A DNA stretch of 64,000 nucleotides, from the NCBI RefSeq assembly GCF_002261265.1, contig NZ_NEVK01000006.1:682001-746000 (forward strand), in the 5' to 3' direction. Under the pieces are notes generated by a model. That model was not told where the DNA came from. It did no database searches and saw only the letters and a list, made by a program, of their open reading frames with translations. Both the position numbers and the translations under genes were made by a program. This document shows, in pieces, positions 1 through 64,000 of the stretch (position 1 is the first letter of the stretch; the number at the start of each line of letters is the position of its first letter). This stretch comes from Bordetella genomosp. 7 (GTDB lineage Bacteria; Pseudomonadota; Gammaproteobacteria; Burkholderiales; Burkholderiaceae_B).

Positions 1-1665
1 CAAGGCCGCCCCGATCTCGCGCTCGAGCTGGCGCACGCCGGCCTCGCGCGTGTAATCGCCCACGATCGACGCCAGCGCGGCGTCAGTCAGCTCGGCCTGC
101 CCCGCGGCCAGCCCGTTGGCTTCAAGCTGGCGCGGAACCAGGTAACGCCGGGCGATCTGCAGCTTTTCATCCTGGGTATAGCCGGGCAACTGGATGATCT
201 CCATGCGGTCGCGCAGCGGGCCGGGTATGGTGTCGAGCACATTGGCCGTGCAGATGAACATCACGCGCGACAAGTCGAAATCCACGCCCAGGTAGTTGTC
301 GCGGAATTTGCTGTTCTGCTCCGGATCCAGCACTTCGAGCAGCGCGCTGCCCGGGTCGCCATGAAAACCGCCGGCGCCGAGTTTGTCGATCTCGTCCAGC
401 ATGATCACCGCGTTACTGGTGCCCGCGCGGCGCATGGCCTGGATGATGTTGCCCGGCAATGCGCCCAGATAAGTGCGACGGTGGCCGCGAATTTCGGCCT
501 CGTCGTGCACGCCGCCCAGCGCCACGCGCTGGAAGGCACGCCCCGTGGCGCGCGCAATGGATTGCCCCAACGAAGTCTTGCCCACCCCGGGCGGGCCGGA
601 GAAGCAAAGAATGGGGCTGCGGCCTTGCGGGTTGAGCTTGCGCACCGCCAGGTATTCCAGGATGCGCCGCTTGATCTTGTCCAGGCCGAAGTGGTCTTCG
701 TCCAGCACCTTGCGCGCTTCGGCCAGGTCGATGGGCGGCGGGGGCTCGTGCTTCCAGGGCAGTTCGGTCAGCCATTCGAGATACGTGCGCAGCATCGCCG
801 ATTCGCCGCTGGATTCGCCCATGCGCTGCAGCCGCCCGAGTTCTTTGAGCGCGTGGCTCAGCACTTCTTCGGGCATGCCGGCCGCTTCGATGGCGTCTTT
901 CAGGCGCGCGACCTCGGCGGCGTTGTCGTCGATTTCGCCCAGTTCTTTCTGGATTTGCCGCAATTGCTCGCGCAGCACGGTCTCGCGCTGGCGCTCGTCA
1001 AATTGGGCGCGCGTGCGCTCGCCGATTTCTTTGGACAGGCGCAGCACTTCGACGCGCCCGGCCAGGAGCTCGATGACGAGATCCAGGCGCCGCGTCAGGC
1101 TGAACGTTTCCAGGATGTCCTGCTTCTGTTCCGGCTTGATGTCGATCATGTGCGTGACCATGTCGGCAAGCAACCCGGGCGAATCAATACCGCGGACCAC
1201 GCCGATGAGTTCATCGGGCACATTGGGCAGCAACGCAATGGCGCTGATGGCCTGTTCTTTCAGCTGCAGGAAACGCGCCTCGGTCTGGCTGTCTTGCTCC
1301 TGTGCTTCGGGTATTTCGGCCACGCGCGCCACCATGAAGGGCCAGCCTTCCAGGAATTCAAGCACACGGAACCGCGACTGCCCCTGAACCAGCAGATGAT
1401 GCGCGCCTTCCTGCCCTGTGATATAGCGAGCGATGGGGCCTTCGGTACCCACCCAGCGCAGGTCGTCGGGGCCGACGTCGGCCTTGCCCGGGTCGCGCTG
1501 CAACAGGAAGCCCACCGGACGTTCGGTTTTGACAGCCTCTTGCGCCGCCGCCACGGACGACTCGCGCCGCACCGTCACCGGTGACAGCACGCCGGGGAAC
1601 AATACCGCGTCGCGCAGCGGAATGATGATGCGCGCGTCGTCGGGCAAAGTGCGGGTATCGCTCAT
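1..1665 (-). CDS. lon: Lon-type ATP-dependent protease (C-terminus outside window)
   Basis: The first 555 residues are present and the gene runs off the left edge, so the serine-lysine protease domain is not visible. The N-terminal substrate-binding domain opens with IIIPLRDAVLFPG. A helical linker follows, then the AAA+ module with Walker A GPPGVGKT at about residues 357-364 and Walker B MLDEIDK near 420-427, then the sensor and lid region. Lon is a cytoplasmic hexamer that degrades misfolded and regulatory proteins. The start is ATG; it overlaps the stop of the upstream hsp20 gene by four bases (ATGA), which implies translational coupling. Pairing with a small heat-shock protein suggests a stress-specific or second Lon copy, but that is an inference. 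The family call is firm. Confidence 0.93.
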   Translation of the reverse strand, partial: MSDTRTLPDDARIIIPLRDAVLFPGVLSPVTVRRESSVAAAQEAVKTERPVGFLLQRDPGKADVGPDDLRWVGTEGPIARYITGQEGAHHLLVQGQSRFRVLEFLEGWPFMVARVAEIPEAQEQDSQTEARFLQLKEQAISAIALLPNVPDELIGVVRGIDSPGLLADMVTHMIDIKPEQKQDILETFSLTRRLDLVIELLAGRVEVLRLSKEIGERTRAQFDERQRETVLREQLRQIQKELGEIDDNAAEVARLKDAIEAAGMPEEVLSHALKELGRLQRMGESSGESAMLRTYLEWLTELPWKHEPPPPIDLAEARKVLDEDHFGLDKIKRRILEYLAVRKLNPQGRSPILCFSGPPGVGKTSLGQSIARATGRAFQRVALGGVHDEAEIRGHRRTYLGALPGNIIQAMRRAGTSNAVIMLDEIDKLGAGGFHGDPGSALLEVLDPEQNSKFRDNYLGVDFDLSRVMFICTANVLDTIPGPLRDRMEIIQLPGYTQDEKLQIARRYLVPRQLEANGLAAGQAELTDAALASIVGDYTREAGVRQLEREIGAAL

Positions 1666-2069
1666 GGAGCCTCCCTTAGTTTATGCAGGGTCAAGACCAG
1701 GCAGCCGTCCACGAATTCGGACGATGCGGGTTCCAGGGCGTGCAGCGGCAGCGCGATGCGGCGGCGGAAGCGGCCGTAGGGGATCTCGAAGCGGTGGATG
1801 CGGGCGTTGGCCGCGCAGGGCATGGGACGCACCCCCGCCACCGTGATACCGCCCGGGTCGAACGCCACCACCAGCGTGTCGGCGGGCACCCCCGGCAGCG
1901 CCACATACACCAGGACCGACGTGGCGGTCTCGATGACATCGACCGGGGGTTCCCAGTGCGGCGCATCGCCGGACCCGGCGCGCAGCACCTGGCGCTTGAG
2001 GCGCTCGGCGTGTTCGAGCAGCGCCAGCGCATCGCCCCAGATCCAGGATGAAAAATCTCGCGATCTCAT
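1662..2069 (-). CDS. Hsp20/alpha-crystallin small heat-shock protein
   Basis: This is a 135-residue protein with an alpha-crystallin domain over about residues 40-130: a PPVDVIET segment, then VALPGVPADTLVVAFD, and a final strand that includes FRRRIALPL. Small heat-shock proteins are ATP-independent holdases that keep unfolding proteins soluble for refolding or proteolysis. I chose the ATG at 2069 because a GAGGG ribosome-binding site lies just upstream; an in-frame start 21 codons earlier has no such support. The IxI/V C-terminal motif is weak. It is cotranscribed with lon, with stop and start overlapping, so client holding and degradation are probably coupled under heat-shock control. Confidence 0.88.
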   Translation of the reverse strand: MRSRDFSSWIWGDALALLEHAERLKRQVLRAGSGDAPHWEPPVDVIETATSVLVYVALPGVPADTLVVAFDPGGITVAGVRPMPCAANARIHRFEIPYGRFRRRIALPLHALEPASSEFVDGCLVLTLHKLREAP

Positions 2070-2094
2070 GAACTTGCCCTCGTGGCCATAGTTC

Positions 2095-2124
2095 GTATCT
2101 GGCGGCGGGCCAGCAAATTTCAAG
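2095..2124 (-). promoter_or_regulatory. Candidate heat-shock (sigma-32-like) promoter of hsp20-lon
   Basis: On the minus strand CTTGAAA (2118-2124) matches the sigma-32 -35 element. Fourteen bases later comes GCCAGATAC (2095-2103), an imperfect match to the CCCAT-type -10. It sits about 26 bases before the hsp20 start. The -35 match and gene context support it; the -10 is weak. Confidence 0.4.
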
Positions 2125-2246
2125 CCATGCACACCTGGCGCACGCGCACAGCGCCGCGCCGGCGCGCGGGGCCTGGGCGGCCGGGCCCGCGCCGTGTCAT
2201 GTCATGATGCGCGCCGGGCGCGCCGAACGCAACCCGGCGGCAGGAG

Positions 2247-3269
2247 CTACGAGGCCGACTCGGCCACGGCCGTGGGCCGGCCGTAAAACGGGTAGCTCGG
2301 GTCGTTGTAGCCGGGGCTGGACGCATGCCCGGGCACGACCCAGCCATTGACCATGGCTTCTTCTTCGGGCGTGATGCCGAGTTCCAGCGCCCCGTAGTAG
2401 TCCTGCATCTGCGCCAGTGTGCGCGGCCCTGCGATCACCGCGGAAATCAGCGGGTTGGCCAGCACCCATGCGGTGGCGAAATGCCCCGGCAGAACCCCGC
2501 GCTGCTTGCAGTACTCGGTAAGCTGCGCCGCGATCTGCAACGATTCGGGACGGAATTCGGTGTCCAGAATGCGCTTGTCGCCGCGCCCGGCGCGCGTGTC
2601 CGAAGCAGGCGGCTGGCCCGGCGCGTACTTGCCCGTAAGCACGCCTCGCGCAATGGGACTGTAGGGCACCACGCCCAGGCCGTAGTGGCCGCAAGCAGGC
2701 AGGATCTCGACCTCGGGCCCCCGGTTCAGCATGTTGTAGTACGGCTGGCACACCACTGGCTGGGGTACGCCCAGCTCCCGGCACAGTCGTATCACCTCGG
2801 CAATGCGCCAGCCCCGGAAGTTCGACAATCCGAAACTGCGCAGCTTGCCTGCGCGGATCAGGTCGCCCAGCGCGTACACCGCCTCTTCCAGGTTTTCTTC
2901 GTGAAAGTCGCGGTGCAAATACAGGATGTCGATGTAATCGGTGCCCATGCGGGCCAGGCTGGCATGCACGCCCTGCATGAGCCACTGACGCGAATAATGC
3001 GAATGGTTGGGCGCCGACGAAACCCTGTTGCCGATTTTGGTGGCCAGCACCCAGTCGTAGCGCTGTCCGCCCAGCAGCTTGCCCACCACTTCTTCCGAGC
3101 GACCCTGGTTGTACACATCGGCCGTGTCGATGAAGTTCACGCCCGCCTCGCGCGCCGAGGCAACAATACGCTGCGCTTCATCAAAGGGCGTCTGTTCGCC
3201 GAACATCATCGTGCCCAGGCACAACGGCGACACACGCAGGTTGCTGGTACCAAGACGACGGTATTTCAT
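2247..3269 (-). CDS. Aldo/keto reductase
   Basis: This 340-residue protein starts MKYRRLGTSNLRVSPLCLG, typical of the AKR family of NADPH-dependent (beta/alpha)8-barrel oxidoreductases. The tetrad can be placed: Asp and Tyr in FIDTADVYNQG, Lys in LATKIG, His in LYLHRDF. It ends with the NADPH-binding segment around PLISAVIAGPRTLAQ. The ATG at 3269 follows an AGGAA ribosome-binding site; an upstream in-frame start would add 34 residues unlike the family. The gene diverges from the class II aldolase operon, so the two may serve one carbonyl or sugar-acid pathway, but the substrate cannot be read from sequence. Confidence 0.88.
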   Translation of the reverse strand: MKYRRLGTSNLRVSPLCLGTMMFGEQTPFDEAQRIVASAREAGVNFIDTADVYNQGRSEEVVGKLLGGQRYDWVLATKIGNRVSSAPNHSHYSRQWLMQGVHASLARMGTDYIDILYLHRDFHEENLEEAVYALGDLIRAGKLRSFGLSNFRGWRIAEVIRLCRELGVPQPVVCQPYYNMLNRGPEVEILPACGHYGLGVVPYSPIARGVLTGKYAPGQPPASDTRAGRGDKRILDTEFRPESLQIAAQLTEYCKQRGVLPGHFATAWVLANPLISAVIAGPRTLAQMQDYYGALELGITPEEEAMVNGWVVPGHASSPGYNDPSYPFYGRPTAVAESAS

Positions 3270-3365
3270 GGCGTGAACTTCCTGTACGGATGCAGTTGAA
3301 GGTAGCGCCAAGCGTACCGCGATTGACGCGGGCACGCAGCACTGTTGGGCCGCCGTCCCGTCCAC

Positions 3366-3382
3366 CTTCACGATCCGTGAAG
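3366..3382. promoter_or_regulatory. Inverted repeat in divergent aldo/keto reductase-aldolase region
   Basis: CTTCACG and CGTGAAG form perfect 7-base arms around ATC. The repeat lies between two divergent genes, 97 bases before one start and 106 before the other, as expected of a shared operator. No regulator gene sits beside it, so the binding protein is unknown. Confidence 0.35.
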
Positions 3383-3487
3383 TGCCCTTTACGATTGCGG
3401 ACTACCGCGGCGCGCCCATCACTTTTACAGTCACTGCATCCCGATGGCGCCGGACCGGCCATATCATTCATCCAACAAGGGAAAGCA

Positions 3488-4276
3488 ATGACCAAGAGCG
3501 GCGTACTGCAGATCCCGTCCATGCGAGACAAGTGCTCGGACGCGGAATGGAAGGCGCGCGTAGATCTCGCAGCCTGTTATCGGCTGGTAGAGCTGTACGG
3601 CATGGCCGACATGATGGCCAACCACATATCGCTGCGGGTGCCCGACGAGGACAACGCGTTCCTTATCAATGCCTACGGCATGATGTACGAAGAAATCACG
3701 GCGTCCAGCCTGATCAAGGTCGACCTCGACGGCAACATCCTGTCCCGGCCGGATTTCGGCGAGCTGGGCTACGGCATCAACAAGGCCGGCTATGTCATCC
3801 ACAGCGCCATCCACGGCGCCCGCCACGATGCCAACTGCGTAATCCATACGCACAGCTGGGCATCGATGGCGGTGTCGTCGCTGGCCTGCGGCCTGGTGCC
3901 CGCCACGCAAACCGCCATGCGCTTCCTGAAGATCGGCTACCACGACTATCAGGGCGTGGTGCTGGATACCAAAGAACAGGCGTCGCTGATCGCCGACCTG
4001 GGCCAGGGCGAAGCGCTCATCCTGCGCAACCACGGCGCCCTGACCGTGGGCCGCACAGTGGGTGAAGCATTCAACTGGATGCACCGGCTCGAGCTGGCAT
4101 GCCGCGCCCAGCTTGCGGCGCAGGCGACTCAGCAACCGCTGCAGCAGGTGCCGCCCGACGTGCTGGAAGAAACCTGGAACAACTATCAGCCGGGCACGCG
4201 GCGACCGTACGGCGTAATGGAGTGGCCCGCCCTGCTGCGCAAGCTCGACCGTATCGACAGCAGCTACCGCGATTGA
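3488..4276 (+). CDS. Class II aldolase/adducin family protein
   Basis: This 262-residue protein has the class II aldolase fold, which uses a metal ion to stabilise an enediolate in retro-aldol cleavage or decarboxylation. The metal-binding histidines are visible in CVIHTHSWAS and in LILRNHGAL; NINAYGMMYEEIT-like residues near 60-75 match the substrate loop. The ATG at 3488 is preceded by AAGGGA. It is the first gene of an operon with a Bug receptor and a D-2-hydroxyacid dehydrogenase, so it probably handles a hydroxy- or keto-acid taken up by the cell. The exact reaction is not determined; family members include fuculose-phosphate aldolase and HMF-type decarboxylases. Confidence 0.85.
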   Translation: MTKSGVLQIPSMRDKCSDAEWKARVDLAACYRLVELYGMADMMANHISLRVPDEDNAFLINAYGMMYEEITASSLIKVDLDGNILSRPDFGELGYGINKAGYVIHSAIHGARHDANCVIHTHSWASMAVSSLACGLVPATQTAMRFLKIGYHDYQGVVLDTKEQASLIADLGQGEALILRNHGALTVGRTVGEAFNWMHRLELACRAQLAAQATQQPLQQVPPDVLEETWNNYQPGTRRPYGVMEWPALLRKLDRIDSSYRD

Positions 4277-4388
4277 CGCCGCGGGCGCTGCAACGGCCCG
4301 CATTACCGCAACAGCACGTGACGCCGGCGCCGGCAGCGCCGCGCGTGCCCGTGCGCAACATAAGCATAACCAACGGAGAGACACCATC

Positions 4389-5348
4389 ATGAACCCGACC
4401 TGCAGTTCCCTATTGGCGTGCGGCATCCTGGGGCTGGCCGCGGCGCTGCCCGCACAGGCCGCCTACCCCGAGCGGCCCGTGAAAGTCGTCGTAGCGTTTA
4501 CGGCGGGCGGCACGACCGACAAGCTCACGCGCAGTGTCAGCGACAAGCTTGGCCAACAGCTGTCGGAATCGTTCATCGTCGAAAACCGGCCCGGCGCCGG
4601 CGGCAACATCGGCACCGAATATGTCGTGCGGTCCGATCCCGACGGCTACACGCTGATCGTCGACTCGGTGGGCCCTATCGCGGTGAACCCGTCGCTGGGC
4701 AAGCTCAGCTACGACCCGCTGACCGATCTGGTGCCCATTGTGCAGATCGCCACGGTGCCCAACGTGCTCGTCGTGCCGCCCACTCTGCCCGTCAAGGATT
4801 TTGCCGGCTTTCTGGAATATGCCAAGTCCAAGAAAAGCCTCAACTATGGCTCGACCGGGGTAGGCACGTCGTCGCATTTGTCCAGCTTCCTGCTGATGCA
4901 AGAGGTGGGCGTGCCGGACGCCACGCACATTCCTTATAAAGGCGCCGACGCGATCAACGACTTGATGGCGGGCCGGCTGGACTTCATGTTCGCCACGGCG
5001 CCGTCCGTCATGGGGCAGATCCGTTCCGGCAAGTTGCGCGCGCTGGCCGTCAGCACGAGCGCGCGCTCGCCTTCGCTGCCAGAACTGCCCACCGTGGCGG
5101 AATCCGGCTTCGCCGGCTTTGACGCCGGGTCGTGGTTCGGCTTTTTCGCCCCGAAGAATACCCCGGCCGAAGTGATCGCCACCATCAACAAAGGCGTGAA
5201 CACGGCGCTGCCCGACCTGCACGAACAGCTGCTGGCCGAAGGCGCCAACCCGGTCGGCGGCTCGCCCGAGGACTTCGGCCGCTTCACCCGCGCGGAATAC
5301 GAAAAGTGGAAGAAAATCCTGCAACAGGCGGACGTGAAGGCGCAATGA
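4389..5348 (+). CDS. Bug-type tripartite tricarboxylate transporter receptor
   Basis: This 319-residue periplasmic binding protein has a signal peptide of about 24 residues ending in PAQA. The mature part starts YPERPVKVVVAFTAGG, the hallmark of Bug receptors, and contains VENRPGAGGNIGTEYV and THIPYKGADAINDLMAG. Bug proteins bind small carboxylates or amides. No TctA/TctB membrane genes are in the window, so it is an orphan receptor that must use remote membrane components or act as a sensor. A strong GGAGAG ribosome-binding site precedes the start. Its stop overlaps the next gene by four bases, so ligand capture and the dehydrogenase are co-expressed. Confidence 0.93.
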   Translation: MNPTCSSLLACGILGLAAALPAQAAYPERPVKVVVAFTAGGTTDKLTRSVSDKLGQQLSESFIVENRPGAGGNIGTEYVVRSDPDGYTLIVDSVGPIAVNPSLGKLSYDPLTDLVPIVQIATVPNVLVVPPTLPVKDFAGFLEYAKSKKSLNYGSTGVGTSSHLSSFLLMQEVGVPDATHIPYKGADAINDLMAGRLDFMFATAPSVMGQIRSGKLRALAVSTSARSPSLPELPTVAESGFAGFDAGSWFGFFAPKNTPAEVIATINKGVNTALPDLHEQLLAEGANPVGGSPEDFGRFTRAEYEKWKKILQQADVKAQ

Positions 5349-6307
5349 CGGCTCCCGTCCGCATTCTTTGCTCCGCACAGGAAGCGCCCCGGCTGGCCGA
5401 GCCGCTGCGAACGCTGGCCCGCGACATCACGCTGTGCCATCCGGGCGACTCCCAGGCCGAGCTGGCCGATGTCGCCTTTGTTTCGCGTGACATCACGGGG
5501 CGTTCCACCAAGTTCGAGATCCATCCCGACACCGAGCGCTTTTATTCGGCCCTGCGGGCGGCCCGCCGTCTGCAGTGGCTGCATGTGCATTCCATCGGCC
5601 TGGATCGAGACATCTACCAGGAAGTGCGCGCACGCGGCGCGCGCGTCACCGCATCGCATGGCGCCTCGGACGCGGTGGTGGCGCAGGCGGCAGTGGCCGG
5701 GTTGCTGGCGCTGGCGCGCCATCTGCCCCACCTGTTGCGCGCCCAGCAGCGCCGCCAATGGGCGCCCTTGTTCGACGAGTGGATGCCCCGGGATCTCGAC
5801 GGGCAGCACGCCGTCATTGTGGGCTGGGGCGGCATCGGCCAACGCATCGGCCAGCTGCTGCAGGCCCTGGGCCTGCGCATTTCGGTGGCGCGCCACAGCG
5901 GCCAGCCCGCCGCGCCGGGCATCCGCACGGTGCCGTACAGCGGCCTGGCAGAGTTGCTGCCCGACGCCGCGTGGCTGGTGCTGGCCTGCCCGCTCAGCGA
6001 CGCGACCCGCAACCTGGTAGATGCGCGCACGCTGGCCGCGCTGCCGCCGCATGCCCAGGTGGTCAACGTCGCGCGCGGCCACGTCATCGACGAAGCCGCG
6101 TTGATTCAGGCGCTGCGGGCGCAAGCCCTGCGCGGCGCATTTCTGGACGTGTTCCAGCACGAGCCCCTGCCGGCCGACTCGCCGCTGTGGGACATGGAAA
6201 ATGTGATCGTGTCCCCCCACAGCGCCGGCTTTTCGGACGGCAATGCCGAGCGGGTGCGCCGCATTTTCCTGGAGAATCTGCGGCGCTGGCTGGACGGCAG
6301 CCTGTAA
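5345..6307 (+). CDS. D-isomer-specific 2-hydroxyacid dehydrogenase
   Basis: This 320-residue NAD(P)-dependent enzyme interconverts a 2-hydroxy acid and a 2-keto acid. The Rossmann motif GWGGIGQRIG is near residue 160. The catalytic triad is intact: Arg in NVARGHVIDE, Glu in FQHEPLP and His in SPHSAG, with the normal spacing of 29 and 19 residues. The start ATG overlaps the Bug receptor stop (ATGA). Context suggests it oxidises or reduces the acid imported or sensed by that receptor and produced or used by the aldolase. Closest in style to glyoxylate/hydroxypyruvate reductases; the substrate is unproven. Confidence 0.9.
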   Translation: MTAPVRILCSAQEAPRLAEPLRTLARDITLCHPGDSQAELADVAFVSRDITGRSTKFEIHPDTERFYSALRAARRLQWLHVHSIGLDRDIYQEVRARGARVTASHGASDAVVAQAAVAGLLALARHLPHLLRAQQRRQWAPLFDEWMPRDLDGQHAVIVGWGGIGQRIGQLLQALGLRISVARHSGQPAAPGIRTVPYSGLAELLPDAAWLVLACPLSDATRNLVDARTLAALPPHAQVVNVARGHVIDEAALIQALRAQALRGAFLDVFQHEPLPADSPLWDMENVIVSPHSAGFSDGNAERVRRIFLENLRRWLDGSL

Positions 6308-6310
6308 CCG

Positions 6311-6339
6311 CGGGCGTGCGGCCGGGCCCCGCACGCCCG
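6311..6339. terminator. GC-rich hairpin after the aldolase operon
   Basis: Perfect 11-base arms (6311-6321 and 6329-6339) enclose a 7-base loop, four bases after the dehydrogenase stop and before a convergent gene. There is no T-tract on either side, so this may be a bidirectional RNA 3'-end or Rho-pausing hairpin rather than a classical intrinsic terminator. Confidence 0.45.
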
Positions 6340-6360
6340 GCCATGCGCCGACGCGGCCGC

Positions 6361-6612
6361 TTACGCGTATAGCGGCTCCCCGTCCTTGCCCACCCCCTTC
6401 ACCCGGCGCAGGATGCGATACGCCGCGCGCTCGGCCTCGTCCTGCTCGAAGTACGGCGACGACTGGGGCGGCTCCCAGACCCGTTCGGCTAGCGGCACCC
6501 CGTCGCCTTCCGGACGCGTTGCCACCCGTATGGCAAAGCCGCCTTCATTTGCGACCACCACGTCGCAGAACACCCGATAGCCATTCAGCGAGACACCTGT
6601 AGCGATGTTCAT
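6361..6612 (-). CDS. Small conserved-looking hypothetical protein
   Basis: An 83-residue protein beginning MNIATGVSLNGYRVFCDVVV. I do not recognise the family. It is soluble, without a signal peptide or membrane segment, and mixes beta-strand-like N-terminal residues with an acidic central part and a basic tail (ILRRVKGVGKDG). The ATG at 6612 follows an AGGAA ribosome-binding site, which favours it over an in-frame start 35 codons upstream. It is convergent with the aldolase operon and divergent from the AhpD-like gene. No function is proposed. Confidence 0.6.
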   Translation of the reverse strand: MNIATGVSLNGYRVFCDVVVANEGGFAIRVATRPEGDGVPLAERVWEPPQSSPYFEQDEAERAAYRILRRVKGVGKDGEPLYA

Positions 6613-6802
6613 ATGCGTTGTTCCTCTAAATGCTGAACCAGCCCAATTCATGCGTGGCGCCTGTATCCCGGTTCTATGCGCTTCAAGCGGGAACGCCACG
6701 TAACGGGATGTCAGCAAATGGTGTGCCCGACTGCCTGCCCGGTCGCGCGCCGGTATTTTTTACGAATTGTTTCGATTGTGCGTGGCGCCTCCTCCCAAAT
6801 AC

Positions 6803-6836
6803 GGATATTATTTATCCTTAAGGACAATTTATATCC
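6803..6836. promoter_or_regulatory. Two tandem GGATA-N5-TATCC operators before the AhpD-like gene
   Basis: Site 1 (6803-6817) is a perfect GGATA-N5-TATCC; site 2 (6822-6836) is GGACA-N5-TATCC. They are 19 bases apart and end 16 bases before the gene start. TATTAT (6806-6811), a good -10, lies inside site 1, so binding would block RNA polymerase. The same sequence precedes the neighbouring Rrf2 gene. Confidence 0.65.
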
Positions 6837-6852
6837 GCAATAGGAGAAAGCC

Positions 6853-7332
6853 ATGAGCGCGCGCCTGAACTACGTCGAGCAGTCCCCTGAGTTTTTCAAG
6901 AAATTCGTGCAGTTCAGCAATGCCCTGGGCGGGGGCAGCATCGAAGAAAAGACGCATGACCTGGTGCAGATCCGCGCCTCGCAGATCAATGGCTGCGCGT
7001 TCTGCCTGGATATGCATATCAAGCAGGCCAAGATCCATGGCGAGAGCGAATTGCGCCTGCACCACGTGGCCATCTGGCACGAGTCCCCCCTGTATTCGCC
7101 GCGCGAGCGCGCCGCGCTGGCCTGGGCCGAGGCGCTCACCCGCCTGCCCGAAGGCGGCGTGCCCGACGATATTTACGAACTCGCGCGCAGCGAGTTTTCG
7201 GAAAAAGAAATCACCGACCTGACGTACCTGGTGATGGCCATCAACGCCTGGAACCGCATCAACGTAGCGTTCCGCAATGAGCCGGGCTCGGCGGACAAGG
7301 CATTCGGCCTGGACAAGGCAGGCCTGGGCTGA
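6853..7332 (+). CDS. Carboxymuconolactone decarboxylase / AhpD-like peroxidase-fold protein
   Basis: This 159-residue protein has the AhpD/CMD core. The redox motif is Cys48-x-x-Cys51 with His55 in INGCAFCLDMH, preceded by HDLVQIRASQ, which matches alkylhydroperoxidase D-like proteins that reduce peroxides through a thiol pair. YSPRERAALAWAEALT is the second conserved block. A GGAG ribosome-binding site precedes the start. Its promoter carries two copies of a palindrome also found before the convergent Rrf2 gene, so it is probably the main target of that redox-type regulator. The role is most likely peroxide or electrophile defence; strict decarboxylase activity is unlikely given the CxxC. 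Confidence 0.88.
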   Translation: MSARLNYVEQSPEFFKKFVQFSNALGGGSIEEKTHDLVQIRASQINGCAFCLDMHIKQAKIHGESELRLHHVAIWHESPLYSPRERAALAWAEALTRLPEGGVPDDIYELARSEFSEKEITDLTYLVMAINAWNRINVAFRNEPGSADKAFGLDKAGLG

Positions 7333-7359
7333 CGGCAGGCGGTGTGTCGATTGCGCCGG

Positions 7360-7848
7360 TTACCCGGCGCGCCGCAGCACCCATTCTTGCGTGCGCTGCA
7401 GCAGTGCAGGAGACACCTCGGCCGTCAGCGTGTCCAGTACGTCGGAAATCCGCGTCTCGCGCAGCGAATTGCGCCACGCTTCGTCGGCGCGCCACATCAG
7501 GCGGGCAATGATGCAGGGCGCCTCAGCCTTGTACCCCTCGGGCCAGCACGGGTTGTTGGTCCGGATTTCCTTGCATGCAAAGGTACTGGCGGGGCCCTCG
7601 ACGGCCTCGACAATATCCAGGAAGCTGATGTCGGCCGGCGCGCGGGCCAGCCGGTAGCCGCCCGACGGGCCCAGCGTCGTTTCCACCAGCCCCGCCTGCG
7701 ACACGGCCTGCAGCGCCTTGGACAGGTATTCTTTGGGCACGCCGTGCAATTCGGCCAGGGCCTTGGTAGACAGATACCGGCCAGGCGGCAGGCCCGCCAA
7801 GGCGACACAGCAATGCAACGCCCATTCGACCTGGCTTTTCAGATTCAT
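7360..7848 (-). CDS. Rrf2-family transcriptional regulator
   Basis: This 162-residue protein has an N-terminal winged helix with the Rrf2 signature (STKALAELHGVPKEYLSKALQ, then GPSGGYRLARAP). Cysteines 92, 101 and 112 are spaced C-x8-C-x10-C, wider than the iron-sulfur ligand spacing of IscR or NsrR; Cys13 and Cys14 are extra. This suggests either an Fe-S cluster with unusual geometry or direct thiol sensing. The gene is convergent with the AhpD-like gene, 27 bases apart, and its own upstream region carries the same GGATA-N5-TATCC site, consistent with autoregulation. The ribosome-binding site is weak. Confidence 0.9.
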   Translation of the reverse strand: MNLKSQVEWALHCCVALAGLPPGRYLSTKALAELHGVPKEYLSKALQAVSQAGLVETTLGPSGGYRLARAPADISFLDIVEAVEGPASTFACKEIRTNNPCWPEGYKAEAPCIIARLMWRADEAWRNSLRETRISDVLDTLTAEVSPALLQRTQEWVLRRAG

Positions 7849-7900
7849 CGTTTACCCGTTGTCAGAAAGCCGGCGCGCCCGGCGCCGCGCGATGGATTAA

Positions 7901-7915
7901 GGATACTAGATATCC
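7901..7915. promoter_or_regulatory. GGATA-N5-TATCC operator before the Rrf2 gene
   Basis: A perfect copy of the palindrome found twice before the AhpD-like gene lies 53 bases upstream of the rrf2 start, overlapping a weak minus-strand -10-like TAGTAT. It indicates autoregulation. It is also 70 bases from the DUF3348 gene on the other side and could affect that operon. Confidence 0.6.
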
Positions 7916-7984
7916 TCGAATGGCGCCCCTCGCGTGTAGCGGGGCGCGACAGCCTGTAAACTGCCGGATTTTTGACTCTGGCAC

Positions 7985-8716
7985 ATGGTGCAAGTACCCC
8001 GGCGCGCAGGTGTCAGCGGCCCTACGCTGGTACGCCTGCTTGCTCGCCTGATAGACGCCGACATTCCCGCGTCGCGGCAACCGCTGGCCGAACGGCTCAG
8101 CCAGTGGCTGAGCTGGACCGATGCCATCGCGCTGTCGGCAGTGCTCGACGGCGCGGCGCCCGCTCCGGCAGCCCCTCCGCGCGCGTTCGACGCAGCAGAG
8201 GCTCGCGAGGTGCAGCGCGTCAGGGAGTCTATCGCCCGGGCTATCGACGACGACACGCCGTTTACCGCGCCGCCGATACGTGTGTCACGAGCCGCGGCCA
8301 CGCCCGCGCCGGCGCCGGCGGCCGCGGAACCGGCCTACATCATCTACCGCCAGCGTTACCAGGCCATACAGCAGACCATGGAAACCAGCATTGCCAAGTT
8401 GCGGGCGCGCCTGCGGTCGCTGTTGGCCACGCAAACACCTGCCATGGCGCGCCTGGCGGTGGTCGACGCCATCATGGAGCGCTCGCTGAGCGCGCACGAA
8501 CGGCGCCTGCTCGCCACCATTCCGGGCATGCTCGAAGGCCATTTCAACCGGATGCGCCAAGCGGCCGAAGACGCGGCAGACGCCGCCGGGGCCGCCTCAG
8601 CGCCGCACTCCTGGGTGGCCGCGTTCCGCGCCGACATGCGCAGCGTGCTGCGCGCCGAACTGGACATCCGCCTACAACCCATCGAGGGCCTGCTTGCCGC
8701 CCTGCGCGCCCATTGA
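7985..8716 (+). CDS. DUF3348-type protein, first gene of motor-like operon
   Basis: This 243-residue soluble protein resembles the DUF3348 family of Burkholderiales. The first 50 residues (GVSGPTLVRLLARLID...LSQWLSWTDAIALSAVLDG) form a helical domain, followed by an Ala/Pro-rich linker (about 57-115), then a mostly helical C-terminal half rich in Arg and Glu (YIIYRQRYQAIQQTMETSI...). It has no signal peptide or membrane segment, so it should be cytoplasmic. The ribosome-binding site is poor. It is followed after 10 bases by the DUF802 membrane protein and two more genes that overlap, so it is probably a cytoplasmic partner of that complex. Function unknown. Confidence 0.75.
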   Translation: MVQVPRRAGVSGPTLVRLLARLIDADIPASRQPLAERLSQWLSWTDAIALSAVLDGAAPAPAAPPRAFDAAEAREVQRVRESIARAIDDDTPFTAPPIRVSRAAATPAPAPAAAEPAYIIYRQRYQAIQQTMETSIAKLRARLRSLLATQTPAMARLAVVDAIMERSLSAHERRLLATIPGMLEGHFNRMRQAAEDAADAAGAASAPHSWVAAFRADMRSVLRAELDIRLQPIEGLLAALRAH

Positions 8717-8726
8717 CCCGGACACC

Positions 8727-11054
8727 ATGACACGAAATCTCGTTGCTCTCGTTATTTTCCTGGCGGGCCTGGCCGTTGTGGGCTGGGTCGGCGCCGGCTA
8801 TGTCGGCTCGAACACCCTGGCGCTGGCCGTCACGGGCCTGATCGGCATCGTCTACCTGGCCGGCGCCCTCGAGCTGCGGCGCTACCAACTGGGCACCGCC
8901 GGGCTGGCGCGCGCCACGGCATCACTGAGCACACCGCCAGCCCGTCTGGATGACTGGCTGGCGCAGGTGCCGGCCGGGCTGCGCCATATTGCGCAACTGC
9001 GCGTCGAGGGCCAGCGCACGGCCTTTCCCGGCCCCGCGCTGGCGCCCTACCTTGCCGGCATGCTGGTGCTGCTGGGCATGCTGGGCACCTTCCTGGGCAT
9101 GGTGGCCACCTTGCGCGGCACGGGCGCCGCGCTGGAAGGCGCGGTCGACCTGCACGCGATCCGCTCGTCGCTGGCCGCTCCGGTGCACGGCCTGGGCTTC
9201 GCTTTCGGCACCTCGGTGGCGGGCGTGGCATCCTCGGCCGCGCTGGGTCTGCTGGCCGCATTGACGCGGCGCGAGCGCCTGCGCGCCGTACAGCAACTGG
9301 ACGCCGCCAGCGCCACCACGTTGCGCGAATACTCGCAAAGCCACCAGCGCGAACAGACTTTGCAATTGCTGCAGAAACAGGCCGACGCCATGCCTTTGGT
9401 GGTCGACCGCCTGCAGGAAATGATGGCGACGCTGGAACGGCAGAATCTGGCGCTGCACGAACGGCTGGCGGCCAGCCAGGACGCGTTTCACGGCAAGGCG
9501 GACGCCGCCTATACGCGCCTGGCCGCCGCCATGGAGCAGGCGCTCAAGCAAAGCGTGGCCGACAACGCCGAGGCTGCCGGCGCCGCCATCCGGCCGGCGG
9601 TGGAAGCGACACTGGCCGGCCTGGCCCGCGAGACTTCCGCCTGGCAGGACACCCTGGCGCACGCGGTGCGCCAGCAACTGGACGACGTGACCGGCCGCTT
9701 CGAAGCCACCACCGGGAAGGTGGCTGAACTCTGGACCGATGCGCTGGCGCAGCATCGGCACGCCGGCGCGAGCCTGGCGCAGGATCTGGGCGTCACGCTG
9801 CAGCGTTTCACCGACACCTTCGAGCAGCGCTCGGCCGGCCTGCTGGATAACGTAGGCGTGCGCCTGGATACGACGGCCGCCGCCCTGCAGGCCGCCTGGG
9901 ACGGCGCCTTGGCCCGGCAATCCGCCACCGGCAGCGAACTGGCCGAACAGCACCAGCGCGCACTGGCGGCCGCCACCGCCAGCCTGCAGGAACAATCGGC
10001 GGCGCTGGTGCAGAGCCTGAATCAATCGCATGCCGGCCTGCAGGCCGAACTGGCCGCCCGCGACGAGCAGCGCCTGGCCGCCTGGCAAGCCTCGCTGGGC
10101 GAGGTGGCCGGCACGCTTCGGCTGCACTGGGAGCAGGCCGCCACCCAGGCGGCCGCGCAGCAACAGCAGGCATGTGATGCGCTGGCGCAAACCGCGCGGG
10201 AACTGTCTACACAAACCCACACGCAGGCGCGCGAGACCATCGCCGAAGTGGCGCGGCTGGTGGATGCGGCCGCGCAGGCGCCGCACGCCGCAGCCCAGGC
10301 CATCGCCGGCTGGAACAGCACGCTGGACGACATGTCGGCCGCCCTGCGCGAACAATGGGACTACGCCAGCACACTGGCTGCCGAGCGCCAGCAGCAGATC
10401 TGCGACACACTCGAACGCACCGCGCAAGACCTTGCCGCCCAGACGCAGGCGCATGCGCAGCAGACGATCGCCCAGGTCACGCAGCTGGTGCAGACGGCCG
10501 CCGAAGCGCCCAGGGCCGCCGCCGATGTCATCGCCGAGCTGCGCCAGAAACTGACCGACAGCATGGCGCGCGACAACGCCATGCTCGAAGAACGCAGCCG
10601 CCTGATGCAAACGCTGGGCACGCTGCTGGACGCCGTCAACCACGCATCGACCCAGCAGCGCACGGCAGTCGACGAGCTCATCACCACATCGGCGGGGCTG
10701 CTCGAAAGGGTGGGCAGCCAGTTCACCGCCAAGGTCGAGGCCGAGACCGATAAACTCGGCGGCATCGCCGCGCAGGTGACCGGCAGCGCCGCGGAAGTCG
10801 CCAGCCTGGGCGAAGCGTTCGGCGCAGCGGTGCAGGCCTTCGGCGAATCCGGCGACAAGTTGGCCGAACATCTGCAGCGCATTGAGGCCGCGCTCGACAA
10901 ATCCATGGCGCGCAGCGATGAGCAGCTGGCGTACTACGTCGCCCAGGCCCGCGAAGTGGTTGATCTCAGCGTACTGTCGCAGAAGCAGATCCTGCAGGAC
11001 CTGCAGCAACTGGCCAGCCGGCAGCAACCGTCCGAAAGCGGCGAAACGGCATGA
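8727..11054 (+). CDS. DUF802 membrane protein with MotA/ExbB-like head and coiled-coil tail
   Basis: This 775-residue protein has four predicted membrane segments at about 5-27, 31-50, 104-127 and 153-180, the last two separated by a short loop as in MotA, TolQ and ZorA. A cytoplasmic alpha-helical tail of nearly 600 residues follows, rich in Ala, Gln and Glu. Residues 464-539 and 540-615 are two copies of a 76-residue repeat, each with one Cys (483 and 559), which I take to be the DUF802 unit. The next gene encodes a MotB/OmpA-like partner and overlaps it by four bases. I chose ATG 8727 (MTRNLVALVI) because translation from an earlier in-frame ATG would add 11 non-conserved residues and overlap DUF3348. 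The stator role is inferred from architecture. Confidence 0.8.
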   Translation: MTRNLVALVIFLAGLAVVGWVGAGYVGSNTLALAVTGLIGIVYLAGALELRRYQLGTAGLARATASLSTPPARLDDWLAQVPAGLRHIAQLRVEGQRTAFPGPALAPYLAGMLVLLGMLGTFLGMVATLRGTGAALEGAVDLHAIRSSLAAPVHGLGFAFGTSVAGVASSAALGLLAALTRRERLRAVQQLDAASATTLREYSQSHQREQTLQLLQKQADAMPLVVDRLQEMMATLERQNLALHERLAASQDAFHGKADAAYTRLAAAMEQALKQSVADNAEAAGAAIRPAVEATLAGLARETSAWQDTLAHAVRQQLDDVTGRFEATTGKVAELWTDALAQHRHAGASLAQDLGVTLQRFTDTFEQRSAGLLDNVGVRLDTTAAALQAAWDGALARQSATGSELAEQHQRALAAATASLQEQSAALVQSLNQSHAGLQAELAARDEQRLAAWQASLGEVAGTLRLHWEQAATQAAAQQQQACDALAQTARELSTQTHTQARETIAEVARLVDAAAQAPHAAAQAIAGWNSTLDDMSAALREQWDYASTLAAERQQQICDTLERTAQDLAAQTQAHAQQTIAQVTQLVQTAAEAPRAAADVIAELRQKLTDSMARDNAMLEERSRLMQTLGTLLDAVNHASTQQRTAVDELITTSAGLLERVGSQFTAKVEAETDKLGGIAAQVTGSAAEVASLGEAFGAAVQAFGESGDKLAEHLQRIEAALDKSMARSDEQLAYYVAQAREVVDLSVLSQKQILQDLQQLASRQQPSESGETA

Positions 11055-11698
11055 GCGACGACATCGAAGCCGGCGTCGAGCCCACCGCGCCCGCCTGGGC
11101 GGTCTTCGGCGACCTGATGTCCGTGTTGATGGGCGCCTTCGTCCTGGTGCTGGTGGGCGTCGTGGGCGTGCAGGCAGAGCTGTCTGCCCGCCTGGAGGAT
11201 GAAGTCAGGCAACGCCAGCAGGAAACCCAGCGGCGCATGGAACTCGAACAGGCGCTGGCCGGCCCCCTGGCCGCGGGCAGCGTCACGCTGGTCGACGGCC
11301 GCATCGGCATCAGCGGCAGCGTGCTGTTTGCGCTGAACTCCGACCAGTTGCAGCCCGAAGGCCTGGAAGTACTCAAGAGCCTGGTGGGCCCGTTGTCGGA
11401 ATACCTGCGGTCACGCGACGAAATCCTGATGGTCAGCGGCTTTACGGACAACCAGCCGGTGCACGGCAACAACCGCCGCTTCCACGACAACTGGGAACTG
11501 TCGGCCCAGCGCGCGCTTACCGTCACCCGCGCCCTGATCCAACAGGGCATCGCGCAGGACGCCATATTCGCCGCCGCATTCGGCGAACAACAGCCGGTGG
11601 CGTCGAATGACGACCCGGCCGGGCGCGCCCACAATCGCCGCGTGGAAATCGCGCCGATTGCCCGCGTGCCGAACCACAAGGCGCAGGGCGGTGACTGA
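11051..11698 (+). CDS. MotB/ZorB-like OmpA-domain protein
   Basis: This 215-residue protein has a single N-terminal membrane helix at about 22-42 and an OmpA/MotB peptidoglycan-binding domain at about 90-205 (GFTDNQPV, ELSAQRALTVTRALI, HNRRVEI). The helix entry WAVFGDLMSVLMGAF carries Asp21 where MotB, ExbD and ZorB carry the proton-binding Asp, so it should be part of an ion channel with the DUF802 protein. A short coiled coil (44-70) links helix and domain. It overlaps the DUF802 stop by four bases and the next start by eight, so all are co-translated. The cell wall anchor and ion path are family knowledge; a motor function here is inference. Confidence 0.85.
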   Translation: MSDDIEAGVEPTAPAWAVFGDLMSVLMGAFVLVLVGVVGVQAELSARLEDEVRQRQQETQRRMELEQALAGPLAAGSVTLVDGRIGISGSVLFALNSDQLQPEGLEVLKSLVGPLSEYLRSRDEILMVSGFTDNQPVHGNNRRFHDNWELSAQRALTVTRALIQQGIAQDAIFAAAFGEQQPVASNDDPAGRAHNRRVEIAPIARVPNHKAQGGD

Positions 11699-12371
11699 CC
11701 CGCGCGACGCCGCTATTCAGGCCACGCTGGCTGCCTGGCGCGACCAAGGCGTGCATCGCACGCATCCCGCGCGCTTTCGCCTGATCGAGGCGCTGGCCGG
11801 CCGCGCGCAACGCGTCGACGGCCAGGCGCGCCAGGTACTGCAGGCGCGGCTTGACGTCCTGGTGGGCGAGTTCCAGCAGGCGCTCGGCGCGAATACGCCG
11901 CCCGAGGCGCAAGCCGATGACGCCGCTGTGGCGGCCGTGTCAACAGCGGCCCAGGGCGCAGAACCTGCCCCCCCGGGCGCGCCGCAGAGTCTTTGCGAGC
12001 TCCTGGGCTACATGCAGGACCACCCCGCCGCCGCGCACGACGGCGAGGCCGCGCAAGACCGGGCGCGGTTGCGCCAGCGCTACCCCGAGCTGGACTTGCT
12101 GGATTATTTCCAGGCCACCTGGGCCCGCCTGAGCACCGACCGGCAGCTGCTCCAATCCGAAGAACAGGTTCACGAAAACGCAGGCCCGTTGAATTCCAAC
12201 CACCTGGTGCACCGCGCGCTGTCGCTCATGCGCGCGCAATCGCCGGGCTATCTGCATCAGTTCCTGGCATACCTGGATGGCCTGGGCTGGGTGGACCAGC
12301 TCGTCAACAATGGCGGGCTGGCGGCCAGGCCCGCCGCGCGGGGCAAAAAGTCCGGCCGCGCCGCCCGCTAG
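11691..12371 (+). CDS. DUF2894-type protein, last gene of motor-like operon
   Basis: I start this 226-residue protein at GTG 11691, eight bases inside the MotB-like gene, since the reading begins cleanly there (TDPRDAAIQATLAAWRDQG) and no in-frame ATG lies between the gene junction and conserved sequence; a far upstream ATG would bury 84 bases in the previous gene. It resembles DUF2894: a helical N-terminal part, a Pro/Ala linker at about 70-100, and a C-terminal block with LLDYFQATWARLSTDRQL and SNHLVHRALSLMR. The tail is strongly basic (GKKSGRAAR). It is soluble and probably cytoplasmic. Function unknown; context makes it an accessory factor of the stator-like pair. Confidence 0.75.
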   Translation: MTDPRDAAIQATLAAWRDQGVHRTHPARFRLIEALAGRAQRVDGQARQVLQARLDVLVGEFQQALGANTPPEAQADDAAVAAVSTAAQGAEPAPPGAPQSLCELLGYMQDHPAAAHDGEAAQDRARLRQRYPELDLLDYFQATWARLSTDRQLLQSEEQVHENAGPLNSNHLVHRALSLMRAQSPGYLHQFLAYLDGLGWVDQLVNNGGLAARPAARGKKSGRAAR

Positions 12372-12380
12372 CGGGCGGCG
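12359..12380. terminator. Perfect 22-base GC palindrome between convergent stops
   Basis: An uninterrupted palindrome centred on CTAG contains the DUF2894 stop codon and ends at the base before the convergent beta-propeller gene's stop. In RNA it would fold into a nine-pair stem in both directions. It lacks a T-tract, so termination is plausible but unproven. Confidence 0.4.
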
Positions 12381-13013
12381 TCACGAACCGGGCCGCCGCA
12401 CCACCCTGAGCATGCCGCTTTCGGCCCCGCCGCAGAACAGGCGGTCGGCCCCGTCGGACTCCAAGCCCGACACACACATTCCTTGCGGCATCGCGGCACT
12501 GGCCAGCACCTTGCCGGTGCGCGGATCGACGCGGCGCAACTCACTCGCGTCATCTTCCCAGGTGGCATGCCACAACTCGCCGCCCACCCACGTCACACCG
12601 GTCACATACCGGTTCGACTCCAGCGTGTTGAGCACCTTGCCCGTTCCCGGGTCCACCTGGTAGATCTTGCGGTGCCTGAAATGCGCCACCCACAGCATGC
12701 CTTCGGCCCACGCCAGGCCGGAATGGCCGTCGCCGTCGGGCGTGGGCAGCGTGGCCAGCACTTTGCCCGTCTGCGGGTCGATCTTGCGTATCTCGTTGCC
12801 CTCGATCTGGTAGAACGCCTTGCCGTCGAACGCCGTGCCCGCGGGGCATGCCGCTGCAACGGCGCGTCCCGGCGCGCCCGTGTCCGGATCAATGGCCTGC
12901 AAGCGGTCACCGGTGGCCAGCCAGACATGCCGGCCATCGTAAGTGACTCCGTTGATCTCCTTCACCTGCGGGAAAGGGCCATGTTCGTGAATGACTTCGG
13001 CTGTCTTGCTCAT
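12381..13013 (-). CDS. Beta-propeller (YVTN/Vgb-like) repeat protein
   Basis: This 210-residue protein is built from repeating blade units of about 45 residues with recurring phrases such as IDPDTGAP, IDPQTGKVLATL, VDPGTGKVLNTL and VDPRTGKVLAS. Each ends a strand set typical of NHL/YVTN-like propellers, with about five blades. There is no signal peptide. The ATG at 13013 follows AGGTG. Such propellers bind small molecules or act as lyases/lactonases; no catalytic site can be named. It follows the winged-helix regulator gene by 48 bases on the same strand, and the pair probably forms an operon. Confidence 0.7.
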   Translation of the reverse strand: MSKTAEVIHEHGPFPQVKEINGVTYDGRHVWLATGDRLQAIDPDTGAPGRAVAAACPAGTAFDGKAFYQIEGNEIRKIDPQTGKVLATLPTPDGDGHSGLAWAEGMLWVAHFRHRKIYQVDPGTGKVLNTLESNRYVTGVTWVGGELWHATWEDDASELRRVDPRTGKVLASAAMPQGMCVSGLESDGADRLFCGGAESGMLRVVRRPGS

Positions 13014-13061
13014 GCGGCACCTGGTTGGTAGATTGAAAAAAATACTCACCACGCCTGCATG

Positions 13062-14279
13062 CTAGTCGCCGTACCACGGCCCGGGAAGTAACAAGCTTGT
13101 CGCGAATTCCGGGATGGCCACGGCCATCCAGCGCCGCGCTCGCCCCTGCCCCACCGGGCGCACGCGGCCCAAGCGCACCAACGCCTCCAGCGAACGCTGT
13201 ACCGTACGCTGGCTGGCTGCCAGCGCCAAGGCCAATGCCGAACTGGACCACGACTCACCATCGGACAGCAGGGCCAGTACCGGCGCGTGCGGCGTGTCGT
13301 CAGGCCAGGCCAGCACCGCCACCGTCGCGCCGCGGGGCGACAGCACATAGCCCCGCGCCGTGGCCTGTATGCCGGCCAGCCCGCGCAACGCGCTGCGCAG
13401 GCGGCCGATTTCTACGCGCAGCCGCGCACGGTGCGACTCGTCGCCGTGCCGCATGCGGAACACGCCGGCGATCAGGGCATCGCGCGGTGCGTCGGCGGGC
13501 CATGCGTCGGCCAGCATGCGCGCCAGCATGAACAAAACGGGGCGGCGCGCCAGGCCCACCACAGATCCACCCTGGCGCACCGCATGCCGGCACGCGTCGA
13601 CCACCAGCGTTTCCGAAGCCAGCAAGGTCTCGATCTCGTCGAGCCCTGCCGCGCGACGCGCGCCAGACAGGCTCAGCCGGGCCATGGGCGCGTCCAGCGT
13701 GCGTTCGGCATTGCCGACCTCTGCCAGCAACGCGCCGATGCGCGCCTGCTGCGCGATGTGGCGCGCCTGCGCCAGGGCAGCCCGCGCGGCGTGCGCCTGC
13801 ATGCGTCGCATCGCAATGCCCGCCGTCACCAGCGCATGCACGGCCCGCAGCGCCGCCGGCAGCGACGGGCCAGGCGGCCCGCCCAATGCGCTTTCGGCCT
13901 GTTCGAGCCGACCCAGCAGCAGCAGCCGCCTTGCATCGATATAGCGCGCGTGAACGACGTTGATGGCGTCGCCTTCGCGCTGCAGCACAGCGCGCGCCGC
14001 ATCCAGCGATCGCGCGGGCCATGCCAGGTCACGCATGGCCAGGGCGATCTCGGCTTCGGCCACCATGCACCGGGCGCGCGCCAGCGCGGCTTGCGGCCCG
14101 AAGCCACGGGCGGCGTCGCGCATCAGCCGGCGGGCGCGTTCCAGGTCGCCCAACTGCGCCATGGCGCAGCCGCGCACCGCCAGCGCCGGCGCATCGTCGC
14201 GCAGGGCCACGCGGTTCAGCGCCCCCAGCGCATCACCCGCGGCAAGCGCCCGGGCGGCGGCGGCAATCGAAGCGTCCAT
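13062..14279 (-). CDS. Large regulator with TPR-like helices and two winged-helix segments
   Basis: This 405-residue protein has about 240 residues of helical hairpin repeats (Ala/Arg-rich, TPR-like) followed by two DNA-binding regions. The first (MRHGDESHRARLRVEIGRLR...GYVLSP) resembles the OmpR/SARP winged helix; the second (SSSALALALAASQRTVQRSL...LGRVRPVG) is a second winged helix. There is no receiver or kinase domain. I use ATG 14279; a GTG nine bases upstream is equally possible. The neighbouring beta-propeller gene probably belongs to the same transcript. Target and signal are unknown. Confidence 0.65.
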   Translation of the reverse strand: MDASIAAAARALAAGDALGALNRVALRDDAPALAVRGCAMAQLGDLERARRLMRDAARGFGPQAALARARCMVAEAEIALAMRDLAWPARSLDAARAVLQREGDAINVVHARYIDARRLLLLGRLEQAESALGGPPGPSLPAALRAVHALVTAGIAMRRMQAHAARAALAQARHIAQQARIGALLAEVGNAERTLDAPMARLSLSGARRAAGLDEIETLLASETLVVDACRHAVRQGGSVVGLARRPVLFMLARMLADAWPADAPRDALIAGVFRMRHGDESHRARLRVEIGRLRSALRGLAGIQATARGYVLSPRGATVAVLAWPDDTPHAPVLALLSDGESWSSSALALALAASQRTVQRSLEALVRLGRVRPVGQGRARRWMAVAIPEFATSLLLPGPWYGD

Positions 14280-14412
14280 GGAAATCACGCCAGATCTGTC
14301 ACTCTTGGCTGACGGAGCTGCGATCCTAACCTATCGCTCAGGGCACGGCCACGCTGGCGGAGCGGTTCGATGGCCCTGTGGCACGCGCCTTTCGCCACCT
14401 GACCGACCCGAT

Positions 14413-15024
14413 TCACGCCGCCGCGGGTACATGCACCTCCGGGGCCTCGGCCATCCGGCGGCCCAGCCGCCGGGCGGCCGACAGCACCGCATCGGGCTCA
14501 TCGTGGGACTGCAGCAACAATTCCGAAGCCATGACGCGAGCCCCGCAGTAATCGAATATCCCGTGGTCGATCTGCGTGCGCATGGCGCTGGCGTAGCCAT
14601 GCCGCGCATAGGTGCGGGCGTCCGCGCCCCCCACGCCCGCCAGGTAGACGGGCAGATGCCCGAGCTTCTTCTCCGGCCGGCCGCCCGTATCGTCATACGC
14701 CCAGCCGTTGGAAAACACGCGGTCTATCCACCCTTTCATCAGGGCCGGCATCGACCACCAGTACACCGGAAACACCAGCGCCAGCGCATCGGCGCGGTCG
14801 ATGCGCGCCTGTTCGGCGGCCACATCGGCCGGCGCGGCCTGGGTGCGGCGGTGCGTCGCGTGGTCGGCCGCATTGAAACGCGGATCGAAACCCTCTGCGT
14901 ACAGGTCGGCCACTTCATATGAATGGCCGGGGCTGGCCTGGACAATGCCCGATCCAATGCAGTGCGCGGCGGCATGGCTCAAGGAAGCGGGGTCGGGGTG
15001 CGAAACAACGATAAGGGTGTGCAT
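14413..15024 (-). CDS. Flavodoxin-fold NAD(P)H:quinone oxidoreductase
   Basis: This 203-residue protein belongs to the NQO1/MdaB/KefF family: MHTLIVVSHPDPASLSHA carries the FMN/FAD phosphate-binding loop, ALVFPVYWWSMPALMKGWIDRVF is the classic isoalloxazine motif, and YLAGVGG is the third flavin contact. It performs two-electron reduction of quinones, avoiding semiquinone radicals. The start follows a GAGG ribosome-binding site. It diverges from a tetR gene, and the 131 bases between them hold two copies of a palindrome, so it is very probably induced by quinones or electrophiles through that repressor. Confidence 0.9.
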   Translation of the reverse strand: MHTLIVVSHPDPASLSHAAAHCIGSGIVQASPGHSYEVADLYAEGFDPRFNAADHATHRRTQAAPADVAAEQARIDRADALALVFPVYWWSMPALMKGWIDRVFSNGWAYDDTGGRPEKKLGHLPVYLAGVGGADARTYARHGYASAMRTQIDHGIFDYCGARVMASELLLQSHDEPDAVLSAARRLGRRMAEAPEVHVPAAA

Positions 15025-15088
15025 GGATAAACCTCGGAGAAATGTCGCAGACCAGTCACCGCCTGATATAGTCGGTTGACCTACGCCA

Positions 15089-15141
15089 GGTAACTTACAG
15101 CCAGTAATCTACCACTGGTAACTTACGATTAGTAAGTTACC
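15089..15141. promoter_or_regulatory. Double TetR-type operator
   Basis: A perfect site (15117-15141) has arms GGTAACTTAC and GTAAGTTACC with a five-base spacer. A second site (15089-15113) has the same left arm and spacer length with right arm GTAATCTACC, two mismatches. The centres are 28 bases apart, between the divergent quinone reductase and tetR genes; the perfect site ends 14 bases before the tetR start. Confidence 0.8.
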
Positions 15142-15155
15142 GATAGTACATAGCC

Positions 15156-15770
15156 ATGTCAACCAGCGCCGCTCCCCTTTCTGCCACCCCCGCGCCGCGC
15201 CGGCGCCTGTCCAGGTCCGAGCGCCACCGACAACTGCTCGACACCGCCTGGCGCCTGGTGCGCGAAGAAGGCACCGAGGCGCTGACTCTTGGCCGGCTGG
15301 CAGACGAGGCGGGTGTGACCAAGCCCGTGACGTATGACCATTTCGGCAGCCGGGCAGGCCTGCTGGCGGCGCTGTATCGCGAGTACGACGCCAACCAGAC
15401 CTCGCTGATGTCGGCCGCGTTGCGCGCGAGCGAAAACACCCTCGCCAGTCGCGCAGCGGTTATTGCGTCGTCCTATGTACAGTGCGTACTGAGCCAGGGC
15501 ACGGAAATACCGGGTGTCAGCGCGGCTCTGGCCGGCTCGCCCGAACTGGAAAAAATCAAGCGCGATTACGAAGCCGCCTTCATGCAGACCTGCCGCGAAG
15601 CGCTGGCGCCTTATGCCCCTTCGGGCAGAATCGAGGCGGCCGGCCTGTGGGCGCTGCTGGGGGCGGCCGAGTCGCTGTCCTATGCCGCGGCCACGGGCGC
15701 GATCACTGCGGCGCAGGCACAGCAGGAACTCTACGAAACCATCGCCGCGATGGTGGCTCGCAACGCCTGA
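15156..15770 (+). CDS. TetR/AcrR family repressor
   Basis: This 204-residue protein has an N-terminal helix-turn-helix (RHRQLLDTAWRLVREEG, then LTLGRLADEAGVTKPVTYDHFGSRAGLLAAL) and a helical ligand domain of about 140 residues. TetR repressors dimerise on palindromes of this size. Two such sites lie immediately upstream, so it should repress itself and the divergent quinone reductase until a ligand, perhaps a quinone or other electrophile, is bound. A basic Pro/Arg-rich stretch precedes the helix-turn-helix. A GC hairpin follows its stop. Confidence 0.92.
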   Translation: MSTSAAPLSATPAPRRRLSRSERHRQLLDTAWRLVREEGTEALTLGRLADEAGVTKPVTYDHFGSRAGLLAALYREYDANQTSLMSAALRASENTLASRAAVIASSYVQCVLSQGTEIPGVSAALAGSPELEKIKRDYEAAFMQTCREALAPYAPSGRIEAAGLWALLGAAESLSYAAATGAITAAQAQQELYETIAAMVARNA

Positions 15771-15806
15771 ACATCCCCCCGTCCGCCACTCGCGCAGGCA
15801 TGCCGC

Positions 15807-15825
15807 CGCAGGCGGACCGCCTGCG
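15807..15825. terminator. Hairpin after tetR
   Basis: CGCAGGCGG and CCGCCTGCG are perfect arms around a single A, 36 bases after the tetR stop and just before a promoter for the Bug receptor gene. There is no T-tract. It could mark the transcript end. Confidence 0.4.
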
Positions 15826-15837
15826 TGACGCATCTGG

Positions 15838-15867
15838 TTGACGTAGCAACTATATGCCCGATATGAT
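15838..15867 (+). promoter_or_regulatory. Sigma-70-like promoter of the Bug receptor-GGT operon
   Basis: TTGACG (15838-15843), an 18-base spacer and TATGAT (15862-15867) make a good promoter. Transcription would begin near 15874, about 60 bases before the chosen start at 15935, which also argues against the earlier in-frame ATG at 15854. Confidence 0.6.
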
Positions 15868-15934
15868 GAGCGGCGCCCCGCCTGCGGAAGCGGCGCGCAG
15901 CCGTCTTTTTTTCATGTCGCCCAGGAGCGAATCG

Positions 15935-16927
15935 ATGTACAAGCTGACCGGCAGTACTCATGTTTTGCGGAAAATCCTTCAATGCATGCTGGGGCTCGGT
16001 CTGGCCGCCGGCGCCGCGCCGTCGCTGGCGCAACCGGCCTTTCCGGCCAAGCCGGTAAAACTGGTCGTGCCGGCGCCGCCGGGCGGCGCGGGCGACACCT
16101 CGGCGCGCGCCATCGCCCGCCACATGTCGCAAACGCTCGACCAGCAAGTCGTGGTCGAAAACAAGCCGGGCGCGGCCACCACTATCGGCTACAAAAGCGT
16201 GGCCAACGCCGCGCCGGACGGATACACCATAGGGTTGGTGCCCCTGGCGGGGATCGCCATTGCCAGCGTCACCTATAAAGACCTGCCCGACATCGAACGC
16301 GATTTCGCCGCCGTCGCCGGCATCGCGGACGCGCCCCATATGCTGGTGGTGCCCGCGTCACTTGGGGTAACGAACGTGGACGAGCTGGTCGCGCTGCTGA
16401 AAAGCCGCCCCGGCCACTACAACTATGCCTCGCAAGGCTCCGGCTCACTGTCGCACATCGAGTCCGCGGTGTTCCTGGCAGGCGCGGGCGCGTCGGCCAC
16501 TCACGTGCCGTACAAGGGCAGCTCAGAGGCCGTTCCCGGCCTGATCACGGGCGCAACCAGCATGATGTTCGACAGTGTTTCGTCGGTGCTGCCGCATGTG
16601 CGCGCAAACAAGCTGGTGCCGCTGGCCACCGCGGCCAGCAACCGCGTGCCGCAACTGCCCGACGTGCCCACCATGGCAGAACTCGGCTACGACTTGAAGG
16701 CCGACAACGCCTTCGTACTGCTCGCGCCGGCCGGCACGCCGCCCGCGAACCTGCAGGTACTTTCCGAAGCGGTGCGCAAGGCCGTTGGCGATGCGGAAGT
16801 CATCGCCACACTGGAAAACAGCGGCATCGTTGCCCGCTACACGGCACCCGATGATCTGCGTCCCGTGCTCGCCAAGGAATTCGCGTTGTGGCCGGCGTTG
16901 GCCAAGAAACTGGCGGAAACGAACTAA
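15935..16927 (+). CDS. Bug-type tripartite tricarboxylate transporter receptor
   Basis: This 330-residue periplasmic receptor starts MYKLTGSTHVLRK and has a signal peptide cleaved near residue 33 (PSLA). The mature N-terminus PAFPAKPVKLVVPAPPGG, then VVENKPGAATTIGYKSVA and ATHVPYKGSSEAVPGLI, match the Bug family. AGGAG lies eight bases before the ATG at 15935, and a promoter covers the region upstream. It is followed after 24 bases by a gamma-glutamyltransferase-like gene, so the ligand may be a gamma-glutamyl compound or its product. No TctAB genes are nearby. Confidence 0.92.
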   Translation: MYKLTGSTHVLRKILQCMLGLGLAAGAAPSLAQPAFPAKPVKLVVPAPPGGAGDTSARAIARHMSQTLDQQVVVENKPGAATTIGYKSVANAAPDGYTIGLVPLAGIAIASVTYKDLPDIERDFAAVAGIADAPHMLVVPASLGVTNVDELVALLKSRPGHYNYASQGSGSLSHIESAVFLAGAGASATHVPYKGSSEAVPGLITGATSMMFDSVSSVLPHVRANKLVPLATAASNRVPQLPDVPTMAELGYDLKADNAFVLLAPAGTPPANLQVLSEAVRKAVGDAEVIATLENSGIVARYTAPDDLRPVLAKEFALWPALAKKLAETN

Positions 16928-16951
16928 GCACTGGTCGACACAGGAACACAA

Positions 16952-18553
16952 ATGGCATCTTTCAACGGCTCGCAGTGGGACTTCCCTTATACGTCGCAAC
17001 GCATGCCCGTCCTGGCAGAGAACGTGGCGTGCACCGAGCAGCCCCTGGCCACCCAGGCCGCGCTGCAGGCCATGGCCGCGGGCGGCAATGCCGTGGATGC
17101 GGCCATCGCCGCGGGCATCGCACTGACGGTGGTGGCGCCCTGCATGAACGGCATCGGCGGCGACGTGTTCGCCATCGTGTGGGATGGCAAGCAACTGCAT
17201 GGCCTGAACGCATCCGGACGTTCGCCCCAGGCATGGACGCCGGAATACTTTTCCAAGTACGACGCCATGCCCGCGCGCGGCTGGGATTCGGTAACGGTGC
17301 CCGGCGCGGTGTCGGGCTGGGTGGCGCTGTCCAGGCGATTCGGCAAACTGCCGTTCGCCGACTTGTTCCAGGCTGCCATCCGCTACGCGCGCGACGGCTA
17401 CATCGTCACGCCCATTGTCAGCCGTCAATGGGAAACGCAGATCGCCGATATCAAGCACACCCCCGGTTTTGTTGAAGCATTTGCGCCGGGCGGGCACGCG
17501 CCGGCGCCTGGCCAGCGCTTCATATGCAAGGGCCAGGCCGCGACGCTGGAAGAAATCGCGCGCACCGCGGGCGAATCGTTCTATCGCGGCGCGCTGGCCG
17601 ACCGGATCGCGGCCTATGCCCGGGCCACGGGCGGCGCGCTCACCCGCGACGACCTGGAAGCGCACGAGGCCGACTGGGTAGAGCCCATTTCGCAGCAATA
17701 CCAGGACATCGCGCTACACGAAATCGGCCCCAACGGTCAGGGCATCGGCGCCCTGATGGCGCTGGGCATGCTGGATGCGTTCGGCGCGCCCAGGCTGCCG
17801 GTAGATTCCACCGAGTACTTCCACGCGCAGATCGAGGCCATGAAGCTGGCCCTGGCCGACATGCATCGCTACGTGGCCGACAGCCGCTACATGCACGAAG
17901 TCAACGCCCAGGCCTTGCTCGACCCCGGTTACCTGGCCGCGCGCGCCACAGAAATCGACCCCGCCCAGGCGCGCTATCCAGGCCCCGGCCTGCCGCTCAA
18001 GGGCGGCACCACATACCTGACCACCGCGGATGCGGGCGGAATGATGGTGTCGTTCATCCAATCGAACTTCAAGGGCTTCGGTTCGGGCCTGGTCGTGCCC
18101 GACACCGGCATCGCCCTGCACAATCGCGGCTGGGGCTTCAACCTGCTGCCGGGCCACCCCAACCAGGTCGGTCCGCGCAAGCGGCCTTTCCACACCATTA
18201 TTCCGGGGTTCCTGATGCGCGGCGGCAAGCCCCTGATGAGCTTCGGCGTCATGGGCGGATCGCTGCAGGCGCAGGGCCACATGCAAGTGGCCTCGCGCAT
18301 CGCCCACGGACAGAACCCGCAGGCCGTGGTCGACGCGCCGCGCTGGCGCATCCTGGAAGACAACGTCACGGTGCTGGTGGAATGGAACTTCCCGGCCGAT
18401 GTCGTGGCCGCGCTGCGCGCCAAGGGCCACAAGATCGAAGTGGCGCCGCGATTCTCTGACGAGTTCGGCGGGGCGCAAGCCATCGCGAAGCTGCACGACG
18501 GCTACGTGGGCGCATCCGATCACCGCAAGGACGGGCACGCCGGCGGCTGGTAA
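16952..18553 (+). CDS. Gamma-glutamyltransferase family protein (cytoplasmic type)
   Basis: This 533-residue protein has the Ntn-hydrolase fold of gamma-glutamyltransferases, which self-cleave to expose a catalytic Thr. The N-terminal block ATQAALQAMAAGGNAVDAAIA and NGIGGDVFAIVW are family signatures; the nucleophile should be Thr353 in GGTTYLTTADAGG, where E. coli Ggt reads TTHYSVVD. FKGFGSGLVVPDTGIALHNRG and FGVMGGSLQAQGH match the small subunit. There is no signal peptide, unlike classical periplasmic Ggt, so it is probably cytoplasmic and may act on a gamma-glutamyl or cephalosporin-like amide. It is cotranscribed with the Bug receptor. Confidence 0.9.
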   Translation: MASFNGSQWDFPYTSQRMPVLAENVACTEQPLATQAALQAMAAGGNAVDAAIAAGIALTVVAPCMNGIGGDVFAIVWDGKQLHGLNASGRSPQAWTPEYFSKYDAMPARGWDSVTVPGAVSGWVALSRRFGKLPFADLFQAAIRYARDGYIVTPIVSRQWETQIADIKHTPGFVEAFAPGGHAPAPGQRFICKGQAATLEEIARTAGESFYRGALADRIAAYARATGGALTRDDLEAHEADWVEPISQQYQDIALHEIGPNGQGIGALMALGMLDAFGAPRLPVDSTEYFHAQIEAMKLALADMHRYVADSRYMHEVNAQALLDPGYLAARATEIDPAQARYPGPGLPLKGGTTYLTTADAGGMMVSFIQSNFKGFGSGLVVPDTGIALHNRGWGFNLLPGHPNQVGPRKRPFHTIIPGFLMRGGKPLMSFGVMGGSLQAQGHMQVASRIAHGQNPQAVVDAPRWRILEDNVTVLVEWNFPADVVAALRAKGHKIEVAPRFSDEFGGAQAIAKLHDGYVGASDHRKDGHAGGW

Positions 18554-18583
18554 TGCCGGCTCGCCCGGTTGCCTGCACCAGGC

Positions 18584-19084
18584 TCAGCGGGTACGCGCCC
18601 GCTCCTGGTGGGCTTCTTGCAGCAGCGTCTCGGCCTGGCGAATAAGAGTCTGCATGGCCTTGTCGAAGGTCTGCAATTCGCGCGGACTGAGACAGCTGGC
18701 CAGGCGTTCCTGGCGCGCCAGGCTCAGGGGCATGCCCTGCTCGTACTTCTCGTATCCGGCGGCTGTCATGTCGACCAGCACGCGGCGGCCGTCGGTGGGG
18801 CTGGGCCGGGTGACGACCAACTGCTTTTCCAGCATCTCCGATACCGCCCGGCTGACCTGGCTTTTGTCGTACCGGCAGAAGTCCGCGATGTCCTGCACCG
18901 ACTGCGCCCCGCGCGTGGCAATGCACAGCAACACGCGCCACTGCCGCACCGACAGCCCCAGGTGGGTATCCAGGATGACCTCGATACCGCGATTCAGTAG
19001 TTGGCTCAGCGTAAGCACGCGGTACGCCAGGAGCTCCGTCGGCTCGACACCTGGCCCGGCCTTCTTTTTGCGAGATGGCGGCAT
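18584..19084 (-). CDS. MarR family transcriptional regulator
   Basis: A 166-residue protein with the MarR winged helix: LSVRQWRVLLCIATRGAQSV, ADFCRYDKSQVSRAVSEMLEKQLV and PTDGRRVLVDMTAAG, flanked by helices for dimerisation. MarR proteins are dimers that usually repress neighbouring genes until a phenolic or other ligand binds. It is convergent with the gamma-glutamyltransferase-like gene (30 bases) and lies upstream of nothing divergent within the window, so its target could be the Bug-GGT operon or itself. The N-terminus is Lys-rich (PPSRKKKAGPG). Confidence 0.9.
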   Translation of the reverse strand: MPPSRKKKAGPGVEPTELLAYRVLTLSQLLNRGIEVILDTHLGLSVRQWRVLLCIATRGAQSVQDIADFCRYDKSQVSRAVSEMLEKQLVVTRPSPTDGRRVLVDMTAAGYEKYEQGMPLSLARQERLASCLSPRELQTFDKAMQTLIRQAETLLQEAHQERARTR

Positions 19085-19178
19085 GGCAATTCCAACAATG
19101 AAGACGCGACGATAATACAGGCATTCGCGCCTGCATCCGTACCAGTCGCCGTATGGCCTGCAGGCGGCCCGGCCCTTG

Positions 19179-20153
19179 TTACCGGGGTAGCTGGTGTTGC
19201 GGCGCCCTGCCCTCGGCGCAAGCGTCGACGTTGGCCGCCATCATGCGGGCGCGACGATCGATGGTTCCGTGAGTCCATGCCGACATGTGCGAGGTCATGA
19301 CGACGTTGTCCAGTCGTTCGAACGGCAGGTTCGATGGCGGCAAGGCCTGGCCTGCGCGCGCGGGATACTGGTACCAGGTATCGATGACGGCCCCGCCGAT
19401 ACGGCGTTCGGCCAGGGCATCGTATAGCGCCCGCTCGTCGACCACCGGCCCGCGTCCCACATTGATCAGCACCGCGTGCGAGCGCATGCAGGCAAAGGCG
19501 GCCGCATCCACCAGGCCCTCGGTTGCGCGCAAGAGCGGCAGCGACACCACAACAAAATCCGCCCGCGCATAGAATTCGTCGAGCTCGCCCAGGTCGAACC
19601 AGGCGTCGGCTTGATCCGGCACGGCAACCCGGCTGCGGTTGGCCGCCAGGATATGCATGCCGAAGGCCCGCGCCCGCCGGGCCACCACCTGCGCGATACG
19701 CCCGTAGCCCAGCAACCCCAGCGTAGCGCCCCCCAGCTCGCCGCGCAGCGACGATGGCTGCCCGGCGCGGTAATGCCAGTCACCGCGCGCCAGGCGGGCA
19801 TGGGCCTCGGCCAGCGGCACGCACCGCCCCAGCATGGCCGCCATGACGTATTCGGCAATGGCCGGCTCGTGCCCATAACAATTGCACACGGTCGCACCCG
19901 GCGGCAGCAGCGCAAAGTCGACCCGGTCGTAGCCCGTGGCGCATACCTGGTACAGCCGCGTCCGCAGCGGCCGCGGCATGGCGGCGTCCAGCCGGTTGCC
20001 GACAATTACGTCGGCGTGCCGGTAGGCCTGCACATCGTCGTCGGCCTCCAGCATGTCCGGCACGCAGCGGATGCGCGCCGGGCTGCGCAACGCCGCGCCG
20101 AACACCTGTACATACTGCCGAGCGGTCTGCCCATGAAAAACGATATCCATCAT
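19179..20153 (-). CDS. D-2-hydroxyacid dehydrogenase-family protein lacking the usual Glu
   Basis: This 324-residue protein has the fold of D-isomer 2-hydroxyacid dehydrogenases. The nucleotide loop is LLGYGRIAQ, with Ala where the third Gly normally sits. Catalytic Arg (INVGRGPVVDE) and His (VMTSHMSAW) are present, but the Glu expected 29 residues after the Arg is replaced: the segment reads DTWYQYP instead of DVF-x-x-EP. A subgroup with this type of motif exists to my knowledge, so it may be active with other chemistry. ATG 20153 follows AGGA. It is the last gene of the kdgD-transporter cluster and follows the Ldh2-type gene by 25 bases. Confidence 0.82.
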   Translation of the reverse strand: MMDIVFHGQTARQYVQVFGAALRSPARIRCVPDMLEADDDVQAYRHADVIVGNRLDAAMPRPLRTRLYQVCATGYDRVDFALLPPGATVCNCYGHEPAIAEYVMAAMLGRCVPLAEAHARLARGDWHYRAGQPSSLRGELGGATLGLLGYGRIAQVVARRARAFGMHILAANRSRVAVPDQADAWFDLGELDEFYARADFVVVSLPLLRATEGLVDAAAFACMRSHAVLINVGRGPVVDERALYDALAERRIGGAVIDTWYQYPARAGQALPPSNLPFERLDNVVMTSHMSAWTHGTIDRRARMMAANVDACAEGRAPQHQLPR

Positions 20154-20178
20154 TTTGGTTTCCTGTGCTGCGGCGCGA

Positions 20179-21252
20179 TCACGGCAGCGGGGGCGGAAAC
20201 GCCATGCCCAGCTGCCGCGCCCAGCCCGCCAGCCCTGCCTTGATGTCCGGGCCGATGAGCACCCCCTCGCGCCGCTGGCGCGCCGCGCGCGCCCACGCCG
20301 CATCGCCGGGCGCGCGCACCGGACGCGACGGATCGATGGGGCGCGACGCTCGCGTGGCATCGGCCAGCGCCTGCATTTCGTCCAGGAAGGCCTCTTTGCC
20401 TGCGAACGCATCCGGGTCGATCACTTGCAGCAGAAAACCCTGGGCTTTCTCGCCCGACAGGCGGCCCAGGCCCGGCAGGCCCAGCGACATGGCGCCCACC
20501 AGCATCGCCAGCGCATAGCCCTTGTAGCCATGGGTGACGCCGCCCAGGGGCAGGATGCTGCCCGGCGCGTCGCCGGCCAGCGCGCCAGGATCATCCGTGG
20601 CGCAGCCGTGCGCATCCAGCAGGACGGGCCACGGCAGGCGCTCGCCCCTGGCCTGCACTTGCTTTACCTGGCTATTGCTGGTGAGCGACGTGGTGGTGTC
20701 GATCAGGATAGGCGTGCCGCGCGTGGGGATGCCCGCCGCGATCGGCTCGCTGGTGACCACCGGATCAAGCCCGCCGAACGGCGCCACCGAACGCACCTTG
20801 GTATCGGTGGCCCACAACACGCCCATATAGCCCGCTTCGGTCAGGTCGGGCAGGTACACCTGCAGGGCGCCAATATGCTGGCTGTGGCGCACGGCGACAC
20901 TGACAATGCCTTGCTGAGGCGCGCGCCGCAGGGCCGCGCGGATGGCCTGGTCCATCACCCAGTGGCCGGGCAGCATGCCGGCATCCCACAGCAGGCAGCC
21001 GCCCTTCTCCGACAATTGCCGGATCTGTCCGCGGCGCGCGGTCGCACCCTGCGAGATCTCTTGCAGATAGCGCGGCAGCAGCGCCAGGCCGTGCGTGCTG
21101 TGGCCGTACAAGTCCGCGTCCACGACGCGGCGCGCCACCACGGCGGCGATCTCGCTGTCCACGTCCAGCGCCAGCAGGCACCCGCGGGCAAAATCGATCA
21201 GCTCAGAATAAGCATGGCGTGCGTCGGGCATGGCGGCTCGGAAAGAGGTCAT
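20179..21252 (-). CDS. Ldh2/malate-lactate dehydrogenase family oxidoreductase
   Basis: This 357-residue protein belongs to the NAD(P)-dependent Ldh2 family (malate, L-lactate, ureidoglycolate and sugar-acid dehydrogenases), structurally unlike Rossmann LDH. Visible motifs: ADLYGHSTHGLALLPRY, VAVRHSQHIGALQVY with the catalytic His, and GPDIDAALA-like GPDIKAGLAGWA near the end. The start overlaps the ABC ATPase stop by four bases (ATGA), so it is translated with the transporter. It probably oxidises the hydroxy acid brought in by that importer. Substrate unknown. Confidence 0.87.
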   Translation of the reverse strand: MTSFRAAMPDARHAYSELIDFARGCLLALDVDSEIAAVVARRVVDADLYGHSTHGLALLPRYLQEISQGATARRGQIRQLSEKGGCLLWDAGMLPGHWVMDQAIRAALRRAPQQGIVSVAVRHSQHIGALQVYLPDLTEAGYMGVLWATDTKVRSVAPFGGLDPVVTSEPIAAGIPTRGTPILIDTTTSLTSNSQVKQVQARGERLPWPVLLDAHGCATDDPGALAGDAPGSILPLGGVTHGYKGYALAMLVGAMSLGLPGLGRLSGEKAQGFLLQVIDPDAFAGKEAFLDEMQALADATRASRPIDPSRPVRAPGDAAWARAARQRREGVLIGPDIKAGLAGWARQLGMAFPPPLP

Positions 21253-22928
21253 GCCACGCACTCGCCGCAAGTTTCTGCGGACGCTGCGCGCAACCACTTG
21301 GGCTGCGGCGTGGCCGCCAGCAGGCTCTGCGTGTATGCGTGGCGCGGCTGGTTGAAGATGCCTGACGTGGGCCCCTGCTCGACGATGCGGCCCTGCTGCA
21401 TCACGATGATGCGATCGGCAAAGTGGCGCACCACCGGCAGATCATGGGTAATGAACACGTACGACAACCCCAGGCGCGTTTGCAGGCCGGCAAGCAGCTC
21501 GATAATCTGCGCCTGGATCGATACGTCCAGCGCCGACACCGCTTCGTCGCACACCACCAGGTCGGGTTCGCTGGCCAGGGCCCGCGCGATCGCGATGCGT
21601 TGCCGCTGCCCTCCGGAAAACTGGTGCGGATACCGAAGCGCATGCTCGGGCCGCAACCCCACTAGTTCCAGCAGTTCGACCACGCGGTCGCGCCAGCGCT
21701 GCCTGGGCAGAATGTCGCCGTGTATCGCCCAGGGTTCCGCGATGATGTCCTGCACCGCCATGCGCGGGTTCATCGACCCGAACGGGTCCTGGAACACCAT
21801 CTGCACCTTGCGGCGAAACTGCTTCATCTGGCGGGCATCCATGCGGAAAATATCCACGCCATTGAAATAAGCGGCGCCCGAGGTCGCGTCGAACAGGCGC
21901 AACAGCATGCGCGCCACGCTCGATTTTCCGGACCCCGACTCGCCGACGATGCCCACCGTTTCGCCGCGGCACACATGGAAGCTGACATCGTCCACGGCCC
22001 GCAGCGAACGCCTGGCGCCAAACATGCCCGTGGGCAGCGGGTAGTCCTTCACCAGGTGCTCCACCCGCAACACCGGCTCCTGCGCCAGGCTATGCAGGCG
22101 GCGCCGGCCCGCGCCGTCCGGCGCGCCGTGGGGCAGCGCCGACGTAAGCGTACGCGTATAGTCGTGCTGCGGATGCGTGAATACCTGGCGCGCGTCGCCT
22201 GCCTCGACCACCTTGCCGCCCTTCATGACGATCACCCGGTCGGCCATCGACGCCGCGACTTCCAGGTCGTGCGTAATCAGTATCAGGGCCATGCCCTGCT
22301 CGCGTTGCAGGTCGCGCAGCAAGTCCAGGATCTGCGCCTGCACGCTGACATCCAGCGCCGTGGTCGGCTCGTCGGCGATCAGCACCTGCGGCGAAAGCGC
22401 AATCGCCATGGCGATCATCACGCGCTGACGCTGTCCGCCCGAGAACTGGTGCGGATAAAAGTCCACTCTCAGTTCCGGCTCCCGTATGCCCACCCGCCCG
22501 AGCAATTCAATCGCCCTGGCGCGCGCCTGCCCGCCGTGCGCGACGCCGTGGCACTGGAACACCTCGGCAATCTGCCGGCCCACGGTATATACCGGATTCA
22601 GGTAGGCCAGCGGGTCCTGGAAGATCATTGCAATGCGGCGGCCATTGATCTGCCGGCGCGCCTCGGCGGACAGGCGCGCCAGATCCTGCCCCTGGAACAG
22701 GATGCTGCCCGTCACGATGTCGCCCGGCGGGCAGTCCACCAGTCCCATCACGGTGCTGGTGCTGACGCTCTTGCCGGAACCGCTTTCCCCAAGAATAACC
22801 AGCGTCTCTCCGGCACGCACATGAAACGACACATCGTCCACCGCGCGCACCGGGTCGTCGTCGGACAGGAAATCCACCGTCAGGCCGTCAATGCACAGGA
22901 TGGGGTGTTCGCGCTCAACGTTGTTCAT
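21249..22928 (-). CDS. Fused dipeptide/oligopeptide-type ABC ATPase (DppD-DppF)
   Basis: One 559-residue polypeptide carries two complete ABC ATPase domains, corresponding to the separate DppD and DppF subunits and arranged like GsiA or YejF. The first Walker A is GESGSGKS at 47-54 and the second is near 329-336; each half has an FSGGQRQR signature, and the Walker B regions read [12 protein letters not shown] and [11 protein letters not shown]. The second Walker B has Ala where Pro is usual (CDEA), which should be harmless. It powers import through the two permeases just upstream, with which it overlaps by four bases. Confidence 0.92.
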
Positions 22929-23854
22929 CGGCTCGCCCTCTTCAGTTTCTGCAGCCGCCAACGCTGCTGCGGGTCGGCCGCGACGCGGGCCCAGCTCGAC
23001 AGAATGTTCAGCGCCAGCGTGGTCAGCATGATGGCCAGGCCCGGCCAGAACGCAATCCACCAGGCGCTGCCCAGGTACCCGCGGCCATTGGCCACCATCG
23101 CGCCCCAGGTGAAGTCCGGCGGCTGTATGCCCAGGCCCAGGAAGCTCAGCGCCGATTCCGCCAGGATGACGGTGGCGAAATCAATGGCCGATATCGTCAT
23201 CAGTGTGGGCACGACCAGCGGCGCGATATGGCGCAGCAGAATGCGCGCCGAACTCGCGCCCATCGACCGCGCCGCGCTGACGAACATGCGCTCGCGCAGC
23301 TCCAGCACTTCGGCGCGCGCGGTGCGCAAGTACACGGGCATGCGTGTAATGGCCAGCACGATCACCAGATTGGTTACGCTGGGCCCCAGCGTGTACAGAA
23401 CGATCAGCGCCAGCAGCAGCGACGGAAAGCTCATGATGATGTCGGCGCCGCGCTGGATGACGTGGCTGTACCAGCTTTCGGAATACCCGGCCACCAGCCC
23501 CAGCAGCCCCCCTGCCAGCATCGATATAAGAACGGCGGCCGCCGCGATGGCCAGCGTATTGCTCGCCCCCACGACCAGTCGTGCGAGTATGGGGCGCCCC
23601 AGCGTGTCGGCGCCCAGCAGATACAGCCATCCGGCGTCCAGGTCGAAGGGCGCCAGGTTGCGTTGGCGCAGCCCCAGCCGGGTGGCGGCATCGCCCATCA
23701 GCCAGGGCCCCAGCACCGCGGCCGCGGCCAGCAGCACAAGAAACACGGCGGCAGCCAGCGCCAGCCTGTCGCGCCGCAGGTAGTTCAGCAATATCCGGGC
23801 GCGCGCCCCGGCGCTTTCGGAAGCAACAGAAACGGCAGACGAAATGGCAGGCAT
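22925..23854 (-). CDS. Peptide-type ABC permease, DppC-like
   Basis: This 309-residue inner-membrane protein has an N-terminal OppC-like segment (LNYLRRDRLALAAAVFLVLLAAAAVL) and six membrane helices in all. The cytoplasmic EAA loop contains the phrase VREEI-like ARSMGASSARILLRHIAPLV. YLLGADTLGRPILARLVVGA is characteristic of DppC/OppC. It pairs with the DppB-like permease two bases upstream. Its stop overlaps the ATPase start. Confidence 0.92.
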   Translation of the reverse strand: MPAISSAVSVASESAGARARILLNYLRRDRLALAAAVFLVLLAAAAVLGPWLMGDAATRLGLRQRNLAPFDLDAGWLYLLGADTLGRPILARLVVGASNTLAIAAAAVLISMLAGGLLGLVAGYSESWYSHVIQRGADIIMSFPSLLLALIVLYTLGPSVTNLVIVLAITRMPVYLRTARAEVLELRERMFVSAARSMGASSARILLRHIAPLVVPTLMTISAIDFATVILAESALSFLGLGIQPPDFTWGAMVANGRGYLGSAWWIAFWPGLAIMLTTLALNILSSWARVAADPQQRWRLQKLKRASR

Positions 23855-23856
23855 GC

Positions 23857-24771
23857 TCAGTACCGGACTCGGGGATCGAGCACCGCATACAGCAGGTCGA
23901 TCAAGATGTTCAGGATGAAGATGGCGGTGGCTGTTACCAGAATGGTGGACTGCACCACGGCGAAATCGCGCTGGATGATCGAGTCGATCATCAGCTTGCC
24001 GATGCCGGGCCAGCCGAACACCGACTCCACAATGACCGCACCATTGACCAGCCCGGTGGCCAGGTCACCCGCCACGGTGATGACGGGCAGCAGCGAGTTG
24101 CGCAGGGCATGGCCGAACACGATCGATCGCGGCGCCAGCCCCTTGGCGCGCGCCGTCTTGATGTAGGGCGAAGCCAGCGACGCCAGCATGGTGCCGCGCA
24201 CCACCTGTACCAGCAGCCCGAACGGGCGCAGCATCAGCACGAAAATCGGCATCACCCAGAATTCCCAGCCGCCCGTGCCCGACGTGGGCAGTATGCCCAG
24301 CCCCACCGCAAACACCAGGATGGCGACAATGGCCACCCAGAAGTCGGGCGCGCTGGCGCCTGCCAGCGAGACGACGCTGGCCACCCGGTCGAACACGCCG
24401 CGGGGACGCGCGGCCGCCAGCGCGCCCACCACAATGGCCAGCGTCACCGACAGCAGCATGGCCACGGCGGCCAGTTTCAGCGTCTGCGGAAAGGCCTCCA
24501 GCGCCACCTGCATGGCCGAGCGATGCTGGCGCATCGATTCGCCGAAGTCGAGCCGCAGCAAATCGGCCAGATAGTGTCCGAACTGCACATACAGCGGCTG
24601 GTCCAGTCCGTTGAGCCGTGCGAATGCCGCGCGCGCTTCGGCGGTGGAGTCCAGCGGCAGGTACAGCGCCGACGGGTCGCCGGTCAGGCGCGTCAGGAAA
24701 AACACCAGGGTAAGCAGCCCCAGCAGCGAAACAATGCTATAGGACGCCCGTCGTCCCAGGTAATGCAGCAT
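23857..24771 (-). CDS. Peptide-type ABC permease, DppB-like
   Basis: A 304-residue permease starting MLHYLGRRASYSIVSLLGLLTLVFFLTRLTG, the standard DppB N-terminal helix. The EAA loop reads TARAKGLAPRSIVFGHALRN, and the last helices follow FGWPGIGKLMIDSIIQRDF. The ATG at 24771 has AAGGA upstream. An in-frame start far upstream would run inside the binding-protein gene and is discarded. It forms the translocation channel with the DppC-like partner. Confidence 0.92.
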   Translation of the reverse strand: MLHYLGRRASYSIVSLLGLLTLVFFLTRLTGDPSALYLPLDSTAEARAAFARLNGLDQPLYVQFGHYLADLLRLDFGESMRQHRSAMQVALEAFPQTLKLAAVAMLLSVTLAIVVGALAAARPRGVFDRVASVVSLAGASAPDFWVAIVAILVFAVGLGILPTSGTGGWEFWVMPIFVLMLRPFGLLVQVVRGTMLASLASPYIKTARAKGLAPRSIVFGHALRNSLLPVITVAGDLATGLVNGAVIVESVFGWPGIGKLMIDSIIQRDFAVVQSTILVTATAIFILNILIDLLYAVLDPRVRY

Positions 24772-24839
24772 GGTCGGGTCCTTGGCTTGCGGGTAAGGCG
24801 GATCGGCGCGCCGCCGCGGCAGCGCGCCGGCACAGCGAA

Positions 24840-26348
24840 CTACTGCCTGAACTGGATATTGGCCAGCGGGATCTCGCTGTTGGTGGTGATGTCGGGCTTC
24901 CAATCCAGGCGATTGCCTACGCGGGTATAGCCGAGCATGTGGAACATGGGAATGTCGGGCACGACTTCCGTGCGCATCTCGCGGAAGATCGCCTTGAAGC
25001 CGTCTTCGCGCGCCTGCCCGGTGGCCGCCATGGCCGCGTCTATCTGCTGGTCCAGCGCGGGATCGCTCAGCGCGGAATACTGCCCGCTCGACCGATAGAA
25101 GATGGGTATGGTGAAGGCCGCATCGCCCTTGTTGTTGTCGTGCATCATCTGCACCAGGTTGGCGCCGCGCTCCGCCGGAAACGGCTTCTGCAAATAGCGT
25201 GTCCAGTCGGCCACGTCCAGCATCACCAGCTTGACGTTCAGCCCCACGGCCTGCCACATCGCCATCATGGCCTCCATCGCCTCGGCGCCATTGGGATAGA
25301 TGCCGTTGCGGCCGATCAGCTTGATTTCGGTATCGACCTTCGTGCCGTCGGCCTTGGCTTGCTCGACGAGCTCGCGCGCCTGGTCGGCGTCGTACTTCCA
25401 GGCCGCCAGCTTGTCATTGTGGCCGATGATGCCGGGCACCACCATTTGCGAAGCGCGCTGTATGTCATCGCCGAACAACTGGGCCAGGCCTTCCCAGTCG
25501 ATCGCCAGGTTCAGCGCCTTGCGGATGCGCACGTCGTCCAGCGGCGGCTGAGTCAGGTCGATGCGGATGGCGGTCGTTTCGGAATTCAGGTACGCGAAAT
25601 CCGAGTCCGGATTCGTCGCGTCCTGGATCGCGATGGAAGGCGTCAGGTCGGCCTCGCCGGTTTCCACCATGGCCGCGCGTATCGATGACTCCTGCCGCCA
25701 CACGTAGGTGGCCTTGGTTACCGCCGGCTTCTTGCCCCAATAGCCGTCGAAAGCCTCCACCACCACCGTCTGCGGATTGAAGGTCACCAATTTGAAGGGC
25801 CCAGTGCCAACGGGATCGTTCACCGCCTTGTCGACAGGCGTATTGGGCGACACGACCATCACCACGCTCAGCAGCGTGGGAAGAATGGGCGATGGCTGGT
25901 CGGACTTGATCTCGACGGTATGCTTATCCAATGCCTTGACTTGCAGCTTGGCATTGCCGAACTTGGCCATGTTGTTGCAAGTGAGCTTGCCGCCCGTCAT
26001 ACGCTCGATGGAATACACCACCGCCTGCGCGTCGAGGTCGGCGCCGTCATGAAACTTCACGCCCTGGCGCACCTTGAAGCGCCAGGTATGCGGATCGACC
26101 TGTTCCCAGCTCTCGGCCAGCCTGGGCATCGCCTTGCCCGTCTTTGCATCGATGACGGTAAGGGATTCGGTGATGTTCTGGTTCAGCACCTGGCCCACGT
26201 TGGTCATGATGCTGCCGCAGGGTTCCAGGTTGGCCGGTTGTTCCGGCAAAACGATGCGCACCTCGCGGTTGCCCTGTGCCGCGGCCGGGCCAGCCAGCGC
26301 GGCCAGGATGGCCGCCGAGGCAAGTGTAGCGATGCCTGCTCGGTTCAT
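24840..26348 (-). CDS. ABC importer solute-binding protein, family 5
   Basis: This 502-residue periplasmic protein has a signal peptide cleaved near residue 24 (GPAAAQ) and the SBP family 5 layout: EPCGSIMTNVGQVLNQNITESL, LAESWEQVDPHTWRFKVRQGVKFHDG, and a C-terminal lobe ending IPLANIQFRQ. A perfect GGAGG ribosome-binding site precedes the ATG, so it is strongly expressed, as usual for binding proteins. Family 5 proteins bind peptides, but also oligosaccharides, opines and nickel complexes. Given the kdgD-like neighbour, a sugar-acid-containing ligand is possible. Confidence 0.92.
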   Translation of the reverse strand: MNRAGIATLASAAILAALAGPAAAQGNREVRIVLPEQPANLEPCGSIMTNVGQVLNQNITESLTVIDAKTGKAMPRLAESWEQVDPHTWRFKVRQGVKFHDGADLDAQAVVYSIERMTGGKLTCNNMAKFGNAKLQVKALDKHTVEIKSDQPSPILPTLLSVVMVVSPNTPVDKAVNDPVGTGPFKLVTFNPQTVVVEAFDGYWGKKPAVTKATYVWRQESSIRAAMVETGEADLTPSIAIQDATNPDSDFAYLNSETTAIRIDLTQPPLDDVRIRKALNLAIDWEGLAQLFGDDIQRASQMVVPGIIGHNDKLAAWKYDADQARELVEQAKADGTKVDTEIKLIGRNGIYPNGAEAMEAMMAMWQAVGLNVKLVMLDVADWTRYLQKPFPAERGANLVQMMHDNNKGDAAFTIPIFYRSSGQYSALSDPALDQQIDAAMAATGQAREDGFKAIFREMRTEVVPDIPMFHMLGYTRVGNRLDWKPDITTNSEIPLANIQFRQ

Positions 26349-26392
26349 GTCTTCCTCCTTGGGGGTTGTGTGCCACAGTCTTGCGCTGTGAT

Positions 26393-26418
26393 GGCCCGGC
26401 CGGCGCGAGGGCCGGGCC
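26393..26418. other. GC hairpin between kdgD-like and binding-protein genes
   Basis: GGCCCGGCC and GGCCGGGCC are perfect 9-base arms around an 8-base loop, in the 103-base gap between two same-strand genes. It could stabilise the upstream 3' end or partly stop read-through, setting different amounts of enzyme and binding protein. Confidence 0.4.
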
Positions 26419-26451
26419 TGCGGCCCGCCCCTCGCCTGGCGCAGACCCGCT

Positions 26452-27413
<962 letters not shown>

Positions 27414-27420
27414 CGGGCTG

Positions 27421-28170
27421 TCAATCGCTGTCCGGTGTTTGGGCGGGGCGGCGCGTCAACGCCCGGTAGCGCTGGATGCCTATCAGCAGATGCCGGCGCA
27501 TGGCGTCGCGGGCGCGATCGACATCGCTTTCGAAGATGGCCTCGGCGATGGCGGCATGCTCGGCCAGGATGGTGTGGTCGCGGTTGGGCAGCGGGTCCAC
27601 CCCGCCCATCACCGACCGGAACTTCACGCGCGGAATCATGCGGCGGCCGATATGTTCCAGGAAAGTCTTGAAGCGCGTATTGTTGGTGGCCGCGGCAATC
27701 GCCATGTGGAAACGGAAATCGGCATCATCGGTGGACTTGCCCTCTGCCATCAGCTGCGCAAAATGGTCCAGCTCGGCCTGGATGGCCGCCTCCTGGGCGG
27801 GCGAGCTGCGCGCGGCCGCCAGGCCCGCGGCCTCGACTTCGATGCCGATGCGCAGTTCCAGCTCCTCGATGATGTCCGATATCTTGTCGGTGGCGTGCGA
27901 GAACAGCATGAGCGTCTCGCCCGACTGCCGGGGCCCCAGCACGAATACGCCCGCGCCCTGGCGCGATTCCAGCATCCCGTCGGCCCTGAGCGTGGCCACC
28001 GCTTCGCGGATCACCGTACGGCTGCATCCGAATTTCTCTACCAGCACCTGTTCGGTGGGCAGCTTGTCGCCCGGCGCGTACATGCCCCCTTCGATGCGGG
28101 CGCGTAATTCGTCGGCCACCCGGGAAGAAAGCGTTTTCCGGGGGGTGGATGCGGGGGCGGCGGCTGCCAT
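27421..28170 (-). CDS. GntR family regulator (FadR/FCD subfamily)
   Basis: This 249-residue protein has a winged helix (YAPGDKLPTEQVLVEKFGCSRTVIREAVATLRADGMLESRQGAGVFV) and a C-terminal all-helical FCD ligand domain with metal-site-type residues in DADFRFHMAIAAATNN and HTILAEHAAIAEAI. FCD domains bind carboxylic acids with a divalent metal. ATG 28170 has AGGAG five bases upstream, better than two earlier in-frame ATGs. It should control the downstream kdgD-transporter operon through the adjacent palindrome; upstream copies of ATCATAC may allow autoregulation. Confidence 0.9.
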   Translation of the reverse strand: MAAAAPASTPRKTLSSRVADELRARIEGGMYAPGDKLPTEQVLVEKFGCSRTVIREAVATLRADGMLESRQGAGVFVLGPRQSGETLMLFSHATDKISDIIEELELRIGIEVEAAGLAAARSSPAQEAAIQAELDHFAQLMAEGKSTDDADFRFHMAIAAATNNTRFKTFLEHIGRRMIPRVKFRSVMGGVDPLPNRDHTILAEHAAIAEAIFESDVDRARDAMRRHLLIGIQRYRALTRRPAQTPDSD

Positions 28171-28283
28171 GCGATTCTCCTGCGGCGACATGCAGGCGAT
28201 CATACTACTGCGGCGCCACCATCATACGAATAAGGCGCTGCGGCGCCGCACCCGTCGGCGCCCGGCGCAGCGCGCCGCACCCG

Positions 28284-29828
28284 CTATCTGGCCTGCCCGC
28301 GCGCCGCCAGTTCGTTGAACTGCTGGTCCAGTTCGGCCAGCGCATTGTCGATGTGGGCGCGCCGCTCTTTTACCCACGCATCGCTTGCCGCCACGCGCTC
28401 GCGGGCCAGCTTGATCATGCGTTGCATCTCGGCCGGCTGGGGGCCGCCCAGGGTGGCGCGGTTTTTCACCAGCGCCACCGGATCCAGCGTGGCGCGGAAC
28501 TCGGCCTGGCTCATGGGCAGCTCGGCAGGGTAGCCGCTGTCGTGCACCGCCTCGGCATAGATGCGCTGCGCCACGTCATAGGGAAAATCCAGCGGCTTGA
28601 TGTTGTTGGCCTTGGCATACGACACCACCTCGGAAGCAAAATGGTGCCCCACCCTGAACGGCAGCTTGTACTTGCGCATCAGCACGTCCGCCAGTTCCTG
28701 CGAAGCCGTCCAGTCGCTGTTGAGTTCTTCCAGCGCACGCTCGGGGCTGACCACCAGGGCGTTGAGCACGCGGTCCCACTGCTGCAGCACCTGTATGGCG
28801 CTGTCCATCATGGCCGAGTTCTGTCGCACGCTCTTGGGGTCGGCCATGCCTGGCGTAATGTTGTGCGTCTGCAGCACCGGCCCCATGGCCAGCGTCAGCG
28901 CGGTGGACGCGGCACTGCGCGTGTTGTTCAGCAGCCCCGGGTTGCGCTTCTGCGGCATGGCGCTGGACACGTAAGTATTGCCGCCACCCTCTTGCAGCAA
29001 GATCCACGGCCGCGACTGCGCATACTGCGTCATCACGTCCTCGATAAAGTTGCCGGCATGCAGGGCAATGCCGGTGACGATGGACGCGGCTTCCACCGGC
29101 TGGTCCATCGATGAAATCTGCGACGCATCGTAGGCGTTGTCCACCAGTGCGGCGAACCCCAGGTATTCGGCCATGCGCTCGCGGTTCAACGGCCAGCTGG
29201 TGCCGTTGAGCACCGTAGTACCCATGGGCGAGCGGTCCACGCGGGCATAGGCCTCGCGGATGCGCTGCGCGTCTCGGTCCAGCGCGGCCGCGTGCCCCAG
29301 CAGATAGTGGCCATAGCTGTTGGGCTGCGCGGCCACGCCGTTGGTGTAGTTGGGCACCACCGTCTCGGCGTGCTTTTCCGCCAGGTTCACCAGCGTGGTG
29401 GATGTGCGGTTGAGCTGGTCGGCAAGCGCCAGCAGCTTGTCGCGCAGAATGGCGCTGCGATAGGTGGCGTGCATGTCCTGGCTGGACCGGCCCGCGTGCA
29501 GCAGCGTGATATCGGGGCCGGCGGCTTTGATCAACAGCGGTTCGAAGGTAATGACCGTTGACGGCCGCTTGCCGCCGGGCTGGTTGCCGTCGGCGATGAC
29601 CTGCGCGACGCCGGCGGCCAGGCGGGGCGCCAGGGCCGGGTCGAGCAGGCCTTCATCGCTGTTGATGACCACAGTGGCCTTGTTGATCTCGCCCAACCAG
29701 AAAAACGCATCGCGAGGCGCCTGGCTGGCGGGCGGCGCGTCTGCGGTTTGCGACGATTGCGCGTGTGCGGCGGCTCCGGTGAACGACAGGGCCAGCGCCA
29801 GACCCAAGGTAGTCAAAGTGTGTCTCAT
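28284..29828 (-). CDS. Exported argininosuccinate-lyase-like protein
   Basis: This 514-residue protein is a fumarate-lyase superfamily member closest in layout to argininosuccinate lyase, but it begins with a clear signal peptide (MRHTLTTLGLALALSFTGAAAHA, cleavage near 23), so it should be periplasmic. The C-terminal signature loop SSAMPQKRNP is kept at 288-297. In the segment where lyases read PGYTH-x-Q-x-AQP, this protein reads PNYTNGVAAQP, with Asn163 in place of the helper His. GRSSQDMHAT (113-122) replaces the usual GRSRNDQVAT. It may cleave a different amino-acid adduct, or be a binding protein. ATG 29828 follows GAGA; 112 bases separate it from gntR downstream. Confidence 0.82.
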   Translation of the reverse strand: MRHTLTTLGLALALSFTGAAAHAQSSQTADAPPASQAPRDAFFWLGEINKATVVINSDEGLLDPALAPRLAAGVAQVIADGNQPGGKRPSTVITFEPLLIKAAGPDITLLHAGRSSQDMHATYRSAILRDKLLALADQLNRTSTTLVNLAEKHAETVVPNYTNGVAAQPNSYGHYLLGHAAALDRDAQRIREAYARVDRSPMGTTVLNGTSWPLNRERMAEYLGFAALVDNAYDASQISSMDQPVEAASIVTGIALHAGNFIEDVMTQYAQSRPWILLQEGGGNTYVSSAMPQKRNPGLLNNTRSAASTALTLAMGPVLQTHNITPGMADPKSVRQNSAMMDSAIQVLQQWDRVLNALVVSPERALEELNSDWTASQELADVLMRKYKLPFRVGHHFASEVVSYAKANNIKPLDFPYDVAQRIYAEAVHDSGYPAELPMSQAEFRATLDPVALVKNRATLGGPQPAEMQRMIKLARERVAASDAWVKERRAHIDNALAELDQQFNELAARGQAR

Positions 29829-29890
29829 GGCAGTCTCGTTATAGGTCGGATAAACAGTGTAGCGGCGCAGCCGCCGGCAGACAGCATCGC

Positions 29891-30017
29891 CTGTGAGCTG
29901 CCCAGTGAGCTGCTCACAGCAAGCATATGCATAGCACAAAGTTTTCGTTAGCGACGCGGATCACGCTGCCTAGAATGGTTTGTAGACAGAACTGCCGCCT
30001 TCTCTGGGCTGCTCACA
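29891..30017. promoter_or_regulatory. Nested GTGAGC/GCTCAC repeats in divergent region
   Basis: Between the exported lyase and a gntR gene, GTGAGC-T-GCTCAC (29905-29917) is a perfect palindrome, nested with CTGTGAGC (29891-29898) pairing to GCTCACAG (29912-29919). GCTGCTCACA recurs at 29909-29918 and 30008-30017. This could be the binding region of the adjacent GntR protein for both directions. Confidence 0.45.
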
Positions 30018-30051
30018 CTGCTCGAAACCGGGCCGCCCGCAGACCAAGCCA

Positions 30052-30789
30052 ATGAACGACACCGACAACTCTCCCGCGAACGCCGCTGCCTGCGTCACGC
30101 TCAGCCATGGCGACGACGCCTACCGGCGGCTGCGCAGCGATGTCATCGCATGCCGCCTGCCGCCGGGAGTGATCGTCACCGAGCCCGAGCTCATGGCGGC
30201 CTACGACATCCGCAAATCCAGCTGCCGCATCGCGCTCACCCGCCTGGCGCACGAGGGCTTTGTGCGTTCGCGGCCGCGCAAGGGCTATCAGATCACCCCC
30301 ATTACGCTGCGCGACGTAGAAGAAGTGTTCCAGCTGCGTGCGCAGATCGAGCCGCTGGCCGCGCGCCTGGCCGTGGGGCGCGTAGATCTCGATACGTTGC
30401 GCACGCTGGAGGCCGCCTGCCGCGTCCCCCATCCGGTTCTGCACCTGAACGACCAGATCGACGTTTTCATGGACGCCAACAAGGCCTTTCACCTGGAAAT
30501 CGCCAAGGCCTGCGGCAACGAGCGGCTGCATCGCATGCTGGCCGGCCTGCTGGACGAGATGTCGCGCCTGGTGGCGCTGGGCTTCGGCGTGCAGAAGACC
30601 AAGCCGGAAATCAAGCACGACCACAACGCCATGATCGACGCCTTTGCCGAAGGCGATGCCCGTCGCGTCGAAACCATTGCGCGTCGCCATATCGAGACCT
30701 TCCAGGCCATGACGCTGGACAAGCTGTATGCCAGCCTGGCCGAGACGGGCGCGGCCATCCCGGTCCAGAACCCCGGGAGCTGGCGATGA
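30052..30789 (+). CDS. GntR family regulator (FCD subfamily)
   Basis: This 245-residue protein has a winged helix at about 20-85 (DAYRRLRSDVIACRLPPG...KSSCRIALTRLAHEGFVRSRPRKGYQI) and an FCD domain with helix residues FMDANKAFHLEIAKACGN and HDHNAMIDAFAEGD. It starts the plus-strand cluster, and its stop overlaps the first ABC ATPase start by four bases, so regulator and transporter are one transcript. Expected ligand is a carboxylate made from the imported substrate. Repeats with GCTCAC cores lie just upstream. Confidence 0.9.
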   Translation: MNDTDNSPANAAACVTLSHGDDAYRRLRSDVIACRLPPGVIVTEPELMAAYDIRKSSCRIALTRLAHEGFVRSRPRKGYQITPITLRDVEEVFQLRAQIEPLAARLAVGRVDLDTLRTLEAACRVPHPVLHLNDQIDVFMDANKAFHLEIAKACGNERLHRMLAGLLDEMSRLVALGFGVQKTKPEIKHDHNAMIDAFAEGDARRVETIARRHIETFQAMTLDKLYASLAETGAAIPVQNPGSWR

Positions 30790-31535
30790 CGGCCGGCCTC
30801 ACCATCGCGCCCGGCGCGGCGACGGCCGCCCTGCGGGTAGATCACGTCTCTCATCACTTCGGCAGCCTGGAAGTGCTGCGCGATGTGTCTTTTTCCATCA
30901 GGCCAGGCGAAATCGTTGCCCTGCTGGGCGCATCGGGATGCGGCAAGAGCACGCTGCTGAACCTGGTGGCCGGGCTCGAATCCCTGCAGCAAGGCGGCAT
31001 AGGGCTGCCGCCGTCGGCGTCGCTGGGCTACATGTTCCAGGAAGACCGGCTGCTGCCGTGGCTGAACGTGCGCGACAACGTGGCGTTTGGCCTGGAAGCA
31101 TCGCGGCTGCCGCTGCGGCAGCGTCGCCAGCGCGCGCTGGATACCCTGGCGCTGGTCGGCCTGGACGGCTTTGCGCAGGCCTGGCCGCACGAGCTGTCCG
31201 GGGGCATGCGCAGCCGGGCGGCGCTGGCCCGCACGCTGGTGATGCGGCCCGACCTTCTGCTGATGGACGAACCGTTCTCCAAGCTCGATCCACAGACTCG
31301 CACGCAAATGCACGATGAACTGCTGCGTATCCAGGCGGCCCAGCACACCACCATCCTGTTCGTGACGCACGACGTGGAAGAAGCCGTGGTGCTGGCCGAC
31401 CGCATCGTGTTGCTGGCGCCGCGGCCCGGCCGCATCCGCGAGGTGATGGCGCCGGCGCTGCCGCGTCCGCGCCATGCCACTGACCCGGGCGTGGCGGAAA
31501 CCGTGCGACAACTTCGCCTCAAGGTACAGACATGA
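30786..31535 (+). CDS. NitT/TauT-type ABC ATPase (SsuB/TauB-like)
   Basis: A 249-residue ATPase with Walker A GASGCGKST near residue 50, Q-loop region GYMFQEDRLLPWLNVRDNV typical of nitrate/sulfonate/taurine importers, signature LSGGMRSRAALART and Walker B LLLMDEPFSKLD. It energises the permease in the next gene, which overlaps by four bases. A second ATPase of the same type is encoded 7 kb downstream in the same cluster. Confidence 0.92.
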   Translation: MTAGLTIAPGAATAALRVDHVSHHFGSLEVLRDVSFSIRPGEIVALLGASGCGKSTLLNLVAGLESLQQGGIGLPPSASLGYMFQEDRLLPWLNVRDNVAFGLEASRLPLRQRRQRALDTLALVGLDGFAQAWPHELSGGMRSRAALARTLVMRPDLLLMDEPFSKLDPQTRTQMHDELLRIQAAQHTTILFVTHDVEEAVVLADRIVLLAPRPGRIREVMAPALPRPRHATDPGVAETVRQLRLKVQT

Positions 31536-32347
31536 GCGGCCGCCCCACGACCTTGCCTGCGCCGGTGGCGCGCCCCGGCCGCACGCCTCGACTGAAGGGC
31601 TGGCCTCGCCTGCTGCTGTGGCGCGCGCTGCTCCTGGCGGTTTTCCTGGCATGCTGGTACGCCGCGGCCAGCCGCACGCCGGCGTTTATCCTGCCCGGCC
31701 CCGACAAAGTCTGGCAGGCGCTGCTGGGCCTGATGAGCGCAGAGCGCTTCGGGCACGACGTCGGCATGACCATGTACCGCGTGGTGATGGGCTTTGTGCT
31801 GGCGGCGGCGGTCGGCACGCCGCTGGGGCTGGCGCTGGGCGCGAGCCGCGTGCTGGCCGAAGTTTTCGAGCCCGTGCTTGCCGTGCTGAACACGGTGTCT
31901 TCGGCGATATGGGCGATATTCGCCATTATCTGGTTCGGCATCTCGGACGCCACCACCATCTTCGTGGTGTTCATGACGGCCATGCCGCTGATCCTGACCA
32001 ATGTCTGGCAGGGCGCGCGCAATGTCGACAAGCAGCTCATCGACCTGGCTCGTTCACTGCGGCTGTCGCGCGCGCGCATCCTGCTGCGCATCCACCTGCC
32101 CTCGATACTGCCCTATTTCTTCTCGGGCGCCCGCCTGGCCTTCGGCTTTGGCTGGCGAGTCAGCCTGGTGGCTGAAACGCTTGGCGCCTCGGACGGCATC
32201 GGATACCGCCTGCGCCAGGCCGCCGACCTGGTCCAGACCGACCAGGTGTTCGCTTGGACGCTGCTGCTGGTGGTGCTGATGCTCGTGCTGGAAGGCGGCA
32301 TCCTCAAACCCCTGGAACGACATTTGTTCCGCTGGAAACCCAACTGA
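31532..32347 (+). CDS. NitT/TauT-type ABC permease (SsuC-like)
   Basis: This 271-residue inner-membrane protein has six predicted helices; LLLWRALLLAVFLACWYAAA is the first. It carries LPGPDKVWQALLGLM, GTPLGLALG and the EAA loop LARSLRLSRARILLRIHLPSIL, all typical of SsuC/TauC. An Arg/Pro-rich cytoplasmic N-terminus of about 28 residues precedes the first helix. It is translationally coupled to the ATPase and followed by its binding protein after 17 bases. Confidence 0.92.
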   Translation: MSGRPTTLPAPVARPGRTPRLKGWPRLLLWRALLLAVFLACWYAAASRTPAFILPGPDKVWQALLGLMSAERFGHDVGMTMYRVVMGFVLAAAVGTPLGLALGASRVLAEVFEPVLAVLNTVSSAIWAIFAIIWFGISDATTIFVVFMTAMPLILTNVWQGARNVDKQLIDLARSLRLSRARILLRIHLPSILPYFFSGARLAFGFGWRVSLVAETLGASDGIGYRLRQAADLVQTDQVFAWTLLLVVLMLVLEGGILKPLERHLFRWKPN

Positions 32348-32364
32348 TCTTCACGGAGTCACAT

Positions 32365-33360
32365 ATGTTCCTGCGTACATTACTGCGGGCCGCCACCGGC
32401 CTGGCCGCGCTTGCCATTACCGCCGCCGCGCCGGCCGCCCTCGCCGCCGACAAGGTGCGCATCGGCTACTGGAGCAGCGGCGTCAGCCTGGGCTACGGCT
32501 CGGTGCTGGAAGCCACCGACTTCTTCCGGCAGCGCAATCTCGATATCGAGTTCGTGCGTTTCCCCGACGTCAACGCGCCGCTGCGGGCCCTGGCCTCGAA
32601 CTCCATCGACCTGGCGTTCGGCGCGCCTGCCGCTGGGGTGTTCAGCAGCGTGGCCGAAGGGGTGCCCATCAAGGTATACGCCGCCACACAGCCCGCCGAC
32701 GTGCAGTTCGTCGTTCCCGAAGATTCCGATATCAAGACCATCGACCAGTTCCGCGGCAAGAAAGTCGGCATGTCGCCCGCGGGCAGTTCTGTGGCGGCGA
32801 TCGCCGGGGCCATCCTGGCCGGCAACCATGGCATCGGCCTCAATGATTTTTCGCTGGTGGGCGGCAACGAATCGCGCCTGGTGCAGTTCCTGGCGCAGCG
32901 CCAGGTCGACGCGGCGGCCCTGCGTTCGGTCACTCTTGCTCAACTGGACGAGCTGAAGGTGCGCAGGCTGGGGTCGTTCGCCCAGGAATGGCAGCGGCTG
33001 ACTCAATCGGACTCCGTGCCCTACATCGGCATTGGCGCCGTGCGCAGCCACTTCATCGCCGAGCAACCCGAAGTGGTCGCCCGCGTGATCGCGGCGCTGC
33101 GGGACGCGGTGCAGTGGGGCGGCGCGCATCCCGGTGAAGTGGCCGCCATCCTGCAGAAATCCGCCAACCTGCCGGCGGCCGACGCGCGCGCCTACGCCGA
33201 ACAGTGGACCAACATGTATCGCGTGGCCTTCGAGCCCGCCGACATCGCCACTCTGAAACGCCAGCACGAAGTCTTTGCTTCCAGCGGCCTGATCAAAGGC
33301 GAGCTGGACGCCTCGCTGTTCGTGACCGGCCCCTACGAACAGTCCAAATCCCTGCATTGA
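32365..33360 (+). CDS. ABC solute-binding protein, SsuA/NMT1-like
   Basis: This 331-residue periplasmic protein has a signal peptide ending near residue 28 (PAALAA), then DKVRIGYWSSGVSLGYGSVLEA and FVRFPDVNAPLRALASNSIDLAFGAPA, matching the family that binds sulfonates, taurine, nitrate or thiamin precursors. ATG 32365 is preceded by GGAG; an earlier in-frame start inside the permease gene is rejected. It supplies ligand to the ATPase-permease pair upstream. The ligand is unknown. Confidence 0.9.
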   Translation: MFLRTLLRAATGLAALAITAAAPAALAADKVRIGYWSSGVSLGYGSVLEATDFFRQRNLDIEFVRFPDVNAPLRALASNSIDLAFGAPAAGVFSSVAEGVPIKVYAATQPADVQFVVPEDSDIKTIDQFRGKKVGMSPAGSSVAAIAGAILAGNHGIGLNDFSLVGGNESRLVQFLAQRQVDAAALRSVTLAQLDELKVRRLGSFAQEWQRLTQSDSVPYIGIGAVRSHFIAEQPEVVARVIAALRDAVQWGGAHPGEVAAILQKSANLPAADARAYAEQWTNMYRVAFEPADIATLKRQHEVFASSGLIKGELDASLFVTGPYEQSKSLH

Positions 33361-33394
33361 ACCTGAACCCTATCCATCCAAAGGAACATCGAAG

Positions 33395-34411
33395 ATGAGC
33401 AAGACCATGAAAGCCCTGGTGCTGACCGAGCATGGCGGCCTGGACCGCCTCGCCGTTGTCACCGACAAACCGGCGCCCGCCGCCACTCCCGGCCACGTGG
33501 TGATCCGCGTCAAGGCCTCGTCGTTCAACTACCACGACGTCTTCACGGTACAAGGCATGCCCGGCATCAAGGTGCCGCTGCCTGTGGTCATCGGGCTGGA
33601 CATGGCCGGCGAGATCGCCGAAGTGGGCCCCGAGGTGGACGGCTGGAAGGCGGGCGACCGCGTACTGGTCAATCCGCTGAACAAATCGCGCGGCCTGATG
33701 GGCGAAATGCTCGACGGGGGCATGGCCGAGTACTGCCTGGTGTCCCAGGACCAGTTGATCGCCCTGCCCGACGGCGTGGACTACGACGACGCCGCCGCAT
33801 TGCCCGTCGCCTACGGCACGGCCCACCGCATGCTGGTCACGCACAACACCGTGAAGGCCGGCGACAAGGTCCTGATCCTGGGCGCCAGCGGCGGCGTGGG
33901 CACGGCCTGCGTGGTGCTGGCCAAACTGCTCGGCGCCGAGGTCATCGCGTGCGCCGGCAGCGATTCCAAGCTCCAGGCCCTGCAGGCGCTGGGTGCGGAC
34001 CATCTCGTCAACTATCGCGAAACCGACTTCTCGAAGTGGGCCATCGGCCAATACGGCAAGCCCCAGCGCCGCAACTATGAAGGCGGGGTGGACGTGGTCA
34101 TCAACTTCACGGGCGGCGATACCTGGGTGCCCTCGCTCAAGTGCATCAAGCGCGGCGGCACCCTGCTGGTGTGCGGCGCCACCGCCGGCCACGCGCCCGC
34201 CGAAGACCTGCGCTACGTGTGGAGCTTCGAGCTCAACATCAAGGGCTCCAACAGCTTCTACGACGACAACCTCAAGGCCCTGCTCGACCTGATCGCCCAG
34301 AACCGCATCAAGCCGCTGATCGATCGCCGCGTGCCGCTGGAGCAGGCCGCCGACGGCCTGGCGCTGATCCGCGACCGCGAAGTGCTGGGCAAAGTCATCG
34401 TCAACCCCTGA
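33395..34411 (+). CDS. Zinc-independent MDR oxidoreductase (quinone-oxidoreductase-like)
   Basis: A 338-residue medium-chain dehydrogenase/reductase: GroES-like domain (VVIRVKASSFNYHDVFTVQGMPG, GLDMAGEIAEVGPEVDGWKAGDRV) and Rossmann domain with LILGASGGVGTACVVLAK near residue 162. The catalytic zinc Cys of alcohol dehydrogenases is absent, as in quinone oxidoreductases and enoyl-CoA reductases. GGVDVVINFTGGDTW and the final KVIVNP fit the family. Between a transporter and an acyl-CoA ligase, it may reduce an enoyl or keto intermediate, perhaps as CoA ester. Confidence 0.87.
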   Translation: MSKTMKALVLTEHGGLDRLAVVTDKPAPAATPGHVVIRVKASSFNYHDVFTVQGMPGIKVPLPVVIGLDMAGEIAEVGPEVDGWKAGDRVLVNPLNKSRGLMGEMLDGGMAEYCLVSQDQLIALPDGVDYDDAAALPVAYGTAHRMLVTHNTVKAGDKVLILGASGGVGTACVVLAKLLGAEVIACAGSDSKLQALQALGADHLVNYRETDFSKWAIGQYGKPQRRNYEGGVDVVINFTGGDTWVPSLKCIKRGGTLLVCGATAGHAPAEDLRYVWSFELNIKGSNSFYDDNLKALLDLIAQNRIKPLIDRRVPLEQAADGLALIRDREVLGKVIVNP

Positions 34412-34425
34412 ACCGGATACCAATC

Positions 34426-34851
34426 ATGAGCGACAACAACACTGCCCTGCCCACCCCCGAAGCTATCCAGGAGCGGCTGCTGCGCGGGCCCTACCACCAA
34501 TGGCTGGGCCTGGAAGTGAACTCGGTGGGCACCGGCGAAATCGAACTGACCGCCCGCTGGCGCGAAGAATGGGTGGTCAACCCCGACAAGCGCTACACGC
34601 ACGGCGGCATCCTGGCCGCGCTGGTGGACCTGGCGGCCGACTGGGCGCTGGTTTCGCAGACCGGACGCGGCGTGCCCACCATCGACCTGCGCGTCGACTA
34701 CCACCGGGCGGCCATGCCGGGCGACCTGCGCGTGCGCGGAAAAGTCATCAAGTTCGGCTCGCAGGTATCCACGGCGGAAGCCCACGTGTACGACGGTGAA
34801 GGCAAGCTGGTGGCCAGCGGCCGCGGCGTCTATTCCACGCCGCGCGCCTGA
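34426..34851 (+). CDS. PaaI-like hotdog-fold thioesterase
   Basis: This 141-residue protein has the hotdog fold signature YTHGGILAALVDLAADWAL, where the Asp of VDLAAD is the expected catalytic or water-positioning acid, followed by PTIDLRVDYHRAAMPGDLRVRGKV. PaaI-type enzymes are tetramers that release CoA from aryl or acyl thioesters, often rescuing CoA in degradative pathways. It lies 14 bases after the oxidoreductase and 14 before the acyl-CoA ligase, so it probably acts on a thioester from the same pathway. Confidence 0.88.
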   Translation: MSDNNTALPTPEAIQERLLRGPYHQWLGLEVNSVGTGEIELTARWREEWVVNPDKRYTHGGILAALVDLAADWALVSQTGRGVPTIDLRVDYHRAAMPGDLRVRGKVIKFGSQVSTAEAHVYDGEGKLVASGRGVYSTPRA

Positions 34852-34865
34852 TCACCGGAGCAATC

Positions 34866-36374
34866 ATGGCCACGTCCGCAGACAACCTCGGCACCGTGCT
34901 CGACGCTACCGCACTGGCGGCGCCGGATCGGATAGCGCTGGTCGACCTCGACGCCGGCGAATCCGCCCGGACCTGGACCTACGCGCAGTTGCGAGCGGCG
35001 GCCTGCCGCGTGGCCACGGCAATGCGCGCGCGCGGCTACGCGCCGGGCGACCGCATTGCCATCGTCGCGGCGAACTCGGCGCACTACCTGGCGGCGCTGC
35101 TGGGCATCCAGCGCGCCGGCCTGGTGCCCGTGCCGGTGAATTTCAAGTTTCCGCCCGAGACCATCGCCTATATCCTGCGCGACAGCGGATCCAGGCTGGT
35201 GCTGCACGACGCCGCGCGAGCGGGCGGCATTCCCGCAGATATCGAGGCGTTGCCGATCGATGGCGCCAGCTGGACCGGTCAGCCCGACGACGGCGTGGCG
35301 CCTGTCGCCCCGGCAGCGGACGATCTGGCGCTGATGCTGTATACGTCCGGATCGACCGGCCGCCCCAAAGGCGTGCGCCTGACGCACGCGGGGCAATACT
35401 GGACTGTGCGCATGCGCCAGTCCGCCACGCCGCTCGATGACGAGCGCACATTGATCGCGGCGCCGCTCTATCACATGAACGCGCTGGCGCTGTCTCTGCT
35501 CGTGCTCGCCTGCGGGGCCAGCGCGGTGCTGTTGCCGCAGTTCCAGGCACAGGCCTACATACGCGCCATTGAACGCTATCGCGTCACCTGGCTGACCGCC
35601 GTGCCGCCGATGATCGCGATGATGCTGCGCGAACATGACCTCCTGACTGCCACCGACCTGTCGTCGGTGCGGGCCATACGCATGGGCTCGGCGCCCGTCA
35701 GCGCGAGCCTGTGGCAGCAGATCCGCGAGATGCTGCCCAATGCGCGCATCATCAACGCCTACGGCACAACCGAGGGCGGCCCCGTCGTGTTCGGGCCGCA
35801 TCCGGACGGCCTGCCCACTCCCCCCGCATCGGTAGGCTATCCGCATCCCGCAGTGCGGGTGCGGCTGAGCCAGGGCCCCGAAGACGGCGACAACACCGGT
35901 GTGCTCGAACTGAAGAGCCCCGGCCTGATGCTGGGCTATCACCAGCGGCCCGACCTCGGCACGCCATTCACGGACGACGGGTATTACCGTACCGGCGACG
36001 TCTTTCATCGTGACGCCGACGGGTTCTATACCTTCATGGGCCGGCGCGACGACATGTTCGTGTCCGGCGGCGAGAACATCTATCCCGCCGAAGTCGAGCG
36101 CATGCTCGAACGGCACCCGGCAGTGCAGCAGGCCTGCGTGGTGCCCATAGACGACGATATCAAGGGCACCAAGCCGGTCGCCTTCATCGTGCTGCGGGCT
36201 GGCGCCGCCGCCGACGAAGCCGCGATCAAGCAGTTTGCCCTGGCCCATGCCCCGGCTTACCAGCATCCGCGGCACGTGTGGTTCGTCCCTGCGCTTCCGC
36301 TGGCCAGCACCAACAAAATCGACCGACCGGCGCTGGCGCGCATGGCTGCCGACTATATCCGCCGCGCGGCCTGA
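34866..36374 (+). CDS. AMP-dependent acyl-CoA ligase
   Basis: This 502-residue ANL-superfamily enzyme activates a carboxylic acid with ATP to an acyl-adenylate, then to acyl-CoA. The P-loop LMLYTSGSTGRPKGV is near residues 155-169, NAYGTTEGGPVVF gives the A5 motif, DGYYRTGDVF the A7 motif, GRRDDMFVSGGENIYPAEVE the hinge, and STNKIDRPAL near the end the A10 Lys. A CGGAG site precedes the ATG. It is probably the entry enzyme for the cluster's substrate; specificity (aromatic, fatty or other acid) is not evident. Confidence 0.92.
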   Translation: MATSADNLGTVLDATALAAPDRIALVDLDAGESARTWTYAQLRAAACRVATAMRARGYAPGDRIAIVAANSAHYLAALLGIQRAGLVPVPVNFKFPPETIAYILRDSGSRLVLHDAARAGGIPADIEALPIDGASWTGQPDDGVAPVAPAADDLALMLYTSGSTGRPKGVRLTHAGQYWTVRMRQSATPLDDERTLIAAPLYHMNALALSLLVLACGASAVLLPQFQAQAYIRAIERYRVTWLTAVPPMIAMMLREHDLLTATDLSSVRAIRMGSAPVSASLWQQIREMLPNARIINAYGTTEGGPVVFGPHPDGLPTPPASVGYPHPAVRVRLSQGPEDGDNTGVLELKSPGLMLGYHQRPDLGTPFTDDGYYRTGDVFHRDADGFYTFMGRRDDMFVSGGENIYPAEVERMLERHPAVQQACVVPIDDDIKGTKPVAFIVLRAGAAADEAAIKQFALAHAPAYQHPRHVWFVPALPLASTNKIDRPALARMAADYIRRAA

Positions 36375-36401
36375 CGCCCGCGGCAATCACAGGAAAATCG
36401 C

Positions 36402-37481
36402 ATGAAAAACATCCGCCATCTATTGCGCGCCGCTTGCTGCGCGGCGCTGGGCCTGGCTGCCGGCGGCGCACATGGCGCCGACGATGTCACCGTGGCACTG
36501 GCCATCCCACCCGCCGTGCACGACGGCGCGCCCTATGCGGCAGCCGAGGCGCTGGGCTTCTTCAAGCAGGAAGACCTCAACGTCCGGACCATCGTATTCC
36601 AGGGCGCGGGCGCCCTGTTGCCGCAGGTGGCCAACAAGCGTGTCACGCTGGGCTACCCCACGTCGGAACCGGTGATCTCCAGCTACTTCAACAGCAAGAA
36701 CCCGTTGCCGCTGCGCTATTTCTACAACGGCGTGCCCACCAACACCATGGAGTTCGCGGTGCTGGCCGACGGCCCCATCCAGTCGCTGGCCGACCTCGAA
36801 GGCAAGACTGTCGGCGTCGGCGCGCTGACCTGGGGCACCATTCCGGGCGGCCGCGCCGCGCTGCGCACCGCCGGCCTGCAGCCGGGCCAGAACGTGGAAT
36901 ACGTGGCGGTCGGCGCCCTGGCGGCGGGCTTCCAGGCGCTGCGCACGGGCCAGGTCGATGCACTGAATTTCAACAGCAGCTGGCACGACATGCTGGAAAT
37001 GTCGGGCACCAAGATCCGCCGCATCGGCTATCCCGCAGTCTTCAGCGAAACGGCCGGCAACGGCTTCATCGCGCACCAGGACACGTACCGCGACCAGCCC
37101 GACCTGCTGGTTCGTTTCGCCCGGGCCTACACCAAGGGGCAGATCGCCTGCGAGGCCAACCCGCGCTTCTGCGTCCAGGCCTATTGGCGCGCGCACCCCG
37201 AAACCCGCCCGGCCCAGAACGAGGCCGCCGAACTGGAAAAGAACAGCACGCTGCTGGCGCGCCGCCTCGCGCGCGTACTGCACAAGCCCGACGGCACGGC
37301 GCGCGTGCCGGGCCAGTACGACATCGCCGCCATCCGCGCCGGTATCGAGGCCATGCACGCCGCCGGCGAGTATCCGTCTGCAGAGGTTCCGGTCGAGGCC
37401 ATCTTCTCGAATGACCTGATCGCACAGATCAACGACTTCGATGCCCAGGCCGTGCGCGCACAGGCCAAGGAGCAGCAATGA
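36402..37481 (+). CDS. ABC solute-binding protein, SsuA/TauA-like (second importer)
   Basis: This 359-residue protein has a signal peptide of about 25 residues (ALGLAAGGAHG) and the NMT1/SsuA layout: AIPPAVHDGAPYAAAEALGFFKQEDLNV, VNKRVTLGYPTSEPVI-like sequence, GKTVGVGALTWG. It is about 30 residues longer than the first binding protein of the cluster and only distantly like it, so the two importers probably see different ligands. The gene ends in an ATGA overlap with the BAAT-fold gene. Confidence 0.9.
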   Translation: MKNIRHLLRAACCAALGLAAGGAHGADDVTVALAIPPAVHDGAPYAAAEALGFFKQEDLNVRTIVFQGAGALLPQVANKRVTLGYPTSEPVISSYFNSKNPLPLRYFYNGVPTNTMEFAVLADGPIQSLADLEGKTVGVGALTWGTIPGGRAALRTAGLQPGQNVEYVAVGALAAGFQALRTGQVDALNFNSSWHDMLEMSGTKIRRIGYPAVFSETAGNGFIAHQDTYRDQPDLLVRFARAYTKGQIACEANPRFCVQAYWRAHPETRPAQNEAAELEKNSTLLARRLARVLHKPDGTARVPGQYDIAAIRAGIEAMHAAGEYPSAEVPVEAIFSNDLIAQINDFDAQAVRAQAKEQQ

Positions 37482-38773
37482 TCCAGGCCGGCTCCGCCAG
37501 TTTGCAGATCACGCCCGCCGATGCCCTGATCGACATGCCGCGGCGCATCGTGGCCAGCGGCCTGCCCGCGGGCACCGCGCATGTCACCGCCACGCTGCAG
37601 CATCCCGATGGCAGCCGCTGGCGCAGCACTGCCGATTTCGAGGTCGGGGCCGACGGCGTGCTGGACCTGGATGCCCGCGCCCCGCTGCGCGGCGACTGGG
37701 ACGTGGCCGACGCCATGGCCGTGGTCTGGGCCATGCGCCGCGAAGCCGCGCCCACCGCTGCCGAACTCAGTGAAGAAACGGCCGCACTGCAGATCGTGGT
37801 CGAGGTCGTCGCAGGCCCGCAACGCCTGGAGGCCAGCTTTGTACAACGCTACGAAAGCGCAGGCGTCTCGCGCAGCGAGCTGCGCGGCGAGATCTCCGGC
37901 ACGCTGTTCACGCCCGCCACACCCGGGCCTCATCCTGCCATCGTCGTCATGAATGGCTCGGGCGGCGGCATCCCGCGCCAGCGCGCGGCGCTCTACGCCG
38001 CGCACGGCTACCTGGCGCTGGCGCTGGGCTATTTCAAGGCGCCCGGCCGTCCCGACTATATCTCCGAGACCCCGCTCGAATATTTCGAGCAGGCGTTGCA
38101 ATGGCTGCACCGCACCCATGCGCCGCGGCGCGGCTTTGTCGCGGTCACGGGCCAATCGCGCGGCGGCGAATTGTCGCTGCTGCTGGGCTCGCGCTTTCCC
38201 CGCCTGGTGAGCGCGGTGATCGCCTACGTGCCGAGTTCGGTCGTGCACGGCAGTTTGCGCGCCGGCCGGCCGGGCCAGGCGCCCGACGCCCCGGTATGGA
38301 CCTGGCAGGGCGAACCACTGCGCAACGTCTGGCAGGACAACCCCAACGCTGACTGGACCGCCTTCCTGCAGGCGCCTCCTGACGGCGCCCCGGTGCGCCA
38401 GGAACCCGCCTTCCGCACCGCCATGACGCACGCACCCAGTGTCGCGGCCGCTCGCGTTCCGGTCGAGCAGATTGCAGGCCCGGTCATGCTGGTGTCGGGC
38501 ACCGACGACGGGTTCTGGCCATCGGCCGAGTACTCGCAACAGATCGCCGCCACGCTGCACGCGCACGGCCATCAATGGGCCGTGGAACACGTGCGCTGCG
38601 AAGGCGCAGGCCACGCCATCGGCGTGCCGCACCACCCGGCCACGCTGATCGCCAAGCCGCATCCCGTGGCGGGGCTGGTGCTCAGCGGCGGAGGCACCGC
38701 CCGGGCCAACGCGCACGCCAACCGCAGCGCCTGGACGGCAGTACTGCGCTTTCTTCGCGAGGCATCTGCATGA
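37478..38773 (+). CDS. BAAT-fold acyl-CoA thioesterase/N-acyltransferase-like protein
   Basis: This 431-residue protein has both parts of the bile acid-CoA:amino acid N-acyltransferase/acyl-CoA thioesterase family. The N-terminal beta-sandwich spans about 1-130; the alpha/beta-hydrolase half opens FTPATPGPHPAIVVMNGSGGG. The nucleophile is Ser227 in GQSRGGEL; the acid is probably the Asp in SGTDDGFWPS and the base the His in GAGHAIGVP. In animals the family conjugates acyl-CoA to glycine or taurine or hydrolyses it. A Ser nucleophile favours hydrolysis. It sits between binding protein and ATPase of the second importer with four-base overlaps on both sides, so catalysis and import are tightly linked. 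Confidence 0.85.
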   Translation: MIQAGSASLQITPADALIDMPRRIVASGLPAGTAHVTATLQHPDGSRWRSTADFEVGADGVLDLDARAPLRGDWDVADAMAVVWAMRREAAPTAAELSEETAALQIVVEVVAGPQRLEASFVQRYESAGVSRSELRGEISGTLFTPATPGPHPAIVVMNGSGGGIPRQRAALYAAHGYLALALGYFKAPGRPDYISETPLEYFEQALQWLHRTHAPRRGFVAVTGQSRGGELSLLLGSRFPRLVSAVIAYVPSSVVHGSLRAGRPGQAPDAPVWTWQGEPLRNVWQDNPNADWTAFLQAPPDGAPVRQEPAFRTAMTHAPSVAAARVPVEQIAGPVMLVSGTDDGFWPSAEYSQQIAATLHAHGHQWAVEHVRCEGAGHAIGVPHHPATLIAKPHPVAGLVLSGGGTARANAHANRSAWTAVLRFLREASA

Positions 38774-39528
38774 GCCTGGACCTGCACCTGGACGGCGTGC
38801 AGCTGGTCTACCCCACCCGCCGGGGCGATATCGACGCGCTGGGCCCCATCGACCTGGACGTACGGGCGGGCGAGTTCGTCGCCGTGCTGGGGCCGTCGGG
38901 CTGCGGCAAGTCGACGCTGGTAAAGCTCGCCTCGGGCCTGCTCGGCCCCAGCGCGGGCGAAGTCAAGCTGGGAGGCCAGCCCGTCACCGGCCCCAGCCGG
39001 CGCACCGGAGTGGTGTTTCAGAAGCCCAACCTGCTGCCCTGGAAAACCGTGGCGCAGAACGTGCTGCTGCCCGCGCGCACCCTGGGCCTGCCGGCCGCGC
39101 CCGCGGCGGCGCGCATGCGCGAGCTGCTGAAGCTGGTCGGCCTGGACGGGTTCGCCGACAACTATCCGTACGAACTGTCGGGCGGCATGCAGCAGCGCGT
39201 GGGCATCGCCCGCATGTTGCTGTCCGACCCCGACGTGCTGTTGATGGATGAACCCTTTGCAGCCCTGGACGCCCTGACCCGCGAATTGCTCACGCTGGAA
39301 CTGCAGCGCATCTGGAGCCAGTCGCGCAAATCGGTGCTGTTTATCACGCACAGCATTCCCGAAGCCGTGTTCCTTGCCGACCGCATCATCGTGCTGTCGC
39401 CGCGCCCCGGGCGCATCGTCGAAGATTTCCGTCCCGGACTGGCGCGCCCGCGCACACCCGACACTCTCGGCCAAGCCGATTTCAACGAGGCCTGCCAGCA
39501 CCTGCGGCAGCATTTCCTGCATGTCTGA
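38770..39528 (+). CDS. NitT/TauT-type ABC ATPase (second importer)
   Basis: This 252-residue ATPase has Walker A GPSGCGKST at about 42-50, TGVVFQKPNLLPWKTVAQNV, signature LSGGMQQRVGIARML and Walker B VLLMDEPFAALD, as in SsuB/TauB/ThiY-type systems. The start overlaps the BAAT-fold gene stop by four bases and its end overlaps the permease by eight. It belongs with the SsuA-like protein at 36.4 kb and the permease that follows. Confidence 0.92.
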   Translation: MSLDLHLDGVQLVYPTRRGDIDALGPIDLDVRAGEFVAVLGPSGCGKSTLVKLASGLLGPSAGEVKLGGQPVTGPSRRTGVVFQKPNLLPWKTVAQNVLLPARTLGLPAAPAAARMRELLKLVGLDGFADNYPYELSGGMQQRVGIARMLLSDPDVLLMDEPFAALDALTRELLTLELQRIWSQSRKSVLFITHSIPEAVFLADRIIVLSPRPGRIVEDFRPGLARPRTPDTLGQADFNEACQHLRQHFLHV

Positions 39529-40333
39529 TCCCATCACCCGTCCTGCCCGGGGGCGCCGGCCGCGCCTGCCCGCTGCCGCCTATCCCCTGATCAGCCTGAC
39601 CGTTCTGGTACTGGCCTGGGACATGGCCATACGCCTGTTTGCCATTCCCGACTATCTGCTTCCCACCCCGGGCGCCGTGTTCGACGCGCTGGCGCAGGGT
39701 TTCGCCAGCGGCGCACTGTGGCCGCATATCGGCGCCACGCTGGCCGAAGCGCTGTACGGCTACGCGGTGGGCTGCGGCCTGGCCATCGTGTTCGGCGCGC
39801 TGCTTGCCGAGTCGCGCACCTTCGAACGCTTCTGCTACCCCATCTTCCTGGGGTTGCAGGCCATGCCCAAGGTGGCGCTGGGCCCCATCATCCTCGTGTG
39901 GTTCGGATTCGGCATGAGCTCGAAGGTCGTCCTCGTGGCGCTGGTGTGCTTTTTCCCGCTGTTCGTCAACACAATCAACGGGATCAAGCGCATCGACCTC
40001 GAATTGCTGGATGCCTGCCGCGCCTACTCGGCCAGCCGGCTTTACCTGCTGCTGCACGTGAAGATTCCCGCCGCCGCCGGCGACATTTTCTCGGGCCTGC
40101 AGATCGGCGTATCGCTCGCGCTCATCGGCGCGGTGGTGGGAGAGTTCCTGTCTGCCCAGCAGGGCCTGGGTTACATGATCGCCTCGGCGTCGGTCAGCAT
40201 GAGCCTGTCCACGATGTTCGCCGGCGTATTCCTGCTGGCGGCGCTGGGGCTCTGCGGCTCGCTGCTGATGCGCCGCCTGCACCGGCGCGTGGTGTTCTGG
40301 GAAGGCGAAGCCCGGGCCCGCGACCGCGCCTGA
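39521..40333 (+). CDS. NitT/TauT-type ABC permease (second importer)
   Basis: A 270-residue permease with an Arg-rich N-terminus and six predicted helices. IPDYLLPTPGAVFDALAQG, LGPIILVWFGFGMSSKV and the EAA loop DACRAYSASRLYLLLHVKIP are typical of SsuC/TauC-like proteins. It is the last gene of the plus-strand cluster; a GC hairpin follows its stop after 11 bases. It completes the second importer. Confidence 0.92.
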   Translation: MSDPITRPARGRRPRLPAAAYPLISLTVLVLAWDMAIRLFAIPDYLLPTPGAVFDALAQGFASGALWPHIGATLAEALYGYAVGCGLAIVFGALLAESRTFERFCYPIFLGLQAMPKVALGPIILVWFGFGMSSKVVLVALVCFFPLFVNTINGIKRIDLELLDACRAYSASRLYLLLHVKIPAAAGDIFSGLQIGVSLALIGAVVGEFLSAQQGLGYMIASASVSMSLSTMFAGVFLLAALGLCGSLLMRRLHRRVVFWEGEARARDRA

Positions 40334-40344
40334 CACGCGCGTGC

Positions 40345-40362
40345 CGCGCCCCCGCGGGCGCG
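40345..40362. terminator. GC hairpin ending the dual-importer cluster
   Basis: CGCGCCC (40345-40351) pairs with GGGCGCG (40356-40362) around a four-base loop, shortly after the last permease stop. There is no T-tract, so it is only a candidate 3' end. Confidence 0.35.
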
Positions 40363-40490
40363 CCGGCGCCCTCGAAACGCTCTGCGCCCGAGGCCGGTAT
40401 ATATACGGGTTATCCCTGACAGAATAATGTCGAAAGCGGCGCCGCCTGCACGTCGTGTCGGTACATCCACTCTTTCAGAAGGTGCCTGTC

Positions 40491-40934
40491 ATGCCTGCCG
40501 GAACCGTACAACTCCACCGTATCCTGCGCGCCGCCCCGGAGCGCGTCTACCGTGCTTTCCTTGAAGCAGACGCCCTGGCCAAATGGTTGCCGCCCTATGG
40601 CTATACCTGTCAGGTCCATCACCTGGACGCCCGGGTAGGCGGCGGCCACAAGATGTCGTTTCGCAATTTCGGCACCGGGCAAGGCCATTCGTTCGGTGGC
40701 GAATATCTGGAACTCGTGCCCCACGAGACAATCCGCTACACCGACAAATTCGACGAAGGCCTGCCGGGCACGATGCACGTCACCGTGTCGCTCCGGGCCG
40801 TTTCCTGCGGCACTGAACTGAGCATCACGCAGGAAGGCATCCCCGAGGAAATCCCCACCGAAATGTGCTACCTGGGGTGGCAGGAATCGCTGCGGCAGCT
40901 GGCAAGACTCGTGGAGCCCGATATTGCCGAATAA
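40491..40934 (+). CDS. SRPBCC/AHSA1-type protein
   Basis: This 147-residue protein has the START-like helix-grip fold: VQLHRILRAAPERVYRAFLEADALAKWLPP, then YLELVPHETIRYTDKFD and GTELSITQEGIPEEIP...LGWQESLRQLARLVEP. AHSA1-type members bind hydrophobic ligands; many have no known role. I start at ATG 40491, which has AGAAGG seven bases upstream, rather than a GTG 12 codons earlier. It is separated from the ABC cluster by 157 bases and followed by an alpha/beta hydrolase after 82 bases. Confidence 0.88.
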   Translation: MPAGTVQLHRILRAAPERVYRAFLEADALAKWLPPYGYTCQVHHLDARVGGGHKMSFRNFGTGQGHSFGGEYLELVPHETIRYTDKFDEGLPGTMHVTVSLRAVSCGTELSITQEGIPEEIPTEMCYLGWQESLRQLARLVEPDIAE

Positions 40935-41016
40935 GGCCGAGGCCCGGCATGCGCGCCCGGCTGGTTATGATCGGCATTACGTCCATCACCAGCCAAGGTT
41001 GCAGTTGGAAAAACGC

Positions 41017-41796
41017 ATGCCCACCGTCATCACCGAGGAATACCACGTCGACGCCGGCCCCGGCCGGCTTTATGTCCGCCGCTGGCAGCCCGCCACGCCC
41101 GCCTCGCCACCGCCGGCCATCGTGTTGTTCCACGATTCGCTGGGCTGCGTGGAGCTGTGGCGCGACTTTCCCGGGCGGCTGGCGCACGCCACCGGGCGGC
41201 CCGTGGTGGCCTACGACCGCCTGGGCTTTGGCAAGTCCGACCCGAACCCAGGCACGCTCGACATGGATTTCGTCGAACAGGAAGCGCGCCACGGTTTTGC
41301 CGCCGTGCGCGAGGCCTTGCGGCTCGAGGAATTCGTGGCCCTGGGCCACAGCGTCGGCGGCGGCATGGCCCTGGCAAGCGCCGTGGAACATGCGGCGCGC
41401 TGCCGCGCGCTCATCACCGAATCGGCGCAGATGTTCACCGAAGAACATACGCTGGCCGGCATCCGGCAAGCGCGCAGCGACTTCGCACAGCCCGGCCAGG
41501 TCGATCGCCTGAAGAAATACCATGGCGAGAAAGCGCCATGGGTACTCAGCGCCTGGACCGATACCTGGCTGTCGCCCGGCTTTGCCGACTGGCGGCTCGA
41601 TGACTGTCTGCGCGCAGTGCGTTGCCCCGTGCTGGCGTTGCATGGCGACAATGACGAATACGGGTCGCTCGCGCACCCGCAGCGCATGCAGGCACTGGCT
41701 GGCGCACAGGCGGTCATACTGCAGGATTGCGGCCACGTCCCGCACCGCGAAATGCCCGACACCGTCATCGCGCACATCGCGGGCTGGCTGAAGTAG
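41017..41796 (+). CDS. Alpha/beta hydrolase
   Basis: This 259-residue hydrolase has the nucleophile Ser112 in LGHSVGGGM, the oxyanion region FHDSLGCVELW, the probable acid Asp in LHGDNDEYG and the base His in DCGHVPHRE. VVAYDRLGFGKSD is a typical conserved loop. There is no signal peptide. The ATG at 41017 is preceded by TTGGAAAAACGC, a moderate site. It is convergent with the XRE-cupin gene with a single base between stops. Substrate class (ester, lactone or C-C bond) is not evident. Confidence 0.87.
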   Translation: MPTVITEEYHVDAGPGRLYVRRWQPATPASPPPAIVLFHDSLGCVELWRDFPGRLAHATGRPVVAYDRLGFGKSDPNPGTLDMDFVEQEARHGFAAVREALRLEEFVALGHSVGGGMALASAVEHAARCRALITESAQMFTEEHTLAGIRQARSDFAQPGQVDRLKKYHGEKAPWVLSAWTDTWLSPGFADWRLDDCLRAVRCPVLALHGDNDEYGSLAHPQRMQALAGAQAVILQDCGHVPHREMPDTVIAHIAGWLK

Positions 41797-41797
41797 T

Positions 41798-42448
41798 TCA
41801 GCCTCGGCGCCGCGCGGCCTGGGCCACGTCCACGCCGCGCTCGGGCACATCCGTACATACGGCCAGCACACGCGCCGGGGCCTTGCTGGTAGACAGATAG
41901 ACGTGGCCCACCGAACTGTCGAAATACGCGGCCTCATTGCGCTTGAGGCGGATTTCCTGGCCGTTCTCGAACACCAGGCGAATGGCGCCCGACAGCACAT
42001 AGGCGAACTCCTGGCCTGGATGCCGGATGTACTCCGAAAACTCATCCAGGCTGCGCGAGAACACTGTCGCCACGATGGGCGTCATGTCCTTGCCCGAAAT
42101 TTCGCTGAAGAAGAACTGATGCCGGTAGGTGGCCGTCTGGTAGTCGCGCTGCTCCTGCGAGCTGGCCTTGATCACGGTGCCGTTGAGCCGGTTGGGGGCC
42201 TGCTCGCCCCCGGGCTGCAGCAACAGCGACATATCGACATCGAGCGCCAGGGCGATGGCCACGAACTTTTCGTAGCTCAGCGCCGTCTGTCCCAATTCCG
42301 CCTTCGACAAGGTAGACAACGCCACCCCCGACGAGTGGGACAGCTGCTTCAACGTAAACCCTTTTTCTTTGCGGATGGATCGCAGCCGGGCGCCCATGGC
42401 CTCTTTTGAGTAGCTTTTATGCGTGCCCGCCCCCATGCCCGACCCCAT
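41798..42448 (-). CDS. XRE-cupin regulator of the D-amino-acid cluster
   Basis: This 216-residue protein joins an N-terminal XRE helix-turn-helix (LRSIRKEKGFTLKQLSHSSGVALSTLSKAELGQ) to a C-terminal cupin sensor (IRHPGQEFAYVLSGAIRLVFENGQEIRLKRNEAAYFDSSVGH). Such regulators control amino-acid and polyamine catabolic operons and may bind a metal or the amino acid. ATG 42448 follows CGGAG with five-base spacing. It is the last gene of the minus-strand cluster, 16 bases after the carbamoylase gene, so it is probably autoregulated with it. Confidence 0.88.
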   Translation of the reverse strand: MGSGMGAGTHKSYSKEAMGARLRSIRKEKGFTLKQLSHSSGVALSTLSKAELGQTALSYEKFVAIALALDVDMSLLLQPGGEQAPNRLNGTVIKASSQEQRDYQTATYRHQFFFSEISGKDMTPIVATVFSRSLDEFSEYIRHPGQEFAYVLSGAIRLVFENGQEIRLKRNEAAYFDSSVGHVYLSTSKAPARVLAVCTDVPERGVDVAQAARRRG

Positions 42449-42464
42449 CCGCACTCCGTATGGT

Positions 42465-43385
42465 TTACAACGGCTGCCGGCTGGCGCCGACTCTTTCGAC
42501 GATGGCACGATAGTGCTCCGGCCGCCGATGCCGCTCGAAATAAAATATGTTACTCCGGTAGCCGTCGGCCAGCGTCATATCGCATACATAGTTGATGACT
42601 TCATCGTCTTCGGAAAGCGCCTGGACGGCGATTTCGCCGGTGGGCGCCACGATGCACGAGCCGCCGATCATATGGATGCCTTCTTCTACGCCGGCCTTGG
42701 CCGCGGCGGCGATCCAGCAGGTGTTCTGGTAGGCAGAGGCCTGCAGCGAAAGATGGTTGTGATGGCCCGGCAGGTGCCGTGGCTCGCCCAGGCGCCCGTA
42801 TCCGGTGGGCGTGTTGTAACCCACCATGACCAGGTCCACGGCCTGCAGGCCCATGACCCGGTAAGTCTCGGGCCAGCGGCGATCGTTGCAGATGCACATG
42901 CCGATACGCATGTCGCCCGCGTCGAATACCGGAAAGCCCAGGTCGCCCACCTCGAAGTACTTCTTCTCCAGGTGCTGTATGGGATAGCCGTCCTGCGACT
43001 GCGCATCGCCCGGAATGTGGATCTTGCGATACTTGCCGATGATGGCGCCGTTGCCGTCCACCAGAATGCTGGTGTTGAACTGGCGATCGCCATCGAGTTC
43101 GGCGTAGCCCAGGTAGAACCCGACACCCAGCGTGCGCGCCAGGTCGAACAGCGGCCGGGTTTCCTTGCCCGGCATCTCGGTTTCGAAGAACCCGCGTATC
43201 TCTTGCGGATCGTCCATCTCCCAACGCGGAAAGAACGTGGTCAACGCCAGCTCGGGGAAAGTCACCCACCTGGCGCCGCGGCCGGCGGCGTCCTTGAGCA
43301 GGTCGCACAGGCGCGCAACCGTCTGCGCGCGCGTGTCCGCGCGCTGGATGGGGCCCATCTGGGCCACGGCGATATGCATCTTCAT
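42465..43385 (-). CDS. N-carbamoyl-D-amino acid hydrolase (D-carbamoylase)
   Basis: This 306-residue nitrilase-superfamily amidohydrolase closely resembles the Agrobacterium D-carbamoylase (304 residues): FPELALTTFFPRW, ETEMPG, LGYAELDGDRQFNTSILVD, GKYRKIHIPG, HLEKKYFEVGDLGFPVFD and CNDRRWPETYRVMGL. The catalytic triad is Glu45, Lys121 and Cys166. It hydrolyses N-carbamoyl-D-amino acids to the free D-amino acid, CO2 and ammonia. It follows the D-aminoacylase gene by 20 bases. The start is the ATG giving MKMHIAVAQ; starting two codons later is also possible. Confidence 0.92.
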   Translation of the reverse strand: MKMHIAVAQMGPIQRADTRAQTVARLCDLLKDAAGRGARWVTFPELALTTFFPRWEMDDPQEIRGFFETEMPGKETRPLFDLARTLGVGFYLGYAELDGDRQFNTSILVDGNGAIIGKYRKIHIPGDAQSQDGYPIQHLEKKYFEVGDLGFPVFDAGDMRIGMCICNDRRWPETYRVMGLQAVDLVMVGYNTPTGYGRLGEPRHLPGHHNHLSLQASAYQNTCWIAAAAKAGVEEGIHMIGGSCIVAPTGEIAVQALSEDDEVINYVCDMTLADGYRSNIFYFERHRRPEHYRAIVERVGASRQPL

Positions 43386-43405
43386 CTGTAGGTTCCTCGA
43401 GCCAG

Positions 43406-44857
43406 TCAGCCGCGCGACAGCACGCGGCCTGGGAAGTTGCCGGTGAAAAGGCCATCGGCGTCCCACACCTTGGCGCCGTTGACGTACACATGGTGGATGC
43501 CGCGCGAGCGCTCCATCGGCGTCTCGAACGTCGCGGCGTCGGCCACGGTGGCCGGGTCGAACACCACCAGGTCGGCATAGGCATCCTGCTGGATCACGCC
43601 GCGGTCTTTCAGGCCGAACCGGCTGGCGGTCAGGCCCGTCATCTTCCATACGGCGGTCTCGATGGGAAACAAGCCCAGGTCGCGGCTGTAATGGCCCAGC
43701 ACCCGGGGGAATGTCCCCCACAGGCGCGGATGCGGATGCGTATCGTGCGGCAGCCCGTCCGAACCGATCATGGTGTCGGGAAACGCCATGATGCGCTGCA
43801 CGTCGTCTTCGTCCATCATGAAGTAAATGGCGCCCGCCGGCATCAACTCGTCCACCACGTCCCAGCGATCCTTGCCGCGTTCCCTGGCGATGTCGTCCAG
43901 GTCTTTGCCGGTGTACTGCGGAAACGGCTTGCACCACGTAATGATGGTCCGTGCCGACAGCAGCGCGCGGTCTTTCTTCAGCATGGTCGAGCCGGCGATG
44001 TACGGGTACGCGTCCAGCGAGATTTCCTGGTTCTTCATTGCCTCGGAAATAATGGCCAGCGTCTCGGCGGACCGCCCGAAGTTCTGTCTGCCCATCAACT
44101 TGTGATGCGATATCACTACGGGTACGTCCAGCGTCTTGCCGATGCGGAACGTCTCATTCAGGGCATCGACGATATGGTCGCCTTCGTCGCGCATGTGCGT
44201 GGCGTAGATGCCGTTGTGGGCAGAAAGCGGGCGGCACACTTCGATGATTTCTTCCGTAGTGGCATTCGCCGCCGGCGGGTAGAAGGTGCCCGTGGAAATT
44301 CCGATCGCGCCCGCCTGCATGCCTTCGAGCGCCAGGCGCTGCATGCGGTCGATCTCTTGCGGCGTGGCATTGCGATGCAGGTCCGGCATGATGGCGGCGC
44401 GCAGGGTCGAATGGCCCAGCATGCACGCGCAGTTCACCGCGGGCGGCGAGTCACGCAGCGCCCCCAGATAATCGGCGAAGGTCGAGAACGCATAACTGCC
44501 GCCCAGGTCCAGCAAGTCCAGCGGCGCAGGCGGGCTGTCGTGCAGCAGCGGCGCCAGGCTGATGCCGCAGTTGCCGGTCACGACCGTGGTGACCCCTTGC
44601 GAGATCTTGGGCTCCATGGCGGGCTTGCGCAGCAGCAGGTTGTCGTCATGGGTGTGCGAATCGATGAATCCGGGCGATACGGCCATTCCCGACACATCGG
44701 CCCGATGCGCGGCGACGGCCCGGCTAAGGTCGCCGACGGCGGCGATCCGGTCGCCTCGCACGCCGATGTCGGCGACGAAAGGCTTGGAATTCGTGCCGTC
44801 GACCACCAGGCCGCCCGCCAGGACGAGGTCATACGTTTCATTGGTAGGATGCGTCAT
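43406..44857 (-). CDS. D-aminoacylase (N-acyl-D-amino acid deacylase)
   Basis: This 483-residue amidohydrolase-superfamily enzyme has the zinc site His68-x-His70 in GFIDSHTHDD and Cys97 in TGNCGISLAP, the Cys ligand typical of D-aminoacylases. DAYPYIAGST and IGSDGLPHDTHPHPRLWGTFPRVLG match the family; the Asp of SDG is the expected catalytic base. It removes the acyl group from N-acyl-D-amino acids. Length fits the family (about 480-500). It lies between the transporter ATPases and the carbamoylase, so imported N-blocked D-amino acids are probably opened here. Confidence 0.93.
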   Translation of the reverse strand: MTHPTNETYDLVLAGGLVVDGTNSKPFVADIGVRGDRIAAVGDLSRAVAAHRADVSGMAVSPGFIDSHTHDDNLLLRKPAMEPKISQGVTTVVTGNCGISLAPLLHDSPPAPLDLLDLGGSYAFSTFADYLGALRDSPPAVNCACMLGHSTLRAAIMPDLHRNATPQEIDRMQRLALEGMQAGAIGISTGTFYPPAANATTEEIIEVCRPLSAHNGIYATHMRDEGDHIVDALNETFRIGKTLDVPVVISHHKLMGRQNFGRSAETLAIISEAMKNQEISLDAYPYIAGSTMLKKDRALLSARTIITWCKPFPQYTGKDLDDIARERGKDRWDVVDELMPAGAIYFMMDEDDVQRIMAFPDTMIGSDGLPHDTHPHPRLWGTFPRVLGHYSRDLGLFPIETAVWKMTGLTASRFGLKDRGVIQQDAYADLVVFDPATVADAATFETPMERSRGIHHVYVNGAKVWDADGLFTGNFPGRVLSRG

Positions 44858-44880
44858 ACCCTGCTCCCGCGGAAAATTGA

Positions 44881-45870
44881 CTAGGCAAAATGACACGCCA
44901 CGACGTGGCTGTCGCTGAAACGCCGGGCTGCCGGCTGCGTCTCGGCGCAAACCGCCTGCGCGTTGGGGCAGCGCGTCCGAAAAGCGCAGCCCGACGGCGG
45001 CGACAGCGGGCTGGGAATCTCGCCCGACAGCCGCATGGCCTTGGCCTGGCCCTGGCTGGCTTGCGAAAAGCGCGGCACCGCCGCCATCAAGGCGCGTGTA
45101 TACGGGTGCCGCGGCGTGTTGAAGATCTCGTCGCGCGTGCCGGTTTCCACCACACGCCCCAGGTACATCACGGCCACCGAGTGGCTCAGGTGCCGCACCA
45201 CGCTCAGGTCGTGCGAAATAAACAGATAGGTCAGGCGCAGCGACTTCTGCAGGTCGACCAGAAGGTTGATCACCTGGGCCTGCACCGACACGTCCAGCGC
45301 CGAGACGGGCTCGTCGCACACCACAAACTCGGGCTCCAGCGCCAGGGCCCGCGCGATCACCAGCCGCTGCCGCTGCCCTCCGGAGAACTGGTGCGGGTAC
45401 TTGTCCAGCGAATCGGGCTTCAGGCTCACCAGGCGCAGCAGCTCTTGCAGCCGTTGCTCGATGCTCGCCGAGGGCACGGAAAAGTTGCGCAGGGGCTCGG
45501 CCAGGATAGCGCGCACCCGCATGCGCGGGTTCATCGATGAATACGGATCCTGGAAAATAAACTGGATCTTCCTGCGCAGCTGGCGCAGTTCGCCGTGCGC
45601 CAGTCCGCCGATATCCCGGCCTTCGAACAGCACCTGGCCGCCGGATGGTTCGAGCAGGCGGGCAATGCAGCGGCCCAGGGTGGATTTTCCGCAGCCCGAT
45701 TCGCCAACAATGCTGAAGGTCTCGCCTTTGCGCACCGTGAACGACACGTCGCTCACGGCATTCAATACCGCGTTCTTGCCGCGGCTCCTGACGGTAAAGC
45801 GCTTGCTGAGCCCGACGACCTCCATCTGGACATCGCCATCAGGCGCGGCGCGCATATCTTCGTAAGCCAT
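44881..45870 (-). CDS. Peptide-type ABC ATPase, DppF-like
   Basis: A 329-residue ATPase with Walker [27 protein letters not shown], signature [15 protein letters not shown] and Walker B FVVCDEPVSALD. The C-terminal oligopeptide extension has the Cys-rich block GCAFRTRCPNAQAVCAETQP...HVVACHF, which in related proteins holds an iron-sulfur cluster. It pairs with the DppD-like ATPase 32 bases upstream and energises the importer of this cluster. Confidence 0.93.
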   Translation of the reverse strand: MAYEDMRAAPDGDVQMEVVGLSKRFTVRSRGKNAVLNAVSDVSFTVRKGETFSIVGESGCGKSTLGRCIARLLEPSGGQVLFEGRDIGGLAHGELRQLRRKIQFIFQDPYSSMNPRMRVRAILAEPLRNFSVPSASIEQRLQELLRLVSLKPDSLDKYPHQFSGGQRQRLVIARALALEPEFVVCDEPVSALDVSVQAQVINLLVDLQKSLRLTYLFISHDLSVVRHLSHSVAVMYLGRVVETGTRDEIFNTPRHPYTRALMAAVPRFSQASQGQAKAMRLSGEIPSPLSPPSGCAFRTRCPNAQAVCAETQPAARRFSDSHVVACHFA

Positions 45871-45902
45871 TTTGCTGTTCGCTCAGATGTTCATGGGCGC
45901 GG

Positions 45903-46880
45903 CTAGGCCGCCACGCGGCACCAGTACGTGTGCGCGCCGCCGTCCTGCAGGGGCACTGGCGCGACAGACTGGCAACTATCCACCGCCTGGGGGCAGCGCG
46001 ATGAAAACGCGCAGCCGCGCGCCTGGGGAGTAATGGTGGGCACAATGCCGGGCAGTTCGGCCAGGCGCGGCTGGTCGCCATCCGTGTCCACGAAAGCGGG
46101 CAGCGCGCGTATCAGGGCCTGGGTGTAGGGGTGGCGCGGCCGGTACAGCACATCCGACACCGAGCCCTCTTCTACCTTGGATCCGGCATACATCACCATG
46201 ACGCGGTCACAGGCCTCGGCCACCACGCCCAGGTCGTGCGTGATCAGCACGATGGCCGTGCCCAGCTGCTGCTGGATGTCTTTCAGTATCTGCAGTATCT
46301 GCGCCTGTATCGTCACGTCCAGCGCCGTCGTGGGCTCGTCAGCGATAAGCAGGCGCGGCTTGCATGCCAGGGCGATGGCAATCATGACGCGCTGGCGCAT
46401 TCCGCCCGACAGCTCATACGGATAGTTCGCCAGGCGCTTCTGCGGGTCGGATACCTGCACGAGCTCGAGCAGCCCCTGGGCCTCCGACAATGCCTGCTTG
46501 TACGTCCGGCCCTGGTGGCGCACGATAGATTCGGCGATCTGCCGTCCCACCGTGAACACCGGGTTCAACGACGTCATCGGTTCCTGGAAGATCATCGACA
46601 GCTGGTTGCCGCGCACGCCGCGCATCTGGCGCTCGCTCAAGGCAAGCAGGTTCTGCTGCTCGAAATGCACGGCGCCGCTGACCACCCGCGCCGACTTCGC
46701 GAGCAGCCGCATAATGGCCAGCGACGTGACGCTCTTGCCGCAGCCCGACTCGCCCACGATGCCCAGCGTCTCGCCGCTGCGCACATGGAACGACAGATCA
46801 TTTACAGCCACCACCGTGCGCGCCAGCCCTTCGAAATGCACGCTCAGGTGCTCGACACGCAGAATTTCCTTATCGCTCAT
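45903..46880 (-). CDS. Peptide-type ABC ATPase, DppD-like
   Basis: A 325-residue ATPase with Walker [31 protein letters not shown], signature [15 protein letters not shown] and Walker [13 protein letters not shown]. The tail [16 protein letters not shown] matches the oligopeptide-type C-terminal domain. It is 12 bases after the DppC-like permease gene, and acts with the DppF-like partner. Confidence 0.93.
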
Positions 46881-46892
46881 GACGTCCGTGCC

Positions 46893-47759
46893 TCAGATCT
46901 TCTTGGCCAGCTTGGGGTCCAGCATGTCGCGCAGCCCGTCGCCCAGCATGTTGACGGCCAGCACTGTCATCGCCAGGAACAGGCCCGGGAACAGGATGAT
47001 GTGGAACGCGATCGACAGGAAATTGCGGCCATCGGCCATGATGTTGCCCCAGCTTGGCGTCTGCGGCGGTATGCCCACGCCCAGGAAGCTGAGCACGGCC
47101 TCGGTGATGATCGCCGACGCGGCGATGAAGGTCGCCTGCACCATGAGCGGAGCAAACAGGTTGGGCAGAATATGCATCGCCAGGATCTTGTGCGTGCGCG
47201 TGCCCAGCGCGTGCGCCGCCTCGACGTAGGGCTGGTTGCGTATCGACAGAACCAGCGCGCGCACCAGGCGCACCACGCGCGGCACCTCGGGGATGACGAT
47301 GGCGGCGATCACGGTCAGCAGGCCGCCCCTGAAAACGGCCATCAGGGCAATGGCAAGCAGAATGTTCGGGATGGCCATCAGCCCGTCCATCACCCGCATG
47401 ATCACCATGTCGAGCCTGGAAAAATAGCCCGCCAGCATGCCTATCGCCACGCCCAGCGCCACGCTGAGCACGGCCACGGCGATACCCACCACCAGCGACA
47501 CGCGCGCGCCCCACATCACGCGGGAAAAGATGTCTCGCCCGAGAGCGTCGGTGCCGAATATATGGGCCGCGGACGGCGGCTTCATGCGCGCCAGCGGGTT
47601 GATGTCCAGGGGGTTGTACGGCGCGATGGCCGGCGCGAAGATGGCGACCAGCGCCAGCGCGGCCAGCACCGCGATGCCGATATACATGGCCGGCTGCTGG
47701 CGCAACGCAAAGGCGATGCGCCTGCGGCTGCCGACGGAATGGGAAGCAAGGGCTTGCAT
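46893..47759 (-). CDS. Peptide-type ABC permease, DppC-like
   Basis: This 288-residue inner-membrane protein contains the N-terminal helix YIGIAVLAALALVAIFAPAIAPY, the DppC phrase HIFGTDALGRDIFSRVMWGARVSL and the EAA loop EAAHALGTRTHKILAMHILPN. The start is the ATG of MQALASHSVGS. It follows the DppB-like gene by five bases, and together they form the channel. Confidence 0.92.
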   Translation of the reverse strand: MQALASHSVGSRRRIAFALRQQPAMYIGIAVLAALALVAIFAPAIAPYNPLDINPLARMKPPSAAHIFGTDALGRDIFSRVMWGARVSLVVGIAVAVLSVALGVAIGMLAGYFSRLDMVIMRVMDGLMAIPNILLAIALMAVFRGGLLTVIAAIVIPEVPRVVRLVRALVLSIRNQPYVEAAHALGTRTHKILAMHILPNLFAPLMVQATFIAASAIITEAVLSFLGVGIPPQTPSWGNIMADGRNFLSIAFHIILFPGLFLAMTVLAVNMLGDGLRDMLDPKLAKKI

Positions 47760-47764
47760 GGCGA

Positions 47765-48700
47765 TCAGCTGTCCATACGGGGGTCGAAAATGCGATAGCT
47801 CATGTCTACCAACAGGTTGATGAGCACGTAGACTGCCGACGAAATCAGCAGAACACCCTGTATCACCGGGTAGTCATGGCGCAATACGGCATCTACCGTC
47901 AGCCGACCCAGTCCCGGAATGGCGAACACGGTTTCAGTGACGACCACGCCGCCGATCAACATGGCAACACCCACGCCTATCGTCGTGACGATGGGGTTTG
48001 CGGCGTTCTTCAGCGCGTGCCAGATAACCAGGCGCGAGCCCAGCCCCTTGGCGCGCGCGGTGCGGATGTAGTCTTCGCCCAGCGCCTCCAGCATGGTGGC
48101 GCGCGTCATGCGGGTCAGCAGCGCCATGTACACCAGGCCAAGCGACACACAGGGCAGCACCAGATGCCTGGCGTACGCGCCCAGTCCATCGGACATGGGC
48201 TTGTAGCCCTGCACCGGCAGGGCGCCCATCTTCACCGAGAACACATAGGCCAGCCCGTAGCCGATCAGGAACACCGGTATCGAAAAGGCCACCACCGACC
48301 CCAGCATGATCAGCCGGTCTGTCAGGGAACCGGCCTTCCAGGCGGCAATGATGCCCAGCGGCACGGCCAGGAAAACCGCCAGCACGATGGTAAAGAGCGC
48401 GATGGACAGCGTCGGCCCCATGCGTTGCTGGATAAGCGTCAACACCGGCATTCTGGTCGACGTGGAAACGCCCAGGTCGCCTCGCAGGACGTTGCCGCCC
48501 CACGTCAGGAATTGCTCGATGAGCGGCTTGTCCAGCCCCATGGCGGCGCGGATCTTTTCCACGTCTTCGACGGTGGCGTTGTCTCCCGCCAGCACGGCCG
48601 CCGGGTCTCCCGGCGACATGTGGGCCAGCAGGAAAACAAACACCGCCACCACCGCCATCACCGGGATGGTTGCGACCAGCCTACGTATCAAGTACCGCAA
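47765..48700 (-). CDS. Peptide-type ABC permease, DppB-like
   Basis: This 311-residue permease starts MRYLIRRLVATIPVMAVVAVFVFLLAHMSPGDPA, the typical DppB N-terminus with its periplasmic GDPA motif. The EAA loop reads TARAKGLGSRLVIWHALKN, and FAIPGLGRLTVDAVLRHDYPVIQG precedes the last helices. It is 39 bases after the binding-protein gene. Confidence 0.92.
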   Translation of the reverse strand: MRYLIRRLVATIPVMAVVAVFVFLLAHMSPGDPAAVLAGDNATVEDVEKIRAAMGLDKPLIEQFLTWGGNVLRGDLGVSTSTRMPVLTLIQQRMGPTLSIALFTIVLAVFLAVPLGIIAAWKAGSLTDRLIMLGSVVAFSIPVFLIGYGLAYVFSVKMGALPVQGYKPMSDGLGAYARHLVLPCVSLGLVYMALLTRMTRATMLEALGEDYIRTARAKGLGSRLVIWHALKNAANPIVTTIGVGVAMLIGGVVVTETVFAIPGLGRLTVDAVLRHDYPVIQGVLLISSAVYVLINLLVDMSYRIFDPRMDS

Positions 48701-48739
48701 TTCATCACTCCTTGGGCCGTTTCCCGTGGGCGGGCGCGC

Positions 48740-50323
48740 CTACTTTTTCTCGACGTTCCACATGACGGGGATGCCGATCTTCATCAGATCGGTGTTGGCC
48801 AGCCCGCGCGTGGCGATCACCGGCTTGAACTCGCCCCAGATCACATACGGCACCGTCTCGTAGGCGCGCGCCTGGATCCTGGCGGCAAGCTCCTTGCTCT
48901 TGGCGGGATCGCTTTCGGCGATCCACTGGGCACGCAGCTTGTCGAGTTCTTCATCGCACGGCCAGCCCGGCAGGCCATTGCCGCACGGCGCCGACAGCCA
49001 GGGGTTGGTGACCGGCGTATTGGCGTCGAAGTAGCCGCCATGCGTGATGAAGATGTTCCAACCGCCGTTTTCCGGCGCGTCTTTCTTCAGCCGGCGCGCG
49101 GCAACCGACGCCCAGTCCATGGCCTGCAGGTCGACGTTGAAGCCGGCCTTCTGCAGCGCCTGCGCCAGCACCAGGTTGGCCGGGCTGTTCACGTTGTCGG
49201 TCGGATACAGGATCACGACCTTTTCGTTCTGGTAGCCCGCTTCCTTGAGCAGCTGCCTGGCCTTTTCGAAGTCGGGCTTCTTGTAGGACGCGGCGCCCAC
49301 GTCGGTGGCATAGGGCGAGCTGCACGTGTACATGGACGGGCAGTATTCGGTGCGGTACTTGCCGCCGTAGCCGACCGCCGAAACGAATTCGGCCTGATCG
49401 ATGACGTGGTACATGGCCTGGCGCGCCTTGGCGTTATTGAAAGGCGGATGCAGGGAGTTGGGCACCACCATGCCCTGGGACGCCAGAGCCGGAATCAGGT
49501 TGACCTCGGCATTGCCTTCGAGCACCGGCAGGAAGTCCGGCGTCACGCTCTCGATCATGTCGATCTCGCCGTTCTGCAGCGCGGCGGCGGCCGTGTTGGC
49601 GTCGGGGATATACACCCACTCGACGCGATCTACTTTCACGACCTTGCCGCCGGCCAGGCCGTCGGCGGGCTCGGCGCGCGGCACGTAGTCCGGGTTCTTC
49701 ACGTACACCACTTTGTTGCCCGGAACCCATTCGTCTTTCTTGAACAGGAAGGGGCCCGACCCCACCATTTCGGTGACGGGAATGCTGGGATCGCTGTCTG
49801 CCAGCCGCTTGGGCATGATGAACAGCGGCATGCCCGACGGCTTGGACAGCGCCGCCAGCACCAGGCCGAACGGATTTTCCAGCGTAATCTCGAACGTCCT
49901 GTCGTCCACGACCTTGAGCTTGGCGCCCGCTTTCATCATCAGGCGGCCCAGGGTGTCTTTCTTGGCCCACCGCTCGATCGACGCCACGCAATCGGCAGCC
50001 GTGACGGGAGTGCCGTCATTGAACTTCAGGTTCTCGCGCAGCGTGAACGACCACTGCTTGCCGTCTTCGGACTCCGTCCAGGTATCCACCATCTGCGGGC
50101 GGATCTCGCCCTTGCTGTCCTGGGCGAACAGCGTGTCGAACACCATGTAGCCATGGTTGCGCGTAATGTAGGCCGTGTTGAACAGCGGATCCAGCGTTTT
50201 CAAGTCTGCGGTAGGGGCCAGGCGCACCGTGGTGGCCGACCACGCCGCGCCGCTGGCCAGCAACAGGCCGGCGGCGCCCAGGCTGACGGCCAGCGTTTTC
50301 AGGCAGGCGAAGTCTTTCATCAT
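48740..50323 (-). CDS. ABC importer solute-binding protein, family 5
   Basis: A 527-residue periplasmic binding protein with signal peptide MMKDFACLKTLAVSLGAAGLLLASGAAWSA (cleavage near 29). LKTLDPLFNTAYITRNHGYMVFDTLFA and ESEDGKQWSFTLRENLKFNDGTPVTAADC match SBP family 5. GGAGAG precedes the first ATG. The two neighbouring Cys in the mature part (CPSMYTC) may form a disulfide. Ligands of the family are peptides and related amides; here an N-blocked D-amino acid or D-residue peptide is likely from context. Confidence 0.92.
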   Translation of the reverse strand: MMKDFACLKTLAVSLGAAGLLLASGAAWSATTVRLAPTADLKTLDPLFNTAYITRNHGYMVFDTLFAQDSKGEIRPQMVDTWTESEDGKQWSFTLRENLKFNDGTPVTAADCVASIERWAKKDTLGRLMMKAGAKLKVVDDRTFEITLENPFGLVLAALSKPSGMPLFIMPKRLADSDPSIPVTEMVGSGPFLFKKDEWVPGNKVVYVKNPDYVPRAEPADGLAGGKVVKVDRVEWVYIPDANTAAAALQNGEIDMIESVTPDFLPVLEGNAEVNLIPALASQGMVVPNSLHPPFNNAKARQAMYHVIDQAEFVSAVGYGGKYRTEYCPSMYTCSSPYATDVGAASYKKPDFEKARQLLKEAGYQNEKVVILYPTDNVNSPANLVLAQALQKAGFNVDLQAMDWASVAARRLKKDAPENGGWNIFITHGGYFDANTPVTNPWLSAPCGNGLPGWPCDEELDKLRAQWIAESDPAKSKELAARIQARAYETVPYVIWGEFKPVIATRGLANTDLMKIGIPVMWNVEKK

Positions 50324-50362
50324 TCTTGCTCTCCAGAGACGTTCAAGTATTGCTGCGCGGCA

Positions 50363-51817
50363 TCAGGCAGCCGGCGTGACCAGCGGCCATTTGGGGTAAG
50401 TGATTTTCCGGTAGGGCAGCGCGTGCAGGTCCGACGACACGGAACCCGGTGTGCGCAGGTAGATGACCTGCGCCGCGACCTTGGAAAAATCGGCGTAGAA
50501 GTGCTGCGACGACTTCACCACGATGTACTTGCACTGCGCCAGGTCGATGCCGAACTGTGTAAACAGGTCGCGGCCGACGGCCTGGTTGCGCACCGTGTTC
50601 AACACCATCGTGATGCCTTCGGCCTCGACTACCGCCACGTCGCCGATCAGCGAAGGCGTGTTCGACAGCCCCGTCATGTAGGCATTGCGCTTCAATGCCT
50701 TCACCACACAGTGCACATCCACAGGCTGGCCGGACGCTGGCGACACTTTGCCGCCCACGCGCAACGCAAGCGCGGCGCCCTCGCCGGCGTTCATGCACAG
50801 GCTCACGGCAACAGGGTCCCAGATCGGGCCGATCACGGCGTCGCGCACCTGGTGCGCCAGGAAATCGGCCAGCACAAAAGTCGAATCACTGCCCGCCCCG
50901 CCACCCGCGTTGTCGGCCGAATCCGCCAGCACGGCGGGATATCGCCCGTTCTCGGCCACCAGGCGGATGGCCTCGGCCGTCGTGGGGTTGGGCGTCTGCA
51001 GCGCATCGCGAAAACCGATGATTTCTTCGCCCAGTTCCCGGGCCAGCTGCGTGGCGCGGGCGGCATCGCCGTCCGTGTACACCAGCACCTTGGATCCCAT
51101 GCCGGGCACGTCGCCCCAGGGAAACCCGTGCGCGATGGAAATCGACAGAATGCCGGGCTCCTGCTCCATGCGCAGCAGGCGGTCGACGAAACTGCGCATG
51201 GGCTCGCGGCTCGTGTGCATGATAGAGATCATCTCGCAGTCATACACCCCCAGCGTGGGGCTGGCCTCTCCGCGCACCTTGGCCGCGCATAGATCCACCA
51301 GGTCGTAGGCGCGCTCCAGAATATCGGTATGCGGGTATTCCTTGAAGCACACCAGCACATCGGCGGTCTCGTACATCAGCGGGGTCATGTGGCAATGCGG
51401 GTCGAGCTCGGCGCCGATGACCACTGCGGGCCCGACGATCTCGCGCACCCGGGAAATCAGGTCGCCCTCGCAGTCGTCGTAGCCATCGGCCACCATGGCG
51501 CCATGCAGGCCCAGCACCACCATATCCACCTGGCCCGCGTTCCTGAGGTCCTGCAGTATCTCGTCGCGCAGCGTCTCGTACGCATAACGCGTGGTCAGCC
51601 CTGCCGGCACCGCGCCGGCCACGGTTCCTTCGATAACCGTCCAGCCGTGGGCCCTGGCCCGCTGGCGCGCGGCCCACAGCGGCCCGGAGAACTGCAGCAT
51701 CGTGTCCGGATGCTGACCCGCCGGGTGGTATCCGCGCGCCTTGAACGAATCGATGCCGGTCGGGATGGGCGAAAACGTATTGGTCTCGGTCGACAGCGAT
51801 GCCGTGAAGATCCTCAT
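50363..51817 (-). CDS. M81-family metallopeptidase, MlrC-like
   Basis: This 484-residue protein matches microcystinase C (MlrC) and relatives: the opening MRIFTASLSTETNTFSP, then VVLGLHGAMVADGYDDCEGD with the metal ligands Asp and His, ELDPHCHMT, and ADSADNAGGGAGSDSTFVL. MlrC is a zinc enzyme that cleaves small linear peptides, including ones with beta- or D-residues. It is therefore well placed to open peptides or amides containing D-amino acids. It lies 39 bases before the binding-protein gene and 18 after ridA. Confidence 0.9.
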   Translation of the reverse strand: MRIFTASLSTETNTFSPIPTGIDSFKARGYHPAGQHPDTMLQFSGPLWAARQRARAHGWTVIEGTVAGAVPAGLTTRYAYETLRDEILQDLRNAGQVDMVVLGLHGAMVADGYDDCEGDLISRVREIVGPAVVIGAELDPHCHMTPLMYETADVLVCFKEYPHTDILERAYDLVDLCAAKVRGEASPTLGVYDCEMISIMHTSREPMRSFVDRLLRMEQEPGILSISIAHGFPWGDVPGMGSKVLVYTDGDAARATQLARELGEEIIGFRDALQTPNPTTAEAIRLVAENGRYPAVLADSADNAGGGAGSDSTFVLADFLAHQVRDAVIGPIWDPVAVSLCMNAGEGAALALRVGGKVSPASGQPVDVHCVVKALKRNAYMTGLSNTPSLIGDVAVVEAEGITMVLNTVRNQAVGRDLFTQFGIDLAQCKYIVVKSSQHFYADFSKVAAQVIYLRTPGSVSSDLHALPYRKITYPKWPLVTPAA

Positions 51818-51835
51818 GGCCGTGCTCCTGTAGCG

Positions 51836-52201
51836 TCAGCGGTCCAGGGCCTGGATTTCGATTTCCAGGTCCACGCCCATTGCCAGCTTGGCTTGCACCG
51901 TGGACCGCACCGGCAGGCCCGACTTGAAATACGACCGGTAGGCGTCGTTGAAATCGGCGAACAAGGCCAGGTCGGACAGCCAGACGGTGGCCTTGATCAC
52001 ATCGTCGAATCCCAGGCCCACCTCGGCCAGGCTGTCGGCCAGTCGCTCCATGACGGCGGCGGTCTGCGCCTTGATGTCGCCACGCACAACCTGGCCATCG
52101 CGATCCATCGGGATCTGGCCCGAGAAGAACACAAATCCTCCGGCGCGGATCATCCGCGAGAATGGCAGGCCCAGGGGGGATTCGTATCGTTGAATGCTCA
52201 T
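51836..52201 (-). CDS. RidA family imine deaminase
   Basis: This 121-residue protein has the RidA/YjgF fold: IRAGGFVFFSGQIPMD, MERLADSLAEVGLGFDDVIKATVWLSDL, and LPVRSTVQAKLAMGVDLEIEIQAL, where the Arg of PVRS and the Glu of EIEI are the expected active-site residues. RidA hydrolyses reactive imines and enamines to keto acids. It lies 30 bases after a D-amino-acid dehydrogenase whose direct product is an imine, a strong functional match. I use ATG 52201; a GTG three codons earlier is possible. Confidence 0.92.
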   Translation of the reverse strand: MSIQRYESPLGLPFSRMIRAGGFVFFSGQIPMDRDGQVVRGDIKAQTAAVMERLADSLAEVGLGFDDVIKATVWLSDLALFADFNDAYRSYFKSGLPVRSTVQAKLAMGVDLEIEIQALDR

Positions 52202-52231
52202 GTCGGTCACTCGAAATGGTGTGAAAGGGAA

Positions 52232-53383
52232 TCAGGCGCGAAAGCGGCCCGGCGAAACAATGGACACGTCGATGTTTTCGGCCTGCAGCGACGGATCTAG
52301 CGGCTCGCCCAGGATCAGGTTCGCGGCCAGCAGCGACGCGCCCGGCGCGGTCTGGATGCCATAGCCGCCCTGCCCGACCAGCCAGAAAAAGCCGCTGACA
52401 TCCGGGTCCCAGCCCACGGCGAAATCGCCATCGGGCAGGAACGAACGCAGGCCGGCCCAGGTGTGGCTCGGACGGCGGATGTTCAACGTGGTCGCGGTGC
52501 AGATCCGGTCGATGCCGATGGCGACGTCCAGCTCTTCGGCCACCACGTCGTGCGGCTCCACGGGGTCTGCGTTGGCCGGCGACCCGAGAAACTGCCCCGC
52601 ATCCGGCTTGAAGTAGAACGACTCGTCCACGCCCACCACGGCCGGCCACCGATCGGAATCAGCCCACTGGCCGTCGGCCGCGTCGGGCTTGAAGGTGAAG
52701 GCGCTGCGGCGCTTGGGCTGCAGGCCCAGCGGCGCCACGCCGAACACGCCGGCCACCTGTTCGCCCCAAGCGCCCGCGGCATCGACCACGTTGCGCGCGG
52801 CGACCGTGGCGCCGTTGGAAAGCCCGACCAGCCAGGCGTCATCCTGGCGAGCAGCCCGCTGCACCGTGGCGTTGTAGGCGAACTCCACGCCCGCCTGCCT
52901 GGCGCCGCGCAAGAACCCCTGCAGCAACGCATGCACGTCGATGTCCTTGGCGTCGGGCTCCTCGATGGCGCCGATCAATCCTTCGCGCCGCACGCAGGGT
53001 ACGCGGCCGACGACGTCATCCGCCGTCATGGCCCGTATCGTGGCGCCGGTGGCCTGCAATTGCGCCATCGTCTCGGCCAGCAGGTCCTGCTGCCCCTCGT
53101 GCGCGATATAGACAACGCCACGATCGCCCAGCAGGGGGTGATCGCTGAAGCCGTCGGGAGGCGATTCGAAAAAGCGGCGGCTGGCGCGCGTCAGCGCGCG
53201 GATGGCCGGGGTGCCATAGGTTTCCATGAACATGGCGGCCGAACGGCCCGACGAGTGGTAGCCCGCCTGGCTCTCTCTTTCCACCACCATCACGGCTCCG
53301 CGATCCCGCAGCCGATAGGCCAGCGAAGCGCCCGCCATGCCGGCGCCAATGATCAGATAGTCATAAACCTTCGCGACAGCCAT
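52232..53383 (-). CDS. dauA: FAD-dependent D-amino acid dehydrogenase, DauA-like
   Basis: This 383-residue DAO-family flavoenzyme resembles Pseudomonas D-arginine dehydrogenase (DauA, 375 residues) throughout: YLIIGAGMAGASLAYRLRDRG, AGYHSSGRSAAMF, TRASRRFFESPPDGFSDHPLL, GLQPKRRSAF, ESFYFKPDAGQFLGSPANADPVE, RRPSHTWAGLRSF and GQGGYGIQTAPG. The Tyr in FYFKPDAG and Arg in RRPSHTW match its substrate contacts. It oxidises D-amino acids to imino acids, which hydrolyse to keto acids and ammonia, aided by RidA next door. It is the first gene of the eleven-gene cluster. D-Arg specificity is not assured. Confidence 0.9.
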   Translation of the reverse strand: MAVAKVYDYLIIGAGMAGASLAYRLRDRGAVMVVERESQAGYHSSGRSAAMFMETYGTPAIRALTRASRRFFESPPDGFSDHPLLGDRGVVYIAHEGQQDLLAETMAQLQATGATIRAMTADDVVGRVPCVRREGLIGAIEEPDAKDIDVHALLQGFLRGARQAGVEFAYNATVQRAARQDDAWLVGLSNGATVAARNVVDAAGAWGEQVAGVFGVAPLGLQPKRRSAFTFKPDAADGQWADSDRWPAVVGVDESFYFKPDAGQFLGSPANADPVEPHDVVAEELDVAIGIDRICTATTLNIRRPSHTWAGLRSFLPDGDFAVGWDPDVSGFFWLVGQGGYGIQTAPGASLLAANLILGEPLDPSLQAENIDVSIVSPGRFRA

Positions 53384-53412
53384 GAAACATCATCCTTTGC
53401 GCAGCAATTCTA

Positions 53413-53438
53413 TTTTCGAATATGAGAATTCTCGAAAA
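53413..53438. promoter_or_regulatory. Palindrome before the D-amino-acid cluster
   Basis: TTTTCGA (53413-53419) and TCGAAAA (53432-53438) flank GAGAATTCTC (53424-53433), itself a perfect 10-base palindrome. It is AT-rich against a GC-rich background and lies 30 bases before the dauA start, a likely operator for the cluster's XRE-cupin regulator. Confidence 0.5.
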
Positions 53439-53490
53439 AGGGAATAGTCGTCGCAACGCCGCGAATGGTCAAGATTGTTTTACTGAGGGT

Positions 53491-54183
53491 TTACCCGCGC
53501 GTGCCGCGCTGTCTGTGCGCGCCCGGCCTTCCGTTCAGGGCCAGCGCGGCGCCTTCCACGCACGCCACCAGGCCTTCGCCGGCCGCCGCTTCCACCACGA
53601 CCCCCCCGGTGAACGCCGAGAACGCGGGCAGCACTGTCATGCCCGGCCGCAGCCAGAAGGCGGGCCAGCGGCGCGGCACGCCGGGCACCCTGGCCTGGGG
53701 ATGCAAGTGGCCCGCGATCACATGGCGTCCGGCGGCGTCCGGCGCCGGCAGATGGCGAAACAGAAATGGCCCGTCGACGTGTTCATGTCCCAACTGATAT
53801 ACGCGCATCGCGGCCTGCGCCAGCGCGCGGTCGTGATTGCCGGTCAGCGCGGCGACCTCCAGGGCCGCATAGCGCTGCCGCCAGTGCAGCCAGGCGTCGC
53901 GCCATGCGGCCTGGCCCGCCGGCCCGTGCAACACATCGCCCACGATCCACAGCGCGCGGGCATCCGTCAGCGCAATCAGGTCGTCCAGGCGGCGCAGGTC
54001 GTCATGGGTGGCGCCGCGCGGCACGGCAATGCCCGCCTGCCTGAATACGTGGCTCTTGCCCAGATGCAGGTCGGCAATGACCAGCCGCTGCCGGGCAGGC
54101 CAGAACAAGGCACGCTCGCCCAGCAGCAGCATCGTTTCCCCCGCCAGCTCCAGCCGCAAGGCGTCATCCCACGACAGCGGCAT
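53491..54183 (-). CDS. pdeM: PdeM-like ligase-associated phosphoesterase/endonuclease
   Basis: This 230-residue calcineurin-like phosphoesterase shows the metal motifs IADLHLGKSH, IVGDVLHG, LTGNHDRAL and IAGHLHPQAR. PdeM proteins are encoded with ATP-dependent ligase, Lhr-type helicase and an MBL exonuclease in the ligase-associated DNA damage response set. It ends the four-gene cassette and overlaps the helicase gene by 20 bases. The role is DNA or nucleotide phosphodiester cleavage during repair; exact substrate is not established from sequence. Confidence 0.92.
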   Translation of the reverse strand: MPLSWDDALRLELAGETMLLLGERALFWPARQRLVIADLHLGKSHVFRQAGIAVPRGATHDDLRRLDDLIALTDARALWIVGDVLHGPAGQAAWRDAWLHWRQRYAALEVAALTGNHDRALAQAAMRVYQLGHEHVDGPFLFRHLPAPDAAGRHVIAGHLHPQARVPGVPRRWPAFWLRPGMTVLPAFSAFTGGVVVEAAAGEGLVACVEGAALALNGRPGAHRQRGTRG

Positions 54184-56626
54184 AGCGCTTCTCCAGTTGC
54201 GCGGCGGCGCGCTTGACGCGCGCCTGCCAGGTTTCGGTGCTGAGCTGGCCGCGCAGGCTTTCGGTCCAGAGCGGAAAGGACAGCGGCGTCAATGCGCGGG
54301 GCTTGCACAGCGCCAAAGTCCGTGCGGCGCAATCGTGCAGGGCCGCCTTCAGCCGGGGCGCTTCCAGCTGCAGCTCGAAAACCTCGCGCTCGGCTTGCGC
54401 CAGCAACAGGTGGTCCGGGTCGTAGCGCCGCAGCACGTCGTACAACAACCCGCTGGACGCCTGTACCTGGCGCAACGATCGCGCGGCGCGCCCCGGCAGG
54501 GATGGGGTCAGTAGCCCCGCGACGCGGGCAATCTCGCGGAACTGCCGGCGCGCCAGTTCGCCCAGGTTGACGCCGTCGCGCAGATCGGCCTCCATGTTTT
54601 GGGGGCCAAGCAGCTGCCTCAGCAGAGCGTCGTCCAGAGCGGCGGGCTCGGCCAGAGTCAACATCAGGCCGTAGTCGTTTACGGTGTACGAAATGGTGTT
54701 GGGCTGCAGCCTGCCCCATCTCAACGCCATCATGGCGGCGAGCCCTTCGTGCACGGCGCGCCCCGCGAACGGATAGACGAACACATGCATGCCGCGCCGC
54801 GTGGCGATTTGTTCGGCCACCAGGCGTCCCGGCGCCGGCAGCGCGCTGGCACTGCGCTGAATGCGCAGCAGCGGCTCTGCGGCGCGCATTTCGCGATGCG
54901 GACCCGGGTCGGCATACAGCGCTTCGACCTGCTGCGCCAACTGCGTAGACAACGGCATGCGCCCGCCCAGCCAGGTGGCCACCGGCCCGTTGCCGCCACG
55001 CGCCTTGCGCACGTAAGCCGTCATGCCTTCCAGCCGCGCCAGCTGCAGGGTGCGGCCGGCGAACTGGAAGTGGTCGCCCGGCCGCAGCCGCGCAAGAAAC
55101 GACTCTTCTACCGAACCCAGCGCGCCGCCGCGCAGATACTTGACCGCCACCGCGCCATCAGACGTAATCGTGCCTATGGACAGGCGATGCCGAAAACCAA
55201 TGCGCCTGTCGTGCACGCGGTATCGGCCATCGTCATCGCGTTCCACACGGCGAAACTCCGGGTAATTGCCCAGCGCCCGGCCGCCCTGCACGATGAAATC
55301 CAATACGGCCTGCCAGGTCGCGCGGTCCAGCGCGGCGTAGGCATGCGTGCCGGCCACTTCGCGATACAGCTCATCCGCATCGAAACCGCCGCCCAGGGCC
55401 AGGGTGACGGCGTGCTGGGCCAGCACGTCCAGGCTGCCGCGTGGCGGCGGGCGGGATTCAATGCGCCCGCCTTCAATCGCCTGGCGCGCAGCCGCATATT
55501 CCACCAGTTCCAGCGCCTGCGCCGGGACGCAGATGACGTGGCCGGATTCGCCCGGGCGGTGGCGCGCGCGGCCGGCCCGCTGCAACAGGCGGGCGACCCC
55601 CTTGGGGCTGCCTATCTGCATGACCTGGTCCACCGCCGGAAAATCCACCCCCAGGTCCAGGCTCGATGTGGCCACCACGCACCGCACCGTGCCCGCGCGC
55701 AGCCCCTGCTCCGCTGCGGCGCGCAGCCGCGGGTCCAGCGATCCGTGATGCAGCGCCAGCGTGGCCGGGTCTTCGGGCCATATCGATTCCAGCGCGCGAT
55801 GCCACAATTCGGCTTGCGCACGGGTATTGGTGAACAGCAACGTCGCGCGCACCCGGAACAGCCGCTTGTACACATGAACCAACTGCGACAGGCCCAGGTG
55901 GCCCGCCCAGGGCAAGGCGCGGCCGCTTTCGGGCAGCAAGGTCGATATGCGGATCCGTCGCGGCCGCGCGCCGGCCACCAGTGCACTGTGCGGCAGATGC
56001 GGCAGCAGCACCGCCCGCGCTTCATCCAGATTGCCCAGGGTGGCCGACAGCCCCCAGATGCGCGCCTGCGGCGACAGGCGGCGCAGCCGCGCCAGGCACA
56101 GCTGCAGCAGCACGCCGCGCTTGTTGCCCAACAGTTCGTGCCATTCGTCCACCACCACGCATTGCAGGCGGGCAAAGCCAGGGGCGGTATCCGCATACGA
56201 CAACAGCAGCGCAAGAGACTCCGGCGTGATGACCAGCACATCGGCCTTGCCTTGGCGTGCCAGCCGCTTGTCGCGCGCCGAGGCATCGCCGGTGCGCAAG
56301 GCCACCGTCCAGCCCAGGCCCAGTTGCCCGGCGACTTCCCCCAGTGCGCGCGCCGTGTCCACCGCCAGCGCACGCAGCGGCGTCACCCACAGTATCCGGG
56401 GACCGGCCTGCCTGGCGGACTGCGGACCACCATCTTGCAAGCCCTGCAGCAGGGGGCCTCCAAAAGCGGCCAATGTCTTGCCGCTGCCGGTAGGGGTATG
56501 CAGCAGGCCCGATTCGCCCGCCAGGTAGCGGCGCCACGTTTCGCGCTGGAACGGCGCCGGCTTCCAGCCTCGCGCCTTGAGCCAGGCCGCCAGGGGCGCG
56601 TCCCAGCCGCGCGGCCCGCCGCTCAT
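54164..56626 (-). CDS. Lhr-type DEXH-box helicase, ligase-associated
   Basis: This 820-residue superfamily 2 helicase has Walker A LHTPTGSGKTLAAF near residue 40, the DEXH box VVDEWHELLGNK near 158, FTNTRAQAELWHR (motif IV), ATSSLDLGVDFPAVDQVMQIGSPKGVARLLQRAGRARHRPGE (motifs V and VI) and an Lhr-core winged-helix C-terminus. Lhr proteins translocate 3' to 5' on single-stranded DNA and unwind DNA and RNA:DNA hybrids. At about 820 residues it is the short Lhr form that lives beside ATP-dependent ligase. Its start overlaps the ligase stop by four bases. Confidence 0.93.
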   Translation of the reverse strand: MSGGPRGWDAPLAAWLKARGWKPAPFQRETWRRYLAGESGLLHTPTGSGKTLAAFGGPLLQGLQDGGPQSARQAGPRILWVTPLRALAVDTARALGEVAGQLGLGWTVALRTGDASARDKRLARQGKADVLVITPESLALLLSYADTAPGFARLQCVVVDEWHELLGNKRGVLLQLCLARLRRLSPQARIWGLSATLGNLDEARAVLLPHLPHSALVAGARPRRIRISTLLPESGRALPWAGHLGLSQLVHVYKRLFRVRATLLFTNTRAQAELWHRALESIWPEDPATLALHHGSLDPRLRAAAEQGLRAGTVRCVVATSSLDLGVDFPAVDQVMQIGSPKGVARLLQRAGRARHRPGESGHVICVPAQALELVEYAAARQAIEGGRIESRPPPRGSLDVLAQHAVTLALGGGFDADELYREVAGTHAYAALDRATWQAVLDFIVQGGRALGNYPEFRRVERDDDGRYRVHDRRIGFRHRLSIGTITSDGAVAVKYLRGGALGSVEESFLARLRPGDHFQFAGRTLQLARLEGMTAYVRKARGGNGPVATWLGGRMPLSTQLAQQVEALYADPGPHREMRAAEPLLRIQRSASALPAPGRLVAEQIATRRGMHVFVYPFAGRAVHEGLAAMMALRWGRLQPNTISYTVNDYGLMLTLAEPAALDDALLRQLLGPQNMEADLRDGVNLGELARRQFREIARVAGLLTPSLPGRAARSLRQVQASSGLLYDVLRRYDPDHLLLAQAEREVFELQLEAPRLKAALHDCAARTLALCKPRALTPLSFPLWTESLRGQLSTETWQARVKRAAAQLEKRYAAVVG

Positions 56627-58227
56627 CTGGCCAGCGCCCGCAAGGTTTCCAACTGGTCCGCCTGCTCGGCCGGCTTATCGCGCCGCCACCGCAGGATGCG
56701 CGGAAACCGCAAGGCCACGCCCGACTTGTGGCGCCGGGACACCGCCACCCCTTCGAATCCCAGCTCGAACACCTGTACCGGCTCGACCGAACGCACCGGC
56801 CCGAAGCGCTCGACAGTATGGGCGCGCAGCCAGCGGTCCAGTTCCAGTATTTCTTTATCGTCCAGGCCAGAATAGGCCTTGGCCACGGGCGTGAGCGCGC
56901 CGTCCTGCCACAGGCCGAAGGTGTAGTCGGTGTACAGCGTGCTGCGCCGTCCGTGGCCGGCCTGGGCATACATCAGCACGGCGTCGATGGTCAGCGGGTC
57001 CACCTTCCATTTCCACCAGTCGCCGCGCCTGCGGCCGCTCTGGTACGGCGAGTCGGCGCGCTTGAGCATGAAGCCCTCCACCCCCCGCTGGCGGGATTCC
57101 TCGCGCAGGTTGGCGGCCGTCTGCCAATCCGGCGCCTGCACCAACGGCGACAGGCACAGGCGCGGGTCCGGATGGCGCTGCAGCAGGGCCTGCAGGCGGC
57201 GCCGGCGTTCAACCATGGGCAGATCGCGCAGGTCGGCTCCGTCCAGTTCCAGCAGGTCGTACGCCAGCATGCGCACCGGCGCCTCGGCCAGCCAGCGCGG
57301 GCCGGGCTTGAGCCGCTGGATGCGCGTCTGCAGGGCAGCGAACGGCATGGGCAAGTCATCGCCCTCTTGCCACGCCAGCAATTCGCCGTCCAGCACGCAA
57401 TCGATGTCCAGGGCCTGCGCCGCGGCCTCGACTTCAGGGAAACGCCCGTCCAGGCGCTCTTCGCCGCGCGACCACAGCGCCACCTCGCCGTGACGCCGGA
57501 TCAGTTGCACGCGTATGCCGTCCCATTTCCATTCGACCAGCCAGTCGGCGACCGGGCCCAGGCCGGCCGGGTCGCCTTCCAGCGGCGACGCAAGAAAAAA
57601 CGGATAAGGCTGCTGCCGGTCGCCCGGCAGTTCTTCCGCGCAGAGCAGATCGCGCAAGAACGCCGGGCTGGGCGTCCAGGCGCCGAGCATACGCTGGGCG
57701 ATACGCGCGATGGGCACACCCGACAGCTCGGCCAGCGCCTGCTGCACCATGCGCTGCGACACCCCCACGCGCAACGCGCCCGTCAGCAGCTTGTTGAACA
57801 CCAGCCGCTCGTCAAAGGGCAGCCCCTGCCATGCATCCATGACGACCGCGCGGCGCCGGGACTCGTCCTGGTTGGCCACAGGCAGCAGCACCTCTTCTAT
57901 CCAGTCCGCCAGGCCACGTTCTGGCGCGGGCCGGGCGGGATCGGGCATCAGCAATGCCAGCGTCTCGGCCAGGTCGCCGACCTGGGCGTAGCTGGCATCG
58001 ACCAGCCAGGCGGGTGTATCGGACACGTCGGCCACCCATGCGCGCAGCTCGCCCGTGCGCGCAATCGTGCGGCGCGCGCTGCTGATCTTGCCGCCGGCCA
58101 GCAGATACAGCGCCCATGCGGCGTCGCGAGGAGGCGCATCGCGAAAGTACGCCACCAATGCCGCGCGCCGGTCCAGAACCGCGGTGCTTCGGTCGAGTTC
58201 CTGGAATAAGGCCGCGAATCGCTTCAT
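56623..58227 (-). CDS. ATP-dependent DNA ligase
   Basis: This 534-residue ligase has an N-terminal DNA-binding domain, a nucleotidyltransferase domain with the adenylated Lys near residue 234 in LVEWKWDGIRVQL, DGELLAWQEGDDLPM, GFMLKRADSPYQSGRR and WWKWKVDPLTIDAVL, and an OB domain. It seals nicks with ATP, in addition to the NAD-dependent housekeeping LigA expected elsewhere. It is 21 bases downstream of the exonuclease gene and coupled to the helicase. There is no polymerase or primase domain, so it is not LigD. Confidence 0.93.
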   Translation of the reverse strand: MKRFAALFQELDRSTAVLDRRAALVAYFRDAPPRDAAWALYLLAGGKISSARRTIARTGELRAWVADVSDTPAWLVDASYAQVGDLAETLALLMPDPARPAPERGLADWIEEVLLPVANQDESRRRAVVMDAWQGLPFDERLVFNKLLTGALRVGVSQRMVQQALAELSGVPIARIAQRMLGAWTPSPAFLRDLLCAEELPGDRQQPYPFFLASPLEGDPAGLGPVADWLVEWKWDGIRVQLIRRHGEVALWSRGEERLDGRFPEVEAAAQALDIDCVLDGELLAWQEGDDLPMPFAALQTRIQRLKPGPRWLAEAPVRMLAYDLLELDGADLRDLPMVERRRRLQALLQRHPDPRLCLSPLVQAPDWQTAANLREESRQRGVEGFMLKRADSPYQSGRRRGDWWKWKVDPLTIDAVLMYAQAGHGRRSTLYTDYTFGLWQDGALTPVAKAYSGLDDKEILELDRWLRAHTVERFGPVRSVEPVQVFELGFEGVAVSRRHKSGVALRFPRILRWRRDKPAEQADQLETLRALAR

Positions 58228-58248
58228 GCCGGAATCCGCCCGCGTGGA

Positions 58249-59259
58249 CTAATCATCTTCGCCATACTGCGTGGCCAGGGTTTCACTGGCGATGCCCGCT
58301 GCACGCAGCGTGCGCACAAGCGCCTCGGTATCGCCGTGCGTGGCGATGACGCGCCGCGCGCCGGTCTGGCGTATGGTCTGCAGCAGCGCGGGCCAGTCGG
58401 CGTGGTCTGACACGACAAAGCCTCGGTCCATGTTGCGGCGGCGCCGGTTCCCGCGCAACCGCATCCATCCCGATGCGTAGCCGTGCTGCGCCTTGCGAAA
58501 TCGGCGCAGCCACGCGCTGCCCGCGGCCGAGGGCGGCGCCAGCACCAGCTCGCCGGCGAACCGGCTGCCCGCAGCTGCGCCGCGCGCGGGGCTGTCGCTG
58601 TCTATCACCGGCAGGGTGTCGGCCATTTCTATCCCCGCGCGCCTGTAGACATCGACACCCGCCGCGATCGCGCCGTGCAGAAACACCGGACGATCCAGCC
58701 AAGGTTTCAGTTCGGCCAGCAGCCGCTGGGCCTTGCCCAGGGCATAGCAGTACAGCACGGCCGTCTCGCCACGCGCCGCGCAATGATCTCGCCATTGCAC
58801 GATGTCGCGCGCCACATCGGCCGCCTCGGGCCAGCGATATATGGGAAGGCCGAAAGTGGACTCGGTGATGAACGTGTCGCAGGGCACGACCTCGAAGGGC
58901 CGGCACGTCGGATCGTGCTGACGCTTGTAGTCGCCGGACACCACCCAGACCTCGCCTTCGGCCTCGATGCGAACCTGAGCCGACCCCAGAACGTGGCCGG
59001 CCGGATGCAGCGACACGCGCGCGCTTCCCAATTCGAACGGCTCGCCATACGCATGCACCCGGTAGGCCTGCTCGCCCAGCCGCCATTGCAGGATGGGCAG
59101 GCCGTCGGCCGTCGTGTGGTAGCAGCCCATGCCCACGCGGGCATGATCGCCATGGCCATGCGTCAGCACCGCCGTGGCCACCGGCCGCCAGGGATCGATA
59201 TAAAACTGCCCGGCCGGGCAGTACAAGCCCTCCGGACGCAGCTGCACGATGTCGGTCAT
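58249..59259 (-). CDS. Ligase-associated MBL-fold exonuclease
   Basis: This 336-residue metallo-beta-lactamase-fold nuclease resembles SNM1/Pso2-type and CPSF-type enzymes: LTHGHGDHA at 32-40 binds the metals, HPAGHVLGSAQV and VVSGDYKRQHDPTC follow, then TESTFGLPIY and, near the end, FVVSDHADWPALL. It is the first gene of the ligase-associated DNA repair cassette. Its ATG overlaps the stop of the upstream PucR-type gene by four bases and has GGAGA inside that gene, so it is translated with the regulator. Confidence 0.92.
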   Translation of the reverse strand: MTDIVQLRPEGLYCPAGQFYIDPWRPVATAVLTHGHGDHARVGMGCYHTTADGLPILQWRLGEQAYRVHAYGEPFELGSARVSLHPAGHVLGSAQVRIEAEGEVWVVSGDYKRQHDPTCRPFEVVPCDTFITESTFGLPIYRWPEAADVARDIVQWRDHCAARGETAVLYCYALGKAQRLLAELKPWLDRPVFLHGAIAAGVDVYRRAGIEMADTLPVIDSDSPARGAAAGSRFAGELVLAPPSAAGSAWLRRFRKAQHGYASGWMRLRGNRRRRNMDRGFVVSDHADWPALLQTIRQTGARRVIATHGDTEALVRTLRAAGIASETLATQYGEDD

Positions 59260-61346
59260 GTCGGTCTCCGCGCGGCGTTGGGCGGCGACTGCCCCCCTAC
59301 ACCCAGGCTCCAAAGGCGCAGCGCCATGTGGATCTCCAGGGCCCGGCCGGTGTCGGCCACATTGCCGATCAGATCTTCGGCGCTGGCCAGCCGCTGCCGC
59401 ATGGTGTTCACATGGATACCCAGGCGCGCGGCGGTAACCGTCGCGTTCTGATTGTGATCGAAGTACGCCAGCAGCGTAGACGCAAGTTCCGTGCCGCGCC
59501 GCCGGTCGTATTCCAGCAGGGCGCCGATGGAGGCCTCCAGAAAAACGCCCACGCTGGCACTGTCCTGCGTTTCGAACAGCACCGAGTACAGCGCCATTTC
59601 GTTCTGGCCCGCAATGCGGCCATTCATTCCGAGGCGCCCCACGACCGACAGTGCGCGCCGGAGCGAGGTATAGAGCGACGGCATCTCTGCCGTGCTGTGC
59701 AGTGGACGCGAGATCACGCCCCGATAGGCGCTGCCCAGTTCCCGTCGCGCAAATGCGTTGAACGAGTCCCTCAAGTGTGCCGCGTGGTCGGCGCCGCACA
59801 CGAAGGCCACCACGCCGTCCACGGCGTCGAGCACCAGTCCCGGCCATGCGTACGCGGCGCGCACGCGGCGCGCCACATAAGCAGGATCGTTCTCGGCAGC
59901 CTCGACCAGCATCAGCACCATAGGGCCATCGACATCCAGCCCGTGGCGCTCGGCGCGGTCACGCGTCAGGGCCGGCTCGCCCTGGCGCGGCGACAGAATC
60001 GATTGCAGCAACGCGGACACATCGCGGCTCTTGCTGGCTTCCTGGCGCTCCTGGGACAGCAGCACAATGCCCACCACACTGGAACTTCGCTCGAAGGTGC
60101 GTATCGAGATGTCGCGCAGCGGCTCACGCCGGAACAGCAGCACCGATCCCAGCATGCCGCCGCCGCCCATCACCGCGATGGCCCGGCAGTATTCCCCCTG
60201 GCTCTCATAGGCCGGCGTAGAGCGGCCCGCCCTCCGGCTTTCGTTGAGCGCTTGCGTCAGCGCCGCGCTGTGCGGACCATAGGGTTCGTATGCCATCGCG
60301 GCCTCGCCCGCGCAGCCGGGCGCCTGCGCTCGTGCCAGTACATGGTGGCCTTCGTCCAGCACCAGGATGTCAGCTTGCAGCAATTGCGCAATGGCGTGGC
60401 ATAACTCGCCCAGCGATGCCCCCTTGGCCAGCAGCAACGTCAGCCGCTCATGCGCCTCGACGGCGCTTTGCACGTCGCGTGCATGCTGTTCGAGTTCAGC
60501 GCGCGCGCGGTCGGCCTTGTCCAGCGCCGATTGGGCATCGGCGAATGCCTTGGCGTTGTTGATCGCCACTGCGGCGTGCGTAGCCAGCGTGCACAGAATG
60601 GATATGTTCAGCGCGGTGTGCGTACGGTGATAGCGATCCGCAACAAACAACAGCCCGATGACGTTGTCTTCCCAGATCAGTGGCGCGCCCACCAGCGCGG
60701 ACACGCCTTCATTGCGAAAAATATCATCCAGCTCGGCATCGTGGATAAACCGATTGTCGTGCAGGTAATCGGCGGTAGAGAACGGCAGGCGTGTCGTCAT
60801 CACGATGCCCGCGACACCGCGCTCGCGCTGCGCCGTCATGCGCCCCGTGCGTTCTCCGATGGCCCCTTCGGACACCACCACTTTGAATTCGCGCTCTTGC
60901 GCATCGTAGATCGTCAACCAGCACAAATGCGCGCGCAGTAGGTCGCGGGCGCGGGTCACGATGGCCTTGAGCAGTTCCGGCACGTCGAGCCGGCTGGCCA
61001 AGTCTTGCGCCGACTTGATCACGGCCATCATCCCGCGCTCGCGCTGTTCGTGCTGTTCCAGGCGGCCGCGCACCGCCAGCGCCATGCGCCCCAGCTCGAC
61101 CAGCCCGGTCTTGTGCGGCAGTTCGTCCGGCAGCGCATCCAGCAAGGTCAGCCGGGCGGTGAACTCGTCCGCGGGCGCATCGCGATGCAGCAGCGCGACA
61201 AGCTCGGCGGCCACGGCATGCAAGCCCGGCGCTGGCGCACCGGACGCGGAACCGGCGCGCGCGCCGCGTGCGGAAGATGTCTTGGGCATAGGCAGATCCA
61301 GAAAACGCTGGCGGCTCCGGCGAGCCCGCATGCATGGGAACATCAT
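59256..61346 (-). CDS. GAF-domain PucR-type transcriptional regulator
   Basis: This 696-residue regulator has a GAF domain at about 115-265 (CWLTIYDAQEREFKVVVSEG, NVIGLLFVADRYHRTH, THAAVAINNAKAF), a coiled coil, a middle CdaR/PucR-like region and a C-terminal PucR helix-turn-helix (LLAYFDHNQNATVTAARLGIHVNTMRQRL). I start at ATG 61346, which has AAAGGGGG upstream; ATG 61289 is the alternative. It diverges from the SDR-Liv operon and should regulate it; a palindrome lies between them. Overlap with the exonuclease gene is unusual for this regulator. Confidence 0.85.
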   Translation of the reverse strand: MMFPCMRARRSRQRFLDLPMPKTSSARGARAGSASGAPAPGLHAVAAELVALLHRDAPADEFTARLTLLDALPDELPHKTGLVELGRMALAVRGRLEQHEQRERGMMAVIKSAQDLASRLDVPELLKAIVTRARDLLRAHLCWLTIYDAQEREFKVVVSEGAIGERTGRMTAQRERGVAGIVMTTRLPFSTADYLHDNRFIHDAELDDIFRNEGVSALVGAPLIWEDNVIGLLFVADRYHRTHTALNISILCTLATHAAVAINNAKAFADAQSALDKADRARAELEQHARDVQSAVEAHERLTLLLAKGASLGELCHAIAQLLQADILVLDEGHHVLARAQAPGCAGEAAMAYEPYGPHSAALTQALNESRRAGRSTPAYESQGEYCRAIAVMGGGGMLGSVLLFRREPLRDISIRTFERSSSVVGIVLLSQERQEASKSRDVSALLQSILSPRQGEPALTRDRAERHGLDVDGPMVLMLVEAAENDPAYVARRVRAAYAWPGLVLDAVDGVVAFVCGADHAAHLRDSFNAFARRELGSAYRGVISRPLHSTAEMPSLYTSLRRALSVVGRLGMNGRIAGQNEMALYSVLFETQDSASVGVFLEASIGALLEYDRRRGTELASTLLAYFDHNQNATVTAARLGIHVNTMRQRLASAEDLIGNVADTGRALEIHMALRLWSLGVGGQSPPNAARRPT

Positions 61347-61364
61347 ATCAACGCCCCCTTTCCT

Positions 61365-61381
61365 ATGTGTGAATTACACAT
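61365..61381. promoter_or_regulatory. Inverted repeat between pucR-type and SDR genes
   Basis: ATGTGT-N5-ACACAT is a perfect 6-base inverted repeat, 19 bases from the PucR-type start and 51 from the SDR start. It is a candidate operator for the PucR-type protein in both directions. Confidence 0.45.
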
Positions 61382-61431
61382 GGTCACACCGCTGCGCCTC
61401 GACGACACTCATCGCATATCGTCAACAGGAT

Positions 61432-62235
61432 ATGCGCGTGCATCACAGCCTACTCGACACTCTGCGCCCGCCCACCGGCCTGCGCGTTCTGATCTCCGCC
61501 GGCGCGACAGGCATTGGCGCCTCCATGGCGCGCGCCTTCCATGACGCCGGCGCCCGCATCCACCTTTGCGATATCGACGGCGCCGGCCTGGACCGCCTGG
61601 GCGCCGAGTTGCCCGGCATAACCACCACCCTGGCCGACGCCGCCCTCGCCAGGGATGTAGAGGCCGTGTTCGACGACATCGCCAATACGCTGGGCGGCCT
61701 GGACGTACTGGTCAACAACGTCGGCATTGCGGGGCCCACCGGGCCCATCGAGGCTCTGGGGCACGCCGACTGGGAGCGCACGGTGGCCGTCAACTTGAAC
61801 AGCCACTTTTACTTCGCGCGCCGGGCGGTGCCGCTTTTGAAAGCTTCACCGCACAGCCCCTGCATGATCGCCATGAGCTCCGTCGCGGGCCGGCTGGGCT
61901 ACCCGCTGCGCACACCTTACGCGTCCACCAAGTGGGCGGTCGTGGGCATGATGAAGTCGCTGGCCATCGAACTGGGGCCCCATGGGGTACGCGCCAACGC
62001 CATCCTGCCCGGCACGGTCGAAGGCGAGCGCATGCGCGGCGTCATCGCCGCGCGCGCGGCCGCCAGTGGCCGTTCCGAGAAGGCGATGCGCGAGGAGTAT
62101 CTGCGCAAGATCTCGCTGCGCCGCATGGTGACGGCGGACGACATCTCGGCCACCGCCCTGTTTCTTTGTTCGCCCGCGGCGCGCAATATCACCGGCCAGG
62201 CCATCAGCGTAGACGGCAACATGGAATATCTGTAA
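61432..62235 (+). CDS. SDR family oxidoreductase
   Basis: This 267-residue short-chain dehydrogenase has the cofactor motif SAGATGIGASMA, LCDID after the second strand (an acidic Asp favours NAD), NNVGIAGPTGP, the catalytic Ser in IAMSSVAGRLG and the YASTK motif, and ends NITGQAISVDGNMEYL. I give ATG 61432, but AGGA is only one base away; GTG 61438 has better spacing. It is followed after 57 bases by a Liv-type binding protein, so it probably oxidises the imported alcohol or hydroxy acid. Confidence 0.9.
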   Translation: MRVHHSLLDTLRPPTGLRVLISAGATGIGASMARAFHDAGARIHLCDIDGAGLDRLGAELPGITTTLADAALARDVEAVFDDIANTLGGLDVLVNNVGIAGPTGPIEALGHADWERTVAVNLNSHFYFARRAVPLLKASPHSPCMIAMSSVAGRLGYPLRTPYASTKWAVVGMMKSLAIELGPHGVRANAILPGTVEGERMRGVIAARAAASGRSEKAMREEYLRKISLRRMVTADDISATALFLCSPAARNITGQAISVDGNMEYL

Positions 62236-62292
62236 CCCGCCCGGGCCCCGACCGGCCGGCAATGTCGAACCACAAACAACAGGAGACAAACC

Positions 62293-63534
62293 ATGCACCC
62301 ACTTGAACGATCGGCCATTGCCGCCGCGCTGGCGTGCTGCTGCGCCCTGCCCGCGGGCGCGGCCCCCGTCAAGATCGGCCTCGTCGAAACCCTGTCGGGG
62401 CCTCAAGCCTCGTCGGGTCAGGCTTATCGGACGGCCGTGCGCTATGTAGTCGACGAGATCAATGCCGCTGGCGGCTGGAACGGCGAACCGGTGCAGCTGC
62501 TCGAGTACGACAACCAGGGTGGCCCGGCCGGCGCGGCCGACAAGCTTCGCGCTGCCGCCGCCGATGGCGTGCAGATTGTGGTGCAGGGCGCGTCGTCGGC
62601 CATTGGCGGCCAGATCACCGAGGACATACGCAAGCACAATCTGCGCAATCCCGGCAAGGAGATGGTCTACATCAACATGGGGGCCGAGGCGTTGGAGCTC
62701 ACCGGCACGAAGTGCAATTTCTATCACTTCCGTTTTGCCGGCAATGCCCAGGTGCGCACCAAGGCCCTGGTGGCCGGCATGAAAAAGGCTGACGCACTGG
62801 GAGACAAGGTGTACGCCATCAACCAGAACTATTCCTGGGGCCAGGATATGCAGCAGGCCATTATCGACAACCAGGACAACGGCGGCTACCAAGTGGTGGA
62901 AAAAACGCTGCATGACGTCAACCGCATCCAGGACTTCGCGCCCTACGTGGCGAAGATCACCGCCTCGGGCGCCGACACCGTCATTACCGGCAACTGGTCC
63001 AACGATCTGCTGCTGCTGATGAAGGCGTCGCGGTCCGCGGGCCTGAAGGCGCGCTTTGGCACCGTCTACCTGGACCAGCCGGGCAACCTGGCCAACGCCG
63101 GCGACACTGCGGTGGGCCACTTCGTCGTGCATACGTTCAACGCTCAGGCTGGCGGGCCCGACGCCCAGGCCTTCGTCAAGGACTACCAGGCCAAGACCGG
63201 CCATATGCCGGTGTTCATCGAGCCACAAACGGTGTTCGGCATGAAGATGGTGGCCGACGCACTGAAGCGTACGCCAGCCAAGGACGGCAAGCTGGATGTC
63301 GATGACCTGGCGCTCGCCCTGGAAACCGCCCGAATCCCGACCCCCATGGGACAAATGAGCATGCGCGCCTCCGATCACCAGGCGCAGCTGCCGATGGTGG
63401 TCTCCACGGTGTCGCCCGACGCGCGCAACAAGGTCGACGGCACCGGGCTGGGCTTCACGCCGGTGCTATTGATCGATGCCGACGCAGCCTCCACGCCGGC
63501 CCAACCCAGCTGCCAGATGAAGCGTCCCAGCTAG
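62293..63534 (+). CDS. Branched-chain amino-acid-type ABC binding protein (LivK-like)
   Basis: A 413-residue periplasmic protein with a signal peptide of about 23 residues (CALPAGAA), then VKIGLVETLSGPQASSGQAYRTAV, VDEINAAGG and YDNQGGPAGAADKLRAAAADGVQIVVQGASS, matching LivK-type receptors. Many of this family bind aromatic acids, amides or short-chain hydroxy acids rather than leucine. GGAGA lies eight bases before the ATG. The next gene encodes the LivH permease, 10 bases later. Confidence 0.92.
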   Translation: MHPLERSAIAAALACCCALPAGAAPVKIGLVETLSGPQASSGQAYRTAVRYVVDEINAAGGWNGEPVQLLEYDNQGGPAGAADKLRAAAADGVQIVVQGASSAIGGQITEDIRKHNLRNPGKEMVYINMGAEALELTGTKCNFYHFRFAGNAQVRTKALVAGMKKADALGDKVYAINQNYSWGQDMQQAIIDNQDNGGYQVVEKTLHDVNRIQDFAPYVAKITASGADTVITGNWSNDLLLLMKASRSAGLKARFGTVYLDQPGNLANAGDTAVGHFVVHTFNAQAGGPDAQAFVKDYQAKTGHMPVFIEPQTVFGMKMVADALKRTPAKDGKLDVDDLALALETARIPTPMGQMSMRASDHQAQLPMVVSTVSPDARNKVDGTGLGFTPVLLIDADAASTPAQPSCQMKRPS

Positions 63535-63544
63535 GCCCGGCGCC

Positions 63545-64000
63545 ATGGAACAAATAATCTATTCCCTGTTGAACGGCGTTATCTACGGGCTGCTTTTGTT
63601 CATGGTGTCCGCAGGGCTGACGCTGATCTTCGGCATGATGGGTGTGCTGAACTTCGCGCACGCGTCGTTCTATATGCTGGGCGCCTACTTCGCCTACACC
63701 TTGCAGGGAGCCATGGGTTTCTGGCCTGCGGTTGCCGCCGCGCCGCTGCTGGTGGGGCTGATAGGCATCGTAGTCGAGCGCTACTTCTTGCGACGGGTGC
63801 ACCGCCACGGCCACGCCCACGAGCTGCTGCTGACTTTCGGGCTGTCGTTCATCATCGCCGAGACCGTCAAGCTGTTCTATGGCAACTACCCCGTCGACTA
63901 CCGCGTACCCGCCTCGCTCGACTTCGCGGCATTCAGCATCGGCGTAACGCAGTACCCCGCGTACCGCCTGCTGATGGGCGGAATCGCCATCGCGATGTTC
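63545..64000 (+). CDS. Branched-chain amino-acid-type ABC permease (LivH-like), partial
   Basis: The first 152 residues are present; the gene runs off the right edge. It begins MEQIIYSLLNGVIYGLLLFMVSAGLTLIFGMMGVLNFAH, the standard LivH N-terminus, with further helices at PAVAAAPLLVGLIGIVVERYF and LLLTFGLSFIIAETV. LivM, LivG and LivF should follow outside the window. It transports the ligand of the LivK-like receptor. Confidence 0.92.
   Translation, partial: MEQIIYSLLNGVIYGLLLFMVSAGLTLIFGMMGVLNFAHASFYMLGAYFAYTLQGAMGFWPAVAAAPLLVGLIGIVVERYFLRRVHRHGHAHELLLTFGLSFIIAETVKLFYGNYPVDYRVPASLDFAAFSIGVTQYPAYRLLMGGIAIAMF

Follow-up and report, generated by a model that had tools for sequence, protein, structure and literature searches.

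Four open reading frames are located in tandem on the plus strand at positions 7985-12371 of the window, the whole stretch of 64,000 nucleotides from Bordetella genomosp. 7 that was analysed. The first two genes are 10 bases apart, the second and third overlap by 4 bases and the third and fourth by 8, in agreement with the gene arrangement described in the initial annotation, and the GTG start of the fourth gene is one option among several in-frame starts. The genes and the features within them are as follows.

7985-8716, plus strand: DUF3348 protein, 243 amino acids (Pfam 280.5 bits; PADLOC PDLC00658, 1.6e-87)
8727-11054, plus strand: ZorA (type III), 775 amino acids, membrane channel subunit with a long cytoplasmic tail (DUF802 repeats) (PADLOC ZorA3, PDLC00650, 1200.7 bits; Pfam DUF802, 86.2; alignment to ZorA of PDB 8vvn)
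9027-9296, plus strand: ZorA residues 101-190, helices of the channel, which carry T121, T162 and S163 as Ser/Thr residues (80% mean pairwise identity in 41 rows; 33/90 columns invariant)
9414-10508, plus strand: ZorA residues 230-594, variable-length rod with 11-residue-type (hendecad-like) periodicity (154-782 residues in 41 rows)
10509-11006, plus strand: ZorA residues 595-760, conserved tail tip, putative and probable docking site for partners (residues 721-760, 76% mean pairwise identity; 10/40 columns invariant)
11051-11698, plus strand: ZorB (type III), 215 amino acids, one membrane helix and an OmpA-type peptidoglycan-binding domain (PADLOC ZorB3, PDLC00651, 7.1e-111; Pfam OmpA, 65.8 bits; profile alignment to 8vvn_B and 8qyd_F)
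11111-11113, plus strand: codon (GAC) of ZorB Asp21, predicted ion-binding residue, within WAVFGDLMSVLM (D in 41/41 and 81/81 rows)
11324-11638, plus strand: OmpA-like peptidoglycan-binding domain, ZorB residues 92-196 (Pfam; T132, D133, R154, N195, R196 and R197 in 41/41)
11691-12371, plus strand: DUF2894 protein, 226 amino acids from the GTG start (Pfam 172.6 bits; PADLOC PDLC00652, 1.1e-62)

The same four genes were found in the same order on one strand in all 40 relatives chosen by a DUF3348 match and in 76 of the 80 named relatives chosen by ZorB, and thus the arrangement is not due to chance. The other four named relatives were without DUF3348 only, and their available DNA begins 0.8-2.7 kb before ZorB. 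For the alignments, a set of 41 rows was composed of the window and 40 loci, taken from 40 of 58 other positive genomes, and a set of 81 rows of the window and the 80 named loci, some genomes being common to both sets.

All four proteins were matched by the PADLOC models of Zorya type III, with E-values from 1.1e-62 down to 0, and the elements by which this type is recognized were all present: a type III ZorA, a ZorB with an Asp in its helix and an OmpA domain, and flanking DUF3348 and DUF2894 genes. These matches identify the operon as a Zorya type III anti-phage system, a type already described, and nothing in the window copy removes it from the type. In contrast, the models for ZorA of Zorya I and II remained far below the cut-off on the window ZorA, with 17.5 of 190 bits for NF033914 (ZorA_1) and 28.9 of 100 bits for NF033915 (ZorA_2). 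The name Zorya type III dates from 2021 and was based on 6,401 gene pairs (given in print as 'zorBC') located between DUF3348 and DUF2894 genes (Payne et al. 2021, PMC8565338), with the same four families in one operon as here and in PADLOC-DB, and the definition is repeated in a paper of 2025 (PMC11890865). The anti-phage assay in print is that of a relative, the copy of Stenotrophomonas nitritireducens, which in Escherichia coli BL21-AI gave fewer plaques of at least one tested phage (PMC8565338). The initial annotation, which held the operon to be uncharacterised and a role in phage defence to be unsupported, was thus wrong on both points. The names of the two outer genes differ between sources: DUF3348 is ZorF and DUF2894 is ZorG in the papers of 2021 and 2025 (PMC8565338, PMC11890865), while DUF3348 is ZorG3 and DUF2894 is ZorF3 in PADLOC-DB 2.0.0.

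By hydropathy scan, membrane segments were detected at residues 1-28, 29-51 and 104-131 of ZorA and at residues 14-48 of ZorB. Of the four ZorA helices proposed in the initial annotation, three were thus recovered by hydropathy, and the fourth (residues about 155-180), which was below the hydropathy threshold, by alignment to ZorA of PDB 8vvn (E 0.00035). The description of ZorB as a protein with one helix, Asp21 and an OmpA domain was borne out. Asp21 was invariant in both sets of rows (the window is present in both, and the sets overlap); a wide loss of this residue, which had been named beforehand as evidence against a motor, was not observed in any of the 41 or 81 rows, and eight ZorB of the named set read FADLM in place of FGDLM with the Asp kept. 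In ZorA, T121, T162 and S163 were invariant in 41/41 rows and aligned with the stretches GTF and TSV in ZorA of PDB 8vvn. The ZorB profile aligned over residues 7-209, nearly its full length, to 8vvn_B (6.4e-9) and over residues 8-200 to 8qyd_F (5.2e-8), which is listed as 'membrane protein' and which we take to be a Zorya ZorB.

The ZorA/ZorB motor core, the peptidoglycan domain and the long tail are common to Zorya I and II (PDB 8vvn and 8vvi), which were solved as 5:2 complexes and whose motors depend on the Asp of ZorB, on binding to peptidoglycan and on the tail of ZorA (PMC11890865). Homology to these solved complexes makes it probable that a cation-driven motor of five ZorA and two ZorB is assembled in the inner membrane. 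The motor reading of the initial annotation was right in outline, in that a MotAB/ZorAB-like motor with a long tail and two cytoplasmic partners fits the evidence, with a 5:2 stoichiometry predicted by homology.

The tail of ZorA covers residues about 190-775, close to the 600 residues noted before. Among the 41 rows, the length of ZorA ranged from 555 to 1193 amino acids, and most conspicuously the stretch delimited by the positions equivalent to residues 230 and 595 ranged from 154 to 782 residues (median 365). This fivefold variation between channel and tip differs from the well-conserved component size of the Zorya families described in PMC11890865. From the equivalent of residue 595 to the end, 174 to 444 residues were counted (median 180), and the length of the distal part is therefore not strictly constant across the rows. 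The hydrophobic periodicity, calculated from residue 201 up to the C-terminus with the tip included, peaked at 3.62-3.67 residues in 41/41 rows and at 3.45-3.55 in none, with a flat spectrum after shuffling; the pattern is close to an 11-residue, three-turn repeat and not to a heptad. The same periodicity was found in ZorA of a Zorya I-like locus (184.9 of 190 bits, with a MotB-like open reading frame following it), which peaked at 3.62. Four further ZorA-like tails were measured, of which three peaked at 3.63-3.65 and one, a short tail, at 3.53. Three ZorA-like proteins with this periodicity, L168 (G117:C1:247984-249540), L169 (G116:C8:38155-40023) and L167 (G032:C1:419396-421267), scored 29.7-44.5 bits with ZorA_1 (cut-off 190) and are perhaps another long-tailed MotA-like group. 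As read from the type III sequences, the tail may form a five-stranded rod of adjustable length with a fixed tip, and the conserved tip is likely a docking site for the DUF3348 and DUF2894 partners.

With respect to these two partners, AlphaFold predicted DUF3348 as a soluble helical bundle (pLDDT 83.6, pTM 0.79) and DUF2894 as helices of uncertain packing (pLDDT 78.5, pTM 0.42; a weak model). Neither protein matched a helicase or nuclease family above the cut-off in Pfam or NCBIfam, and neither had a clear counterpart among solved structures. The invariant polar residues of DUF3348 are Q129, R140, R144, D161, E225 and R229, in addition to apolar ones; in DUF2894 the alignment contains a nearly invariant stretch N163-A-G-P-L-N168, and the invariant residues G165, P166, P185, Y187, F191 and L198 are all uncharged. 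This set of residues does not point to a metal nuclease, and a nuclease of unknown fold is possible. The difference from Zorya I and II lies in the effectors: ZorC plus ZorD or ZorE are published for these types, whereas none was seen beside the window operon (no PADLOC match in 10 neighbours), its partners being helical DUF proteins without nuclease signature.

A survey of co-occurrence, proposed in the initial annotation for all four genes, was carried out in part: DUF3348 and DUF2894 were found in an identical set of 51 among the 151 genomes of the family. They were on one contig in 48 of the 51; the remaining three (G044, G048 and G107) had DUF3348 no more than about 2 kb from the end of a contig. 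One of the 51 carries an in-frame TAG inside its DUF2894 match (G096:C56:89888-90373), and this copy may therefore be broken. Among 14 control genomes, DUF3348 was found in none, and DUF2894 was over the cut-off in Corynebacterium glutamicum; because of this match without DUF3348, DUF2894 may have other uses.

The operon was present in all nine genomes of the genus, that of the window included, and in 41 of the 43 genomes of a sister genus, or 40/40 when only good genomes (completeness of 90% or more, contamination of 5% or less) are counted. The type I restriction domain HSDR_N was found in 18/43 of the same sister-genus genomes (18/40 of the good ones). At the level of the family, 51/151 genomes and 15/42 genera were positive, with no match in the other 27 sampled genera, and at least one genus (g27) was mixed, with one positive and one negative genome (G059 and G027). 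Beyond the family, matches were found in 15/250 genomes of the order (14 over the cut-off), 8/276 of the class and 17/299 of the phylum (16 over the cut-off). These counts indicate that the operon is universal in the two fully examined genera and missing from most sampled genera. Phage and viral collections gave no match to the operon.

In the window, an Rrf2 regulator is located on one side of the operon and a propeller-like protein on the other, with metabolic genes around. The 10 scanned neighbours are metabolic and regulatory genes, two of them without any family, and none matched PADLOC; the check for a defence island that had been suggested initially was thus negative for the window. Among seven of the eight genus mates (one with a fragmented assembly was left out), the upstream block (a gene labelled 'aldolase' by reading and a TctC-type gene) was kept in 6/7, the downstream propeller gene in 5/7 and at least one flank in 7/7. 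Of the 10 named Achromobacter loci, 9 contained the propeller gene or its neighbour within the 10 kb flank. The propeller-like protein and an unannotated protein of 408 amino acids (no Pfam match), at window positions 12381-14288, are also found close to the operon in several genus mates and Achromobacter loci. The proteins encoded at 3485-15770 of the window diverge from those of the genus mates at least as much as the mates diverge from each other (ratio 1.0-2.4), and the genome of the window, 4.13 Mb, is smaller than those of 7/8 mates.

A tree of the ZorA core plus ZorB (55 rows) grouped Achromobacter (9/9), Rhodanobacteraceae with Lysobacteraceae (10/10), Cupriavidus (11/12), and the genus of the window with two Bordetella records (8 rows). 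Some placements argue against simple vertical descent: the ten-row group of Rhodanobacteraceae and Lysobacteraceae was nested among Burkholderiaceae, two other Bordetella were placed elsewhere, Pigmentiphaga joined a stray Cupriavidus with modest support, and Paraburkholderia and Caballeronia were intermixed. The site of the operon is partly conserved in the genus, and its inheritance is largely that of a core gene, the tree mostly following taxonomy.

The reading that we favour, with moderate confidence, is that Zorya type III is an envelope-triggered motor with a non-nuclease output. The OmpA domain of ZorB would grip the peptidoglycan, and upon disturbance of the envelope, for instance by injection of phage DNA, the channel would open at Asp21 and ZorA would turn. 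The five-stranded helical rod would transmit the motion to the conserved cytoplasmic tip, which may hold or release the DUF3348 and DUF2894 proteins, presumably acting as helical adaptors or effectors. Since neither partner carries a recognisable nuclease, defence would be exerted by something other than DNA cutting of the ZorD or ZorE type. In the discussion of one paper, Zorya is said to localise at sites of phage DNA injection, probably sensing the disturbance of the envelope (PMC13190303). Evidence against a defence motor includes a negative CRISPRi screen with one phage (PMC12584637), the metabolic neighbourhood, and the core-gene-like inheritance, which is unusual for defence.

In the main rival, the operon encodes a core envelope motor of Burkholderia- and Xanthomonas-type bacteria with a housekeeping job, such as transmission of peptidoglycan tension or envelope stress, and the protection against phage arises as a by-product of over-expressing it in E. 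coli. We regard this as possible but doubtful. Its presence in 9/9 genomes of the genus and in 40/40 good sister-genus genomes, against 18/40 for HSDR_N, agrees with such a job, as do the conserved flank in every genus mate compared, the largely taxonomic tree and the empty phage and viral collections. Upon CRISPRi knock-down of predicted systems including Zorya III in Burkholderia cenocepacia, none was relevant to phage Bcep176, although the authors list reasons for which an active system could escape detection (PMC12584637). On the other hand, one relative protects directly against phage (PMC8565338), and infection alters transcripts from the leading one or two genes in Zorya I and III (PMC12584637); moreover, because it is absent from 27/42 genera of the family and one genus is mixed, the operon is dispensable on a larger scale. 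Weighing the published assay and the localisation at injection sites (PMC13190303) against the CRISPRi result (PMC12584637), we favour the envelope-triggered non-nuclease motor, with the housekeeping job as its main rival.

It is improbable that defence consists of an ion leak, in which the channel opens in response to an infected envelope, depolarisation and death of the cell follow, and the rod and partners only gate the pore. A proton-channel abortive model has been discussed, with ZorF and ZorG proposed as regulators of ZorAB (PMC8565338), and such a mode of action agrees with the lack of an evident nuclease in the partners, but it leaves unexplained why a tip so distant from the membrane is conserved whatever the length of the rod, and Zorya II needs the effector ZorE in addition to its motor (PMC11890865).

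MotAB consists of a channel subunit and an OmpA-anchored subunit with an essential Asp. The window proteins share this plan, and the OmpA part of ZorB scored best against MotB structures, higher than against those of Zorya. A flagellar or other ordinary MotAB-type stator is nevertheless highly improbable and for practical purposes refuted: none of the flagellar-stator models among the best 25 of 41 NCBIfam matches attained its cut-off, the best flagellar model being MotD (PRK09038) with 98.4 of 283 bits; no flagellar genes were found among the 10 scanned neighbours; and the ZorA3 and ZorB3 models fit far better. The long rod further distinguishes the window proteins from MotAB.

As far as our searches of the literature show, the anatomy of type III with fixed tip and variable rod, the partners without nuclease signature and the core-gene pattern are novel. 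Type III seems to be a Zorya without nuclease, in which the rod differs fivefold in length while both ends are fixed, and this combination makes possible a sharp test of whether Zorya motors turn a shaft that presents its tip to the effectors. The core-gene behaviour is also a warning against treating every PADLOC match as an acquired defence system. We tentatively raise the possibility that in Burkholderia- and Xanthomonas-type bacteria the operon encodes a core envelope motor, passed on mostly by vertical descent, in which disturbance of the peptidoglycan or membrane would be conveyed along a rod of freely variable length to an invariant tip and from there to two helical proteins, giving a response other than DNA cutting. 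If true, these bacteria would carry either a constitutive, first-line and non-nucleolytic defence against phage or a housekeeping mechanosensor with a defence label based on over-expression.
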